Shown here: piece after piece, positions 1 through 50,726 of the stretch
How positions within the stretch are numbered: position 1 is the stretch's first letter
Layout of the letters: each line of letters starts with the position of its first letter
Source: Herpetosiphon giganteus
Lineage (GTDB): Bacteria > Chloroflexota > Chloroflexia > Chloroflexales > Herpetosiphonaceae
Length of the DNA stretch: 50,726 nucleotides
Direction: 5' to 3'
Assembly: GCF_016907925.1 (NCBI RefSeq)
Contig: NZ_JAFBCZ010000040.1
Span: forward strand, 1-50,726
Made by a program: the position numbers and the translations under genes
The notes under the pieces: generated by a model
Databases searched by the model: none
Seen by the model: only the letters and a program-made list of their open reading frames with translations
What the model was told of the DNA's origin: nothing

Positions 1-342
1 GCGCACGAGCTGGAGTTTATCGTGATTGACGCAACACCCATCGATGATGATCGTTACCTCGCGATGTCGCCACGCGGTTAAGACGTGCTCGATCAGTGGA
101 CGATAGAGGGTTTGGGTATCAAGCCACGGATTGGCGAGCCAGCGCCGAATGCGTGCGATTCGCCCAGCGGCCTCAGCATCGCTCGCCAGATGGAGCGCCA
201 CAGCGCTAAGATGGACGGATCGCGCATGGATCAAGCCGACAATGACCCAAGCCCAAGTCGCCAGTCGCCGTGCATGGAGGGTTGGATGAAACTGGTGCAA
301 CGTCGTCCAAACCCGCGTGTATAATTCATGACTGCTCCCCAT
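1..342 (-). CDS. Transposase, 5' part only (cut by window edge)
   Basis: The minus strand reads as an uninterrupted 114-codon frame from an ATG at 342 to the window edge, beginning MGSSHELYTRVWTTLHQFHP. A Shine-Dalgarno sequence (AAAGGTGA) lies just upstream of the ATG. Features typical of IS4-like DDE transposases are visible: an N-terminal helical region with RIARIRRWLANPW, and then VTIIIDGCCVNH, where the aspartate could be the first catalytic residue. The C-terminal part with the remaining catalytic residues is outside the window, so neither completeness nor family can be settled. I could not locate the terminal inverted repeat of this element to the right of the gene. The small plus-strand frame opposite it is a shadow. 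Confidence 0.6.
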   Translation of the reverse strand, partial: MGSSHELYTRVWTTLHQFHPTLHARRLATWAWVIVGLIHARSVHLSAVALHLASDAEAAGRIARIRRWLANPWLDTQTLYRPLIEHVLTAWRHREVTIIIDGCCVNHDKLQLVR

Positions 343-514
343 AATGATCACCTTTCTTTGAAGCATAAGCACTCCAAAGTATGGCATGATTGTGGGGAGC
401 AGCAAAGTGTTAGTTATTCAGGGATTGAGGCTCGGCTTGCGGCCTGCCCCCGTGCGTTTTCCACCATTCTTCTGTCTGCCATCGGCCATGATTGTGTCCT
501 CGTCGTGGGCTACT

Positions 515-556
515 GCTGGGCTGATGATACGCCATGGCGGGTTGTTTCGACAAGTA
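515..556 (+). repeat. Dispersed ~42-bp intergenic repeat, copy 1
   Basis: The stretch from GCTGGGCTGATGATACGC to TTTCGACAAGTA recurs with a few substitutions at 3478-3520. Both copies lie in gaps between minus-strand genes. The shared tail contains the small inverted repeat TTGT-TTCG-ACAA in this copy. No protein-coding constraint is evident. It may be a remnant of a miniature transposable element or a conserved noncoding signal. Confidence 0.5.
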
Positions 557-566
557 GTGGTTGATT

Positions 567-620
567 TCCACTATCCTGAGGGATACCGGATACAAGAACA
601 AACCAGCGCATGGCGCTGAT
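567..620 (-). terminator. Terminator hairpin joined to a conserved repeat (copy A)
   Basis: On the minus strand, directly after the stop codon of the 652-1104 gene, a hairpin (CAGCGC, loop CAT, GCGCTG) is followed by a U-rich tail and then by a conserved box that reads TCCACTATCCTGAGGGATA on the plus strand. The hairpin plus U-rich tail fits a Rho-independent terminator for that gene. The box recurs at 1161, 9061, 23537 and 26997. Confidence 0.55.
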
Positions 621-651
621 TTGTTGATGGCAATGAATGATCCTGACTGCC

Positions 652-1104
652 TCAATCCGTCACATCGAGCGGTGTTTCATGCCAATAACAAACGCCATCG
701 CGGCATCCATACCGAATATGGGATTCATATTCATCTGATGCAAGCACGACTTCAAAATCAGCAGGGTGCGTCGCATCAAGTAACGCGAGCAGTGCGGTTG
801 CTGCCGCAATGACCTCTTCCCGATGGGCATCCAGTGCACCAAAGGCTGATCCTGATGGGCCTTCGTAGGCCGTCATCATCCACGATTCCCCTGCATCAGT
901 CGTCACCAAAAACCAATATGCAAATGCATCCCCAGCATCTGTGGAGGTCGCGAGCGGCGGGCCAAAGCGCGCCAGTAAGGCTCCGCGAAAGCGGGCATAA
1001 TACGCCGGATCATGGGTCTGCGCCGACAACGCTGGAACGCGAATCCGCGACGCTCCATGGCTCAAGAGCGTGCGATCATGGAGTACGGTAAACGTAAACA
1101 GCAT
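652..1104 (-). CDS. Conserved-looking hypothetical protein, 150 aa
   Basis: I do not recognise this protein. It begins MLFTFTVLHDRTLLSHGASR and is soluble, with no signal peptide or membrane segment. Its C-terminal half is acidic with a short cysteine pair (CRDGVCYW). The start at 1104 is supported by GGAGGA seven bases upstream; a TTG one codon earlier is less likely. A hairpin with a U-rich tail follows the stop, so it may be a single-gene transcript. It is the last of a run of minus-strand genes, 95 bp downstream of the 1200-3020 gene. No function is proposed. Confidence 0.6.
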   Translation of the reverse strand: MLFTFTVLHDRTLLSHGASRIRVPALSAQTHDPAYYARFRGALLARFGPPLATSTDAGDAFAYWFLVTTDAGESWMMTAYEGPSGSAFGALDAHREEVIAAATALLALLDATHPADFEVVLASDEYESHIRYGCRDGVCYWHETPLDVTD

Positions 1105-1160
1105 CAATCATCCTCCGTCCTCTAGCATCGGCGTTTCGTCACGCCATGCAGGCAAACAAT

Positions 1161-1188
1161 TCTTTTGTCCAGTATCCCTCACGCTGCT
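1161..1188 (+). repeat. Dispersed repeat, copy B (inverted)
   Basis: The plus strand reads TTCTTTTGTCCAGTATCCCT and continues CACG, which is the minus-strand form of the box in copies A, C and D. It therefore lies in the opposite orientation to those copies. No strong hairpin precedes it. It sits in the 95-bp gap between two minus-strand genes. Confidence 0.5.
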
Positions 1189-1199
1189 CGAAATAGCAA

Positions 1200-3020
1200 T
1201 CATTCCTCATTAATAGTGCTAGGCTGCACACCACCCCACTCCTCGCGAAAGGCACGTGCATCGCTGAGCCAGTCGCGTTTATCACAGGATTTGCATTGGA
1301 TCGATGACCACGGTTCCGTGAACGGTTTCCCACAATCACAACACACCGTCGCGGGCGTGTGCGGATTGGCGGCATCGACAGCGGCATAGACCTGAGTGGC
1401 AGCAGCAACCCATGGGCGCGGGTCAATCCCCAACCGCCACAACCGTTCCTCGGCCAGACTCGCCGTGCGCAGCGCCTCGCCAAGTGCCTCGGCAGTGGCC
1501 TGATAGCTCCCTGATTGTGGGCTGGGGGCTTGGTCATGGGCAACGCCATACATGGGCGATTCCATCGATGCATGCACCGCCTCAGCGACCAAATACGCCG
1601 TCGCGTGGTGATTCCACGCCCACCAGACCCGCCCAACCCACCGCTCCTGTAAGGATTCCGGCGTGGGCGATTCCTGCCGCTGCACCAACTGCGCCACCTG
1701 CTGCAACACCCCTGCCCGAAAAATGATTGGCGCATGATGCTGGCGAATCGCCTCCTGGGTCAGATCAAAACACACACGCCATTCCGGTGTGATGTCGTCG
1801 TTACGCCATAGTTGGCGGCGTTTTGCAGGCTTCTTAGGAGACACGACCTGCGCCGCATGCTTGAGCAAGGTCTGCTGCATCGCTCGTGCGGCAGTCCGTT
1901 CGGTAGCCCACGGCATGATCGGGCGTGGTGGCGCGGCGGCTCCATGCACCAACCGCCCAAGCGCCGCATCAACATCCTCCCAACCTTCGGTAAGCAACCC
2001 AAGCTGGGTCTGATCAATCGCATCGTACTCATCGAGCGCATGCTGGATAGCCTCGGCTAACACGCCAAGCAGCGCAAGCCATGGCCCTGCATCGTCAGGA
2101 TTGGCCAGCACCACCGCACGTTGGGCTTCGAGCATTGCCAGGTCGTCACCGCTGATCGCCCATGCTAGCCCAGCCTCAATGGGCACAGGCAAAATCACTG
2201 GACATTCGTGCAGCGTGCGATTGATCACAAAGGCCACCACATGTTGCACGACCCGCACCCGCCGCAGCGCATCAAATCCTTCAATCACCACCCGTTGATA
2301 CTGAGGGATTCGTGATGAACGCAACGCCGAGCGCCGTGCTACTTGAATCAGGCGCATGTGCTGGATCAGCATCGTCTGCATTGCGCGTGCATGGGCAAGT
2401 ATCGCGTCAAGACTGGCAGGGCCATCGGGGGCCAATGTCCACCAATCAGCAGGCCATGGAGCGACGGGCGCGAGCGGAATCGGGACAATCAGGGCAGTTA
2501 AATCATCAGCCAAGCGCTTCAGATCACGCAATGCCTGCTCTGCCTGCCGTGCCTGGTGACTATCCCAGCGGTCGCGCACCATGCCATCGAGCGTGGCGGC
2601 AGCGGCTCCTAGTCCGGATACGAGGGTCGTTGCCTGCTCCCGCAGCGTCACACCCATGTCGCCGGTGACGGGCTGCATGGTGAGAACGTGGGCAACGATT
2701 GGGGCCAGTGTATCCGTCCAATGGGCAGGCTGAAGCGTGGCTGCGACCCGCTCTTGCGCAAATACCGGATTGGCCAACACGATGACACCCGATGGGGGAA
2801 ACGCCGCTGCCACCATTTCCAGCGCTACCGCCACCTGCTCCCAGACTTCCATCCCCTCACGCAACAAATCCAGCAGATCGCCAGCTGCATACGGAGCCAA
2901 CGGCGCAGTGGCAGGCCATTCCGCAAGGCGTGATTGCGTCAAGGACACAATGGAATCTGCCAGTTCCAACCGATCGGCGATCAGCGGTGGCCAATCGGTG
3001 AATGGAGGATTGGTGGGCAT
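1200..3020 (-). CDS. Large hypothetical protein with C-terminal zinc ribbon, 606 aa
   Basis: This is a long, mostly helical protein without signal peptide or membrane segments and of unknown function. Near the C-terminus four cysteines (CCDCGKPF and, about 12 residues later, CKSCDK) form a typical zinc-ribbon arrangement. Two in-frame ATGs exist. The one at 3029 abuts the GAAGGA ribosome site with no spacing, while the one at 3020 (MPTNPPF) sits nine bases from it, so I chose 3020. With either start the gene is translationally coupled to, or nearly touches, the preceding gene that ends at 3026. Tryptophan- and alanine-rich segments suggest an all-alpha scaffold. The zinc ribbon could bind nucleic acid or a partner, but that is inference. 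Confidence 0.65.
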   Translation of the reverse strand: MPTNPPFTDWPPLIADRLELADSIVSLTQSRLAEWPATAPLAPYAAGDLLDLLREGMEVWEQVAVALEMVAAAFPPSGVIVLANPVFAQERVAATLQPAHWTDTLAPIVAHVLTMQPVTGDMGVTLREQATTLVSGLGAAAATLDGMVRDRWDSHQARQAEQALRDLKRLADDLTALIVPIPLAPVAPWPADWWTLAPDGPASLDAILAHARAMQTMLIQHMRLIQVARRSALRSSRIPQYQRVVIEGFDALRRVRVVQHVVAFVINRTLHECPVILPVPIEAGLAWAISGDDLAMLEAQRAVVLANPDDAGPWLALLGVLAEAIQHALDEYDAIDQTQLGLLTEGWEDVDAALGRLVHGAAAPPRPIMPWATERTAARAMQQTLLKHAAQVVSPKKPAKRRQLWRNDDITPEWRVCFDLTQEAIRQHHAPIIFRAGVLQQVAQLVQRQESPTPESLQERWVGRVWWAWNHHATAYLVAEAVHASMESPMYGVAHDQAPSPQSGSYQATAEALGEALRTASLAEERLWRLGIDPRPWVAAATQVYAAVDAANPHTPATVCCDCGKPFTEPWSSIQCKSCDKRDWLSDARAFREEWGGVQPSTINEE

Positions 3021-3025
3021 AGGGT

Positions 3026-3448
3026 TCATTCCTTCAAGCGCGTGCGACTCGCGATCAAGTCCGTGCAGCGAGTAGCCACCTCGGGAAAGCGCTGGGCAAT
3101 GCCTTCCAACACCTGAACCATTTCGTCGCGATCGCGAAAAGGATAGACATCAAGGTGCAGCGCAATCTGGATGCGCCGCAGGGGCATCCCCTCGCGTAAC
3201 CAGTCGTTGATTGTCGCGAACAAGGCTGTGCCATTGTCGCTCGTTTGATAAAGGAGGATCGCAAACAAATGTGCCACGACTTCCCATGGCCAGGTATCGG
3301 CAATGGCGGCATCGAGGCGCTCGGCCAATCGCTCCTCACCTGCATCATCGATCAGTCGATCCACCCAGTCAAAGCTTGGATCAAAGCCATCATGGACACG
3401 GTGTTCTTGAATCATTTGGAGGGTTTGCTCAAGAAGCTCCTGATTCAT
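3026..3448 (-). CDS. Small helical hypothetical protein, 140 aa
   Basis: I do not recognise the family. The protein begins MNQELLEQTLQMIQEH and is rich in acidic and aromatic residues, without membrane segments. A longer frame exists upstream to 3679, but its extra part runs through the dispersed repeat at 3478-3520 and looks noncoding. The ATG at 3448 has GGAG seven bases upstream and is preferred. The stop lies next to the start of the 1200-3020 gene, so the two are probably co-transcribed and may work together. Its partner's zinc ribbon is the only functional hint. Confidence 0.6.
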   Translation of the reverse strand: MNQELLEQTLQMIQEHRVHDGFDPSFDWVDRLIDDAGEERLAERLDAAIADTWPWEVVAHLFAILLYQTSDNGTALFATINDWLREGMPLRRIQIALHLDVYPFRDRDEMVQVLEGIAQRFPEVATRCTDLIASRTRLKE

Positions 3449-3477
3449 CCATCGTCTCCAGCGTACAAGATCCCTTG

Positions 3478-3520
3478 GCTGGGTCTGATGATACGCTATG
3501 GCTGGCCGTTTCGACAAGTA
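3478..3520 (+). repeat. Dispersed ~42-bp intergenic repeat, copy 2
   Basis: This copy matches 515-556, with the shared blocks CTGATGATACGC, ATGGC and GTTTCGACAAGTA and substitutions between them. It lies just upstream of the 3026-3448 gene in its direction of transcription, so it could influence that gene's 5' untranslated region. Confidence 0.5.
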
Positions 3521-3611
3521 CGATCCCGTGTTGCGGTTGGGCCACAGCGCATCTATCATCACGCATACCATGAGCGAGTATGCGTGATTCTTTGCTATCC
3601 AGCACACTATT

Positions 3612-4448
3612 TTAGGAGACGGGTCCATCAGGCTGAACCTGATAGCCCTTCTCAATTGATCCACGTTCAGCGTCCCCACGGCTATGATCGGGAATCCAGA
3701 TCATGCCATGTTTGCCCGCTTGGCCAAACATGGGGCGTTCCGGATCATAGTATTTGAAGTGGCCACGCACGACATGGGCGCGGCGTGGCTCCTCGGCCTG
3801 CCCATGGCCAATCGCCTCAAAGCCTCCTTTGGCGCGTGGCCGCACTTTCAACAGATAATACGCGCTTGGCTCGGCGCTCGCACTAGCTTTTCGCTGGTAG
3901 TGCCGCCGCTCCTCGTCCGTTGGCGATACATGCTCGGCGGGGCAGGATAGGTGCATCGCGTTAATCGCCTTCAGGCTATAGACACAATGCAGCGCCGCGC
4001 CTGGCACGCGGCTTTGGCCAATTTTCGCATACTGGGTGGGGTTCGGCAGCAGCAGAACACCTTTCAGCATGTTGTTAATGATCTTTCCTTCTCGATCAAG
4101 AAAGATCACGGCCAGCCCATGATAGCCATAGGTTCCGTTTCCCTTAACGTGCATAAATGCCTCAAGGGTCATCGTCCAGCGCGTTCGGTCAGGGGTTGCA
4201 GGATGAATTTTATCAGTCGTCGCGCGAAACAATACACCCCGTTGGGCCATGATGTTGTCTGGCTCCACGACGGTTGTTGCCTCCACAAAAAACGATGTGA
4301 AGGGCGGAGCGACCACACCATAACTGGCGCTGGGATAGCCAGGCACATCGACAGGCAGCGCGTCGATAGCATCCGCAATCGATGAGGCATCGATCACGGG
4401 AACGGTGGGCAGCCCGATTTTCCAACGCAACCGATCATAGAGACGCAT
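3612..4448 (-). CDS. Protein with AcrVA2-like C-terminal domain, 278 aa
   Basis: The gene starts at 4448 behind a strong AGGAGG site. The N-terminal ~190 residues are unassigned. The C-terminal part reads SAYYLLKVRP, then HVVRGHFKYY, MIWIPDHSRGD and finally IEKGYQV. This H-x-x-R-G-H-F ... W-I-x-x-H-x-R-G-D ... K-x-Y-x-V pattern resembles the domain seen in the AcrVA2 anti-CRISPR family and in many uncharacterised phage and plasmid proteins; that comparison is from memory, not a search. The gene lies 74 bp from the leader-distal end of CRISPR array 1 and on the same strand. A counter-defence role is only inference, because most relatives with this motif have no tested function and no Cas12a is in the window. 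It could simply be a phage- or plasmid-derived regulator. Confidence 0.5.
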   Translation of the reverse strand: MRLYDRLRWKIGLPTVPVIDASSIADAIDALPVDVPGYPSASYGVVAPPFTSFFVEATTVVEPDNIMAQRGVLFRATTDKIHPATPDRTRWTMTLEAFMHVKGNGTYGYHGLAVIFLDREGKIINNMLKGVLLLPNPTQYAKIGQSRVPGAALHCVYSLKAINAMHLSCPAEHVSPTDEERRHYQRKASASAEPSAYYLLKVRPRAKGGFEAIGHGQAEEPRRAHVVRGHFKYYDPERPMFGQAGKHGMIWIPDHSRGDAERGSIEKGYQVQPDGPVS

Positions 4449-4521
4449 AGGAACCCTCCTCCTAGCACACGACAGGCCCATGCTCGCCATGGGATGCCGC
4501 AAAAAAATCACGCTCCCATGC

Positions 4522-5051
4522 AAACTGAACCCCTGCCTGTCGGGGCGATGCTTCCAAGTAAAATTTCTGACAAATCAATCAAAAAATATACAAAGTTTTA
4601 AACCCCTGCCTGTCGGGGCGATGCTTCCAAGAGACGCAAAAGCATATTATGAAAAAAACCCATTTGTTTTAAACCCCTGCCTGTCGGGGCGATGCTTCCA
4701 AGAAGGACATCCTGGAAGATGTTGGTGCGGTCAATGCGAGTTTTAAACCCCTGCCTGTCGGGGCGATGCTTCCAAGCTTCTCTGCTTGTCTGGCTATCGC
4801 GTTGCTTGTGGTTCTCGTTTTAAACCCCTGCCTGTCGGGGCGATGCTTCCAAGGTAGTTCCTAACAGAATAATGAACTACCTCTCATCTGTTTTAAACCC
4901 CTGCCTGTCGGGGCGATGCTTCCAAGCAAGCCAGTGGGCATTACGCTTATGACGCTTGCGTTTTAAACCCCTGCCTGTCGGGGCGATGCTTCCAAGAGGT
5001 TATTCAGGTTAAGGTAGTGCCACTGCGGCTCGGGTTTTAAACCCCTGCCTG
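4522..5051 (-). CRISPR. CRISPR array 1, leader-distal part (7 spacers)
   Basis: Eight copies of a 37-nt repeat that begins GTTTTAAACCCC and ends GATGCTTCCAAG on the plus strand start at 4522, 4595, 4666, 4740, 4817, 4890, 4960 and 5034, separated by spacers of about 33-40 nt. The copy at 4522 is degenerate in its first six bases. In the minus orientation this is the 3' end of the last repeat, as expected at the leader-distal end. The copy at 5034 is cut after 18 nt by an IS. The minus-strand repeat ends TTTAAAAC, a common form for type I and III repeat ends, which fits leftward transcription. The array is separated from its leader by the IS. Confidence 0.95.
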
Positions 5052-5231
5052 GAGGGCTGGGCTTAACATAGAATTGGTTCCCCTGCCCGATCCATCAGGG
5101 TCGGGGGGCGACACCGATCCGCCGTAGCGCGACACCCATGCCCCAATCGGGGTCGTTTTCGACACCAGGCGACTCGCTATCGGGTACGATACGGGTATCA
5201 GATCCAACCATCCCCAGAATAGGAGTCGCTG

Positions 5232-6674
5232 ATGCTGGATCGCATCATACCAAACATCCTTCGTCGCTTCAAGCACCCTGTGCCCACCGTGCCCGTGTCC
5301 GATCGTGCCCTGCTACCCACCCATCCCCGTCGTCCCTGCCCGCTCTCCATGCCGGATCTCCCCCCGATCATTGCCGCTGATCCCACCGCTGCTGCGGCCC
5401 ATCAGTGGCTCGCCCCCATTCCGTGGCATGCCCTGCCGCCGCTCAGTGACCGCCCTCGGCCGGGGCCGCGTCCCGCGCCGCGTGCCCCCTTTCTCGCCGC
5501 GTTCCTCCTCAAACTCGATCTCCAATTGCCCTCCATGGGGCATCTGCGCCGCTATCTCCTGCGCCATCCCGCCCTTGTCTGGACGCTCGGCTTTCCCCTC
5601 CGGCCTGACCCTGCCGCCCCGCTCGGCTTCGATGTCGCCGCCAGTGTCCCGTCGCGTCGTCAGTTTGCCCGTGTCCTGCGAACCTTGCCCACGCCCATGC
5701 TCGACTTCCTCCGCATGGCACTCGTGCGGCGCATTCGTGATGCCCTCCCACCGGAGCACCATGCCACCTTCGCCGACACCATTGCGGGCGATACCAAGCA
5801 CATTTTGGCGTGGGTGAAAGAGAACAATCCCAACCGCTTTGCCCCTGATCGCGCCAAGAAGCAGGTGCAACCCCCCGGCGATCCGGACTGTCGGCTCGGC
5901 GTCAAGCGCCGGAGTAACCAGCAGCCGACCCCCACCACCGATGGTCAATCGCCAACCCAGAGTAAGGCCGAAGCCTACTGGGGGTACGCCAGTGGCATTG
6001 TCGTCACCCGCACCCCCTTCGGCTCCATCGTGCTTGCCGAACACACCCAACCGATCAATGCGGGCGATATGACCTATTTTGACCCGCTCATGGCGCAGGT
6101 GGAGCAGACGCTCGGTCGCCGACCGCGCAATGGCGTGTGGGATGCCGCCTTCGACAGCCAACGGGTCTATACCTACTTCCACACGGCTGGCGGGATGGCG
6201 GCGGTTCCGGTGCGCAAGACCAACCAGCCACGGCAGTTTTCGCCCGACGGGTTGCCGCTGTGTGCCGCTGGCTTGGCCATGCCGCAACAGTTTACGTATG
6301 CCATGAACACCAATGGCCCGCCACAAGAGCGGGCACGCCATCGCTGTCCGTTGCTGTACCCGACGGCCACCGGCGAGCCATGCCCAACGAACGACAAACA
6401 TTTTGCGACGGGCGGGTGTGTCACGACGATCGGGACGCAAGTTGGGGCAACACTGCGCTGGACGATCGATCGTGGGTCAGCGACCTATAAAGCCTTGTAT
6501 CGCGAACGCGCGTTGGTCGAACAGATCAACAGCCAAGCGTATGCCTTGGGGATCGAATGGCCAAAACTGCGTCGTCAAAGCGCGGTCGCGGCGTGGACAT
6601 CCTTAATCTATGTGGTGATTAACCTGCGCGTGGTGCATCGCCAGCAGGGAACACACGACCCGATCCACGCCTAA
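5232..6674 (+). CDS. DDE transposase of the IS, 480 aa
   Basis: The frame starts at an ATG six bases after AGGAG. After a proline- and arginine-rich N-terminus, DDE-type signatures appear: FADTIAGDTKHILAW (Asp near 187), VWDAAFDSQRVY (Asp near 304) and YRERALVEQINSQAY (Glu near 430). The last matches the Y-(2)-R-(3)-E style helix of IS4-like and IS1182-like transposases. A cysteine pair between the second Asp and the Glu (HRCPLLYPTATGEPC) suggests a zinc-binding insertion. The length is normal for a complete enzyme and no disruption is visible, so it may be active. It is the only convincing plus-strand protein gene in the window, and its GC content is higher than that of its surroundings. Confidence 0.85.
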   Translation: MLDRIIPNILRRFKHPVPTVPVSDRALLPTHPRRPCPLSMPDLPPIIAADPTAAAAHQWLAPIPWHALPPLSDRPRPGPRPAPRAPFLAAFLLKLDLQLPSMGHLRRYLLRHPALVWTLGFPLRPDPAAPLGFDVAASVPSRRQFARVLRTLPTPMLDFLRMALVRRIRDALPPEHHATFADTIAGDTKHILAWVKENNPNRFAPDRAKKQVQPPGDPDCRLGVKRRSNQQPTPTTDGQSPTQSKAEAYWGYASGIVVTRTPFGSIVLAEHTQPINAGDMTYFDPLMAQVEQTLGRRPRNGVWDAAFDSQRVYTYFHTAGGMAAVPVRKTNQPRQFSPDGLPLCAAGLAMPQQFTYAMNTNGPPQERARHRCPLLYPTATGEPCPTNDKHFATGGCVTTIGTQVGATLRWTIDRGSATYKALYRERALVEQINSQAYALGIEWPKLRRQSAVAAWTSLIYVVINLRVVHRQQGTHDPIHA

Positions 6675-6896
6675 GGTGGCATGCGTCTCGTCCGTGAATC
6701 GCCATGGGGATGGCTTGGATGGATGGACGGACGCAGCCGCAGCGATCAGGCAACGGCCACAGCGGCGGATCAGGGATGATCGGTCGGCGTGATCGGCTGT
6801 CCGTACATCAGCCAACGCGGCGACGAAGCACACCGATGGGCTACCGCTGCGCGGGATTGCGGGCAGCATAACGGGCGATGGGGCGGATCTGCCCAC
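6675..6896. other. Noncoding right arm of the IS
   Basis: GC-rich sequence between the transposase stop and the right inverted repeat. I see no gene in it. Together with the terminator at 6897 and the inverted repeat at 6980-6988 it makes up about 310 bp of noncoding IS sequence. Confidence 0.5.
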
Positions 6897-6919
6897 AAAA
6901 AAACCACGCCTTGCGTGGT
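6897..6919 (-). terminator. Rho-independent terminator in the IS right end
   Basis: On the minus strand, ACCACGC and GCGTGGT pair around a three-base loop and are followed directly by a run of seven U residues. Transcription from the CRISPR leader at 7242-7397 runs leftward and meets this terminator after only three spacers. It would also shield the transposase from antisense transcription. Confidence 0.7.
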
Positions 6920-6988
6920 GATCGGCCAGCGGCGGCGCGGATCAGCGAAAAAACCTGCCAAAACCCCTCAGGAATTCGTCCAGCCCTC

Positions 6989-7241
6989 CTGCCTGTCGGG
7001 GCGATGCTTCCAAGACTGAGGGGTCGCGCAATCCATGCCCCGTTGCGTCCGTCTTGGGTTTTAAACCCCTGCCTGTCGGGGCGATGCTTCCAAGCGTGGA
7101 CCTATCAGCACGACAACAACCCCCGCACCGGGTTTTAAACCCCTGCCTGTCGGGGCGATGCTTCCAAGGTAGACATGAGGGATAAAACAATCAGTACAGG
7201 AAGTGTTTTAAACCCCTGCCTGTCGGGGCGATGCTTCCAAG
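6989..7241 (-). CRISPR. CRISPR array 1, leader-proximal part (3 spacers)
   Basis: The remainder of the interrupted repeat (6989-7014, from CTGCCTG onward) is followed by intact repeats at 7058-7094, 7132-7168 and 7205-7241 with spacers of 43, 37 and 36 nt. The 3' part GATGCTTCCAAG is identical to the repeats left of the IS. These spacers adjoin the leader and should be the most recently acquired. Including the part left of the IS, the ancestral array had 10 spacers and 11 repeats. Confidence 0.95.
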
Positions 7242-7397
7242 TCCTCTGTGTCCACTTTCGGAAATAAATCAACTCCCTGAGCCACATTCAGTCCTGCCAA
7301 TTGACCACGTACTTGCAGCATAGAGAGCATCACTGAATTATGTCAAATAAAAGCGATTCGTTCCGTTGCTGTGTCCATTGTACCAACCCTGTCAATC
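7242..7397 (-). promoter_or_regulatory. CRISPR leader of array 1
   Basis: The sequence right of the last repeat shares several blocks with the sequence at the same place beside array 2: TCCTCTGTGTCCAC directly after the repeat, CATTCAG, AATTATGTCAAA, TGTGTCCATTGTA and CCTGTCAAT. This conservation beside different repeats marks it as the leader and fixes the direction of transcription as leftward. On the minus strand TACAAT in the distal block could be a -10 element. The distal end overlaps the stop codon of the neighbouring gene (7392). Confidence 0.75.
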
Positions 7398-8570
7398 TCC
7401 CAATGCCGCTTTTACCTTGCGCACGGTATTCACCGCCACACCAGCAGCCAGCGCTGTCTCGCGCAACGACATGCCTGCTGCAAGGCACTGGATAATTGCC
7501 TGACTACTGGGCTTGGCCAACAACACCGCGTTCGCCTGGCGTGAGCCTTTGGGTCGGCCAACATGCACACCCGCCTGCCGCGCCGCCTCCATGCCTGCCT
7601 TGGTTTGTTCGCGGTGATACGCGATCTGTGCTGCCCGCTGCGCAGCGATTTCCTGCTCCAGCTGCGCCTGAAACATCGCCTGCATTATTGGCGAAGGCAT
7701 GCCAGCGAGGACGGTTTCTTCAACAGTGGTCAAGACCTTTGCAGGCATTCGGCGCAGATCGCGCAGCGTCGCTTTCAGGTCAGCAAAATCGAAATATTCG
7801 GTGAAATTGCCGATTGCGCGACGCTGGTCACGATACTTAAATTTCACATACGGCTCCACATGGCCACGATGGGGAAACACACCAAGCACCTTCACCGCCG
7901 TTGTGCCAACATGGGGCATGAGCGCTGCCTGAATCTCTAAAATCCGCTCCTCGATTGGACGGCTCGTCATCCCCACTTTATAGAAATGCTCCGTATTGGT
8001 CTGTAGCTCCAGCACATACAACGTGCACCGTAAGACCCGCTGCCACTGGGCGCGGTAGAGCATTAAATCCGTCTCGGCCTCCGCTGTCGCAACCGCATTG
8101 CCCAACTTCCATGCCGTGGCTAATCGTTGATCAAGCTGGGCATGCACCATGGCCAATCGCGCATCATGGACCTGGCTAAAGAGATTCACGGACAGAAGGC
8201 CAAACGGAATTTGGCCAAGCTTCGTCAGTTCATGCTGATGGGTATAGTCGTTGTAACGCAGTAATTTCTCATTGCACAGCCATTGGGTATCGCTACGTTG
8301 ACCCGACTTAAATGCGTGAAGTTCGGCCAATAGTTTTGGGGATACATGCAAGGTAAAGGAATGGAAAAAGGGCAACAGCGGCAGATCGGTCGTGCGCTTG
8401 GCAGGGTTGCAGGTCGCACCGTTGTGCGCAAAATGATGCGCGACTCTTGGGCCTTTCTTCGCCACCAGTCGCCCATGACAATAGGGGCAGTGCAGATCGG
8501 ATCGCCCACGCGGGGTGTCGCTGATGTGGACGAGACCACGTTCATCCGATACGCCGTATTCAAGCCACAT
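7392..8570 (-). CDS. CoiA-like zinc finger / GIY-YIG / resolvase-HTH protein, 392 aa
   Basis: Three modules are visible. Residues 1-55 resemble the N-terminus of competence protein CoiA, with CPYC (28-31) and HHFAH followed by a cysteine (about 45-54). Residues 184-263 read LYVLELQTNTEHFYKVGMTS with RPIEERILEIQ, a T5orf172/MUG113-type GIY-YIG nuclease domain. Residues 323-342 (TKAGMEAARQAGVHVGRPKG) and a C-terminal HTH (about 357-388) are typical of the DNA-binding end of serine resolvases, but no recombinase domain is present. It is probably a DNA-binding endonuclease. ATG 8570 (MWLEYGV) follows AAAGGG; ATG 8609 lies at the predicted transcription start and would give a longer, leaderless product. 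The gene sits between the two CRISPR arrays, its stop inside leader 1. Confidence 0.65.
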   Translation of the reverse strand: MWLEYGVSDERGLVHISDTPRGRSDLHCPYCHGRLVAKKGPRVAHHFAHNGATCNPAKRTTDLPLLPFFHSFTLHVSPKLLAELHAFKSGQRSDTQWLCNEKLLRYNDYTHQHELTKLGQIPFGLLSVNLFSQVHDARLAMVHAQLDQRLATAWKLGNAVATAEAETDLMLYRAQWQRVLRCTLYVLELQTNTEHFYKVGMTSRPIEERILEIQAALMPHVGTTAVKVLGVFPHRGHVEPYVKFKYRDQRRAIGNFTEYFDFADLKATLRDLRRMPAKVLTTVEETVLAGMPSPIMQAMFQAQLEQEIAAQRAAQIAYHREQTKAGMEAARQAGVHVGRPKGSRQANAVLLAKPSSQAIIQCLAAGMSLRETALAAGVAVNTVRKVKAALGD

Positions 8571-8615
8571 CACACAACCCTTTTCGTGATACACGTTTTT
8601 TGATGGCATAAGTGT

Positions 8616-8643
8616 ATCATAAAAAGGGGTCTGTAGAAGACAA
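8616..8643 (-). promoter_or_regulatory. Sigma-70-like promoter for the GIY-YIG gene
   Basis: On the minus strand TTGTCT (8643-8638) and TATGAT (8621-8616) are separated by 16 bases. The expected start of transcription falls about at 8609, at or just before an in-frame ATG. That favours translation from the later ATG at 8570 behind AAAGGG, or else leaderless translation from 8609. Confidence 0.5.
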
Positions 8644-8670
8644 CGAACCATGCAAAAACACGGGCAATCC

Positions 8671-8901
8671 TCAATTCAGGTGTTCATCCGGCGGATTGGC
8701 CAACTGCTGATTAATAATCTCCATAAGCCGCCTCTGGTTTGCTTCGGTTGGGAATATCTTCCCTTGAAGCGCCAGCTGGACAACTTCCAGCGCCTCACGT
8801 AGCAGTAGGAATCCTACTTCGCCGACTTCCTCGAATAGCTCACCATTCGAGAGATCGTCAATAATGCCTTCAATCTGGACCAGCGCGTCTGCTTTCTGCA
8901 T
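8671..8901 (-). CDS. Small hypothetical protein, 76 aa
   Basis: An excellent AGGAGG site lies five bases before the ATG. The protein (MQKADALVQIEGIIDDLSNG) is acidic, all-helical and hydrophobic in a heptad-like way (LREALEVVQLALQGKIF). It has no membrane segment or known motif. It lies between the GIY-YIG gene, which has its own promoter, and array 2. I cannot assign a function. Confidence 0.6.
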   Translation of the reverse strand: MQKADALVQIEGIIDDLSNGELFEEVGEVGFLLLREALEVVQLALQGKIFPTEANQRRLMEIINQQLANPPDEHLN

Positions 8902-9060
8902 GATTACCTCCTATGTCATTGCTCTATTCAGAGCCATACACAGGCGATTTCTGGCATGATCGAAACGAAATTCAAAAATCTCTGTCTCATGATTCGTCAA
9001 AGCCCTCGGGAAGCCCTGATGCTCCAGCATCGGTAGATTTGTGAGAAACCTTCCATTCTA

Positions 9061-9120
9061 GTCCAGCATCGTGAGGGATATAGGACAAAAGAAAAACCAG
9101 CGGTATGGTAGGCGCTGGTT
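9061..9120 (-). terminator. Terminator joined to conserved repeat (copy C), ends CRISPR array 2
   Basis: On the minus strand, immediately after the leader-distal repeat of array 2, ACCAGCG pairs with CGCTGGT around a ten-base loop. TTTTTCTTTTGTCC follows, then the conserved box (plus strand TCCAGCATCGTGAGGGATA). This has the form of a Rho-independent terminator for the CRISPR transcript. The same hairpin, U-tract and box layout occurs at copies A and D. Confidence 0.6.
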
Positions 9121-9125
9121 CGTTA

Positions 9126-9385
9126 ATGATAATCCTCTCACGGGGATTAAGGCCATTCCAAGGACAATTGTTCTGCTCAAAGCGAATTGGCGAAACTCAT
9201 GTTTTAATCCTCTCACGGGGATTAAGGCCATTCCAAGATAAATATTTATATTGATCTATCAGAAGATGCTATTAAAGTTTTAATCCTCTCGCGAGGATTA
9301 AGGCCATTCCAAGACCCAATTATTCGTAAAACAATTTGCTGATCCAACGTTTTAATCCTCTCACGGGGATTAAGGCCATTCCAAG
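9126..9385 (-). CRISPR. CRISPR array 2 (4 repeats, 3 spacers)
   Basis: The 37-nt repeats lie at 9126-9162, 9201-9237, 9277-9313 and 9349-9385. They begin GTTTTAATCCTC and end AAGGCCATTCCAAG on the plus strand. The spacers are 38, 39 and 35 nt. The leftmost repeat is degenerate in its first five bases, again marking the leader-distal end of a leftward transcript. The third copy carries two substitutions that make its stem fully Watson-Crick (AATCCTC/GAGGATT). The repeat differs from that of array 1 internally but shares its length and both ends, and the leaders are homologous. Confidence 0.95.
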
Positions 9386-9540
9386 TCCTCTGTGTCCACG
9401 TTTGCAAATGTGCCTGCTCGACGAGCCGCATTCAGAGGCACTGAGTAACCACCACCATACACGATGAACTTAGAGATAATAATTATGTCAAACAAGGAAT
9501 AGTTGCTTTACAATCTGTGTCCATTGTATCAAGCCTGTCA
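9386..9540 (-). promoter_or_regulatory. CRISPR leader of array 2
   Basis: The sequence starts TCCTCTGTGTCCAC directly after the last repeat and shares ordered blocks with the leader of array 1, ending in TGTGTCCATTGTA and CCTGTCAAT. The conserved minus-strand TACAAT in the distal block could be the -10 box, about 150 bp upstream of the first repeat. Confidence 0.75.
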
Positions 9541-9556
9541 ATGATCAATGCTCGCT

Positions 9557-9585
9557 CCCCACGGCACACACGCAGTGCCGTGGGG
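9557..9585 (-). terminator. 11-bp hairpin between the R-M operon and array 2
   Basis: CCCCACGGCAC and GTGCCGTGGGG pair perfectly around a seven-base loop. It lies downstream of the helicase gene (stop at 9667) and upstream of the CRISPR leader. It may end the restriction-modification transcript, but no U-run follows on either strand, so a Rho-independent mechanism is doubtful. Confidence 0.4.
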
Positions 9586-9666
9586 AATGCCGCCTGGTTA
9601 TCACGGCAGCGGGAGCAAGCCTAACTCTGCCAAAAACGCATTATGGCGTGCAAATGCCTTATACGT

Positions 9667-12228
9667 TCAATCTCTCGCAACAACAGTATCATACAACCCA
9701 TAGTGCGTTAGATTGGGGTGGCTCTCGATGCCCGTATAGCGGAGCGATGCATCCTCATACCGACGGAACGCAAATACGGCCTGATTCATCTGCTCGGTGT
9801 TAAACACCCGAAGCTCTACGAGCAGTTGGAAATCTTCGACTGTCAGGCCAGTAACTATGTAAAATAGCTCCGGTTCCAGTTTTCTGATCACATCTTGTAG
9901 TGTATTTTCGCGAAAGTCGGTCAAATACATAAATGCCGGAATTCGCGTGGCAAATTTGATCAATTTCTTTTGGATCTGCTGGCGTTTAGATTTATATTCG
10001 TATTCTTCGGCGGTAAGTTCCTTCTCTTGGTTGGGGGTTAACGAACCATCCTTGGCACCAGCCTTAAGTGCCTTCACCTTCTCGCTCTTATTGATGATCG
10101 TCTCGATGATGTTGTCACCCAATGTGCGCCAGCCTTCGATACGCTCCACGGCAGCCAACGCCTCTGGATTGTTAAGGATTCGGCGCAGGGTGTCATTGTC
10201 TACGTTGACAAGTAGGGCACTCTCCCACTTACGAGCTAATAATGTGGCCGAAGTACCTGCTATAGCAATATCAAGAATGCCGCCAGCGTCAATCTGTGTC
10301 ATATTGGCACCATCGTAGGCTAGCACAGGCAGGAACGAGATGAGGTCACGAACGGCGTGTTCTGGATTTTCGTTGTTGGAAGAAAGACCAATACCGTACT
10401 CTGAAAGCTGGCGTAGCGCCCGCGTTGGAGCAAAGTCAAAGACAAAACAGACGGGTTTGAGAATCTCCTCCTCGTTCGGGTCATTACCGTTGGGGTTCTT
10501 AATAGACCAAGGTGATTGTACACGAAAAGCAGCCTGAAAGTAGGTCTCTGGCGATTTCAGGTTACGCAGCATCAGGATCGACGACCACTGAGGCACCGTA
10601 ATACCCGTGGTGAGTTTGCCACACGACAAGGTAATGGTTTTACTTTCCAGTCCGCTACCAATGTATTTGCGCACAGGTCTCAACGCCTCCAGCCCAATGC
10701 CTGCTGCGGAACCGGCAGCGACAATCACCGTATAGTCGTGCCAGAAAACATTGTTTCTCTCCGCCAGTAGATTGGCCATAGCGTGGCATGCGGCAACATT
10801 GGGCATAAACCAGAACGCATGTTGTAGGTAGGGCAACAGGCGCACGTCGGAGTAGGGGAATGGCGGCCTCGAACTGGTCTTGAGATGCGCCACTCCTGTG
10901 AGCATGTAGCTGCCACGGATGATGTCCAGCCACTTCTGCACATCGTGCTTGTGTTTGAAGGTAGCCTGTTTACCCTGTCCCGTTGCTTCAAAAAATGCAT
11001 TCAAATCGAACTCGTCGAACTCTCCGGCGCTGGCAATCGCCAGCAATTCATCAGGCATCTGATAGGTGAGTAAGCACATTTCTGGCATAGCACCGTAAGG
11101 ATTCCATTGGTCAGGATAGGTTACCGCAAATTTGGCACGGGCACGCTGCTCATCAGTGTACGTCCAATTAAAAATCTGTTCCTCGATAAACTCACCAGTA
11201 GCCATTGCACGAAATGGTGTACCAGAAAGATAGAGATACGCCTTAGTCGTAATGGGAAGGAACTCAGGCTCGGACTCTGAAAGCTCTACAAACTCTTCCT
11301 CGAAATCCTCAATGCTTACACTCCTGCTGGGCTTGCCGGAAAGAGTCGTGCCATACACAGCGTTAATCTCTTCTTTTATTTTGTCTTCACCCTCAAACAG
11401 TTCCTTGGCGCTGTCTCGCCAAGCACCAAAGTGATACTCGTCGAAAACGACAAGATCCCAGTTGATTGTGTGTAGCCATCCATTCTTCGGTTTGATATTT
11501 CCAGCTTTATCACGACCGAGTAGGTCTTGAAAGGAGCCGAAATAGACTACTGGATCGCGATGATTAACCTCTGTCGGATTAAGGTCAGATATGCGGGACA
11601 GATACTGCCAGCCGTCAAAATCTCTGTGTGCTTCGAGATCCGTTTGCCATGCATCTTCAACAGCAGGTTTAAAGGTGACAACGAGTATACGTTTGGCACC
11701 AAGCCGTTTGGCAAGTTGATAGGCAGTGAATGTCTTACCGAAACGCATTTTAGCGTTCCAGAGAAAACGCGGGACGGCATGCATATTCTCCTTCCAGATG
11801 GAGTGAAAGTACGCATATGTTTTGTCAACCGCCTCTTGTTGTTCAGGACGCATTGCAAACGTCTGGTGATGTGTACCACTAAAGTGGTTGCCGCTACGTA
11901 GTTCGCCGATCACCGTCTGTACATCAGCGATAGTACAGCGCATCCATTCAAGTTTTGTGTTTACGAATCCCTTTTTGATTAATGCAGCACGTACTTCGTA
12001 GTCGCTAAAGAAACTACCATCATCACGAATCGCTAGTTCATCAAGTTCGATTGTGTAATTTGTTATTGCCGCCGTTTTGAGCTGCTCAGCGACACGCTGC
12101 TTCACATTACGTGTTGTTTGCCCCACCTTGAGCAGACCAACGTGCGTATCATCGTGGATCGTATAGGCATAAATACGGGGTTTGACTTCTGGCTTGGGTA
12201 CAAGAATTTCCTCAATGGGCTTGCTCAT
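9667..12228 (-). CDS. GIY-YIG / SF2 helicase restriction subunit, 853 aa
   Basis: The N-terminus (18-100) is a GIY-YIG-type domain: RIYAYTIHDDTHVGLLKVGQ followed by TTRNVKQRV. A superfamily 2 helicase core follows: Q-like motif FAMRPEQQEAV (about 124-134), Walker A AKMRFGKT (159-166), a DEYH box (263-266), motif III YLSGTPFRA, and the late motifs TTGITVPQW and YFQAAFRVQSPW. A C-terminal helical region is rich in charged residues. This is probably the restriction and translocation subunit working with the two methyltransferase genes upstream. The start at 12228 follows GGAGGG and overlaps the preceding gene by 17 bp; the longer frame beyond it is a shadow of that gene. The GIY-YIG domain is the likely nuclease, since I see no PD-(D/E)XK motif. 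Confidence 0.75.
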   Translation of the reverse strand: MSKPIEEILVPKPEVKPRIYAYTIHDDTHVGLLKVGQTTRNVKQRVAEQLKTAAITNYTIELDELAIRDDGSFFSDYEVRAALIKKGFVNTKLEWMRCTIADVQTVIGELRSGNHFSGTHHQTFAMRPEQQEAVDKTYAYFHSIWKENMHAVPRFLWNAKMRFGKTFTAYQLAKRLGAKRILVVTFKPAVEDAWQTDLEAHRDFDGWQYLSRISDLNPTEVNHRDPVVYFGSFQDLLGRDKAGNIKPKNGWLHTINWDLVVFDEYHFGAWRDSAKELFEGEDKIKEEINAVYGTTLSGKPSRSVSIEDFEEEFVELSESEPEFLPITTKAYLYLSGTPFRAMATGEFIEEQIFNWTYTDEQRARAKFAVTYPDQWNPYGAMPEMCLLTYQMPDELLAIASAGEFDEFDLNAFFEATGQGKQATFKHKHDVQKWLDIIRGSYMLTGVAHLKTSSRPPFPYSDVRLLPYLQHAFWFMPNVAACHAMANLLAERNNVFWHDYTVIVAAGSAAGIGLEALRPVRKYIGSGLESKTITLSCGKLTTGITVPQWSSILMLRNLKSPETYFQAAFRVQSPWSIKNPNGNDPNEEEILKPVCFVFDFAPTRALRQLSEYGIGLSSNNENPEHAVRDLISFLPVLAYDGANMTQIDAGGILDIAIAGTSATLLARKWESALLVNVDNDTLRRILNNPEALAAVERIEGWRTLGDNIIETIINKSEKVKALKAGAKDGSLTPNQEKELTAEEYEYKSKRQQIQKKLIKFATRIPAFMYLTDFRENTLQDVIRKLEPELFYIVTGLTVEDFQLLVELRVFNTEQMNQAVFAFRRYEDASLRYTGIESHPNLTHYGLYDTVVARD

Positions 12229-13807
12229 TATCACTGCCCTCCCCCCATGAGACAGGTTTGATCTGTGACTCAATATATTCCTGTTCTTCTGTGATAATTC
12301 CGTACTTTGCGTAAAGTTCAGCATCAGTCCATATACGATCCCAACTCTGCATTGGTACCCAGGTGTACGTAGATTTAGTGGCATCTTGCGTAATCTTTCG
12401 CAATGAGACAAGAAATCGCAAAAATCGTGAACCCAAGTATGACCGCACACTTTCTGCCTCAGACAAACTATTCACATAGAAAAACAAAAATGTTTGCGTA
12501 CATACCGATGGAGATGGAGCAATAATCGGTGTTCCAAGAACATAATCGGGCACAGTTATCGCGCCAGACCCTGCCTTTGGAACTAGGACTTTCCATGTGT
12601 CAATAAGCCCTGCACTCTTTACAACTTTATTACGGTGAATGTATCCTATATACCGCTTCCCATTTCGGGCATAGTGTAAAGGTATATCACCACGCTCTCT
12701 AGTGTCATGAAATTGATTAAAGTTCGAAGTCCATCCAAACTCCTTATCAGCAGAAAGGATAGACATAATTGAACGTTCATCCTTCGCAAGGACTTTATTT
12801 AGGATTGATATAGCACGGACATCTCGAACAAATACGTCATAATCAGATAAATTACGCTTCGTTGGCCCAACAGACACCCCATCACGGCTTATCGTTACTT
12901 CGCAGTCTCCACTGTGCGCAGCATCCCACAAGAAGTAGCAAACTCCACCCTTCACCTCAACACTACTGAATACTTCTTTAGCAACCGGATAATCTATAAG
13001 CGTTCGTATACGTTGATCGTTGAGCATAGTCTTACGGAATTCATTCAGTCCTAGCCCGGCTGTCATCCAACGTGATGGGATGATCATGACCAAGTATCGT
13101 GGCTCAAGCATTTTTGCCTGTTCAACAAAATGGTGATAGATTGGAACATCTCTGGTACCACCATCACTTGCCAATTGATATGGTGGATTCCCAATAATCA
13201 CATCAAACTGCATATCCCCTCCAAAAAACTCGCTAATCCGGGTCTTAATGTTGTTAGTGTGGATAAATGGATAAGCGTGGGTTTCCAATCCCGCGCCGCG
13301 ATCGAGAGTACCTTGACTTGCACCACAAAATGTACACTTTGCGTTGACCCAAGTATGCTTCAACTGCTCAAACCAGATATTGCCCGCCTCACCATCAAAC
13401 CCCTTAGCAATCGAATGTTGACCATTAGCATTCTTAGAGCAGTAAACACTGCGCCGTGCCAATAAGCTAGTGAGGTGGGTAATGGCGATACCGTACACCT
13501 GTCGTTTTAAGATGTGGTTGATTCGCTCCTCAAGGTTGGGGATTTTGGAGGCCAACCCAGAAGTAAGACGACTCGTAATTTCACGCAGGAAGATACCTGA
13601 CTTAGTAAATGGATCAAGAAAACGAACAGAACTGTCCTCCCAGATATTTGCACCGCTATTATTCGCTGCCCACGCTTCTGCTACCATATCTAACATGTGA
13701 TTAGCGAGTTCCGGTGGCGTAAACACTTCGTCATTGGAAAGATTAGCAATACACGACAACACATCAGGGTTACGTCCACGCAACGAAAATTGGGCTTGGG
13801 TACTCAT
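12212..13807 (-). CDS. Adenine methyltransferase subunit with NPPY motif (Eco57I-like), 531 aa
   Basis: Residues 27-40 (DEVFTPPELANHML) match motif X of N6-adenine methyltransferases. The catalytic motif IV is clear: FDVIIGNPPYQ (NPPY at 207-210). The SAM-binding motif I reads FLDPFTKSGIFL (63-74), lacking the usual GxG. A CTFC pair near 158-161 may bind zinc. The C-terminal half (VLVPKAGSGAI, SSRFLRFL-like segments) resembles a target-recognition region. The ATG overlaps the stop of the upstream gene (ATGA) and lies four bases after AGGAGG. It probably forms a complex with the smaller subunit, which has a good motif I and no NPPY. Eco57I-type enzymes are the closest family I recognise. Confidence 0.75.
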   Translation of the reverse strand: MSTQAQFSLRGRNPDVLSCIANLSNDEVFTPPELANHMLDMVAEAWAANNSGANIWEDSSVRFLDPFTKSGIFLREITSRLTSGLASKIPNLEERINHILKRQVYGIAITHLTSLLARRSVYCSKNANGQHSIAKGFDGEAGNIWFEQLKHTWVNAKCTFCGASQGTLDRGAGLETHAYPFIHTNNIKTRISEFFGGDMQFDVIIGNPPYQLASDGGTRDVPIYHHFVEQAKMLEPRYLVMIIPSRWMTAGLGLNEFRKTMLNDQRIRTLIDYPVAKEVFSSVEVKGGVCYFLWDAAHSGDCEVTISRDGVSVGPTKRNLSDYDVFVRDVRAISILNKVLAKDERSIMSILSADKEFGWTSNFNQFHDTRERGDIPLHYARNGKRYIGYIHRNKVVKSAGLIDTWKVLVPKAGSGAITVPDYVLGTPIIAPSPSVCTQTFLFFYVNSLSEAESVRSYLGSRFLRFLVSLRKITQDATKSTYTWVPMQSWDRIWTDAELYAKYGIITEEQEYIESQIKPVSWGEGSDNEQAH

Positions 13808-14466
13808 AAAGCCTCCTGTGGAGCTATGCCAATAGCTGCTAGCTCACCCACGGTTAGTGGTGGCCAAGTTGCATCTGGCTTAAAAATTTCATGTATACCA
13901 AGGTTGGCAAAGAGCGACCCTTCCATATTGAACGTTGATGCAAGGGCAAGTGTGTCATAGCGAAAATTGCGACGTTGGAATTTACCTTTACCCAAATAGC
14001 CCCACTCAACAAAAATAATCGGCTGGTTATCAATGGTACGCATTATCAACGCATCGCCATGCACTAGGTTCAGGGTAAGGACATACGATGCAGCCTGATA
14101 AAGGTCATCCGATTCGTCGAGTTTAAGATAACCACTAAAAATCTCCAGCAAGTTCTCGCGACACTCGGTGATGTTATCCTTCAACAATTCGATACCATAG
14201 ATACACATTAGGGCTAGCAGGGCATAGTGTTGGCGTTCAAAATTTGACTTACCGTACCGAAGTTCCACAGCAGCCAGTTTGCGCTGTAAGATCGGTATCA
14301 GAAAATTACCACTGCCGCATGCTGGCTCCAAGAAACGGGCATCAATGCGCTGTGTTTCATCCTTTACCAAGTCGAGCATAGCCTCAACTAGCCAAGGTGG
14401 GGTGAAAACTTCGCCGTGATCAGCAACACGTTGTTTGGACTTGATGTATTGGGGGGGGTGATTCAT
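13804..14466 (-). CDS. Methyltransferase subunit with SAM-binding motif, no NPPY, 220 aa
   Basis: Motif X (GEVFTPPWLVEAMLDL, 18-33) and a textbook motif I (FLEPACGSGNFL, 45-56) are present, followed by LMCIYGIELL. No NPPY/DPPY motif follows; the expected region reads DNQPIIFVEWGYLGKG. The protein is therefore about half of a normal gamma-type adenine methyltransferase and probably supplies the SAM site to its neighbour, or else is a structural partner. It is the first gene of the three-gene operon, and the stop overlaps the next start. The ribosome site is weak (AAGAAGC some way upstream). Confidence 0.7.
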   Translation of the reverse strand: MNHPPQYIKSKQRVADHGEVFTPPWLVEAMLDLVKDETQRIDARFLEPACGSGNFLIPILQRKLAAVELRYGKSNFERQHYALLALMCIYGIELLKDNITECRENLLEIFSGYLKLDESDDLYQAASYVLTLNLVHGDALIMRTIDNQPIIFVEWGYLGKGKFQRRNFRYDTLALASTFNMEGSLFANLGIHEIFKPDATWPPLTVGELAAIGIAPQEAL

Positions 14467-14529
14467 TTAAAGAGCTTCTTTCTTAGCCATTGGAGTCTTA
14501 TAAAATCATGACTTAATGAAGGCCGATGC

Positions 14530-14688
14530 TTATCCACTCTCACCCGTTTTAATCATCGAAGGCATTTGGTAGACTACGACAATATGTAGCCGATAGCGAG
14601 GGTCAAAGATTTCGATATATTCGTATAAATCACGGCATAAGGTACCAATCATGTCATAGGTTCGAGTGTGGATTATCTCGTTATTCAA
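14530..14688 (-). pseudogene. Possible small gene or gene remnant, 52 codons
   Basis: From a TTG at 14688 the frame reads LNNEIIHTRTYDMIGTLCRD and continues through FDPRYRLHIVVVYQMP to a stop at 14530. Amino-acid composition and codon use look protein-like rather than random. A TAG lies two codons upstream of the TTG, so this may be the 3' end of a decayed gene. It lies directly upstream of the methyltransferase operon. No family is recognised. Confidence 0.3.
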
Positions 14689-15076
14689 AATCGCCTATAG
14701 GCATGCATAGGTGGTTTGTGCTATATGGACTCATATCGCTTATGTGCATTGATGCCACGCTAGTAAACGTCCTTGTATGCCTAGCGGATATATCTCTGCT
14801 TTCATCGGTATAACGCAGCGTAGGCTATAGAGGGGAATGGGGCGCGGTCATTGATATAGCAAATTCAGCCAACATCGCATAATAACGATATATACGGCGC
14901 GTCTGTCGTTACTAGTTCGTACAGCGCCATCGCTCCTCGCGAGGCGACACACTCCATCAGCGGACATATTGGCAAGTGTACCAAAAACGTAGTAGGGCGG
15001 CAATAGGACTCACCATACTGCCACAGCGCATCAGCCATAACCACACGCTCGAGCGGGATACGATGGCGGAACGGAC
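14689..15076. other. Gene-free region
   Basis: I see no convincing gene in this stretch on either strand. It has many stops in all frames and moderate AT content, and it ends at the A-run of the minus-strand terminator at 15077. A decayed segment or regulatory spacer is possible. Confidence 0.4.
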
Positions 15077-15113
15077 AAAAAAAACGCGCAGTTCACCCCA
15101 TGAACTGCGCGTT
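15077..15113 (-). terminator. Strong Rho-independent terminator
   Basis: On the minus strand a perfect 13-bp stem (AACGCGCAGTTCA/TGAACTGCGCGTT) with a five-base loop is followed directly by eight U residues. It ends leftward transcription, most likely the transcript of the 15351-15587 gene about 240 bp upstream. The intervening 240 bp could be a long 3' untranslated region or a small RNA. Confidence 0.8.
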
Positions 15114-15216
15114 CGCCGTTACGTGGCGAGAACGTCGAGCATCTAGTATACCAGATAGTATCAAATTCTACGATAGCTGAATCCGTTTGAGGCTATATCA
15201 TAGTAGAAGTCGAAAA

Positions 15217-15254
15217 GGATCATACTATCTCGTTATAATACGATAGCATGATCC
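15217..15254. repeat. Long imperfect palindrome with TATAAT at its centre
   Basis: GGATCAT-A-CTATC and GATAG-C-ATGATCC pair around a central TCGTTATAATAC. The shape suits an operator or a hairpin in the 3' untranslated region of the 15351-15587 gene. Related GATAGTATC/ACGATAG words occur at about 15152-15176. Confidence 0.45.
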
Positions 15255-15350
15255 CTTGTGCAGAAGAAAACAGAGCCATATTGGCTATGTGCCATAAAAA
15301 TAGCAACAATGCTATCCTTGGTTCCAGAAAGTAAATGTAAAATTCACGAT

Positions 15351-15587
15351 CTAACGTTGATTCCGCCGTCGTAAGCGGAATAATCCACCGCGTTCAGCTT
15401 CTTCTGGCTTTTCTGTATCTAATCCAACAACCCGATCAAGCAGCCGTGTATAGGCTTGGTTGTAGCGGTTCTTTGCGGCATCATAATCTTCGATGGTGAT
15501 CTTCCCGTCAATATATTGACGAGATGCTTCATTCAATGCCACAAATTCATCCGTTACTGTTGCATCGTTTTTGGGTAAGCTCGGCAT
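15351..15587 (-). CDS. Small hypothetical protein, 78 aa
   Basis: GAGGA lies five bases before the ATG. The protein (MPSLPKNDATVTDEFVALNE) is hydrophilic and helical with a very basic C-terminus (GGLFRLRRRNQR). The segment YIDGKITIEDYDAAKNRYNQ has the style of a short coiled or SHOCT-like helical pair, but I would not assign a family. It stands alone, and the strong terminator at 15077 lies downstream. Confidence 0.55.
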   Translation of the reverse strand: MPSLPKNDATVTDEFVALNEASRQYIDGKITIEDYDAAKNRYNQAYTRLLDRVVGLDTEKPEEAERGGLFRLRRRNQR

Positions 15588-15731
15588 ACCGTTCCTCGAT
15601 TGGTTATGTTGTCAATAGTCGTATAGCGTCATGAGTGCAGTATACATACCATCGTTCTTTTCGCTAGTGACCAAATAGTCCTGTGTTATTGGATCAACAA
15701 ACCTACAGTCTATCCTGCCTCACTATCTCAT

Positions 15732-16634
15732 TTAGGAATGATTGGTATCATTACCACCATGGCCAAGTTTGGGTCGTATTGTATTATACAACGTTTGGTA
15801 CAACAATATCGCAATCGCTATTTGATTTGATAGATCATCCAATGTTTCTGTTATCGATGGATCATCAAATACATTTTTATCCATACTATCAAAGGAAATA
15901 ACCCCGATACACTCATTATCATTTTTCAACGGTATAACACGAAATGCACGATATTTCTTATTTCCAGTGCTAGGACCAAAGTCTTTGTAATCGAGATCGC
16001 TGACTATTCTTTCCCCTTTACTATATTCGATAGTAACATTATATGGTTTTCCCATCATATATGATTTTCCGGCTATGCCTCTCCTTATATTAGTCTGATT
16101 TCCAATATAAAATCGTGGTTTCTCAAGTGTTTCACTTGGTATACCACTTGATTTCCAACGTGTTAAATAATCTGGTTCTTTTTTATCTCTCATGAAAATA
16201 GAAATACGGAATTGTCTATCTGGTAAAACATCAGCAATATCTCGTAAAATACGATTGGTAATCTCATTAAACTTTTCACGGTCCTTTGCTTGATCTAAAC
16301 GTATTGCAATAGTGTATATAAATTGCAAAATACTTTGTCGAATTAATGACATTTTGTCTCCCAAATCTTTGCGTTTATTTAATATTTCATAATTATTTCT
16401 CATTTTACTGATTTCATTTTCATAATATCTTTTCATGTTATATACCTTATACCCAATTAAAACCAGTATTGCTAACCCAATCCAAATAAGAGTATTACGA
16501 AGATTGAATGAAACGATCGATACAAATAGACCATCGGCTCGATTTCCGAGAACACCTTCGAAGGCTATCCGTATCAGGCTGGTAATTAGAATTCCCACCC
16601 CTGAGTCAGCTAACAGTTTTTTCCATTGTTGCAT
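15732..16634 (-). CDS. Membrane protein with GAF-like domain, 300 aa
   Basis: One strong transmembrane helix (TLIWIGLAILVLIGYKVYNM, about residues 49-68) follows a short N-terminus with a second weakly hydrophobic stretch. A coiled-coil linker of about 60 residues leads to a C-terminal domain of GAF style: VLPDRQFRISIFMRD, later VIPLKNDNECIGVISFDSMD and DLSNQIAIAILLYQTL. Such domains usually bind small ligands or cyclic nucleotides. No output domain is present, so it may signal through a partner. ATG 16634 with GAGG five bases upstream is preferred to ATG 16649. The gene is notably AT-rich compared with the plasmid backbone, which suggests separate acquisition. Confidence 0.55.
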   Translation of the reverse strand: MQQWKKLLADSGVGILITSLIRIAFEGVLGNRADGLFVSIVSFNLRNTLIWIGLAILVLIGYKVYNMKRYYENEISKMRNNYEILNKRKDLGDKMSLIRQSILQFIYTIAIRLDQAKDREKFNEITNRILRDIADVLPDRQFRISIFMRDKKEPDYLTRWKSSGIPSETLEKPRFYIGNQTNIRRGIAGKSYMMGKPYNVTIEYSKGERIVSDLDYKDFGPSTGNKKYRAFRVIPLKNDNECIGVISFDSMDKNVFDDPSITETLDDLSNQIAIAILLYQTLYNTIRPKLGHGGNDTNHS

Positions 16635-17014
16635 GCTGGCCTCACACATCCAAAGTATAGCCTCTGGAACGGCATCAATATGTAGCTACTATGTATTATA
16701 AACATCCTCTTAATTGAATTGCAACTACTGATAGGAAAATATTAAAGCTAGCTATTCAGCATAGCCATAATGTATTCTAGAGTATTTTGTTTTTACATAT
16801 CATTCTTGTATCTATCATGAAATTCCGTGGCTCTAGAAGAAATTAATATTACCGTTGGGCCGTCCCAGCCAAAAGTAATTCGGATGACGAAATACAAGTC
16901 GGCAAGCGTGGTATCGCTCCGCACCACGAGTTACCGCCGGACGGGCATAGCCATGAACCAACAGTTGTCATATTCTGAGAGTGAGGCAAGGGCTTCTTAA
17001 TAATGCGTTGACGG
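16635..17014. other. AT-rich gap and degraded toxin tail
   Basis: The part next to the GAF-like gene (to about 16845) is AT-rich and should contain its promoter, though no clear hexamers stand out. Between about 16850 and 17014 the minus strand may hold decayed remains of a VapC toxin gene in shifted frames. No intact gene is present. Confidence 0.4.
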
Positions 17015-17104
17015 CTACTCAATCCGCTCGCGCACCGCTGCGGGCAGTTGCGGATCACCCGCCAAATACAAGAGCAGCGTATATGTATCGAGCAAAAACC
17101 TCAT
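17015..17104 (-). pseudogene. Truncated VapC-like PIN toxin
   Basis: The frame starts MRFLLDTYTLLLYLAGDPQL, the hallmark N-terminus of PIN-domain VapC toxins (usually MRFLLDTHTLLWYLAG), with the first acidic active-site residue present. A TAG stop ends it after 29 codons, whereas a complete toxin has about 125 residues and two or three more acidic catalytic residues. Its ATG overlaps the antitoxin stop (ATGA), the usual arrangement of such operons. It cannot be a functional ribonuclease. Confidence 0.65.
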
Positions 17105-17322
17105 GCCGCATCCTGCATCCCATCCGCAAGCGGGTCGTCAAAATCAGCATGCAGGCGAATTTTGCCACAGGCACTGCCAAACTGGGGCGTGCCCGTGGCC
17201 ACCGGAATCAATCGGACGTCGCTGCCATCGGGGCGGGTGATAATCACCTCGTTGCCTTGAGCAGCAGCCTCAATCAGTTCTGCAAGGTTTTGTTGCACCA
17301 TGGTTATGTCAATTACCATCAT
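17101..17322 (-). CDS. Phd/YefM-type antitoxin, 73 aa
   Basis: The protein reads MMVIDITMVQQNLAELIEAA then AQGNEVIITRPDGSDVRLIPV, the standard Phd/YefM fold in which the N-terminal part binds DNA and the C-terminal part wraps the toxin. GGAGG lies five bases upstream of the ATG. The cognate VapC-like toxin gene overlaps its stop but is truncated, so this antitoxin is probably an orphan. It may still repress its own promoter or neutralise a related toxin elsewhere. Confidence 0.8.
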   Translation of the reverse strand: MMVIDITMVQQNLAELIEAAAQGNEVIITRPDGSDVRLIPVATGTPQFGSACGKIRLHADFDDPLADGMQDAA

Positions 17323-17343
17323 CAGAGCCTCCGTGTCGTTGGG

Positions 17344-17914
17344 TTAGCCGCCATGCAATTCCAGTGGATCATTCATCACGTCAAGCATATCCCGATCCTC
17401 GCTGTCAAGCCAGGTCAACACTTCGCGGTGGAGTTGGGTTCTTGCGAAAAATGTTAACCATCCGCGTATAGGCCGCAGGCGAGCATTGGGCGGTCGGGAA
17501 GGTTTCGCGATTGGTGCGCAAGCCAACCAAATTGGCTTCTTCACCCCGTGAGCGGAACACCGTCAACCCTGCCTTCGGGTCAAGCACCATAAAGAAATAA
17601 TCGCGCATGGCCAACATCTGATCAATTACCGCCAAGGCCACCCGATTACTCGGATTCACAAGGCCATGGTAGGTGGTTGCGCCATAAAACTGCAAACTCA
17701 TCAGCATCACTTGATCCTGCGGATCGCCCAGCATCGCATGGCCAAAACGAAAGCCCTGGTTGGTCACGCGGGCGGGAATCGGGGTTGCGGGCCGCATCAC
17801 CACATAGCCGGTGCGCACGCCACCGCAGAGCAGCATCCCCAAGCCCAAACAGGGGTCAGGTGATTCGATCAGCATTTGAATAAAGCCCCGATGGAGCGTT
17901 AATGCTTCTGGCAT
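17344..17914 (-). pseudogene. Hypothetical protein gene with a likely frameshift
   Basis: The first frame starts at 17914 (MPEALTLHRGFIQMLIESPD, AAGGAG upstream) and continues to a stop at 17405 after the unlikely tail RKNPTPPRSVDLA. Removing one base from a run of five T residues (plus strand A-run 17447-17451) moves translation into a frame that continues FARTQLHREVLTWLDSEDRD and ends at 17344. That tail looks like real protein. The intact product would be about 190 aa, soluble and of unknown function. The event may be a real mutation, a slippage site or a sequencing error. As the sequence stands, a 169-aa product would be made. Confidence 0.55.
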
Positions 17915-17994
17915 CCTGACTCCTTTCACACATCTGCTGTCTAGTATACCGATAGCTGAGCGCGCGGGCCAGCCCAACGCGCAATTAAGTCTGG

Positions 17995-18333
17995 CTATGC
18001 ATCCCGAAGAATCCGATAGCAGATCTGATCGTGCCCTTCTTCCTGCCCCACCCAGCGCGCCAGCTGTGGATACAGCGCCAACACCTGATCGAAGCCCTGC
18101 CGAATCGCAGGATACAAGCGCGCATCATTAAAGGGAAAGATCATCCCAACAGGCTGATCCGCACAATACAGTTGGGCATGCGCTGGTGCAAGCAGAATAT
18201 GCGTCGCGTGCTGCTTCACCGCATCGTCAAGCCACTGCATCGCAAACAAACCAGGGTAGCCCGCTTGTCGGGAAATAATCAACGAATCCATAGCAGCACC
18301 ATCGGCATGCAGCTGGGTCCATGCATCATCCAT
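17995..18333 (-). CDS. Hypothetical protein, 112 aa
   Basis: AAGGA lies five bases before the ATG. The protein (MDDAWTQLHADGAAMDSLII) is soluble, rich in Ala, Gln and His and of unknown function. It has no cysteine cluster, membrane helix or known catalytic motif. It follows the HTH gene at 18370 by about 36 bp and is probably co-transcribed with it. Confidence 0.55.
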   Translation of the reverse strand: MDDAWTQLHADGAAMDSLIISRQAGYPGLFAMQWLDDAVKQHATHILLAPAHAQLYCADQPVGMIFPFNDARLYPAIRQGFDQVLALYPQLARWVGQEEGHDQICYRILRDA

Positions 18334-18369
18334 CGCGATCCTTTCATCACTGCATCAACAGCACAAGGT

Positions 18370-18597
18370 TCATTCAGCATGCTCGTCCGGCAGCGGATCA
18401 AACTGCTCGTTATAGGTTTTTGTGCGCCATGCTTGATACGCCAAGACATCCGCGCGCGTAAACAGGTAGCGGGTGCGCTGTTTGCCTTCCGATTTAAAAC
18501 TTGGGATAAGATGCCCAGCCATAATCTCGCGATGAATCGTCCCCAGCGAGACCTTGCAAAGCGTGGCCACCTGGGCACTGGATAATAACTCATGCAT
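18370..18597 (-). CDS. Excisionase-like helix-turn-helix protein, 75 aa
   Basis: The sequence MHELLSSAQVATLCKVSLGT and IHREIMAGHLIPSFK, then RTRYLFTRADVLAYQAW, is a typical MerR-type/HTH_17 winged helix as in phage excisionases and small plasmid regulators. The start at 18597 is seven bases from GGAGGA and overlaps the end of the upstream gene. It probably regulates neighbouring genes or assists recombination. No integrase is in the window, so the excisionase role is open. Confidence 0.65.
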   Translation of the reverse strand: MHELLSSAQVATLCKVSLGTIHREIMAGHLIPSFKSEGKQRTRYLFTRADVLAYQAWRTKTYNEQFDPLPDEHAE

Positions 18598-19228
18598 CCT
18601 CAGTTCCTCCGGCAGCGGGCTGGTCAGTCGTCCGCTCTGGTACAAACCGCACGGTCGTACCGGTTAACACTGGAATATATTTGCCATTCGCGATCTGGTG
18701 TTCAGCAAGGAAGGTTTTCACCGTTAAAACAACCCCGGTATGGCTACTCGGCTTCACCTTATGAATCCCCTGCCCGTGCTTCTCTGGTTCCTCGGCAGCG
18801 AGCAAGATCACCATATTGCCCTTCATTTGAAGCGCGATCCAGTCAGGATTCCCAAGATGATCATAAACATCCTTGCCAAATGCCAGAAACCGATCCCCAT
18901 GAACCCGCACAAAGCGACTTGTTCGGCGACCTTTGTGCGGGTTTGCGGGCGTGCCATAGGCGATAACCGTCGGCGTGCGCTTCGGTGCGGCCATACATGC
19001 GGCACACCAATCACCAAGCGGGATATGCTGCTCCGCTTGGCGTAAGGTTGGGTAGCTCGCTTGTTCGCCATGGGTTTCACACACCACGACCCACGAGTGT
19101 TCGGCTTCAATTCCTGCTTGCTCAGCATAATATAAGGTCACGGGCTGTCCAGTCGTGCGGCTGATGCTTTGTTTCACCCGTCCAGGAATGCCCTGATCAG
19201 CATAGGTTCGGTCGGTCGGTCGGGCCAT
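18590..19228 (-). CDS. Hypothetical protein, 212 aa
   Basis: MARPTDRTYADQGIPGRVKQ starts five bases after GGAGG, which favours 19228 over the upstream ATG at 19240. The middle holds a CETHGEQ ... GDWCAACM arrangement that could bind a metal, and a basic stretch (NPHKGRRTSRFVRVHGDRFL). No family is recognised. It is translationally coupled to the HTH gene (8-bp overlap), so a shared regulatory or DNA-related task is plausible. Confidence 0.55.
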   Translation of the reverse strand: MARPTDRTYADQGIPGRVKQSISRTTGQPVTLYYAEQAGIEAEHSWVVVCETHGEQASYPTLRQAEQHIPLGDWCAACMAAPKRTPTVIAYGTPANPHKGRRTSRFVRVHGDRFLAFGKDVYDHLGNPDWIALQMKGNMVILLAAEEPEKHGQGIHKVKPSSHTGVVLTVKTFLAEHQIANGKYIPVLTGTTVRFVPERTTDQPAAGGTEDA

Positions 19229-19300
19229 ACGCGCCTCCATTGGTCATTCGTATCGATCATACATTACTCCTCCTTAATCATCATTCCTTCATATGCTGAT

Positions 19301-19331
19301 GCGCCATGGTGGAATCACCCCACCATGGCGC
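19301..19331 (-). terminator. 12-bp intergenic hairpin
   Basis: GCGCCATGGTGG and CCACCATGGCGC form a perfect stem with a seven-base loop, ten bases beyond the stop of the 19342-19926 gene. No U-tract follows, so it could be an mRNA 3' stabiliser or processing site as well as a terminator. It belongs to a series of intergenic hairpins across 19300-22710. Confidence 0.5.
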
Positions 19332-19341
19332 ATGACGCTTC

Positions 19342-19926
19342 TTAGGCCGCGTTCCGCTCCTGCTCACGCGGAACAATCGGCAGCGGAGCTTGTCGCTCAA
19401 TCCGTGCCACATCCTCGCGGCGCTCGCACACCAGTTGCCACGCATTCGCTTCCGCGCGGTGGGCTTCGGCCAGTTGTTCTTCGCAGATCATGCGCTGTTC
19501 GGTCGCATCCTCGTAGGCTGTAATCGCCACATTAAGCATGTGTTGCGCGAAGTGATGGGCGCTTTGGCGTTGGCGTTCACGCTCGGCAGCGAGCCACAAC
19601 GAAACCGCGATCATATGCACACAGGTTTCCTTATAGCCACGCTGGCGGCGAGAACAGTGACACAACCATGCCACGCCTGATGCATTGTGGCCAACCGTCA
19701 CCCGATAGCGGCGTGTGCCATCGCAGACCAGGACACAGTGCACCACCTCGTCCGAAAGATCGTCAATGGTCTGCGGATGCTGGGCCGCGATCAGCGCCAC
19801 GGCACGATCAACGGCTGATAACGAACGGGCGAGGGCATGCAGGTCGTGGGCGCTCGTTGTGCTAGCAATCTGCGCATAGAGGGCTTGACGCATGCGATCG
19901 GCTTCGGGTACAATTAAGGCGTTCAT
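19342..19926 (-). CDS. SWIM-zinc-finger-like protein, 194 aa
   Basis: The central segment WLCHCSRRQRGYKETCVHMI has the CxC...CxH spacing of SWIM zinc fingers, which bind DNA or proteins. The N-terminal half is helical, and the C-terminal half is a long charged helix with many Glu/Arg pairs (EDATEQRMICEEQLAEAHRA). AAGGGAA lies about seven bases upstream of the ATG. It sits in the ArdC cluster and is preceded by an 11-bp hairpin with a TAACCAG loop. The function is unknown. Confidence 0.6.
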   Translation of the reverse strand: MNALIVPEADRMRQALYAQIASTTSAHDLHALARSLSAVDRAVALIAAQHPQTIDDLSDEVVHCVLVCDGTRRYRVTVGHNASGVAWLCHCSRRQRGYKETCVHMIAVSLWLAAERERQRQSAHHFAQHMLNVAITAYEDATEQRMICEEQLAEAHRAEANAWQLVCERREDVARIERQAPLPIVPREQERNAA

Positions 19927-19955
19927 AGTTTGGTTCCCTTTGGGTACTAAACACG

Positions 19956-19984
19956 CGCTGGCAGTGCTGGTTACACTGCCAGCG
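19956..19984 (-). promoter_or_regulatory. Leader hairpin with TAACCAG loop
   Basis: On the minus strand a perfect 11-bp stem (CGCTGGCAGTG/CACTGCCAGCG) encloses TAACCAG and lies about 30 bases upstream of the 19342-19926 start, just before the ribosome site. The loop resembles the TGTACCAG loop in the leaders of three other genes in this cluster. Confidence 0.5.
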
Positions 19985-19991
19985 CATTGTT

Positions 19992-20342
19992 TTAAGCGGC
20001 TGATTCGACCGTCGTTCCTTTTACCTTGGTAATTCGCAAGCTGCCTGCACGATGGTGCTGCTTACGTTGCTTTTCGATCATCTCGGCAATCCCTCCCCGC
20101 CCATTGGCCACGAGTTTTCGTACCAGATCCTCTAGTCCAGCCCGATCATAACTCACGACAATTGCAGGGCGCGTTATTTCCAGCGTCGCGATGCCATCAA
20201 GCACGACCTTGCCTCCTGCGGCTTCAACGAGACTGCTTAATGCTGTCCGTGCCTGCTCGCGTTCCGTATTCAGGCTGGCGATCTGGTCGTCTAACGCGGC
20301 GATGGTCTGGTACAGCGTGGTGATGTCGGTGTGGCTCGTCAT
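19992..20342 (-). CDS. Coiled-coil hypothetical protein, 116 aa
   Basis: The start at 20342 follows GGAGGA by seven bases; the longer frame to 20363 would begin inside the hairpin. The N-terminus (ITTLYQTIAALDDQIASLNT) is a coiled coil. A short beta-like middle part (KVVLDGIATLEITRPAIVVS) and a basic C-terminus (EKQRKQHHRAGSLRITKVKG) follow. It resembles small DNA-associated plasmid proteins but has no recognised family. Confidence 0.55.
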   Translation of the reverse strand: MTSHTDITTLYQTIAALDDQIASLNTEREQARTALSSLVEAAGGKVVLDGIATLEITRPAIVVSYDRAGLEDLVRKLVANGRGGIAEMIEKQRKQHHRAGSLRITKVKGTTVESAA

Positions 20343-20363
20343 AGCTTGATCCTCCTCTGTCAT

Positions 20364-20395
20364 CGGCAGCGGCGTGAGGCCGCTGCCGTTTTTTT
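20364..20395 (+). terminator. Terminator pointing rightward between leftward genes
   Basis: CGGCAGCGG and CCGCTGCCG form a 9-bp stem with loop CGTGAGG, and on the plus strand seven T residues follow. The orientation is opposite to the flanking genes, so it would stop antisense transcription entering the ArdC gene. On the minus strand the same hairpin lies just upstream of a ribosome site. Confidence 0.6.
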
Positions 20396-20400
20396 CCTCG

Positions 20401-21327
20401 TTAGGCAGCCATCACGGTCGTCGTGCGGCGGCGTTTGATGGCAGCAGCGGCGGCGGGCGGCGGTTCGGGCGCGCCGTCGCTGGCTTCCTCGGCTGGCACA
20501 ACGATGGCCATGATCTGCTTGGTGAGGGTTTGAATCGTCCCCAACACCTGCTTAATCAATGCGGTTCCTCCCTCACTGGCCGACCATCCCGCTATATACG
20601 GGAATGAGCGCTCGCCGCTGTCAATGTTGATGCAGGCACACACTTGGAACGCCACCCCTTCCGCGATGGTTTCGTGCGCCTCGCGGGTGTACTTGCCTTC
20701 CGTAAGGTGGTGGGCGATTTCGTGCACCAAGGTCTTGAGCATTTGCGCCTTGGCAGCGGGTCGAATCCAAATCAGCTTCGACGCTGCCGAATAATAGCCC
20801 ATGGCCTCGCCCATGGCGTGGCGTTCGTCGCTGCTGATGGTTAATCCTTCGCGTTCAGCGTAGGACACCAAGCAATCATAGATGGAGTGGCCGCGTTCCT
20901 CGGTCAAGAGAGGACAATCCAGCGTGGGGATGTCGTCGCCTTCCGTTTGCGACACATCAAACACATGTTCAACCCCAAAGTAGACGTGGGTTTCTTCGCA
21001 GCCCGTAGCAGCATCGACCTTGGCGGCCACACGCGGCGCATAAATCATGATGCCTTTTTCGCCCTTTTTCACGGTTCGCCCAAGTTTCCGCCAGGTGTGA
21101 AAGCCTGCCACGCGCTGGGCGGCAGGCTTTTGCAGCCAAATCAGCATGGCATTGTTGGCGCTATACGTGTGAAACTTTGCGTTAGCGGCCAATACCGCTT
21201 GGAACGAGGCACTATCCAAAATCGCTTGGACACCTGCCAGTAAGGCGCTATCGAGCTGGCTACGGCGGTTGGTATCACGGGCGGTGCGTTCGTCGGCGGT
21301 CAACACGGGCTTGCGTTTGGTGTTCAT
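20401..21327 (-). CDS. ardC: ArdC-family antirestriction protein, 308 aa
   Basis: The N-terminal domain (about 20-125) has the ArdC ssDNA-binding signature: YSANNAMLIWLQKP, VAGFHTWRKLGRTVKKGEKG and IMIYAPR. The C-terminal domain has the zinc-metallopeptidase motif HEIAHH (202-207) followed by a downstream acidic residue. ArdC-type proteins, carried by conjugative plasmids, protect incoming DNA during transfer. The tail is rich in Ala and Pro with a basic end. GGGAG lies seven bases upstream of the ATG, and its leader contains the TGTACCAG hairpin shared with two other genes. It would help this element escape restriction in a new host. Confidence 0.85.
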   Translation of the reverse strand: MNTKRKPVLTADERTARDTNRRSQLDSALLAGVQAILDSASFQAVLAANAKFHTYSANNAMLIWLQKPAAQRVAGFHTWRKLGRTVKKGEKGIMIYAPRVAAKVDAATGCEETHVYFGVEHVFDVSQTEGDDIPTLDCPLLTEERGHSIYDCLVSYAEREGLTISSDERHAMGEAMGYYSAASKLIWIRPAAKAQMLKTLVHEIAHHLTEGKYTREAHETIAEGVAFQVCACINIDSGERSFPYIAGWSASEGGTALIKQVLGTIQTLTKQIMAIVVPAEEASDGAPEPPPAAAAAIKRRRTTTVMAA

Positions 21328-21351
21328 AGGTTGGCTCCCTGTTCACTCGGC

Positions 21352-21378
21352 GGCAACGGTGCTGGTACACACGCTGCC
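21352..21378 (-). promoter_or_regulatory. Leader hairpin with TGTACCAG loop upstream of ardC
   Basis: On the minus strand GGCAGCGTG and CACCGTTGCC pair (one bulge) around TGTACCAG, about 25 bases upstream of the ardC start. The same loop and flanking stem recur at 21624 and 22676 with changed stem bases. A conserved tail (AGCCAAYCTATGAACAC) follows each copy. Confidence 0.55.
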
Positions 21379-21404
21379 GCGCTGATTGATGGCTATCGTC
21401 CTGT

Positions 21405-21599
21405 TTAAGCGGTGTAGTCCGTGGCGATGGGCGTATTGATAACCAGAGGGGGCTGGGTGCGGTTCCAGCGTTCAAAGTCAATTTTCCACATATAGACACC
21501 CAGCTCATTAATCAAGGCACGGGCGGCGGCTTCGTGGGCCTCCAATTCCGCATCGGTCAAGGTTTCTACATCGGTGGTGGTATCAATCGGGGTGTTCAT
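21405..21599 (-). CDS. Small acidic protein, paralogue 1, 64 aa
   Basis: MNTPIDTTTDVETLTDAELE begins a small helical protein with the segment MWKIDFERWNRTQPPLV. AAGGAG lies upstream of the ATG at 21599. A paralogue with the same leader and promoter lies at 22458-22655. No family is known to me. It may bind a partner through its acidic helix. It precedes ardC in the same direction and is transcribed from a consensus promoter at 21669. Confidence 0.65.
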   Translation of the reverse strand: MNTPIDTTTDVETLTDAELEAHEAAARALINELGVYMWKIDFERWNRTQPPLVINTPIATDYTA

Positions 21600-21623
21600 A
21601 GATTGGCTCCTTGTGCATTCGGC

Positions 21624-21650
21624 GGCAGCGGCGCTGGTACACACGCTGTC
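21624..21650 (-). promoter_or_regulatory. Leader hairpin with TGTACCAG loop, second copy
   Basis: On the minus strand GACAGCGTG, loop TGTACCAG and CGCCGCTGCC lie between the promoter at 21669 and the start at 21599, so the element is in the 5' untranslated region. Confidence 0.55.
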
Positions 21651-21668
21651 GTTCTTGATTTCCTTTGT

Positions 21669-21697
21669 ATTATATACTCTTTTCAACTCTTTGTCAA
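21669..21697 (-). promoter_or_regulatory. Perfect sigma-70 promoter
   Basis: TTGACA (21697-21692) and TATAAT (21674-21669) are separated by exactly 17 bases on the minus strand. It drives the small paralogue 1 and probably ardC beyond it. The region upstream contains GGTCAGAAATGGTCGTTTTA, a near-direct repeat also present at the sister promoter. Confidence 0.85.
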
Positions 21698-21871
21698 TAA
21701 AATGTATTGCTTCCTAATGCCCTAAAACGACCATTTCTGACCAATTCAGCGCCTCGATTTTGTGATGTAGACTTGGCTGGTTGAGGTCGTTTCGCGGCTG
21801 CCGTAACGCGCTGTGCGGGCTTCTGCGGGCGATTGCTGGTGTAGTTTAGTCGGGTCATGGATTGGATCTGC

Positions 21872-22393
21872 TTACTCGCATGAATGCAACAGCACGCGGA
21901 TGGTTTGGGCCGTGGTTTTCTTGACGGCTTCACGCTCGGCGGTTTCATGCGCGGCGGTATAGGCTGCATCGCCCATGATCCAGCGCTGCCGTTTGGCGGG
22001 AATCTTTGCGCGGGGTTCGCGAAACCATGCACCGTCACGAATCAGCATCGTGCTATAGATCTGCTGGGCTGCGTCGCGGATCTGGACGCGAATCGCATCC
22101 TCGTTAAGGTCGGCACTGATCTGAATGGTGTGGGTGTCGGCCACATCCTCCAACAAGCGGCGCAATTCGCGTGCGCCAAACTGGTAGCACTCCGTGCCAA
22201 CAATGAGGTGCAGCATCGTGCTGTTCGGCTTCGTGAAGGCCGCGCGTACCACACTCACACCCATCCAGCTGCTCGCGTGGATCATGCGCTCGGTCGTGCG
22301 GGCTGCGGCTGATTGTTTCACAATCACGGGTTGGGTTATCACGGGGGCTGTATAATTGAACAAATCCATTTGCTGGCTCATGGTTGGCTGCAT
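21872..22393 (-). CDS. Hypothetical protein, 173 aa
   Basis: AGAGGGG precedes the ATG by seven bases. The protein (MQPTMSQQMDLFNYTAPVIT) has a disordered N-terminus, then a compact alpha/beta stretch (MLHLIVGTECYQFGARELRR and LLEDVADTHTIQISADL) and a basic helical C-terminus. I recognise no family. It lies between two copies of the duplicated promoter unit, so it follows paralogue 2 (22458-22655) and may be transcribed with it. Confidence 0.55.
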   Translation of the reverse strand: MQPTMSQQMDLFNYTAPVITQPVIVKQSAAARTTERMIHASSWMGVSVVRAAFTKPNSTMLHLIVGTECYQFGARELRRLLEDVADTHTIQISADLNEDAIRVQIRDAAQQIYSTMLIRDGAWFREPRAKIPAKRQRWIMGDAAYTAAHETAEREAVKKTTAQTIRVLLHSCE

Positions 22394-22417
22394 GGGGCTT
22401 CCCCTCTCATTGCTGAC

Positions 22418-22439
22418 GAGCGGCCATGTTTGGCCGCTC
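22418..22439 (-). promoter_or_regulatory. 9-bp hairpin upstream of the 21872-22393 gene
   Basis: GAGCGGCCA and TGGCCGCTC pair around a four-base loop about 25 bases before the start codon. It has the same placement as the other hairpins of this cluster but lacks the ACCAG loop. Confidence 0.45.
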
Positions 22440-22457
22440 GCGTCTGCTCATTCCTGT

Positions 22458-22655
22458 TTAAGCGGCGTATTCTTCGGCCATCACGGGAATGCTCGCGGGC
22501 ATGGGGAATTGGGTGCGGCTCCAACGCTCTACGTCAATCTCCCACAAAGAGCGTTGCAAGTGGTCAATGTGGGCCTTGATAGCAGCTTCACGAGCTTCTA
22601 ACTCGGCATCGCTCAAAATTTCTACGTCGGTGGTGGTATCAATCGAGGTGTTCAT
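22458..22655 (-). CDS. Small acidic protein, paralogue 2, 65 aa
   Basis: MNTSIDTTTDVEILSDAELE and LWEIDVERWSRTQFPMP show that this is a paralogue of the 21405-21599 product. The ribosome site (AAGGGAGCC) and start codon context are the same. It is the promoter-proximal gene of the cluster, followed by the 21872-22393 gene. Function unknown. Confidence 0.65.
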   Translation of the reverse strand: MNTSIDTTTDVEILSDAELEAREAAIKAHIDHLQRSLWEIDVERWSRTQFPMPASIPVMAEEYAA

Positions 22656-22675
22656 AGATTGGCTCCCTTGTGCTC

Positions 22676-22705
22676 GGCGATAGCGGTGCTGGTACACGTG
22701 CTGCC
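22676..22705 (-). promoter_or_regulatory. Leader hairpin with TGTACCAG loop, third copy
   Basis: On the minus strand GGCAGCACG, TGTACCAG and CACCGCTATCGCC form a weaker version of the hairpin, again between promoter and start codon. Confidence 0.5.
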
Positions 22706-22723
22706 GTTCTTGAATTCCTTTAT

Positions 22724-22752
22724 ATTATATATCTTTTTCAACTCTTTTTCAA
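22724..22752 (-). promoter_or_regulatory. Near-consensus sigma-70 promoter
   Basis: TTGAAA (22752-22747) and TATAAT (22729-22724) with a 17-base spacer on the minus strand. Upstream is the direct repeat AATTGGTCAGAATTGGTC, which could be an operator pair. Confidence 0.8.
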
Positions 22753-22860
22753 TACCTTTTTTTGCTTTCTGATGCCCTAAAACGACCAATTCTGACCAAT
22801 TCAGCGCCTCTGTTTTCAGGCTTGACGCTGGCTCGTTGGGGTCGTGGTGATGCTGCTATA

Positions 22861-23535
22861 AAACGCTGTACGGGCCGCTACGGGGCATTGGCTGGCGTGG
22901 CCGTTCGGCTTCGCGCGGCGCTCCGCGCGCTAATTGGCCTGCCGCGCACGGCAGTTTCCTTGGTCGTGAGAGAGCGAGAGGAGAAGGGGAAGGATGGGTT
23001 GGATGGGGGTTTGGGGGAAGGAAGGGAAACCTTGGGGCGATGGTCTCCCTTCCTTCCCCCAAGAACAATCGTTACGTTTGGATAATCGCATTCGTGCCAG
23101 TTCTGCCGTTTGATTTTGGATACCAACCCAATGACTGCCGCGCAGTGGCCACCATCTGATAACAGACCAAGGATGACGTGAGCATTTGGTGATTATGGCT
23201 CGCTTGCCGGGCGCATGACACAGGGTTAGTTGGCGCGGACAAATGAGGAATAGCATGCCTGGTGAAGTGGCACGGGGGAATCGCGGCGCACGACGGTTCG
23301 CGGGGGCAGTGAGTTCATGGATACGGCAGGGATTGTGGGCATATGCTCTGTTGCGGGATATGTCATGCTGGCGAAATGGCGTGCAGAGTGCCGGAAGAAG
23401 ACCCGCCACCAGCCTCACATGGGCTGACCGATGGGATTTCACGAGGGTACGGTATGGCATTTGTTGGCTGTGATAGCTCGTGGCGCGGCTTCTGAAGGTT
23501 CGAACCATGACCATGGCATGGTGAGCAAAATTGTA
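22861..23535. other. Gene-free region with GC-rich hairpins
   Basis: Overlapping long frames exist on both strands here, but their products are rich in Pro, Arg and Ser and lack ribosome sites, so I treat them as spurious. Visible structures are short GC hairpins (GCGCGGCGCTCCGCGCGC, 22914-22931) and the 17-bp stem at 23011-23062. The promoter end of the ArdC cluster lies at its left. Confidence 0.45.
23011..23062. repeat. Perfect 17-bp inverted repeat, purine-rich arm
   Basis: TTGGGGGAAGGAAGGGA (23011-23027) is perfectly complementary to TCCCTTCCTTCCCCCAA (23046-23062), with an 18-base loop. One arm is all purine apart from its first two bases. No U-tract follows on either strand. It could be an intrinsic RNA hairpin or a structural DNA site. 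Confidence 0.65.
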
Positions 23536-23536
23536 T

Positions 23537-23561
23537 TCCACTATCGTGAGGGATACTGGAC
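23537..23561 (-). repeat. Dispersed repeat, copy D
   Basis: The plus strand reads TCCACTATCGTGAGGGATAC followed by TGGAC. The two flanks pair (TCCAcTATC with GATACTGGA) around GTGAGG. It lies directly beyond the terminator of the 23595-24143 gene, the same layout as copies A and C. Confidence 0.55.
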
Positions 23562-23596
23562 AAAAAATAAAAACTAATCCCTTTAGATTTTAGTTT
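23561..23596 (-). terminator. Terminator of the SH3-like gene
   Basis: On the minus strand AAACTAA and TTAGTTT form a 7-bp stem with a 12-base loop, followed by TTATTTTTT. The stem overlaps the stop codon of the 23595-24143 gene. The conserved box of copy D follows directly. Confidence 0.6.
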
Positions 23597-24143
23597 AAGG
23601 GGCGTAATGGGTAGGAATAGGGGTCGTAACAGTGGGAATGATCTCAATAACATCAGCAACACTATATTTCGGTGAGGCCGATATGTATCCCTCTTTTCCA
23701 TCTTCTGTTTTCACAGGAATCCACTCTGGCACCGCATCATTCCGACCATCACAATTAGCAGCAACTATTGGCCCTGTAGGCACGACATATTGACCACTCT
23801 TCAATTCTTTAATAACATTTTTATCAAGAGAACACGGGTATGATCGAAGGTTAAGATATCCTTTTCCATCACAAGATTGTTTATATGGATAGCGGGAACA
23901 AATATAATATCCCTTTACATATTGGCCCGATATAATAATAGTATTTTCTAACTTTGCGGTATTGACTATAATATCTGGAGATACTTGATAAATAATAACG
24001 GTTGGAACTGCGTTCTTATTATCGATAAAATCAAAAACTTTTTTTCTCAATTCTTGATCTGCGCTCCAAATAGCAAAAAACATGAGGAGGGCAAAAAATA
24101 AAATAGTGGCAGTTTTTAGTATGAATTTCTGCATTCTATTCAT
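23595..24143 (-). CDS. Membrane-anchored SH3-like protein, 182 aa
   Basis: A single N-terminal transmembrane helix (ILKTATILFFALLMFFAIWS) is followed by an extracytoplasmic part. The C-terminal half looks like a bacterial SH3 domain: YLNLRSYPCSLDKNVIKEL, then GQYVVPTGP and WIPVKTEDGKEGYISA. Such domains bind cell-wall or protein ligands. Four cysteines outside the membrane could form disulfides. No clear ribosome site lies before either ATG (24143 or 24134). The gene is AT-rich and stands apart from its neighbours. Confidence 0.55.
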   Translation of the reverse strand: MNRMQKFILKTATILFFALLMFFAIWSADQELRKKVFDFIDNKNAVPTVIIYQVSPDIIVNTAKLENTIIISGQYVKGYYICSRYPYKQSCDGKGYLNLRSYPCSLDKNVIKELKSGQYVVPTGPIVAANCDGRNDAVPEWIPVKTEDGKEGYISASPKYSVADVIEIIPTVTTPIPTHYAP

Positions 24144-24324
24144 AACATATCACAATCCCTATAATACCCTACGCCAATACGTTAGAATCCATCTATATTA
24201 CGTATCGGAAAAGCCATTTTAGGCAATTACACTGAATGAACTATGGATCGTCATCAATGGTCAAATCCGCTGGTGCTTAAGAACAGATAGGTATTCCACG
24301 TATTGGCGTAAGTTTCTTACACCA

Positions 24325-24540
24325 TTATTTCTCATGTTCCGCAAGCCACGCATCAAATAAGGCTGGTTGGATATGAACGATATTGACACGCTTCGCTTGG
24401 ATAGCCACAGCAAGCTTGGCTCGCAAAGATAAATTTCGAGTATATTGGGCTAATGGAAGTAGGTCAGATGGAGAAAATAATAAATTTTCTCCATCTTTAT
24501 TTTCTCCATCATTCCATTCCTGTTCGGATTGATTCGTCAT
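24325..24540 (-). CDS. Small hypothetical protein, 71 aa
   Basis: AAGGAG precedes the ATG by six bases. The protein starts with an acidic Asn/Glu-rich stretch and then has a helical segment (YTRNLSLRAKLAVAIQAKRV) and a C-terminus rich in aliphatic residues. It follows the 24556-24969 gene by 15 bp and is probably the last gene of that operon. Function unknown. Confidence 0.5.
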   Translation of the reverse strand: MTNQSEQEWNDGENKDGENLLFSPSDLLPLAQYTRNLSLRAKLAVAIQAKRVNIVHIQPALFDAWLAEHEK

Positions 24541-24555
24541 TGTTAGCTCCTTGAA

Positions 24556-24969
24556 TTAGTTAAGAAACAGTTTCGTGATACGAGCAAGTTCAGCTTGCAT
24601 ACCGTCTTGAAGGGTTTTATGCGTTGCATCTTTTACTATTTGAGGCATACTAGTATTTGCATCTAGCATGCTCAATGCAGCACCAAAGCCCTGAGACGTA
24701 ACTTCGATCATTCCTATGTATGTTTCCGTCCGACTACGATGCCACGAGATTTTGATACTTTTGATAATTTCATTCGCCAAGTAATTAATACCGTCAATAA
24801 CATGCTTACCAATGGTAAAAACACCTTTCACCACAGTTCCCACGATCAGTTCAAGTACTTGAACACTCATTTGTGCTGAATGGTGTAATGTTATTGGTAA
24901 TGATGAGCCGGCTATAGGTATAGGCACCGATACTTGCGTCTGTTGCATGCCACTATTATGAGTATTCAT
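24556..24969 (-). CDS. Hypothetical protein, 137 aa
   Basis: The start at 24969 (MNTHNSGMQQTQVSVPIPIA) is six bases from GGGAGAG; the longer frame overlaps the preceding gene. The middle carries a hydrophobic amphipathic segment (VLELIVGTVVKGVFTIGKHV) that may associate with the membrane. No motif is recognised. It is in an operon with the two genes upstream. Confidence 0.5.
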   Translation of the reverse strand: MNTHNSGMQQTQVSVPIPIAGSSLPITLHHSAQMSVQVLELIVGTVVKGVFTIGKHVIDGINYLANEIIKSIKISWHRSRTETYIGMIEVTSQGFGAALSMLDANTSMPQIVKDATHKTLQDGMQAELARITKLFLN

Positions 24970-25000
24970 CAATATCTCTCCCAGCAACTTGGTAAATGCC

Positions 25001-25312
25001 TTAATCCGTAACAGAAACAACACAGCATATCGCTAGACTTATGGAAAGAATCCATCCCCACGTGTCTGGATAAAAAAAAATAGTAACCATGCTTGAAAAG
25101 ATTGCATCAATAATCAGAATACCGCCAATAGGGCTTTGTACAACGATATTTGCAATGTTTGACAGATATCCTGTGGCCCACCGACTTGTCTCGGATGCTC
25201 CAGGCCGACGCGAATGCCGTCTCATACTTTTATATAGACTAATATAAATTGGAGCCAATGCGGCAGGAACAATAAGAAAGAGAATGCCATACATAACGAG
25301 GGCTTCTGTCAT
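25001..25312 (-). CDS. Small membrane protein, 103 aa
   Basis: Two or three hydrophobic helices are visible (ALVMYGILFLIVPAALAPIY near the N-terminus; IGGILIIDAIFSSMVTIFFY and WGWILSISLAICCVVSV near the C-terminus), with a basic loop between them (SMRRHSRRPG). Its ATG overlaps the upstream stop (ATGA), so expression is coupled to the 25309-25956 gene. Function unknown. Confidence 0.55.
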   Translation of the reverse strand: MTEALVMYGILFLIVPAALAPIYISLYKSMRRHSRRPGASETSRWATGYLSNIANIVVQSPIGGILIIDAIFSSMVTIFFYPDTWGWILSISLAICCVVSVTD

Positions 25313-25956
25313 CTTTTATATCCCTCCTCTGGTCTATTGAGTAACGGTTGGGTTGCCCGTGATTCAGCCTCAGGATGAGGCGAAATAGGGGCAATTTCAG
25401 GATGGCGCATGGCGATATTTGCGATCAGCTGGCTTATTTCTTCATAGTATGCAGCTATTAATGTATCAACAACAACCCGATCAGCAAATGTTGAACTATT
25501 AAGTCGCTCAATAATAGGCTGACCAAAGCCTTCTGCCGTAATGAGCAACATTTGTCGATCCGATTCATTGATAGATCCAGCCTCATGTAGCGTTGCCAGC
25601 ATATCCCGCAACCAATCAAAAATTTTCTCGACCCGATCACGAGGTGGGATAGCCAAAATTTGTGCTTTTACAGACTGGCTAAGAAGATTCATATTTTTTT
25701 GGATGGTTGCGGCTGTTATACGATTTAACTGATCAAATGTTTCTGCATTATTGATAAATGCCAATAATGATTCAATCGTTTGTTGTAATGTCTCTCGTCG
25801 AGCCTTTAGCTCATAAATTGACCAAATCCCGTAGACGTTCCCTTCATCGACTAAGGAAGCTGCCTTTTTTTGGAGTACACGAAGATTTTTTAGCAATTGA
25901 TCGCGTTTGCGTTCTGTCGGTGATAGTAATTTGATAAAAAAATCATGTTTACTCAT
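25309..25956 (-). CDS. Helical cytoplasmic protein, 215 aa
   Basis: AAGGG lies seven bases before the ATG. The protein is almost entirely helical, with coiled-coil segments (LKNLRVLQKKAASLVDEG and ELKARRETLQQTIESLLAFI), and has no membrane segment or catalytic motif. It is the first gene of an operon with a small membrane protein (25001-25312), the 24556-24969 gene and perhaps 24325-24540. A membrane-linked complex is possible, but no function can be stated. Confidence 0.55.
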   Translation of the reverse strand: MSKHDFFIKLLSPTERKRDQLLKNLRVLQKKAASLVDEGNVYGIWSIYELKARRETLQQTIESLLAFINNAETFDQLNRITAATIQKNMNLLSQSVKAQILAIPPRDRVEKIFDWLRDMLATLHEAGSINESDRQMLLITAEGFGQPIIERLNSSTFADRVVVDTLIAAYYEEISQLIANIAMRHPEIAPISPHPEAESRATQPLLNRPEEGYKR

Positions 25957-26248
25957 AACATTACCCTTCGAAGCGATTCAAGGGAACTCTCATATCACTA
26001 TACCAAAATTATAGGATGAGAGTTGCAATCTGTATAGGGGGATCTTTTGAGTATTTTTACCACAAACCAAGCATAATCATTACGATAAGGGGGATTAATC
26101 TTTACAATAGAGGCATCAAATAAAGAGTATTTATGATCGATTTATCCAACATACCTATGCAGCATTTATTCATTTCGAGAATGGGTAGGTGTAATAATTA
26201 CTACACGAGTTGTTTTTTAAGCCTGCGAATCCAGTAGGTATCTTTATT

Positions 26249-26989
26249 TTAATCAGCACCAACCAGCAGCCCTTCCAGCCGGACCAACGCGGCTATCAGC
26301 GCTCGCTCGGCGGTCGCCCGTTGTGATCCGGTTAAGCGTTCCTCAAAATCTTGACTCAGCCCATGTCGGCCCACCACCGCAAATTCAATCGTTCGGGCGA
26401 GTGACCACAGCTGATCCCGCTGGGCATGATTTAACTTTCCATTCCCTGCAAGTTCGCTGCGCAATTGCTCTAGCTCCCGTTGCCAGCGGTTATGCTTGTG
26501 TTCAGGATCGTCTATTGTGGTTAACACGACCTCGGTGCGTTCGGCCAACGTGTGTTGCTCGCGCGCGATGCACTCTAAAATGACCCAGCGCACACTCACG
26601 GCCAGATATTCGACGAGCAGCGCCTTCAACGTGGCGATCAGATTCCGGCCATCGAACTTGGTCTTCATCGCCGTCAGCTGGCGATCAATCGATCGGTCCA
26701 GGCTGCGCTCCACCTGCGACGGCCACAGCACAAACCGCTGCGGACGTGGGATCGGCTTCCGGCCTCGTGCTGACACTGGCGCGGGCTTATTCGCACGCTG
26801 CGCCGCTTTCCGTTGGCGGTCGTGGTCTTTACGGGCAGCATCAGCACATTCAGGACTACAGAGCGTTGGCGTTCGCCCTGGGTAGCTTTCGATGGTTGAT
26901 TCATTGCCACACCAGCGACACACAATAGTGATTGTACGCAGCGGCATAGATCGGGTGTGTTGGCCAACGATGACTTGGCGTTTACTCAT
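26249..26989 (-). CDS. Zinc-finger hypothetical protein, 246 aa
   Basis: The frame extends to 27079, but its first part crosses a relic of the FtsK-like gene and a dispersed repeat, so ATG 26989 (MSKRQVIVGQHTRSMPLRTI) is preferred; no good ribosome site is visible. A CxxC...CxxxC finger follows (CRWCGNE, then LCSPECADAARKDHDRQRKA), resembling treble-clef fingers of small DNA-binding proteins. The rest is helical with many Glu/Arg pairs (LERSLDRSIDRQ-like). Function unknown; DNA binding is inference. Confidence 0.5.
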   Translation of the reverse strand: MSKRQVIVGQHTRSMPLRTITIVCRWCGNESTIESYPGRTPTLCSPECADAARKDHDRQRKAAQRANKPAPVSARGRKPIPRPQRFVLWPSQVERSLDRSIDRQLTAMKTKFDGRNLIATLKALLVEYLAVSVRWVILECIAREQHTLAERTEVVLTTIDDPEHKHNRWQRELEQLRSELAGNGKLNHAQRDQLWSLARTIEFAVVGRHGLSQDFEERLTGSQRATAERALIAALVRLEGLLVGAD

Positions 26990-26996
26990 ACAAAAA

Positions 26997-27014
26997 TCCA
27001 GTATAGTGAGGGAT
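26997..27014 (-). repeat. Dispersed repeat, copy E
   Basis: TCCAGTATAGTGAGGGAT on the plus strand matches the conserved box of copies A-D but is not attached to a terminator. It lies just upstream of the chosen start of the 26249-26989 gene. Confidence 0.45.
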
Positions 27015-27046
27015 GAGTGAATGCACCCATTAAGCATGATGTGGCA

Positions 27047-27118
27047 CAGTGTCCCACCTTCATATTCTTCCCACTTCACGCATTGGGTATTCCATAGGAT
27101 TTTCTCCTGGCGCTGGCT
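27047..27118 (-). pseudogene. Relic of the FtsK-like ATPase gene
   Basis: The minus strand reads SQRQEKILWNTQCVKWEEYE followed by GGTL. This aligns with residues of the intact FtsK-like protein encoded at 29529-31091 (RTKILWDAKCEKWEEYEQGD), including KILW, C and KWEEYE. The DNA matches too (CATATTCTTCCCA in both). No further homology is seen on either side, so this is a short leftover of a duplicated or exchanged copy. Confidence 0.45.
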
Positions 27119-27272
27119 TGGTCATTAGCGCGCGGGGTTTCATTTAGTATAGCCTTATGTCCATTGCTCTTAAAACTTAGGTCTGCTTCAAATTTGCAGC
27201 AATCCTGCTGAAATGCTGATACAGAAGCGATTTTGGTCACCCTAGCCCATCGTTTCAAAAACTTAAAAGTTC

Positions 27273-28307
27273 TCAAGAATTATTATTATCTGGAACAATG
27301 AACTCATTAACATTTACAATAGGGCGACCCTTAGTCCAAGATTTTTGTTTAGGTCGTTGGATTAGATATTCTAATGACTCTTCGACGGCTAATATAGATT
27401 CAATCGCTTCTTCATAGGCAACCTGATAACCTTCATGAACTATCTTATTCCGAATATTATACGTCTTGTTGAGCCAGTCATTATAGATTGGGTTATTTGT
27501 ATCGAATTGCTTGCTTAGTACCTTATTCATATGATCTTTAATTAAGTTCTTAAGACCGCAATCAAGAATATTTGTTATTTGATTCAGGGTCTTACCCTTT
27601 TTTACATAATACTCTCTAACTATCTCACTAACAAAAACCTCAAAGCAAGTTTGTATTTCAACACACGCCATTCGCCAATTTGATATACTTAAATAGTATC
27701 TCGCGCTAATTAATAGTTCCTCGTATAGAGGTATTTTATCTTCAGTAATTAGCATCTGTGAGATTTGATGATGGATATTATGATCGTATTCTTGGATAGT
27801 ATTAACTAAGTTAACATCATAGCCAGCGTTTCGTATGTTTCCTTGTAGCTGCCCTTCACTGCTTCGTGAAACAACACCATATGAAAATGAGTTCCAAATT
27901 TCCGTCTTATCAATAAAAGGTATGTATGTGTCTTGTGTCACATATCGATATATTCTAATAAGTCTATTAAGAACTGTAACTGTACAATCAATAATCCTAT
28001 CAACATCATCTCCAAAATAACTATTTTGTAATGATTGTCCTAATACTATTATTGAAGGTGGAAATAAAATCACGAATTCAGTACGTCGAAACGTCCCATT
28101 CTTGTCATTCCATAGTTCACCACGGCCTACATGTTCAGCTCCCCAAAAGCTTTTATAATCAATTTTCTCTTTTGGCCGTCTGAACTTAGTTAGTTTTACT
28201 TCTATAGTCTCTGAATTCGATAATTCAGGAACTAAAATCGTGTACCAAGCATCTTCAAGATAAAGGCAAAACGGAAGTTGTCCAATGATGCAGGTTGATT
28301 CGCTCAT
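27273..28307 (-). CDS. HEPN-like protein, 344 aa
   Basis: The C-terminal third is helical and contains YNIRNKIVHEGYQVAYEEAI. The R-N-x-x-x-H (RNKIVH, 286-291) followed by a helix ending in LEYLI is the signature of HEPN ribonuclease domains of the ApeA type. The N-terminal two thirds are unassigned and beta-rich. HEPN proteins of this kind often act in phage defence by cutting RNA; that role is inferred from the motif only. The gene is AT-rich and stands alone, with no obvious partner or ribosome site. Confidence 0.55.
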   Translation of the reverse strand: MSESTCIIGQLPFCLYLEDAWYTILVPELSNSETIEVKLTKFRRPKEKIDYKSFWGAEHVGRGELWNDKNGTFRRTEFVILFPPSIIVLGQSLQNSYFGDDVDRIIDCTVTVLNRLIRIYRYVTQDTYIPFIDKTEIWNSFSYGVVSRSSEGQLQGNIRNAGYDVNLVNTIQEYDHNIHHQISQMLITEDKIPLYEELLISARYYLSISNWRMACVEIQTCFEVFVSEIVREYYVKKGKTLNQITNILDCGLKNLIKDHMNKVLSKQFDTNNPIYNDWLNKTYNIRNKIVHEGYQVAYEEAIESILAVEESLEYLIQRPKQKSWTKGRPIVNVNEFIVPDNNNS

Positions 28308-28476
28308 ATTCTATATTCTCCAAGGGTGTGTAATAAATAAACTTCGCAGTTATGTTAGATCATGTCCCAATTCTTCTGTAAATTCTTTCTATGGTCGAAT
28401 TAAAAGTGTCCTATTTTAATAGTGAAAAAGATGATTCATATTGTTACCGAGATGCGCCAACAGAAACATAGTTGTA

Positions 28477-29211
28477 TTATCCCTTTTCAGTATTACTAAT
28501 AATGGCTTTATCAGATTCCTTCAATATCAATTTAGCAATATCATCTCCTCTCCAAAACAATATTCCCAATACAGGAGATAGTATATCGATTTTCATTTCC
28601 CTATAAAGCATTCCTGCAACAAGACCGTAGAGAAATACAAAACCTGCGCCAAGCAAGCCGCCAATAAATATATTTAAACTACCATTTTCTTTTGTCAAAT
28701 CAGCCAGATTGCATTCTTTTACGCCTGCAATCCTGCAAGAAGCACTAATTGTATTCGGACCAGATGCCAACACACGAACTGCGATACTGTCATCCTCATT
28801 AAGTAATGTTGGTAATAAGGAAAGGGTTTCACTACTATGTGTAATACTGATTGGAATTCCGGCTGGCACAGTTGAAAGAACCTCGGCGCTTAAAATATCC
28901 GCATCACTTCCAAACGCAAATTCCATTGGACGCTGATAATCTGCTACAACGATCGGCTCATCGCCTGTGTTAATGACCTTAAGGATTACCAGAGAAACAT
29001 CGTTAACCTCTTGGCCATCGAAAGATAGTTGCAATCTTGTATCGGGTATTTCTTTTACACTTAAAAGAGGGGTATTGGCAACAATTTCATATGAAATTTC
29101 CTTGCCTTTTATGCTGATCCAGTATAGAACCAGCGGTAATACTATTGCTACAACTACTCCAGCAAAAGCAATTTTATCCCCTATCGAAAATCTAGCAGTT
29201 TTCGTTTGCAT
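28477..29211 (-). CDS. Membrane protein with extracytoplasmic domain, 244 aa
   Basis: An N-terminal transmembrane helix (IAFAGVVVAIVLPLVLYWIS) is followed by a beta-rich extracytoplasmic domain of about 150 residues and a C-terminal helix (GGLLGAGFVFLYGLVAGMLY). ATG 29211 is chosen; the TTG upstream is less likely. No catalytic motif is recognised. It is AT-rich and isolated, about 170 bp from the HEPN-like gene. Confidence 0.5.
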   Translation of the reverse strand: MQTKTARFSIGDKIAFAGVVVAIVLPLVLYWISIKGKEISYEIVANTPLLSVKEIPDTRLQLSFDGQEVNDVSLVILKVINTGDEPIVVADYQRPMEFAFGSDADILSAEVLSTVPAGIPISITHSSETLSLLPTLLNEDDSIAVRVLASGPNTISASCRIAGVKECNLADLTKENGSLNIFIGGLLGAGFVFLYGLVAGMLYREMKIDILSPVLGILFWRGDDIAKLILKESDKAIISNTEKG

Positions 29212-29528
29212 TGATTTATCCTTACCGAAGGTCAAGTATTTGTTAATCTATTACGAGCAATTGCCAAACAAGTTACTGAATCAATACCTCAAAATCCTAT
29301 AATGTGGCATGTCATACAATTACATCCAACACTATTTTACAGTTCTTCTCTAATATTAATCAATGCTGCTAGACTGCTTTCAATTCAAGGGATATCCGAT
29401 TATTTCGCAGGAGGTTTATGCCGCTCCAAAATGCTCCCGTAGAGCGCTCCGGTATGCTCTGGCGCTCCGGTGTTCAGAGCGCCATTTAGGGCATTAGACA
29501 GGCGTAGAGCAAGCCAGAGCGCTCTAGG
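29212..29528. other. Gap with GCTCC-rich repeats
   Basis: No gene is visible. The right part is densely packed with GCTCC/AGAGC words, including an 18-bp tandem repeat at 29444-29479 and CCAGAGCGCTCTAGG at the stop of the FtsK-like gene. The left part is AT-rich and probably includes the promoter of the 28477-29211 gene. Confidence 0.45.
29444..29479. repeat. 18-bp imperfect tandem repeat
   Basis: GCGCTCCGGTATGCTCTG is followed directly by GCGCTCCGGTGTTCAGAG. The AGAGCGC words around it form overlapping inverted repeats. It may act as a protein-binding cluster or a terminator-like structure beyond the FtsK-like gene. Confidence 0.5.
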
Positions 29529-31091
29529 TTATGCAGCGGCCATTGCAGGAATTGAGGCATCATCGGCCAGAGCACCTGCTGCTCGGAGCACCCGTGTCAC
29601 CAGCTGGTGGCGACTGCCGGTATAGCCATCTTTCGCACCAGGCTTTGATTCAAAAAGCTCGGCAGTGACGGGGCGAACTTGGCGCAAACGGGTATAGATT
29701 TGCACACAGGTTTCAATGAAGGTTGGGTCTTTTTCGAGTTCCGCCAAGGTCTTGTGTTTGACCAGATCAGCAATAGAAACAGCAGACTGGATAGGCTTCG
29801 CATCAGCAATGGCCAATGGCTGTCCAGTCATTAACGCATGTAATAAGGATGATGGATCACTATCAGGCTGTGACATCACGGTTGCGGTGGCTTTCCGCTC
29901 GGCAGCCAATTTCGCTGCATCATCGGGTAATTGAGCCAGCCACCATTGGCGTTGTGCGCGATCCAAGAACGGGGCACGAATCGTCAATACTTCACGGCCT
30001 TGAACACAGGTAAAGACCCCTGCACCTGCGGGTGGGATAGGCAATTCGGATGGGGGAACACCCACGACCGTGCCATCATCGCGCGTCCCCAGTTTGCGCA
30101 GCGCATTGCTGCTAATCCCTGTATTTGGCTCGTCACCATCTTGTGATTGCTGATAGCCTGCCACATGCAAGCTAATTTGCGAACGCCAACGGGTATCGAG
30201 CTTGGTTGCGTTCTGTGTTCCGATAATGTAGCGAATGCCCATCGCACGGCAACTGGTCAGTTCCTCATTTAGCCAATCGGCCAGATCGGTTTTGCCAACA
30301 ATGCTCTGAAGCAACATTAATTCGGATACATAGACTACCAAAAGGGGCAAATCACCTTGTTCATATTCTTCCCATTTTTCGCACTTCGCATCCCATAAAA
30401 TCTTGGTGCGGCGCTCGCGCTCGGCTCGCAGCGCATCCATGGCAGGCTGGATGTCTTGTTTGCCACGAGCAAAGAGCCAGGTGTGTTGCTTGGTATGCCA
30501 ACCATTCAACGACAATCCGCCCTTACCATCGATCAAGGCAAACTGAAGCTCGCGTGGAGTATGGCGATAGGCTAAGGAAAAGAGCCAAGTCAAGACAAAG
30601 TTATCTTTACCAGAGTCGGTAAACCCTGTTACCAAGGTCATATTGACATCGTTCACCAACGACGCAGTAGCCAAATTCGGTTTTGCAAAGCCAAACCACC
30701 AGCCCAATGGCACGCCATAGCGTCCGGTAGGATGCAAGCGCAAACACTCCTTGATTGCAATACGCAAGTCTGAGGGTGGGTTCTTCAAGGCCCGACCAGC
30801 GCCCTCTAAGACCGTTCCGGTCAATGGCGGGGATATATCATCAGTTGTATCAAATAACGGGGCAGGTGTTGCTGGGAGAGCAGGCATGACTGGAACCACT
30901 GACACAGCCTGCACCACAGGCGGCGTGGCTGGCCCAGGATTCGCAGGCACGGCGGCATCGAGCAACCCTGCATAGTAGCGCGAACGCCACATGCGATAGA
31001 GCCGCACTTCATCATAGATGTCGCGCCCTTTAAATACGGCAATCACACCAAGACAGCCAAAGAGCAGAAGCAGTGTCATTCCGGTTGTCAT
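29529..31091 (-). CDS. FtsK/SpoIIIE-like membrane ATPase, 520 aa
   Basis: An N-terminal transmembrane helix (MTLLLLFGCLGVIAVF) and a Pro/Ala-rich linker precede an ATPase domain with Walker A GFTDSGKD (156-163) and the FtsK-typical LIDGKGG (187-193). The Walker B region reads LLVVYVSELMLL (about 250-261), so the usual DE pair is S-E. A conserved late segment (GTQNATKLDTRWRSQISLHV) is the sensor region of FtsK-like translocases, and a small C-terminal domain (about 430-510) may be a winged helix. It probably pumps or sorts plasmid DNA. Its ATG overlaps the stop of the upstream membrane-protein gene (ATGA). A relic of this gene lies at 27047. Confidence 0.7.
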   Translation of the reverse strand: MTTGMTLLLLFGCLGVIAVFKGRDIYDEVRLYRMWRSRYYAGLLDAAVPANPGPATPPVVQAVSVVPVMPALPATPAPLFDTTDDISPPLTGTVLEGAGRALKNPPSDLRIAIKECLRLHPTGRYGVPLGWWFGFAKPNLATASLVNDVNMTLVTGFTDSGKDNFVLTWLFSLAYRHTPRELQFALIDGKGGLSLNGWHTKQHTWLFARGKQDIQPAMDALRAERERRTKILWDAKCEKWEEYEQGDLPLLVVYVSELMLLQSIVGKTDLADWLNEELTSCRAMGIRYIIGTQNATKLDTRWRSQISLHVAGYQQSQDGDEPNTGISSNALRKLGTRDDGTVVGVPPSELPIPPAGAGVFTCVQGREVLTIRAPFLDRAQRQWWLAQLPDDAAKLAAERKATATVMSQPDSDPSSLLHALMTGQPLAIADAKPIQSAVSIADLVKHKTLAELEKDPTFIETCVQIYTRLRQVRPVTAELFESKPGAKDGYTGSRHQLVTRVLRAAGALADDASIPAMAAA

Positions 31092-31834
31092 GCAATCCCC
31101 CGTTTCCAGGCATAGCGAAGGCGATCAAGGTAGCTCAATGACCAGCGAGCAATCTTTTCTGGCCCATAGGAACACACCAGCCCAACAATCCCCGCAAATG
31201 CCCACAAGCCCCAGCCTGTCGTTGGAATAGTCAAGCCCACAAACAAATCGAGTTCGCGGCCTGCGCCCCAAATCAAGAGGCCACTAAACGATGTTCCGAG
31301 ATTAAACGCGCCAACAATGCTAAAAATCACGGTTTTTACGCGCAACACGCGGCGAATATCAATATAGTCCAGCAAATCATGATCGGTTTTGCTTTCACGC
31401 CATGCTGCACGGGCCTTCGATACTTCACCACGAAGCTCTTTGCGTGGCCATGAGGCCAAGGTCAAAATCGTAATCGCAACCGGAATCAGCCATTGGCCAT
31501 AACCAGCGAGCCATGTTCCGAGTTGGGGAAAGTGTTCCCGTAAAAATGTCAGGGTAAACGCACCATCCCAGTACCAGAGCAGCGTAGCAATGCCTAATAA
31601 CACAACACACATGAGCGCTTCAACGCCAAGCGACAGCACCGGATTGGCGGCCCGCCGTGGTGGTTTCGGACGACGAATCATCGCTGGAGCGGGCCGCGTA
31701 ACGGTATCGACCCGTTCTACACGCGGGGCTGATAGTGGTGTTGTGACTGGAAATGGTTGCGCCATTGCGGCAACACCACTCGAATTGGTTGATGGCGAGG
31801 TTGTTGGTGCGTTGGGGTCAGGATTTGTGTGCAT
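31088..31834 (-). CDS. Multi-pass membrane protein, 248 aa
   Basis: The start at 31834 (MHTNPDPNAPTTSPSTNSSG) is six bases from GGAGG. After a disordered Pro/Thr-rich N-terminus there are about four hydrophobic segments (SLGVEALMCVVLLGIATLLW, GQWLIPVAITILTLASW, VIFSIVGAFNLGTSFSGLLI and WGLWAFAGIVGLVCSY), with a charged cytoplasmic loop (ELRGEVSKARAAWRESKTDH). It is translationally coupled to the FtsK-like gene, so it is probably that ATPase's membrane partner. Confidence 0.6.
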   Translation of the reverse strand: MHTNPDPNAPTTSPSTNSSGVAAMAQPFPVTTPLSAPRVERVDTVTRPAPAMIRRPKPPRRAANPVLSLGVEALMCVVLLGIATLLWYWDGAFTLTFLREHFPQLGTWLAGYGQWLIPVAITILTLASWPRKELRGEVSKARAAWRESKTDHDLLDYIDIRRVLRVKTVIFSIVGAFNLGTSFSGLLIWGAGRELDLFVGLTIPTTGWGLWAFAGIVGLVCSYGPEKIARWSLSYLDRLRYAWKRGIA

Positions 31835-32009
31835 ACAGTGCCTCCTTTTCGGGAGGCCGTTCCGCATGGTATCATTGCGGTGACGGCCTAGCGAAGCATA
31901 TAGGGTCGTCCATCCCCCGACCACTGGTTGACGCTTTGTGGTGCGGGGATTTTTGTTGCGCTCATTATAACAGCTTGGTCAATTTGTTCGATGTGCTCGT
32001 AACCCACAC

Positions 32010-32450
32010 TTATTCATCATCATCGTCGTCATCATCATCAAGGCTCGTCATCACCCCGCGCAAGTCCTGCATATTGCGCTCGTAGTTAATTGGCTCCGGT
32101 TGAATTGGGGCTGGGGTTGATAGCACCGATACCAAGGTTTCCGCTGCTGGCATGTCCACGCTATTGCCACTAGCTGCCACAATAGCCGGTAGCTCATTGG
32201 CCTCGGCCAGAAAATCGAGGATGGGCAAGATCATCTGGCGCAGTTCACGGGCAAGCTGTCGTTTATTCAACCCGCCATATTGACCAGGACCATCAAGGGT
32301 TGCTTCTGCGGCAAGCAACCGTAGCCCTCGTTTGAGGGCTACTGCTTTCAGATCTTTTTCATGATGATAGTTCGGACGGTTCGCCTTGATGTTCTCCATC
32401 AGCTGAAGATCGTCTTCATCAATGCGCACCTGGCGGGGTGAATTTGTCAT
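32010..32450 (-). CDS. ParR-like ribbon-helix-helix partner of ParM, 146 aa
   Basis: The N-terminus (QVRIDEDDLQLMENIKANRP then HHEKDLKAVALKRGLRLL) fits a ribbon-helix-helix fold, the DNA-binding form of ParR adaptors. The middle is helical, and the protein ends in an uninterrupted run of nine acidic residues (DDDDDDDDE). Its ATG overlaps the parM-like stop (TAATG), as in parMR operons where the adaptor follows the motor. It should bind the repeats at 33703-33795, cap the filament and repress the operon. The acidic tail is unusual for ParR and may contact the ParM-like filament. Confidence 0.6.
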   Translation of the reverse strand: MTNSPRQVRIDEDDLQLMENIKANRPNYHHEKDLKAVALKRGLRLLAAEATLDGPGQYGGLNKRQLARELRQMILPILDFLAEANELPAIVAASGNSVDMPAAETLVSVLSTPAPIQPEPINYERNMQDLRGVMTSLDDDDDDDDE

Positions 32451-33667
32451 TAGATACTCCGACCGCTTGTGGCGAAGATGAGCAACATGAGCACCCCAAA
32501 GGCATTCATGACACCGCTCACCGTAGGATCAACAAAGGCAAAGTGGGTTTCTTCTTCTTTTCCAGCAACCATCGCGCGTTCGGCAATCATAGCACGAAGC
32601 TCTGGAATCCGAATACCCCCCCCCGTAAATAAGAGAAAAAACCCAGGTTCTTGCAGCAAGGGCAGTTTTTGCGCAACCATATCCTGACCTTCCGAATCCA
32701 TCACCCGCCGAATTTCGAGATCAATCACTTGCCGTCGGCCTGCATCATTGCGGATATAGCGATTTTCTAGGGCAAACTGGGCTTGCGCATCGTTCAAGGA
32801 CAAACGGGGAAACTGGCGCGCCAAGGCTCGTGCTAAGCCAATCGTGCCTTCCTTGCGGGGTTTGGTGGTCATGCGCCAATTGCCCCGATCATGAATCACC
32901 TCAATGATCTGATCATCGCCGCCGCCAATATCGTTAATGCGCATGGCTTCAATATCGCCCATTTGGTTGCGCCCGTACAAATCACGCGTATAGGCGACAA
33001 AGGTACCAACCGACTGGGCTTGGGGAACAACTTGTGCATAGGTAATTGTCCACTGTTCTTCGCGCCCATCTTCATCAGTCCGCACGACACTGAAGGTTTT
33101 CCCTAACAGATGCTCTTTCAGAGCGGTGCGGGTTTCTTTCTTCACGGCCAGCGTTTCCGTCGCGCCACCAGCGTCATCTTCTTTTTTCTTGGCCTTAATC
33201 TCTTCGTTGGGAATTGCGCGGGCAACCGCTAAACGGTAGGTGCCAGAGGAAAAGCCACCCTTCCGCAAAATTTCAACCACGCAGGCCGCGCCAAAATCAC
33301 GGTGACGCTGATCGGACAACCGTTGGGCAGTTGGGCCAATCGGCAAGGCATCGCCGCCACTGCGCACCGCATCTTCGCCAATCCAAAACAATGGCCCGTT
33401 ATTGACTTGGTAGGTTGTCAGGCTTTTGCCCATACGAATTTCTTTCGCTTCCATATACGAAGCCGGAATTTCAACCGTAATCACCTCGGCGGAACGATTC
33501 AACAGCGCCAGTTTCTTCTTGCCGTTGCCATCATCATCCCCCAACGGAATCAACACTTCACCATTGATCTGGATTTGGGCAGGTAATTGCATCGATTCAT
33601 TGCGTAGGGGCAAGCCTGCGGCCAAATGATCGTAGACGGTCACGGGTCGGGTTGTCGTGAGTGACAT
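32450..33667 (-). CDS. ParM-like actin-family segregation ATPase, 405 aa
   Basis: Actin-fold nucleotide motifs can be followed: phosphate 1 as LGDDDGNGKKKLAL (42-55), phosphate 2 as INDIGGGDDQ (244-253) and the adenosine motif FTGGGIRIPEL (347-357). The protein ends with VDPTVSGVMNAFGVLML. This fits plasmid actins such as ParM or StbA. They form filaments that push plasmid copies apart when bound to a ParR-parC complex. The promoter at 33709-33737 overlaps the centromere repeats, and AGGAGA lies upstream of the ATG. The linker at 155-175 is Lys/Glu-rich and seems to be an insertion. Confidence 0.75.
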   Translation of the reverse strand: MSLTTTRPVTVYDHLAAGLPLRNESMQLPAQIQINGEVLIPLGDDDGNGKKKLALLNRSAEVITVEIPASYMEAKEIRMGKSLTTYQVNNGPLFWIGEDAVRSGGDALPIGPTAQRLSDQRHRDFGAACVVEILRKGGFSSGTYRLAVARAIPNEEIKAKKKEDDAGGATETLAVKKETRTALKEHLLGKTFSVVRTDEDGREEQWTITYAQVVPQAQSVGTFVAYTRDLYGRNQMGDIEAMRINDIGGGDDQIIEVIHDRGNWRMTTKPRKEGTIGLARALARQFPRLSLNDAQAQFALENRYIRNDAGRRQVIDLEIRRVMDSEGQDMVAQKLPLLQEPGFFLLFTGGGIRIPELRAMIAERAMVAGKEEETHFAFVDPTVSGVMNAFGVLMLLIFATSGRSI

Positions 33668-33702
33668 AAACAGATTCTCCTAAAATTGAATCCCATCGAG
33701 CT

Positions 33703-33795
33703 ACGACAATTGTAGTGGATGCGCATGGATGTGTCAACTACAATTGTAGTGTATTTGTAGTATAGACAAAGAAGAGTAATAACTACAATTGTAGT
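33703..33795 (-). promoter_or_regulatory. parC-like centromere repeats and operator
   Basis: Three copies of a 14-bp palindrome, ACTACAATTGTAGT, lie at 33737-33750 and 33782-33795 (perfect) and 33703-33716 (one arm altered). The two perfect copies are each followed by GTATTTGTA. The copies are spaced 34 and 45 bp apart directly upstream of the parM-like gene, which is the expected place for a ParR-bound centromere. Confidence 0.75.
33709..33737 (-). promoter_or_regulatory. parM promoter embedded in the centromere
   Basis: TTGACA (33737-33732) abuts palindrome 2, and TACAAT (33714-33709) lies inside palindrome 1; the spacer is 17 bases. Binding of the ParR-like protein would therefore block transcription, giving autoregulation. 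Confidence 0.75.
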
Positions 33796-34105
33796 GTATT
33801 TGTATGTAGTTCCTATAAATCGGATAGTCCACGCGAAGCACCTTTAAAAACGTCCGGGAAGCGTCGCGTCAAAAGCCCTCGCACGGCCCTTGGTTCTGGT
33901 TCGCCTTTTGGGGCTGGATAGGCTGCTTAACGAAAAGTATCGTTGGGCATCGTTGCCGTGCAGGGGCGTTGGCGTGGCCTGACCTTCCATGCGGGAGCGA
34001 CGGCGGCAGACGCGGCAAGGCAGAGTGCGCCTGGTTGATGGCTCTGACTATGGGGATTGCACACACTGGGTGATGGCTCAGACTGTTGAGGGTTGAAGCG
34101 CACGT

Positions 34106-34326
34106 CGCCGCGCCACCGTGGGAAATCGGGTGAGGAGCGCCCCCGCGACGAACCCCAAGCAGCGTTGCAAACCAAGCCGAAGGATTGCCCGAAGGGGCTG
34201 CGCAGCCATGAGTCCAGCGTGCGTTCAGCCGTGTATCGCAACGTTCGCAGAACCGCCGCAGGCGCTCGCGCAGCGAGGTGAGATAGGCAGCACCTGGACG
34301 ATGGGATTTCCCACGGTGGCGCGGCG
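34106..34326. repeat. 22-bp perfect inverted repeat pair
   Basis: The left arm (34106-34127) begins CGCCGCGCCACC and ends GGGAAATC. The right arm (34305-34326) is its exact complement. The 177 bases between them contain smaller inverted repeats. Confidence 0.7.
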
Positions 34327-34359
34327 CAGCCGCCGCGCCTGCCGCCCCGCAGGGCGGCT

Positions 34360-34474
34360 GCACTATTGCGGGGGGTTGATGGCGACGGGTGGAACACCAG
34401 TGCAAGCGCAGCGCAGCAGGCTTTAGCCCTTGCTGGTGGGTCAAACGGCGACAGCATACCCCCCGCAATAGTGC
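34360..34474. repeat. 17-bp perfect inverted repeat pair
   Basis: GCACTATTGCGGGGGGT (34360-34376) and ACCCCCCGCAATAGTGC (34458-34474) are exact complements flanking about 80 bases. Long arms with an intervening spacer are typical of relaxase recognition and plasmid origins, but also of decayed transposon ends. Confidence 0.7.
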
Positions 34475-34611
34475 AATCGTCGTTAGCTCCGTATCCCCGT
34501 TTGGGGCTTCCACCTGCCCGTGTGGGTGTTCACCAACCCCGGTCATGTCGGGGCTTCGTTTCCGGTGAATAGGCTGGTGTACGGTCGTGGTGGCCAGGTT
34601 TTTGGCCGTCC

Positions 34612-35634
34612 TTACTGCAAAAAGACATGCGGAATCGCCTCCACCGTAACCCGTTCGACCAATTGGCCATTCAATCCCGTGGGCTGCATGGATCGCTCAA
34701 TCTGACCAATCCGCTGCCACGCATTCCCAATCCGCAGCGGATGCACCGCTTCATGCAGCGTAAAGAGATAGCGCGCATTCCCCTGCCCCAACACTTGGGC
34801 GGTCGCGCGCATCACCTTGTCGCGTTGGGTTGCGGTCGGCGTAACCGTCAACAAGACAAAGCTGTCGGTCTGGTAGCGTGCCTGCAAGGCGGCGCTTCCA
34901 CCATAGGCAGCATACGCCGCAATCTTGTCCCGCCAGGTTTCAATCCGCCGCGTGGCCCGATCCACTTCGATAAAGACTTGCAGTTTCCCTTTGGGATGGA
35001 TGAGCACAAACGATCCATCGGGAACCACGGGCAACTGCATCCGCACCATACTGCCGCGTTGTTGGCGCATTACCGTGACCTGATCATAGGCGCGCGCCGT
35101 GAGATGGTCGCCGCGCCAGTCGCTTAAGGCGATGCCCTCCATCATCGCGATTTTCGCCCGTAAGGCAGCGTAGATTTGGCCAATCTCGGCACTATGATTG
35201 GTCGTGAAACTCGACCGTGGCCGAATCCGAAAGGCGGCAATGCGGTCGGGATCAAGCGTCGTGGTTTCGACTAAGACCGCTGCGCCTAACGGGGTCAGCA
35301 TAAAGAGGTCAGGGTCACGCCCACCGCCATGGCCTGCGCGGGCGATGGGGCGTGGTATCCGATGGATTAAACCCGCACTTTCTAACGTACTCAACCGCCG
35401 ATAGACCACGCGCCCTGGTTTATACGGCGGGAGGTCGCGCTGCTCTCGGCGCGCCTGCATATCCGCTTCCCACATGGGGCGACGGTCGGGAAAGGCAATC
35501 CATTCCAGCGCGGTTGCCGTCAAAAAACGGGCCGTGGCCAATGCTTCAAGCATGACATGATCCCGTGCCGTCACGGCCACCCTACCTGAAAGTAAGGCCC
35601 GTGGGATCAAATGGTGGGGTTGGCTCTGGCTCAT
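34612..35634 (-). CDS. Replication-relaxation family protein, 340 aa
   Basis: The N-terminus is a winged-helix DNA-binding region (VTARDHVMLEALATARFLTA, then RVVYRRLSTLESAGLIHRIP). The C-terminal part holds LPVVPDGSFVLIHPKGKLQV, the nuclease-like beta core of the plasmid replication-relaxation (MobC-like) family. These proteins occur next to coupling proteins on conjugative plasmids and take part in DNA processing at the origin. GGAGG lies six bases before the ATG at 35634, although this gives a 53-bp overlap with the upstream gene. The nearby inverted-repeat region would be its natural substrate; this is inference. No classical relaxase is seen in the window. Confidence 0.65.
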   Translation of the reverse strand: MSQSQPHHLIPRALLSGRVAVTARDHVMLEALATARFLTATALEWIAFPDRRPMWEADMQARREQRDLPPYKPGRVVYRRLSTLESAGLIHRIPRPIARAGHGGGRDPDLFMLTPLGAAVLVETTTLDPDRIAAFRIRPRSSFTTNHSAEIGQIYAALRAKIAMMEGIALSDWRGDHLTARAYDQVTVMRQQRGSMVRMQLPVVPDGSFVLIHPKGKLQVFIEVDRATRRIETWRDKIAAYAAYGGSAALQARYQTDSFVLLTVTPTATQRDKVMRATAQVLGQGNARYLFTLHEAVHPLRIGNAWQRIGQIERSMQPTGLNGQLVERVTVEAIPHVFLQ

Positions 35635-37555
35635 GGGTATCCTCCATCACAGGGTCTGCATCATCGAATGATTCCTCCATCGGGGGTTGGGGGTCGCTCG
35701 GCACAGGGGTCGGTTCGTTAATGGGCGTAAAGGTTGCCCCAAAACTTGTTTCTTCGGCATTGGCCAACGGCATGGTTGCGCCTGTGTTGGCCATAGTGGC
35801 AGCAAGCACTGGCGGCGCGAATGCCTGCGCAGGGGTCGGCGTGCGGCGGGGTCGCTGAATGACAATCGGCACATGGGGAACAGCGGGCATCATCGCGATC
35901 TGCACCTTCGCCGCTGCCCCGCGCGCGATGACCCAGGCGCATCCGGTTGGCAGGGTTCTGACATCTTGCGGGTCGATGCGCGCTTCCTCCTCCATGCGAT
36001 AGGTTCCGCGTTTCAAGACCTGCTTCCCCTGAAACTGATAGGTCGTTGCTATCGCCTGCTGCACCCCCGCAAGTTTGGTCAATTCTTCGGGGGCACTCAT
36101 GCGGTGCAACACCACGGTCATATTGCCCACAATCCGTGCTTGTTGATCGGCATCACCAAGCCCTGCCAGCGTTTGGGTTCCGAGCATCACGATCCCGCCC
36201 AAGCTCCGCGCCATTTCGGCCAAGCGGATCACGCTCTCGGTTCCTAATGATGAGAACTCGTCGATGATCAGCACGGCCCGACGGTCGGCGGGCTTGCGGG
36301 TCGATAAGTAGTGCTTGACATCCTCGAGCAGAAACTTGGCAATGCTCTGGCTATCGCGTTCGTTGGCCAACACGGGCAAACCAAAGTAGGCGGCGCGGGC
36401 CTCGCTTAAGCGCCAGCCATCGCGGCGAATTTGGGTCAATTTCGGGGTCATGGTCGCAAAGCGCATGAACACGCTTTTCGCATCGGATGCACTGATACTG
36501 GCCACCCGTGCAAAGCCCTGGGCATTGTTCTTATATTGATCAGCCAACCGACCGTATTGCAAGCGTTCTTCGAGTTCTTCAAACGAGCCTGGTAAGGCTT
36601 CGTCGGTGTTCAAGACCGCGCGTAAGTAGACCTCGGCCATGTCGGAATAAAATGAAGCGGCACCCTCGGTCGCATAGGCCGGAATCGCCATGATGCGACT
36701 GAGCAAGGCCCCGCTGTCCCCTTCCCAGCCGTTATAGGCTTCTTGGGGGAATAACCGACACTGCCGCCCATAGAAGGCCATTAAGTCGTAAAACTGTTGC
36801 ATCATCTTCACGTCGTTTTTGGGGTTCACAAAAAACACATCCCAGTTCGTCGAAGCCGCGATTGACGCTGCGACGCGCAACATCGACTCCGACTTGCCTG
36901 CGCCGTTCTCACCAATAAACAGCATATGCAGACTGGCTGCACCGATGTTGGTGGTGAGATACAGCAGGCGTTTATGCTCTACCGCAAAGAACAAGGAATC
37001 GCCCTGAATCTTGGCCCCTAAGACCGTGGCGCTCGCAATCTCCTTGGTAATAGGCCGCTGGGTCAGACTGGCTGCGCTCGCCTTCATGGCGCGGCGCTTG
37101 GCGGATTCCAGCTGGATGTCCCGCTTTTCCTTGGCGTGGCTGTCCTTCTCGGACTGTTGTTCCGCTAAGGATTTTGGCCGTACACTTTCCCACACCATGG
37201 TTAAGGCAGGGGCAAGCGGCATCGTATACAGCCACAGCAGTGGAATGGCAGTGGCTCCGGCGCTCACCACGCCCATCATCCCATCGCGCCGCTTGCCTCG
37301 CTCAATTGCCGTGCGGCTTTCCTTTAAGTGATCGCGCAAGGGCGACCAGACGACCAAGGCCATGAAGCCTGCGCCTGCAAGGGCGGCCATTGCTACCATC
37401 GGCTGATGCGTTTTCAGATACCTGCGGCCCCATAGTGCGCCAATGGCAGCGGGCAAGGCCACGATCACCACAATCAAGCCCATGAAAAAGCCCATCATTG
37501 CGCCGCCGCTGTCGCTGCTCGGCGCGGATTGGGCAGCTGGCGGTGGATTACTCAT
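35582..37555 (-). CDS. VirD4/TraG-like coupling protein, 657 aa
   Basis: Two hydrophobic regions near the N-terminus (MMGFFMGLIVVIVALPAAIG and VAMAALAGAGFMALVVW) and a weaker third precede the ATPase. Walker A is FIGENGAGKS (213-222) and Walker B is AVLIIDEFSSLG (427-438). The end is Pro- and acid-rich. This fits type IV coupling proteins, which recruit the relaxosome to the secretion channel at the inner membrane. The start at 37555 follows GGAG by seven bases and overlaps the small gene upstream by eight bases. The replication-relaxation gene follows. Confidence 0.75.
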   Translation of the reverse strand: MSNPPPAAQSAPSSDSGGAMMGFFMGLIVVIVALPAAIGALWGRRYLKTHQPMVAMAALAGAGFMALVVWSPLRDHLKESRTAIERGKRRDGMMGVVSAGATAIPLLWLYTMPLAPALTMVWESVRPKSLAEQQSEKDSHAKEKRDIQLESAKRRAMKASAASLTQRPITKEIASATVLGAKIQGDSLFFAVEHKRLLYLTTNIGAASLHMLFIGENGAGKSESMLRVAASIAASTNWDVFFVNPKNDVKMMQQFYDLMAFYGRQCRLFPQEAYNGWEGDSGALLSRIMAIPAYATEGAASFYSDMAEVYLRAVLNTDEALPGSFEELEERLQYGRLADQYKNNAQGFARVASISASDAKSVFMRFATMTPKLTQIRRDGWRLSEARAAYFGLPVLANERDSQSIAKFLLEDVKHYLSTRKPADRRAVLIIDEFSSLGTESVIRLAEMARSLGGIVMLGTQTLAGLGDADQQARIVGNMTVVLHRMSAPEELTKLAGVQQAIATTYQFQGKQVLKRGTYRMEEEARIDPQDVRTLPTGCAWVIARGAAAKVQIAMMPAVPHVPIVIQRPRRTPTPAQAFAPPVLAATMANTGATMPLANAEETSFGATFTPINEPTPVPSDPQPPMEESFDDADPVMEDTHEPEPTPPFDPTGLTFR

Positions 37556-37769
37556 CGCGTGGCTCCTCGGATTGGTCGAGGTCAAAACGGATTGCCGTAT
37601 TGGTGGTCGTCATGGCGTGGAATGCTACCGTATCTACTGGGCCACGGTAGCTGTTGGCATTGACATCAGATGCCCATACGTCGTCCCGATGGTCACGCCA
37701 CGTTCGCCATGATGGCGCGATGGTTTGCTCGTTCATCGGATGATCAGCAGAAATCGCGGTAGTTGTCAT
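37548..37769 (-). CDS. Small hypothetical protein, 73 aa
   Basis: MTTTAISADHPMNEQTIAPS follows GGAGG by five bases. The protein is hydrophilic and contains several Asp/Arg pairs (TWRDHRDDVW). It overlaps the coupling-protein start, so it is translated as part of the same message. It may be an accessory factor of the coupling protein, but no family is known. Confidence 0.55.
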   Translation of the reverse strand: MTTTAISADHPMNEQTIAPSWRTWRDHRDDVWASDVNANSYRGPVDTVAFHAMTTTNTAIRFDLDQSEEPRDE

Positions 37770-37836
37770 TCCATCCTCCTTTGTGGATACACAAACGCGC
37801 GACGGTGATTCACCGTCCCGCGCTGCTTAAAACCAA

Positions 37837-37860
37837 ACACCAGCATTGGCGTGCTGGTGT
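37837..37860 (-). terminator. Hairpin terminator after the lipoprotein gene
   Basis: On the minus strand ACACCAGCA and TGCTGGTGT pair around a six-base loop and are followed by the T-rich TTGGTTTT. A second small hairpin (GACGGTG/CACCGTC, 37801-37817) follows. It may separate the secretion operon from the coupling-protein genes. Confidence 0.5.
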
Positions 37861-37891
37861 CGTTCTTCGTTTCATTGGTTGTGGGTCGTGG

Positions 37892-38503
37892 CTACGGCGT
37901 GCGGAATGCCTCCGCCCACGTGGCAAGCTCCGGATCGCTGGCCATCCATTGCCCCAACGTGGTGGGTGCATCGCCCGTTGTCAAGGACGGCACAATCTTT
38001 TGCGACGAGGTCATCACAAGGCCTTCACCATTCGGCTTGATCCATAGCATCGTGGCATCATGCGGCAGCTGATAGAGGGTTTCATTAACCAGGAGCATCC
38101 CCGTTGTCCCGTCCGTTGTGATGAGTGACCATCGTGTCGTTCGGCCATTCGTAAACACAACCGAGCAGCGGTGCGCTTCGCCGGAAGGGCCATTGGCAGG
38201 GGCACGCTCACAGGTCGGGTCGGTCGCCAAACCCGTATAGATCAGCACTATCTGCAACCCGCCATCCCACGCATAGATCCCATACGCATGGTCATCCACC
38301 ATCGCTTCTTCCAGCACCACCGGAAGGGCGGGATCTGCGTGCGGTTCATACACCACCGTCGGGGTAAATGTCGGGGGCGGAATATCCGATGGTGTTGGGT
38401 TCGCAGGGAGGGTATCGCCCACCACTCGCTCGGTCGTGGTACTACAGCCTACCAGCACGAGCAGCACCAGCATGCCAATCACGGCATTCCATCGCGTCTT
38501 CAT
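37892..38503 (-). CDS. Lipoprotein, 203 aa
   Basis: MKTRWNAVIGMLVLLVLVGC is a lipoprotein signal peptide with the lipobox LVGC. A Thr/Pro-rich linker (PANPTPSDIPPPTFTPTV) and a beta-rich domain of about 140 residues follow. The start at 38503 is six bases from AAGGAG. It lies in the secretion operon with a second lipoprotein and could be a channel or surface component. Function unknown. Confidence 0.65.
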   Translation of the reverse strand: MKTRWNAVIGMLVLLVLVGCSTTTERVVGDTLPANPTPSDIPPPTFTPTVVYEPHADPALPVVLEEAMVDDHAYGIYAWDGGLQIVLIYTGLATDPTCERAPANGPSGEAHRCSVVFTNGRTTRWSLITTDGTTGMLLVNETLYQLPHDATMLWIKPNGEGLVMTSSQKIVPSLTTGDAPTTLGQWMASDPELATWAEAFRTP

Positions 38504-38581
38504 TCGATACTCCTTCACGTCAATCATACTGTCATGTTAAACGCACGACCGTCGCAAAGGTTGCATGGGTGGGCACTGTTC

Positions 38582-38959
38582 CTAGCGTTCATCGGAACAG
38601 CGTGACCAGCCATTGACCGTGATGCGGTTACTTTTCCCTACCTCGACCGTCATACACTGCGGTTTCGGATCGCCTGCCCGTGTCCATTGAATCTTCGCCG
38701 TGGTCGAGGCGGTCAACACCACCGGATCACCCACCAGCGCATAGGCCGTGTAGTCATCGGTTCCGTCCTTGCCGCGCAGCACCCGCTCCCAGCGCTCCGG
38801 CTCCCAGCCAATCATGGATGTTGCCGTTGCCCAGTCATCGGCTACCACCGCCTCCGCCCAGGTGGTGATCACATCCACGGATGTTTTTGAGGCGCTCGCA
38901 TCGTTTCCACACCCGCCCAACAACCCTGCCACCACCAGCACCAAAATCCATCGTTGCAT
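38582..38959 (-). CDS. Small lipoprotein, 125 aa
   Basis: MQRWILVLVVAGLLGGCGND carries a lipobox (LGGC). The mature part (VITTWAEAVVADDWATATSM, then TTAKIQWTRAGDPKPQCM) has the size and style of NTF2-like accessory domains seen in conjugation lipoproteins. GGAGG lies eight bases upstream of ATG 38959, which is preferred to the longer frames. Confidence 0.6.
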   Translation of the reverse strand: MQRWILVLVVAGLLGGCGNDASASKTSVDVITTWAEAVVADDWATATSMIGWEPERWERVLRGKDGTDDYTAYALVGDPVVLTASTTAKIQWTRAGDPKPQCMTVEVGKSNRITVNGWSRCSDER

Positions 38960-38987
38960 TGTTGCATCCTCCATAGCCAATCGATTG

Positions 38988-39155
38988 TTACCCTTCGCGG
39001 CGGCGTTGCTCGATCTCCACGCGTTTCGCCGCCAAAAACCCATGCCGCCAGCGCCACCAGCGCACCACCAACACGCGGTGCAGCTGCTCGGTCGCGTTGG
39101 CCAAGTCGGCCCGTTCCTGCTGACCTGTCGTATTCGTGCGTTTCATCAGCTTCAT
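38988..39155 (-). CDS. Very small basic protein, 55 aa
   Basis: MKLMKRTNTTGQQERADLAN starts five bases after AGGAGG. The product is strongly basic with a Trp/Arg cluster (VVRWWRWRHGFLAAKRVEIE) and could sit at the membrane surface. It fits exactly between VirB4 (12-bp gap) and the small lipoprotein (28-bp gap), so it is probably a real operon member. Confidence 0.6.
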   Translation of the reverse strand: MKLMKRTNTTGQQERADLANATEQLHRVLVVRWWRWRHGFLAAKRVEIEQRRREG

Positions 39156-39166
39156 CCCTGCCTCCT

Positions 39167-41506
39167 TTAGCCCTTCCGAATGAAATAGGCCACTTCTTGA
39201 TCGGTTAACTGCATGCGCAAGTGATGGACTTCATTCGTCCCGAAAATCCCCACGAACTCGCCTGCGCCTGCGGTTCTAATTGCTGCGATGTCACTTGGCG
39301 ACAATTCAGGGTATGCCTCGGCCAACAGGTTTGCGTCCGTCCCCTCTTGCCGCCCAAACAATTTCACGGCGGTATTGTTGGTGGTCAGATTATTAAAATC
39401 CTGCGCATTCCCGCTGCCGCCCATGTAGGTGGCCCCGTTTTGATCACACGACCAGAGTGCCGCCCCGTAATTCCGCCATTCTTTCGTCGCATTGGCCACC
39501 TCTTTTTTCAGGCTTTCAATTTGTGACAGAATGCCAAATTCATCGATCACGCAGATCAGCTTTTGGCCGCGCGCCCGCCGTTCGGGGCTGCGAATATAGT
39601 GGTTGAGCGCGCCGATGCCATGGTCGAGGTAGAGTGGCAGCAAGGCTTTATCGGCATTGTTGAGGTTGTAGGCCACCACATCGCTGCCAAAATCCCACTT
39701 GAGCGTGGTCTGGCGATCGAACAGATGGGCCTGCGATTGCAGGGCAATATCGGTGATTTCTTCGGCTAAAGCCAACCCAACAGGGCGATTGGTTTCCCGC
39801 AACGCTACGACAAGATCCCGCAGCAGCGGCGCGGTATCGTCATCCATTTGGGCCAGAAACACCCCATCAGGGCCATAGATGCGGGTTGATGCTAATGCGG
39901 CATCGAGCGCGCCCCGTTCGGCGTTGCTGAACTCGCGGGGCCGCAACTGCACCCCTGACCCGCTGGTGATCGCGCGGCCCAACACCATCGACAGCTTGCG
40001 TTCGACATGGCTTTTCTGCCGATGCAAGCTGGTTTCCATGGGATCAAGCACATTGATCGCCACATCCTCGGCCAAGTGATAGTAGGCCGCGCCACCGCCC
40101 ACCGCCTCGCATAACCGCGCACAATTCCCGACCGGATCGAACATCACGATCTGGTGGCCTGCCACCGCATGGCGCAACGCCAACATGCCGAGACTCACGG
40201 TTTTGCCGCTGCCCGATTTTCCGAGCATGAGCAAGTGCGGGTTATCGGTTCCGGTGGCCCCAAAGAGGTCATAGTGAAATGGCAGTTGATCGTGTGGGTC
40301 AAAGCCCCACAGGATGCCGCTGGTACGGTCACTCTTGCGAATGCCCCAGGGGGTCTTGGCCGCGACATGCTCACTCAAGGCATTCCGCCGGATGAGCGGC
40401 GCGGCAATCTGTTTGCTCGGCGTGGTCGTGAACAATTTGAGGTATTCGCCTTGGGTTCCGCTCAGCACATCCAATTTCAAGCGAGCGCCCATGCGGTCAC
40501 GCAGCGTTTGGGTAATCCGATTCAAGTCCCGCACGCTCGGCGCTTGCACCAAAATGGCATAGGCGACTTCGTGCAACTGCTGGACATCCAACTGATTCAT
40601 CGCGTAACTGACATCGCGGTATGCCCGTTCTGCCCTGGCATCCTTCACGGCGTTGCGGGCGGTCAATGCGCCTTCGAGCACATTAAAGGCATCGGTCGTG
40701 GCCCGTTGGGCCTTGGCACGTGGCAAGGTCGTCACATCGAGCGCCACCGCGATTTCCTCCTCGCCGCCTAAAAGATCCTGCATACTGCACAAATCCCACT
40801 CGCCACGCACGTCAAACGCATGGATGACGCGCAAATACGGACGGCCCTCGTCGAGCGGACTGAGATAGGTGGCCATTTCGCGGTATTTCCCCTGAAACAA
40901 GGGCGGCAGCGGCGCGATCTGGACATCGGGCAGCAAGAATGTCCCTTTCACCACGCTGCGCACCGCTTCTGCATCAGTGTATTCAGACGGCCACGCCACA
41001 AAGTAGTGCTGGATACCAAGCGGATTGCCTTCGCGCTCCATCACTTCGTAGGCGCGGCGGTAGTTTTTCAGCCAGCGCCACGGCCAGAGCGCACGGCGGC
41101 AGCCATCGGCAACCACGGCCAGCGTCGTGGCATCGCTCGCGCCGTCGGCCAACATCCGCAAGGCCCGCTGCACCGCTGGCGCATCCTGCAAGGCGGCGGT
41201 TGCTCGTTCATAGGTCGCGAGCCGTTTCTGGACCAGGCTGATTAATACCTCAGCACGCGGCTCACCGTCCTGCGCTGACACCACTAGCGGCAGCAGATCG
41301 CGCAAGTCATCGAGCGGGCTGGTTTGCTGCCGGAGACGCTGGCGAATGGGGGCAAACGAAAAGCGCCGTGTACACGAGATCAAGCGCGCATCGTAGGTGA
41401 TCCCTGCCCAAAAGTTGGCAAAGCGTTGTTCGAGTTGTGGCAATTCCTCCCGATATTGGCGCACCGAAAAGGGGTCAATCGTCAAACACAAGGGCGGCTG
41501 ATTCAT
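39167..41506 (-). CDS. VirB4-like secretion ATPase, 779 aa
   Basis: The N-terminal 380 residues form the domain typical of VirB4/TraC-type proteins. Walker A is LGKSGSGKTVS (428-438), followed by VMFDPVGNCARL-like sequence, and Walker B (ICVIDEFGIL) lies near residue 665. The protein ends with GEFVGIFGTNEVHHLRMQLT. These ATPases energise pilus assembly and substrate transfer at the inner membrane. The start at 41506 follows AAGGAG by seven bases and overlaps the VirB3-like stop (ATGA). The upstream extension of the frame is a shadow of that gene. Confidence 0.8.
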   Translation of the reverse strand: MNQPPLCLTIDPFSVRQYREELPQLEQRFANFWAGITYDARLISCTRRFSFAPIRQRLRQQTSPLDDLRDLLPLVVSAQDGEPRAEVLISLVQKRLATYERATAALQDAPAVQRALRMLADGASDATTLAVVADGCRRALWPWRWLKNYRRAYEVMEREGNPLGIQHYFVAWPSEYTDAEAVRSVVKGTFLLPDVQIAPLPPLFQGKYREMATYLSPLDEGRPYLRVIHAFDVRGEWDLCSMQDLLGGEEEIAVALDVTTLPRAKAQRATTDAFNVLEGALTARNAVKDARAERAYRDVSYAMNQLDVQQLHEVAYAILVQAPSVRDLNRITQTLRDRMGARLKLDVLSGTQGEYLKLFTTTPSKQIAAPLIRRNALSEHVAAKTPWGIRKSDRTSGILWGFDPHDQLPFHYDLFGATGTDNPHLLMLGKSGSGKTVSLGMLALRHAVAGHQIVMFDPVGNCARLCEAVGGGAAYYHLAEDVAINVLDPMETSLHRQKSHVERKLSMVLGRAITSGSGVQLRPREFSNAERGALDAALASTRIYGPDGVFLAQMDDDTAPLLRDLVVALRETNRPVGLALAEEITDIALQSQAHLFDRQTTLKWDFGSDVVAYNLNNADKALLPLYLDHGIGALNHYIRSPERRARGQKLICVIDEFGILSQIESLKKEVANATKEWRNYGAALWSCDQNGATYMGGSGNAQDFNNLTTNNTAVKLFGRQEGTDANLLAEAYPELSPSDIAAIRTAGAGEFVGIFGTNEVHHLRMQLTDQEVAYFIRKG

Positions 41507-41919
41507 GGGCGTTCTCCTTCCGACCGTGCGCTGGTGCTGGCCTCGGTGGCCATCGTGCGCGGCGCAAGCACCAGCTGACCAGCGTGGCTTAACCCAACGG
41601 CATGCTCGCGTTCCTCGACGACCCGATACCACTCCCCCGCGTCAAGCGTGCGCGGTTTGATCGCACTGCGCACATAAAAGAGCAGGGCTAACCACAGTCG
41701 TCGGCCCCACATCAGGCCGCGTCGATTCAGTGAGAGTCCCAAGCCAAGGGCAAGGCCAACCACGCTCAGCAGCATCACAATCCCACCCGTCCCCATGAGT
41801 TGGCCAATGCGGCTGCCCATGAATCCGCCAACAATCGCTGCGCCGACATTTTTATAGGAAAAAATCCAAAAAGCTGCCTCTTCCCCACGACCTAAAAACT
41901 GTTCTAATTCACGAGCCAT
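41503..41919 (-). CDS. VirB3/PrgI-like membrane protein, 138 aa
   Basis: Two adjacent hydrophobic segments (NVGAAIVGGFMGSRIGQLMG and GIVMLLSVVGLALGLGLSLN) and a C-terminal soluble tail precede VirB4, which is the usual place of VirB3- or PrgI-type proteins that dock the ATPase to the channel. The assignment rests on size, topology and position. GGAGG lies upstream of the ATG, preceded by a 10-bp hairpin (41937-41960). Confidence 0.6.
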   Translation of the reverse strand: MARELEQFLGRGEEAAFWIFSYKNVGAAIVGGFMGSRIGQLMGTGGIVMLLSVVGLALGLGLSLNRRGLMWGRRLWLALLFYVRSAIKPRTLDAGEWYRVVEEREHAVGLSHAGQLVLAPRTMATEASTSARSEGERP

Positions 41920-41936
41920 TGCAACCTCCCATGATC

Positions 41937-41960
41937 AACGCGCCGCCGCAGCGGCGCGTT
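41937..41960 (-). promoter_or_regulatory. 10-bp hairpin upstream of the VirB3-like gene
   Basis: AACGCGCCGC and GCGGCGCGTT pair around CGCA. It lies between the first pilin-like gene and the VirB3-like gene and could reduce read-through or stabilise mRNA, which would let the pilins be made in excess. No U-run follows. Confidence 0.4.
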
Positions 41961-41983
41961 GCGAACAATGTGTCGTGTGCCAG

Positions 41984-42346
41984 CTAGCTGCCGAAGGCGA
42001 ATCCCACGAGGTCGGGAATCACACCCAAGCCGATAGCCGCAAACAGCACCTTCCGCATCATCCCTTTATTGTCTCTGGCCCAGTCGGGCAGAACTGGCTC
42101 GGCGACATAACTGATGAAGACCAACACCAAGGCAAGGACAGCGAGCGGACGACCAATGGTGGTCAACTGCTCGGTAATATCCTCAATCTTTGCCTCAAGC
42201 TGCCCGACTTGGTTGAGCGTTGGCTCGTCGACAACGACTTCCGAACTCCCGCCAATCGGCGCGGCGTAACTGGCGGCCACGGGGCCAGCAAACACGGCCA
42301 ACCCAAACACGATGATCGACAAAATTCCATAGGCGAACGATTTCAT
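41984..42346 (-). CDS. VirB2/TrbC-like pilin candidate 1, 120 aa
   Basis: An N-terminal signal-like helix ending FAGPVAASYAAPI is followed by a soluble coil (LNQVGQLEAKIEDITEQLTT) and two hydrophobic stretches (PLAVLALVLVFISYVAEPVL and KVLFAAIGLGVIPDLVGFAF). Two hydrophobic segments near the end resemble the VirB2 layout, although the protein is larger than usual. A paralogue lies immediately upstream. GGAGG is seven bases from the ATG. Confidence 0.6.
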   Translation of the reverse strand: MKSFAYGILSIIVFGLAVFAGPVAASYAAPIGGSSEVVVDEPTLNQVGQLEAKIEDITEQLTTIGRPLAVLALVLVFISYVAEPVLPDWARDNKGMMRKVLFAAIGLGVIPDLVGFAFGS

Positions 42347-42436
42347 GGGGTTTCCTCCAAAAAAACACGATCAATCAAAGCACAACGGACTGGCGGGGCA
42401 TCGCACCCCACCACGGTCACACCATCACCGCTAACC

Positions 42437-42796
42437 CTAGCTACCGAAGGCGAATCCCACGAGGTCGGGAATCACACCCAGACCAATAGCAGCGAACAAC
42501 ACTTTGCGCATCATCCCTTTATTGTCTCTGGCCCAGTCGGGCAGGACTGGCTCCGCGACATAACTGATAAAGACGAGCACCAAGGCAAGGACAGCGAGCG
42601 GGCGGCCAATGGTCGTCAGTTGCTCGGTGATGTCCTCGATCTTGGCTTCTAATTGCCCGACTTGATTCAAGGTCGGCTCCTCGGCAACGACGCTGCTGCC
42701 GTCAATCGGCGCGGCGTAACTTGCTGCAACAGGGCCAGCAAAGACGGCCAACCCAAACACAATCACGGTCAACACGGTATAGGCGAACGATTTCAT
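42437..42796 (-). CDS. VirB2/TrbC-like pilin candidate 2, 119 aa
   Basis: Nearly identical to the preceding entry after residue 35: the segment LNQVGQLEAKIEDITEQLTT and the whole C-terminus match. Differences cluster in the signal region and in the short stretch after APIDGSS. ATG 42796 follows GGAGG by eight bases. The two copies are 90 bp apart and arose by tandem duplication. Confidence 0.6.
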   Translation of the reverse strand: MKSFAYTVLTVIVFGLAVFAGPVAASYAAPIDGSSVVAEEPTLNQVGQLEAKIEDITEQLTTIGRPLAVLALVLVFISYVAEPVLPDWARDNKGMMRKVLFAAIGLGVIPDLVGFAFGS

Positions 42797-42819
42797 AGCG
42801 ATTTCCTCCATACAAACAA

Positions 42820-43008
42820 TTAATCCAATCCAACACGACCCGTGGGGCGATAGCTCCACACGACCAACCCGACCGCCACCAGTGCCAGCCCTCGGCTGAC
42901 GAGCGTGGCATCCAACCCGACCAATCCAACCAACCCAACACCAAGGCCACTGACCACCCCGATTCCCCACCACCACCCCTGATACCGGCTCCGTTGTTGT
43001 CGGTTCAT
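42820..43008 (-). CDS. Small two-helix membrane protein, 62 aa
   Basis: MNRQQRSRYQGWWWGIGVVS then GLGVGLVGLVGLDATLVSRG and ALVAVGLVVWSY define two glycine-rich hydrophobic helices. The ATG follows AGGAGG by six bases. It lies between the sortase-like gene and pilin candidate 2. It could be a small channel or pilin-assembly component; position and topology are the only evidence. Confidence 0.6.
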   Translation of the reverse strand: MNRQQRSRYQGWWWGIGVVSGLGVGLVGLVGLDATLVSRGLALVAVGLVVWSYRPTGRVGLD

Positions 43009-43030
43009 TGCGTTCCTCCTCTGTATCGAT

Positions 43031-44626
43031 CTAGGGCAGCGTGATGCGCCAACGCTGCTGCCCAATCTGAAGTTCAAGCTGCGCCACATCGGGCACGCTC
43101 GCCACCAGCCGCAGCGGCGTGGGCGTGCCTGGCTGAAGGACAATCGGCAAACTATCGCTCGTGCCATCGAGCGGGACAGTGCGCCCGCCGCTCCACACGC
43201 TTACCGCGTTCAGATCGACCGTCACGGGGTCGCTCCCCGTGGCCGTGAGCACTGCCGTGATCGTGAAGCGGTGACCATTGCCCAAGGGTTCAAGCCGAAC
43301 GGACGCGGGGTCAAGCGTGGTCACGAACGGGCGGCGGTCGGCTCCGGCAGGGGCAGGCGGAATCGTCAGCGCCACTGCCACCGTTTCCCCCGTGAGGGCG
43401 GTTGCCCGCCAGATTGCTTGGCCGCCTGTTTCTTGCACGAGATAGTGATAGGTCACGCGGCGCGCCGCGTGGGCATCGATTGCATCGTGTTCGACCGTCA
43501 CCCGCTCGGCCAACACCCCGTCGAGGACGAGCTGATCAGCCATCGCTTGGCTGGTCCACACCTGTCCGGTGAGGTTTTCCACCTGCACCGTGATCGCCAC
43601 CTCGGCATAGCCCACAGGCGTGGTGGTTGTTGGCGCAAGGGTCTGCACCGTGTGCACGGTGAGGCGGGCCATATCCGGCACGGTCGCGGCTTGGCCCCGT
43701 TGCAGCAGCGCGGTGGTTTGGCTCGTCGGCTGGTGGGCTGCTTCCACGATAGTGCGTTCATTCTGGCCGTCCCCGCAGAGAATCAGCGTCATGCCTGCAC
43801 GGCGCTGATCTAAGACTTCCACCTCCTGCCTGCCGACTTGGCGCACGCGCACCACCGTGTACTCCCGTACGGCTCCACTGGCAGGGCGCATCGTGATCAC
43901 GCTGCCCCGATTGAGGCCGTCAATGGTGCTTTTGGCGGTTGTTGGCAAACAAAAAATATGATTCACATAGGAGCCATTCAGCCATGCCGCGACTCCTTCG
44001 GGCACATCCGGCTCCCATACGCCGCCAAGCTCGCTGGCACTGGCCAACACCCGATACACATCGGGGCTGGCTCCATCGTCGCGCGAGAGTTCGAGCGAGG
44101 CGGGGTAGGCCACCGTCACGTCGTTGCCGCCGCTGAAGTCGGTCAGTGCCGTTGGCGTAACCAAGGCGAGTGTGGTGGTGATTGGCGTGGTTGTCGTGTC
44201 CAACGCTTGCGCGTCGGTATCGGTATCGCCGTCGCCGCTTGGCCACAAGAACCAGAGCAACGGCAGCAGCACCACCAGCCCAATCGCGGCCCAGCGCTGC
44301 GGGGTCATCGCGCCTGCGTCCCCGCTCCGGCCACTCCCCTTGGTTGGTTGGGTCAAGCGGGGGTCACTTTCTGGTGGAATGAGGGCATATTCGCCCTCGC
44401 TGGTTGGCACCATGCCCAGCCCGGTTGGGCTATCCCTGCCTTCCGCCTCGCGAATCAAGGCATCAACCAACTCTTCTTCAATCTGGTCGGGATCGACCTC
44501 CATCCCGCCGCGCCGACTCGCCGCCTGCATCGCGGCATACAAGCGCTCTTGGTAGAACGCCTGGAACGTGGCGCGTTCATCCGCCGGAATTTCGGCAAGG
44601 AGGGCTTCAATCTGATGCTCACTCAT
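43031..44626 (-). CDS. Membrane protein with sortase-like domain, 531 aa
   Basis: A cytoplasmic N-terminus (1-110) precedes one transmembrane helix (RWAAIGLVVLLPLLWFLW, 111-128) and a Thr/Asp-rich linker. Residues 211-296 resemble a sortase core: GSYVNHIF (His 223), GLNRGSVITMRPASG and TVVRV, then MTLILCGDGQNERTIVEA with Cys 284 in a TLxxC motif and Arg 291. All three catalytic positions of a sortase can thus be seen. Two beta-rich domains (about 310-420 and 435-531) follow. GAGGA precedes the ATG. Its position in the secretion operon suggests that it attaches surface or pilus proteins, or that it is a structural remnant of this fold. No LPxTG-like motif was spotted in the neighbours. Confidence 0.55.
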   Translation of the reverse strand: MSEHQIEALLAEIPADERATFQAFYQERLYAAMQAASRRGGMEVDPDQIEEELVDALIREAEGRDSPTGLGMVPTSEGEYALIPPESDPRLTQPTKGSGRSGDAGAMTPQRWAAIGLVVLLPLLWFLWPSGDGDTDTDAQALDTTTTPITTTLALVTPTALTDFSGGNDVTVAYPASLELSRDDGASPDVYRVLASASELGGVWEPDVPEGVAAWLNGSYVNHIFCLPTTAKSTIDGLNRGSVITMRPASGAVREYTVVRVRQVGRQEVEVLDQRRAGMTLILCGDGQNERTIVEAAHQPTSQTTALLQRGQAATVPDMARLTVHTVQTLAPTTTTPVGYAEVAITVQVENLTGQVWTSQAMADQLVLDGVLAERVTVEHDAIDAHAARRVTYHYLVQETGGQAIWRATALTGETVAVALTIPPAPAGADRRPFVTTLDPASVRLEPLGNGHRFTITAVLTATGSDPVTVDLNAVSVWSGGRTVPLDGTSDSLPIVLQPGTPTPLRLVASVPDVAQLELQIGQQRWRITLP

Positions 44627-44646
44627 AGGGTTCCTCGCTCATTGAC

Positions 44647-46569
44647 TTAAGGCAGCAGTGCAGGCAAGGGGGTCACGGTCGAGACCATGATCGGCTTGAC
44701 CTGCGGGGTGCGCGCTGAGACCCGCTGGGTGGCATCGAAGCTCGGCATACTGACAATCAGCATGGCCGTGTCGCGCACCCGCACGCTCATCGCCGCCCTG
44801 CCGCTGGGGTCAGTGACGGCTTGGGCCAACACCGTGCCGCTTTGTTCGTCGGTCACGTAGACCGTCACACCTGCTACCCCTTCGTCGATGTCACAGCTTT
44901 TATTGCTGTGAATACCGTCGTAACAGACCACGACACTGAGCGGAACAAGAATGGTGGGCTGTGCCGTGGGTTGGGCCGCTTGCGCGATCGCGATTTCCTC
45001 AATCTGAATGCCTGCTAATGGCGTATCACGCTGGATCGTGGTCGGCTGCGGGGCGGCGGGTTGGGGCTGGGGATTGCTCCCGCTCGGCGCGCCGCCCATG
45101 CCATCACCACCGTTATTCGGGGCGCTGCCGCCTGCCGTGCCACCCGTTCCCATGGGGATCGTCGTGGTTGTGGCCGTTGGCGTGGCCGTCGTCGGCAACC
45201 AGCGATCAACCCGCAGCGTGTAGGTGCGTTCGTTCAGGGGTGGGGCGAGCCTGCCGACCTGGCCAATCAGCAGATAGGCATCTAAGACCCCTGCCGCTTC
45301 GGGCACACAAAACAGCACCGTGCTGCCTGCGTCCTCCGGTGTCGCGTCGTCGTTGCCAGCCCATGGCGCGGCCATGTCCCGTTCTGGCCCATACACGATT
45401 AAGTTGCTGTCTACGCCAGGCGAAACCGTGGTGCTCGCCGAATAACACAAGCCGCCTTTGACGCTCACGGTGAAAAAGTCGGGCACGGTGCAGCTGGCCA
45501 AATCCAAATAGGCATAGTCAGGACAGCCAAAGGTCAGGGCCTCCACCGTCGCGCCGATGGGAATGAGCGCGGCGGTGTCCCACTGGTAGTTGCCGTGGTA
45601 GCTATCCCACGGGGCCGCTGCGGGCGCGGCCTCCGCCGTGGGGTTTGGCGCGCCAACGGGGGCTGTGATGAATGCCACCTCCAAGCGATAGGTTTTGAAG
45701 GCTGGATGGGTCGGGGCCACGTTGCGCACTTCCACCAGATAGGTTCCGGCTTCGGCGCGCACGGCGAGTGACGAACGCGGGTCGGTTGGCCCGACATCAT
45801 CATTGCTCACGACTTCAGCACCGTCGCTGGCCAACACGCGCAGCTGCGTATCCAACCCCACCGTTAAATAGGTGTTGATCGTGAGCGTGAGGCCTGCTTG
45901 GCTCGGCTTAATCACGACACTGAAATAGTCCACATCGCCCAATGGCCAAAACGAGAGTTTATCCAGCGTCGCGGGCGCGCCCAATGGCGTTGCACGACTC
46001 GCCTCATTATTGGGTTCCGCGCTATCGGGTACTGGCTCGGCACTCGGCAGCATCGGCGTGGGCGTGAGCCACGGGGTTGCGGGTGGCCACGCGGTTTCGG
46101 TGGCCACGCTTGGTATGGTCGCGGTTACGCTTGGCTGGCTCGTCGCGGTTGCGGTGGCCGTCGCGGCGGGAATCCCAATTGCGACCAGCTGCGCGGTTGC
46201 GCTGGCATCGGATGCGGTCGCGGTTGCGGTGGCCACGGTTCCAATGGTCGTGGTGGGGTCAAACGCCACGGCAAACACCCCAATCCATGGGCTGTCGCTC
46301 GTCCGACACTGCCACTGGGCTGCGGTCGGTTGGCAATCCGCAGGCGATGCGGTGACGGTCAATGGGGCTGCAATATCCACCGTGATTGTGGTGGCCAGCG
46401 GCATCGCTGCGGTGATCGTCAGCGTCACGGGTTCACCGTGGCCTGCTTCGGGTACAGTGAACTGCACCGCCAGCGGCATGGATGCGCGGGCGGTCGTCGT
46501 GAGCAGCACCAACCACACGATCAGCAGCATGCTTACCGTGGGCCAGCGCCGCACAAGGGTGCGAGTCAT
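44647..46569 (-). CDS. Secreted protein with PPC domains, 640 aa
   Basis: A signal peptide (MLLIVWLVLLTTTARASM) is followed by a beta-sandwich domain, a low-complexity Ala/Thr stretch (ATATATATSQPSVTAT), and a pre-peptidase C-terminal (PPC) domain starting EPNNEASRATPLG with DVDYFSVVI at about 180-290. A second similar domain (about 320-470) has cysteine pairs. After a Pro/Gly-rich linker a small Ig/Cna-B-like domain ends the protein (DIDEGVAGVTVYVTDEQSGT). It is probably an extracellular, surface-bound conjugation factor, perhaps an adhesin. AAAGGAA precedes the ATG. Confidence 0.65.
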   Translation of the reverse strand: MTRTLVRRWPTVSMLLIVWLVLLTTTARASMPLAVQFTVPEAGHGEPVTLTITAAMPLATTITVDIAAPLTVTASPADCQPTAAQWQCRTSDSPWIGVFAVAFDPTTTIGTVATATATASDASATAQLVAIGIPAATATATATSQPSVTATIPSVATETAWPPATPWLTPTPMLPSAEPVPDSAEPNNEASRATPLGAPATLDKLSFWPLGDVDYFSVVIKPSQAGLTLTINTYLTVGLDTQLRVLASDGAEVVSNDDVGPTDPRSSLAVRAEAGTYLVEVRNVAPTHPAFKTYRLEVAFITAPVGAPNPTAEAAPAAAPWDSYHGNYQWDTAALIPIGATVEALTFGCPDYAYLDLASCTVPDFFTVSVKGGLCYSASTTVSPGVDSNLIVYGPERDMAAPWAGNDDATPEDAGSTVLFCVPEAAGVLDAYLLIGQVGRLAPPLNERTYTLRVDRWLPTTATPTATTTTIPMGTGGTAGGSAPNNGGDGMGGAPSGSNPQPQPAAPQPTTIQRDTPLAGIQIEEIAIAQAAQPTAQPTILVPLSVVVCYDGIHSNKSCDIDEGVAGVTVYVTDEQSGTVLAQAVTDPSGRAAMSVRVRDTAMLIVSMPSFDATQRVSARTPQVKPIMVSTVTPLPALLP

Positions 46570-46605
46570 CGCTATTCCTTTCTCAATCAGGGTTTGTCGG
46601 ATCGA

Positions 46606-48801
46606 TTACTGGCCAGCGCGGGATCGGCGCGGGGTGCGCCCATAGCCGCGTGGGCGTTGTTCCGTTGGCGCGCGCAAGGCCGCAGGGGGCGGGGCGGCAA
46701 TCCGTTCGGGGGTCGGCGTAATCACGGGTTCACGCTCGCTGGGCCGCTGCCGATGCTCCGCGCTGTAGCCTGCATACGAACTCGGTTGCTGTTGAAGCGC
46801 AGCGGCGGCCTCGGCATCACTGACCTTCACGCCACTGGGTATGCGTTGCATATGCCGCTCCATCGTCTGCATCCGGCGATTCGCAACCGCCTCGGTCATC
46901 CCACTCGCCATTAAGTCGTGCTGCGCTTCGGCGCGGGTTTCCGGTCGAAATTGCCCTTCCTGTCCCGCCTCCACCATGAGGCGCTGCGCCAAATCCGGCG
47001 CAAACGGCGTTGCATGTAAATCATCCAAGACGGTTTGGATGGCGGCGGTCTGGTAGCCAAATGCACCAGGCGCAAGGCCAATTGCGTTGGTCACACTGTC
47101 CACATTCGCTGGCGTGGTCGGGTCGCTCGCATAGGCGCTCGCATAGGCGTTGGTCATCGCCTCGGCAATCTGCGGTCGCCCGATGGCTTTGATGGGCGCT
47201 TCATACGCCTCACGGGCCATGCGTTTTTGCCGTTCGGCCTGTCGTTCCGCCTCCTGCTGGGCTTGGCGGGCCTGGGCTTGTTCTCGCGCCATCGCCTGCT
47301 GGGCCTGCCGTTCGAGCGCATGGTGGCGATCCGCCTCCTGCTGCTGTTGGCGCGCGTGGGCCACTTGGCGATCCTGGGTTCGTTCCGTGCGTTGCTGCTC
47401 GCGGTCGGCGTGCATCCCTAATTGATGGCGGGCCATGGGACTGTGCATGCCATAGCGGCGATCCTTGGCGTTCTGGCCAATGGCGGCTCCGGCAGTGTAT
47501 TCACTATTGCCATAGCCCATCATCGTCGCGAGATTGCCGATCGCGGCAAGGGGTCGATTGCTTTGGGCGGCATAGCCCAAGGCCGCGCTGCTGCTCACGC
47601 CGGACTGACGCGCCGTTTGGTAGGCGAGTGCCGCTTTCGGGGCAGCCAGCGCACCACCAAGTACCGCACTCGCGCCACCCGTGGCCAACGCCGCTGCGGG
47701 GGCCAACGCCCGCCCGACCGAACTGATGCCGCCGCTACTGCTCCCCATGCCCGTAATCGCCCCGATAACCGCCTTATAGGCCACGGTGACATAGACAATC
47801 TCTAAGGCAAGCCCAAGAATCCCGACCCCAAGCACGGCAATCGAGCCACTTTGGTTGGCGGCGCTCACCACGGCAGCGAGTGTCAAGCCTTGCACCGCGC
47901 TGATGCCCCAGCTCTGTAACATGAGGTCGGCCATCTTCTTGATAATCCCAACCACCATGCCCTCAAAGGGCGTGAACCACATGAATAAGGTCGCAATGAT
48001 GAGGGCAATCAACTGAAAGCCCAACGCAAGGGTAAACGCCAAATTGATTAATGTTTCGAGAAAGGCGAAGGCGACCAAAATCAGGCCATACACGGTGCGC
48101 GTAATCCCGCCGCCTGCCCGTTCGATCAACTCCCAGCGCGTCGCGCTTTCTTGATCGCCAAATTGGCCAATATCGTAGGGAAAATACTGCTGTTCAAACG
48201 CCGTCGGTAACAGGCGGCTACTCTCCATCACATCCGCCCGCGTGGCCCATAAGTAGGAAGCCGCAATATCGACCCCACGTAAGCCCGACCGTCCGTCATT
48301 CCGTGGCCCATAGGCCGGAATCTGGCCGCTGCCATCCACCAAAATCCCGCGCTCGGTTCCCTGCGCCGCGTCACTGGGCGCGATGTTGAACGATGACCCG
48401 CTAAAGATTTGGTTATAAAACAAACTGCCAAGATCGCTGCGGGCTGCGTCGATGTCCTGAAAGCCCCCTGCCAGCATCGGCAACAAGAGCGGGACAATCA
48501 CGGCCAAGCCTAAGACCTTCTTGATATTCACCCACTGGAATTTGATAATCGGCGTAGCGATGATTAAGAGCATGCCCACGGTCAACGACAATTCCACCAC
48601 GGGGCGGCTAATGCCTAAAATCTCGGTGCTGACCGTATCCAGCGCCCGCGTGAATCCGGTCGTGACCAGTTGTTCGCGAAAGCGATCCAACACATCCACA
48701 ATGAACAACATCGCCCGATTGATCCCCCACGTCACCTGCGCGACCGTTTGCTCTAACTGGTAGAGCGGCTGTTGGACTAAATTATCCATCCAATCCGGCA
48801 T
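46606..48801 (-). CDS. VirB6/TrbL-like polytopic membrane protein, 731 aa
   Basis: The N-terminal 420 residues contain about six hydrophobic segments (for example VVELSLTVGMLLIIATPII, LAVIVPLLLPMLAGGF, LILVAFAFLETLINLAFTLA and LIALIIATLFMWF). The C-terminal 250 residues are soluble and rich in Gln, Arg and Ala with a long coiled coil (QQQEADRHHALERQAQQAMA). This layout fits VirB6/TrbL channel proteins. ATG 48801 is six bases from GGAGG; the ATG at 48804 would be too close. The frame upstream of it is a shadow of the neighbouring gene. Confidence 0.65.
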   Translation of the reverse strand: MPDWMDNLVQQPLYQLEQTVAQVTWGINRAMLFIVDVLDRFREQLVTTGFTRALDTVSTEILGISRPVVELSLTVGMLLIIATPIIKFQWVNIKKVLGLAVIVPLLLPMLAGGFQDIDAARSDLGSLFYNQIFSGSSFNIAPSDAAQGTERGILVDGSGQIPAYGPRNDGRSGLRGVDIAASYLWATRADVMESSRLLPTAFEQQYFPYDIGQFGDQESATRWELIERAGGGITRTVYGLILVAFAFLETLINLAFTLALGFQLIALIIATLFMWFTPFEGMVVGIIKKMADLMLQSWGISAVQGLTLAAVVSAANQSGSIAVLGVGILGLALEIVYVTVAYKAVIGAITGMGSSSGGISSVGRALAPAAALATGGASAVLGGALAAPKAALAYQTARQSGVSSSAALGYAAQSNRPLAAIGNLATMMGYGNSEYTAGAAIGQNAKDRRYGMHSPMARHQLGMHADREQQRTERTQDRQVAHARQQQQEADRHHALERQAQQAMAREQAQARQAQQEAERQAERQKRMAREAYEAPIKAIGRPQIAEAMTNAYASAYASDPTTPANVDSVTNAIGLAPGAFGYQTAAIQTVLDDLHATPFAPDLAQRLMVEAGQEGQFRPETRAEAQHDLMASGMTEAVANRRMQTMERHMQRIPSGVKVSDAEAAAALQQQPSSYAGYSAEHRQRPSEREPVITPTPERIAAPPPAALRAPTEQRPRGYGRTPRRSRAGQ

Positions 48802-49462
48802 CATCAGCCTCCTTCTGCTGTGTTGGGGGCCGTGATCGTCGCAACCGCCACCAGCCCAAAAACGCGATGAGCGCCATGCCCCACACCATGAGGCCAATGC
48901 CGATGAAGCAGCCAGTATCCCATCGGGCACGGATCGGCTGGCCACTGGCATCAACCCGCCCTTCAACGACATCGCGTACCAAAAACGGCGTGGGGGTCGG
49001 AACCCCGATCATCGCCACGAGCGGATCGTAGGGCTGGGGCGGCGCATCATCGCGCTCGGCCATGTCAAAGAGTGGGACGAGGGCTGGTTCGCCATTCATC
49101 GGCGTGAGCACAAAGCGCTCGGTGCGAGCCGCCTCGGCAAAGCGTACCCCAAAGCCATTGCTCGTCCCCCCGCCGTCGTCGAGCAGCCCCATGTTTTGCT
49201 GCTCTGGTGCTTGAATCCCTGCGCCCTGAAACTGCACAATGTACAGTCCCCATGCCAGCTGCGGCAGCATGATTCGTCCGGTGACATCGGTCGTCATGGT
49301 CGCGACCAGCACGCGCCCATCGGTGTCGGTGTCCTGAAACACCGTCACGGTTAACTGGGGGATGGGTTGGCCTGTGGGGTCACGCACCAACAGGGTCAAA
49401 TCACCGCGCCCTGCGACCACAGGGGTGAGCGTTGCCATAAGGAAGAAGAAGATGAGCCTCAT
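48782..49462 (-). CDS. Membrane protein with carboxypeptidase-regulatory-like domain, 226 aa
   Basis: A signal peptide (MRLIFFFLMATLTPVVAGRG) leads to a beta-sandwich of the carboxypeptidase-regulatory or Cna-B type (DLTLLVRDPTGQPIPQLTVT, DTDTDGRVLVATMTTDVTGR). A C-terminal transmembrane helix (GCFIGIGLMVWGMALIAFLG) and a basic cytoplasmic end (WWRLRRSRPPTQQK) follow. ATG 49462 follows GGAGG by seven bases and overlaps the upstream stop (ATGA). It is exposed outside the cell and anchored by its C-terminus, and may scaffold the transfer channel. Confidence 0.6.
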   Translation of the reverse strand: MRLIFFFLMATLTPVVAGRGDLTLLVRDPTGQPIPQLTVTVFQDTDTDGRVLVATMTTDVTGRIMLPQLAWGLYIVQFQGAGIQAPEQQNMGLLDDGGGTSNGFGVRFAEAARTERFVLTPMNGEPALVPLFDMAERDDAPPQPYDPLVAMIGVPTPTPFLVRDVVEGRVDASGQPIRARWDTGCFIGIGLMVWGMALIAFLGWWRLRRSRPPTQQKEADDAGLDG

Positions 49463-49836
49463 GCGCCGACCTCCCGCAGTGCCAAGGGCGGAATCCGTAC
49501 CCGTGGACTGGCCACGCCGAAGCGATCCAGCCACCGCACCACGGTACAAATCTCGCCTTTCCACGGCAACACCGTCACCAGCAGCGTGCGCTGATCGAGC
49601 GTGAGCCGAATCCCCAACACCGTGCGGCCATCGTTGAGCACGAGCGGAATGATGCCCGTGCCGTCGCGCTCCATCGCCCGAAGCCCTGAGCGACAGTGCA
49701 TCAAGAGCGTCGTATAGGCTTCCGCTGCCATGGGCTGTCCGGTGATTTGCGTGGTCATATGGGCCAGCGTCAGCGCAACCACATCCGGCGTGCCGCTGGC
49801 ATAGGCCGCCACCACCGCTTGAACCAAGGTGTGCAT
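49459..49836 (-). CDS. Hypothetical cytoplasmic protein, 125 aa
   Basis: AGGAGG precedes the ATG. The protein (MHTLVQAVVAAYASGTPDVV) has a helical first half and a beta-rich second half (GIIPLVLNDGRTVLGIRLTL, then LLVTVLPWKGEICTVVRWL). No signal peptide or motif is recognised. It lies between the M23 gene (8-bp gap) and the membrane protein, within the secretion operon. Confidence 0.55.
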   Translation of the reverse strand: MHTLVQAVVAAYASGTPDVVALTLAHMTTQITGQPMAAEAYTTLLMHCRSGLRAMERDGTGIIPLVLNDGRTVLGIRLTLDQRTLLVTVLPWKGEICTVVRWLDRFGVASPRVRIPPLALREVGA

Positions 49837-49844
49837 CGTTCCTC

Positions 49845-50726
49845 CTATTTCGCGATAACATCCAGCGGATTTCTATCGAGGCCGTTCAGTCGCACCCGAA
49901 AGTGCAGATGCGATCCGGTGGAACAGCCTGTTGACCCCATCGACGCGATCTGCTGGCCTGCCTGCACGGTTTGGCCTGCACTGACCGACCACGCGGAAAC
50001 GTGGCCATACCAATACCTGAAGCCTTGCGCATCCTGTGTTTTGACATAATTCCCAAACCCAAAATGGGGTGATTTTGACCCGCTGATACCGGAACAATCA
50101 ATCGTTGAGGTGTCACGTCCCGCGAAGAGGATGGTCATATCGCGCGTGGCATACAGCGGTGTGCCTTCCGGTTTCGCAAAGTCGATGCCGTCATGCCACC
50201 ACGGGGTCGCGCCTCCACACGGGCCACGCGTCCCCGTGAAAAAGGCGTGGCAGGCGTAGCCACGGGTAATTGGCGTGTCTAAAGGAACAGGCCAACGGCC
50301 TGATCCGGTACTCGGAATCCCTGCGGGGGGAACCGCCCCGCCCTCGCTGGCTCCGCCACCCACGCCCGTCGTGCAATTCGGGTCGTTGCGCAGTAAAACC
50401 CAGACTTGGCCGCTCCCTGCACCATCATCGCGACTGGTATCGGCGTTCGTGAGTGTAATCCCCCATGCCTGGGCATCCCCTGCGGGCGCTTCAAACACCA
50501 GCGTGCGGCTACTGGTGCCGATCGGGTAGCCGCCGATCAACGTGTCGCCTGATTCCTCAAGCGGCGGGTCGGTGGCGGGGCTGATACCTAACGCCTGCGC
50601 AGCGTCCTCGCTCGGATACCACGTCGCTTGGATCATCAGTATGTCACCATTTCGCCGTAGCGGCTGATGCGGGACAATAGCGATCCAACGCGATGGGTGG
50701 CGGAGGCCCATACCATTGCCCAATCG
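49845..50726 (-). CDS. M23-family peptidoglycan hydrolase, 5' end outside the window
   Basis: The frame is open to the window edge, so the start is unknown. The C-terminal domain is a LytM/M23 metallopeptidase: WWHDGIDFAKPEGTPLYA (zinc ligands His and Asp) and GSTGCSTGSHLHFRVRLNG (His-x-His). A preceding linker is rich in Gly and Pro. It would cut wall peptides to let the transfer channel through, the role played by VirB1-like lysozymes elsewhere. It is the first visible gene of the secretion operon, and further genes probably lie beyond the edge. Confidence 0.75.
   Translation of the reverse strand, partial: RLGNGMGLRHPSRWIAIVPHQPLRRNGDILMIQATWYPSEDAAQALGISPATDPPLEESGDTLIGGYPIGTSSRTLVFEAPAGDAQAWGITLTNADTSRDDGAGSGQVWVLLRNDPNCTTGVGGGASEGGAVPPAGIPSTGSGRWPVPLDTPITRGYACHAFFTGTRGPCGGATPWWHDGIDFAKPEGTPLYATRDMTILFAGRDTSTIDCSGISGSKSPHFGFGNYVKTQDAQGFRYWYGHVSAWSVSAGQTVQAGQQIASMGSTGCSTGSHLHFRVRLNGLDRNPLDVIAK

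What the first reader, a model, noticed from the sequence alone, without database searches (positions are those of the whole stretch)
5045..6995. An IS has split a CRISPR repeat in two
The sequence shows a 1937-bp IS with 9-bp inverted repeats (GAGGGCTGG/CCAGCCCTC) and the 7-bp repeat segment CTGCCTG on both sides. Removing the IS and one duplication gives a perfect 37-nt repeat and a continuous 11-repeat array. It is a clean case of an IS landing inside a repeat, and it gives the exact ends and duplication length of this IS.
Basis: seen in the sequence. Interest (0 to 1): 0.65.

Follow-up and report, generated by a model that had tools for sequence, protein, structure and literature searches.

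The report
Jumping gene that lands in CRISPR repeats
The DNA element splitting this CRISPR array belongs to a widespread family of bacterial jumping genes that often land at one particular spot inside CRISPR repeats of quite different sequence, so the split looks like targeting more than an accident.

Summary
In detail: a 1,937-bp IS (5052-6988) with 9-bp ends and a 7-bp duplication splits one of 11 repeats of a CRISPR array. The reading 'a clean case of an IS landing in a repeat' is too modest. This Herpetosiphon-like genome holds three places of the IS; every readable junction lies in a repeat of a different array. I found 69 full-length copies of the transposase family, nearly all in Chloroflexota. 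Of 64 with a readable junction, 28 lie in visible CRISPR repeats, 7 in repeat-like sequence without a visible array, 29 elsewhere; 13 of those 29 form one transposase clade. Control: 0 of 60 other transposases from searches of 14 host genomes lie within 600 bp of an array, against 26 of 68 with the same detector. The targeted repeats differ in sequence, yet the right junction is after repeat nt 10 or 11 in 21 of 21 measured. Sites elsewhere show no dyad but a modest excess of the repeat's GTTTCAAT motif at the same distance. Best reading: a Tn5-fold IS family that targets CRISPR repeats; how it recognises them is inferred. Ten paper searches found no report of this.

The parts
4522..5051 (.). 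left part of the CRISPR array: degenerate terminal repeat 4522-4558, six intact 37-nt repeats, and nt 1-18 of the split repeat (5034-5051)
5045..5051 (.). target-site duplication, left copy CTGCCTG (repeat nt 12-18)
5052..6988 (+). insertion sequence, 1937 bp, one long transposase ORF
5052..5060 (+). left terminal inverted repeat GAGGGCTGG
5232..6674 (+). DDE transposase, 480 aa; Pfam DDE_Tnp_1 above cut-off; model aligns to Tn5 transposase (Z 16.4)
6903..6919 (-). terminator-like hairpin on the minus strand inside the right end; stem kept with changed loop in L002 and L013
   Evidence: the scan finds no more such sites than shuffles
6980..6988 (+). right terminal inverted repeat CCAGCCCTC
6989..6995 (.). 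target-site duplication, right copy CTGCCTG
6989..7241 (.). right part of the array: nt 12-37 of the split repeat and three intact repeats
7317..7346 (-). promoter-like site (TTGACA-18-TATGCT) reading leftward into the array; possible leader side
   Evidence: consensus match only

Best explanation
This is a DDE (Tn5-fold) insertion sequence of a Chloroflexota family whose transposase prefers CRISPR repeats as targets. My proposed mechanism: it recognises the conserved 5' end of the repeat (GTTTCAAT; on the other strand this is the DNA of the crRNA 5' handle, recalled) and joins its ends about 11 nt further on, giving a 6-8 bp duplication. Because that motif is what otherwise unlike CRISPR repeats share, one transposase can land in arrays of many sequences, and arrays serve as numerous, usually non-lethal landing sites. 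Shown by sequence: enrichment in arrays, fixed register, one orientation in the visible-array cases, shared ends. Inferred: direct recognition of the motif, any part played by the dyad or by Cas proteins, and the benefit to the element.
For: Three of three places in the own genome have their readable junctions in repeats of three different arrays. Of 64 readable full-length copies, 28 are in visible CRISPR repeats and 7 in repeat-like sequence. Automatic detector: arrays within 600 bp of 26 of 68 full-length and 12 of 44 partial segments against 0 of 60 control transposases; Fisher 8e-9 for the full-length and 9e-9 for all 112 segments. Right junction after repeat nt 10 or 11 in 21 of 21 measured. 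CRISPR insertions occur in the Ktedonobacteria, Chloroflexia and Anaerolineae parts of the tree. Sites elsewhere carry an excess of the repeat-5'-end motif at the same distance: 28 sites, 6 at p<0.05, Fisher 1.2e-4.
Against: 29 of 64 readable copies are elsewhere, and two copies with identical transposase in Anaerolineales H5_CFX5 lie one in a repeat (L035) and one outside (L037). The motif idea arose from 10 of the 28 sites; on the 18 not scored then, only 3 reach p<0.05 and Fisher is 0.018. L071 sits in a repeat whose first 11 nt had already been replaced by another IS end. Motif and dyad lie at fixed places in most repeats, so arrays cannot separate them. No transposition was observed, and no empty site was found.
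Confidence: 0.65

Rival explanations
1. The transposase recognises the hairpin or cruciform of the palindromic repeat, as some ISs do with REP palindromes, and not its sequence.
For: In 14 of 14 repeats with both junctions read, the duplication centre is within 0-2 nt of the repeat's best dyad (mean 0.96 vs 7.5 for shuffled repeats). In L071 the element sits in a repeat that had lost its first 11 nt.
Against: In 8 of 12 repeats with one junction read, the script's best dyad lies elsewhere in the repeat. Ten non-CRISPR sites with exact duplications show no dyad at the duplication (mean stem 1.9 vs 2.3 shuffled).
Confidence: 0.3
2. Targeting is indirect: a host protein that binds CRISPR repeats (Cas1-Cas2, Cas6 or an array-binding protein) recruits the transposase.
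For: Repeats of many sequences are hit in one register; repeat-binding proteins exist (Cbp1 in Sulfolobales, PMC10883916, passages seen).
Against: Insertions lie deep inside arrays (31 repeats detected left and 22 right in L035, 49 and 51 in L041), not at the leader-repeat junction where Cas1-Cas2 works (recalled).
Confidence: 0.18
3. No targeting: insertions are random and only those in dispensable DNA such as arrays survive.
For: Arrays are usually dispensable (recalled); 29 of 64 readable copies are elsewhere.
Against: 0 of 60 other transposases of the same hosts lie beside arrays; survival would not fix one position in repeats of unlike sequence.
Confidence: 0.03
4. A single ordinary accident in this array.
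For: ISs in arrays are known singly, for example IS6110 in the CRISPR locus of the M. tuberculosis complex (PMC7708916, passages seen).
Against: 28 full-length insertions of one family in visible repeats.
Confidence: 0.01

Closest known systems
ISs that target REP palindromes (ISPsy8, ISPa11, ISPpu9, ISPpu10, ISRm22, ISRm19; PMC1525189, abstract seen)
   Same: an IS with strong preference for a class of short palindromic repeats
   Different: here the class is CRISPR repeats, one family hits many repeat sequences, and sites outside arrays show no dyad
IS6110 in the CRISPR (DR) locus of the M. tuberculosis complex (PMC7708916, passages seen)
   Same: an IS splitting a CRISPR repeat
   Different: one locus and one repeat, and that paper reports insertions in spacers as well as repeats; here many repeats, genera and classes in one register
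IS1000A/B of Thermus (PMC6352166, passages seen) and ISC1229 of Sulfolobus (PMC10883916, passages seen)
   Same: an IS containing or adjoining CRISPR-repeat sequence
   Different: ISC1229 is IS110 family, IS1000 too by recall; the authors read them as recruitment of IS segments to CRISPR and as Cbp1 binding sites, not as insertion targeting
IS insertions into cas genes (PMC10359306, passages seen)
   Same: ISs acting on CRISPR-Cas
   Different: those disrupt cas genes; these sit in array repeats
IS1182 family transposases (NF033551) and Tn5 transposase
   Same: DDE catalytic domain; 12 of 12 A2 members match IS1182; Tn5-like fold
   Different: 57 bits for the window protein against a cut-off of 270; 12% identity to Tn5

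Membership tests
IS1182 family (NCBIfam NF033551) | score above the curated cut-off of 270 bits | tested here: not met
   57.3 bits for the window protein; 12 of 12 A2 members match at E<=0.001, their scores were not shown
Pfam DDE_Tnp_1 (PF01609) | score above the gathering cut-off of 23 bits | tested here: met
   26.6 bits for the window protein; only 4 of 12 A2 members match at E<=0.01
Tn5/IS4-like DDE fold | fold like Tn5 transposase over most of the protein | tested here: met
   AF2 model pLDDT 78.4; VIA-align Z 16.4, 276 residues, rmsd 4.2 to 1muh_A; Foldseek alone had no match at E<=0.001
Tn5/IS4-like DDE fold | conserved acidic triad | tested here: inconclusive
   D187 and D304 nearly invariant, E430 invariant in A3; L041 lacks D304; catalytic roles assigned from recall
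REP/palindrome-targeting IS | palindrome at the insertion point | tested here: inconclusive
   present in CRISPR targets with both junctions read, absent at 10 non-CRISPR sites
IS110 (bridge RNA) family | DEDD transposase, little or no target duplication (recalled) | tested here: not met
   DDE_Tnp_1 match and 6-8 bp duplications
CRISPR-associated Tn7-like transposon (CAST) | several tns genes plus Cas effector genes in the element | tested here: not met
   1.94-kb element with one long transposase ORF
Casposon | Cas1 as integrase | tested here: not met
   the transposase matches DDE_Tnp_1 and IS1182 models, no Cas1 model

The most novel reading that the evidence does not exclude
A phylum-wide IS family has evolved dedicated targeting of CRISPR arrays: its transposase reads the one element CRISPR repeats have in common, the DNA of the crRNA 5' handle, and strikes the repeat at a fixed distance whatever the rest of its sequence, making host immune memory its landing pad; one derived clade has lost this habit.
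Probability: 0.45. Interest if true: 0.85.

Novelty: new variant of a known kind. Interest (0 to 1): 0.76.

Why it matters
CRISPR arrays would be a real, sequence-tolerant home for a transposon family, not just a place where ISs land by chance. It gives a handle on how mobile elements remodel immune memory (array splitting; joining of different arrays through IS copies, as L059 and L185 suggest), offers a natural comparison of targeting and non-targeting relatives, and points to a single-protein transposase with an unusual target preference.

Tried and rejected
Empty site in the genus: none found. Cas genes beside the window array: the neighbouring ORFs scanned matched no Cas model. Plasmid collection: no match. 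IS ends rebuilding the repeat hairpin: hardly above composition (4.46 vs 4.01). Minus-strand terminator as a shield against pre-crRNA transcription: in the 3 Herpetosiphon copies, in 0 of 10 other copies scanned. Duplication length following loop size (5 of 7 vs 0 of 7, Fisher 0.02): left aside as confounded by relatedness. Foldseek alone gave nothing significant. Rfam, CRISPR typing and leader prediction were not run.

How copies were sorted. One search gathered 112 unique transposase segments: 68 of at least 1,000 nt, 44 shorter. One of the 68 (L059) holds two copies, hence 69 full-length copies. Junctions came from the automatic test and, for many copies, by eye. Set aside as unreadable: L049, L060, L109 (a very distant match), L146, L177. 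The 44 short segments were not read by eye as a set: 12 have an array within 600 bp, and those whose end I did read in repeats (L019, L024, L026, L066 first copy, L070, L163, L164, L195) plus the right-end piece L003 are outside the 28 of 64. L045 adjoins an array in another register and is counted as elsewhere. In the tree, L075 was labelled CRISPR although no array is visible, L046 (same place as L147) and L048 were left unlabelled, and L156 was left out as too short. The non-targeting clade was noticed after the fact. My odds for the best reading and the novel case were lowered after the recount.

Full report
What is there. The window is contig C40 of a 6.16-Mb genome in 85 contigs. Its same-genus neighbour G001 carries the copy also found in Herpetosiphon aurantiacus DSM 785, so the genus is taken to be Herpetosiphon. 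A 1,937-bp insertion sequence at 5052-6988 splits one repeat of an 11-repeat CRISPR array; ends, duplication and the perfect 37-nt repeat after joining were checked letter by letter. The IS carries one long ORF, a 480-aa transposase.

Other copies in the same genome. A DNA search found three places: the window; a full-length 98% copy on C52; and a 191-bp right-end piece on C28. The second lies in GTTTTAATCCC|CTGACGAG|GATTTTGG..., in an array beside cas2 and cas1. The third has only its right junction, after GTTTCAATCCC in the repeat read on that strand, followed by CTCGCCGTCGGGG. Three different repeats, same position and orientation. H. aurantiacus DSM 785 has one copy, also in a repeat.

The family. 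Relatives (38-98% identical in A3) came from 10 of 60 relatives, 59 loci of named genomes, 29 of 400 genomes of the phylum, 17 of 17 genomes reached through those loci, 39 of 396 of one class, 14 of 47 of another, 7 of 25, 15 of 158 and 2 viral-collection contigs. These sets overlap, and some matches near E 0.001 are weak. Two of the 59 named records bear other names (a Chromatiaceae and a Gracilibacteria MAG). Ends are mostly GAGGG...CCCTC (GAGGATT...AATCCTC in L042 and L048; L052 begins GAGCT), with 6-8 bp duplications where both ends are read.

Where they sit. One search reduced all family loci to 112 unique segments, 68 of at least 1,000 nt; one holds two copies, giving 69 full-length copies. 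Five are unreadable. Of the other 64, 28 lie in a CRISPR repeat with further repeats visible: L001, L002, L029, L033, L035, L040 (two copies), L041, L044, L046 (=L147), L052, L056, L058, L059 (two copies), L061, L064, L065, L066, L071, L074, L081 (two copies), L149, L185, L273, L289 (=L031), L308 (=L013). Seven lie in repeat-like sequence without a visible array: L063, L068, L075 (other orientation), L097, L175, L293, L309. Twenty-nine lie elsewhere: L030, L034 (=L016), L036 (=L023), L037, L038, L039, L042, L043, L045, L047, L048, L050, L051, L053, L054, L055, L057, L062, L067, L069, L072, L073, L078, L085, L145, L150, L155, L156, L194. Thirteen of the 29 form one clade with support 100/97 and no insertion in the CRISPR register (L042, L045, L047, L048, L050, L051, L053, L054, L055, L057, L062, L073, L150). 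Outside it, 28 of 51 readable copies are in visible CRISPR repeats.

Control and chance. With one detector and a 600-bp limit, 26 of 68 full-length and 12 of 44 shorter segments have a periodic array beside them. Among 60 loci of two other transposase families from searches of 14 host genomes, none does; one has a two-copy repeat about 1.4 kb away. Fisher p is 8e-9. The controls are the 60 loci that the two searches laid out, not all matches. The H. aurantiacus genome paper lists 11 under 'CRISPR repeats' (PMC3368417, passages seen); at an assumed 0.5% of the genome, 21 or more of 59 by chance would be 2e-33 (21 of 59 is the count in the loci).

Register. In 21 of 21 measured cases the right junction falls after repeat nt 10 or 11 (7 and 14). 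In 14 of 14 repeats with both junctions read, the duplication is centred within 0-2 nt of the repeat's best dyad (mean 0.96 vs 7.5 for shuffled repeats). Against this, in 8 of 12 repeats with one junction read, the script's best dyad lies elsewhere in the repeat. The repeats differ widely, e.g. GTCTCCGTCCCCTTGCGG, CTTTCAGTATCCTAAAATGG, GTTCCAATCCCTCAGGCGGG; what 25 of them share best is nt 1-11 (GTTTCAATCCC).

What is recognised. Ten non-CRISPR sites with exact duplications show no dyad at the duplication (mean stem 1.9 vs 2.3; CRISPR sites 4.2 vs 2.4). Scored with a matrix from repeat nt 1-10 at 16-19 nt from the junction, 26 sites gave 7 at p<0.05 and Fisher 9.8e-7. Two of these (L063, L293) may be CRISPR remnants; without them 24 sites give 1.6e-4, and the 11 with confirmed duplications 5.8e-4. 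The idea came from 10 of these sites; on the 18 others alone it is 3 of 18 and 0.018. So the motif is favoured but not proven. In L071 the left neighbour is the right end of another IS of the family, in a repeat whose first 11 nt are gone, which speaks against a strict need for the motif.

Direction. In the visible-array cases the transposase reads along the GTTTCAAT strand. If the leader lies at the right (promoter-like site at 7346-7317 minus, degenerate repeat at the left), pre-crRNA transcription runs against the transposase gene. A terminator-like hairpin on that strand is kept in the three Herpetosiphon full copies but not found in 10 other copies.

The protein. Weak IS1182 similarity below the curated cut-off, Pfam DDE_Tnp_1, and an AlphaFold2 model (pLDDT 78.4) that aligns to Tn5 transposase with Z 16.4 over 276 residues.

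Literature. Ten searches of the open library showed IS6110 in the DR locus, ISs in cas genes, ISs targeting REPs and elements with CRISPR-repeat-like segments, but no IS family described as targeting CRISPR repeats. I saw the listings, and passages or the abstract of the papers named here. Most subscription papers are outside that library.

Noticed in passing
window 9667-14466, minus strand: ResIII-like helicase (927 aa) and two adjacent methyltransferase pieces (531 and 220 aa) resembling a type IIG or related restriction-modification locus; the methyltransferase may be split.
   Followed up: no
window 7392-8651, minus strand: 419-aa protein with CoiA N-terminal and T5orf172 domains beside the right end of the array.
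   Followed up: no
L059 and L185: IS copies whose left and right flanks are parts of two different CRISPR repeats, as if recombination between IS copies had joined different arrays.
   Followed up: partly
L071 1-90: The right end of another IS of the family lies directly left of the duplication: two elements apparently inserted at the same repeat site.
   Followed up: partly
L273 (H5_CFX5 genome, G420): A decayed copy still sits between both halves of a split CRISPR repeat, next to further decayed copies in the same region.
   Followed up: no
L308 (IMGVR_UViG_2508501111_000003): A 78.8-kb contig filed in the viral collection carries a 98% copy flanked by the same array sizes as the H. aurantiacus copy; probably a piece of that chromosome.
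   Followed up: no
PMC6352166 and PMC10883916: IS1000 of Thermus and ISC1229 of Sulfolobus carry CRISPR-repeat-like segments; worth testing as insertions at CRISPR repeats.
   Followed up: no
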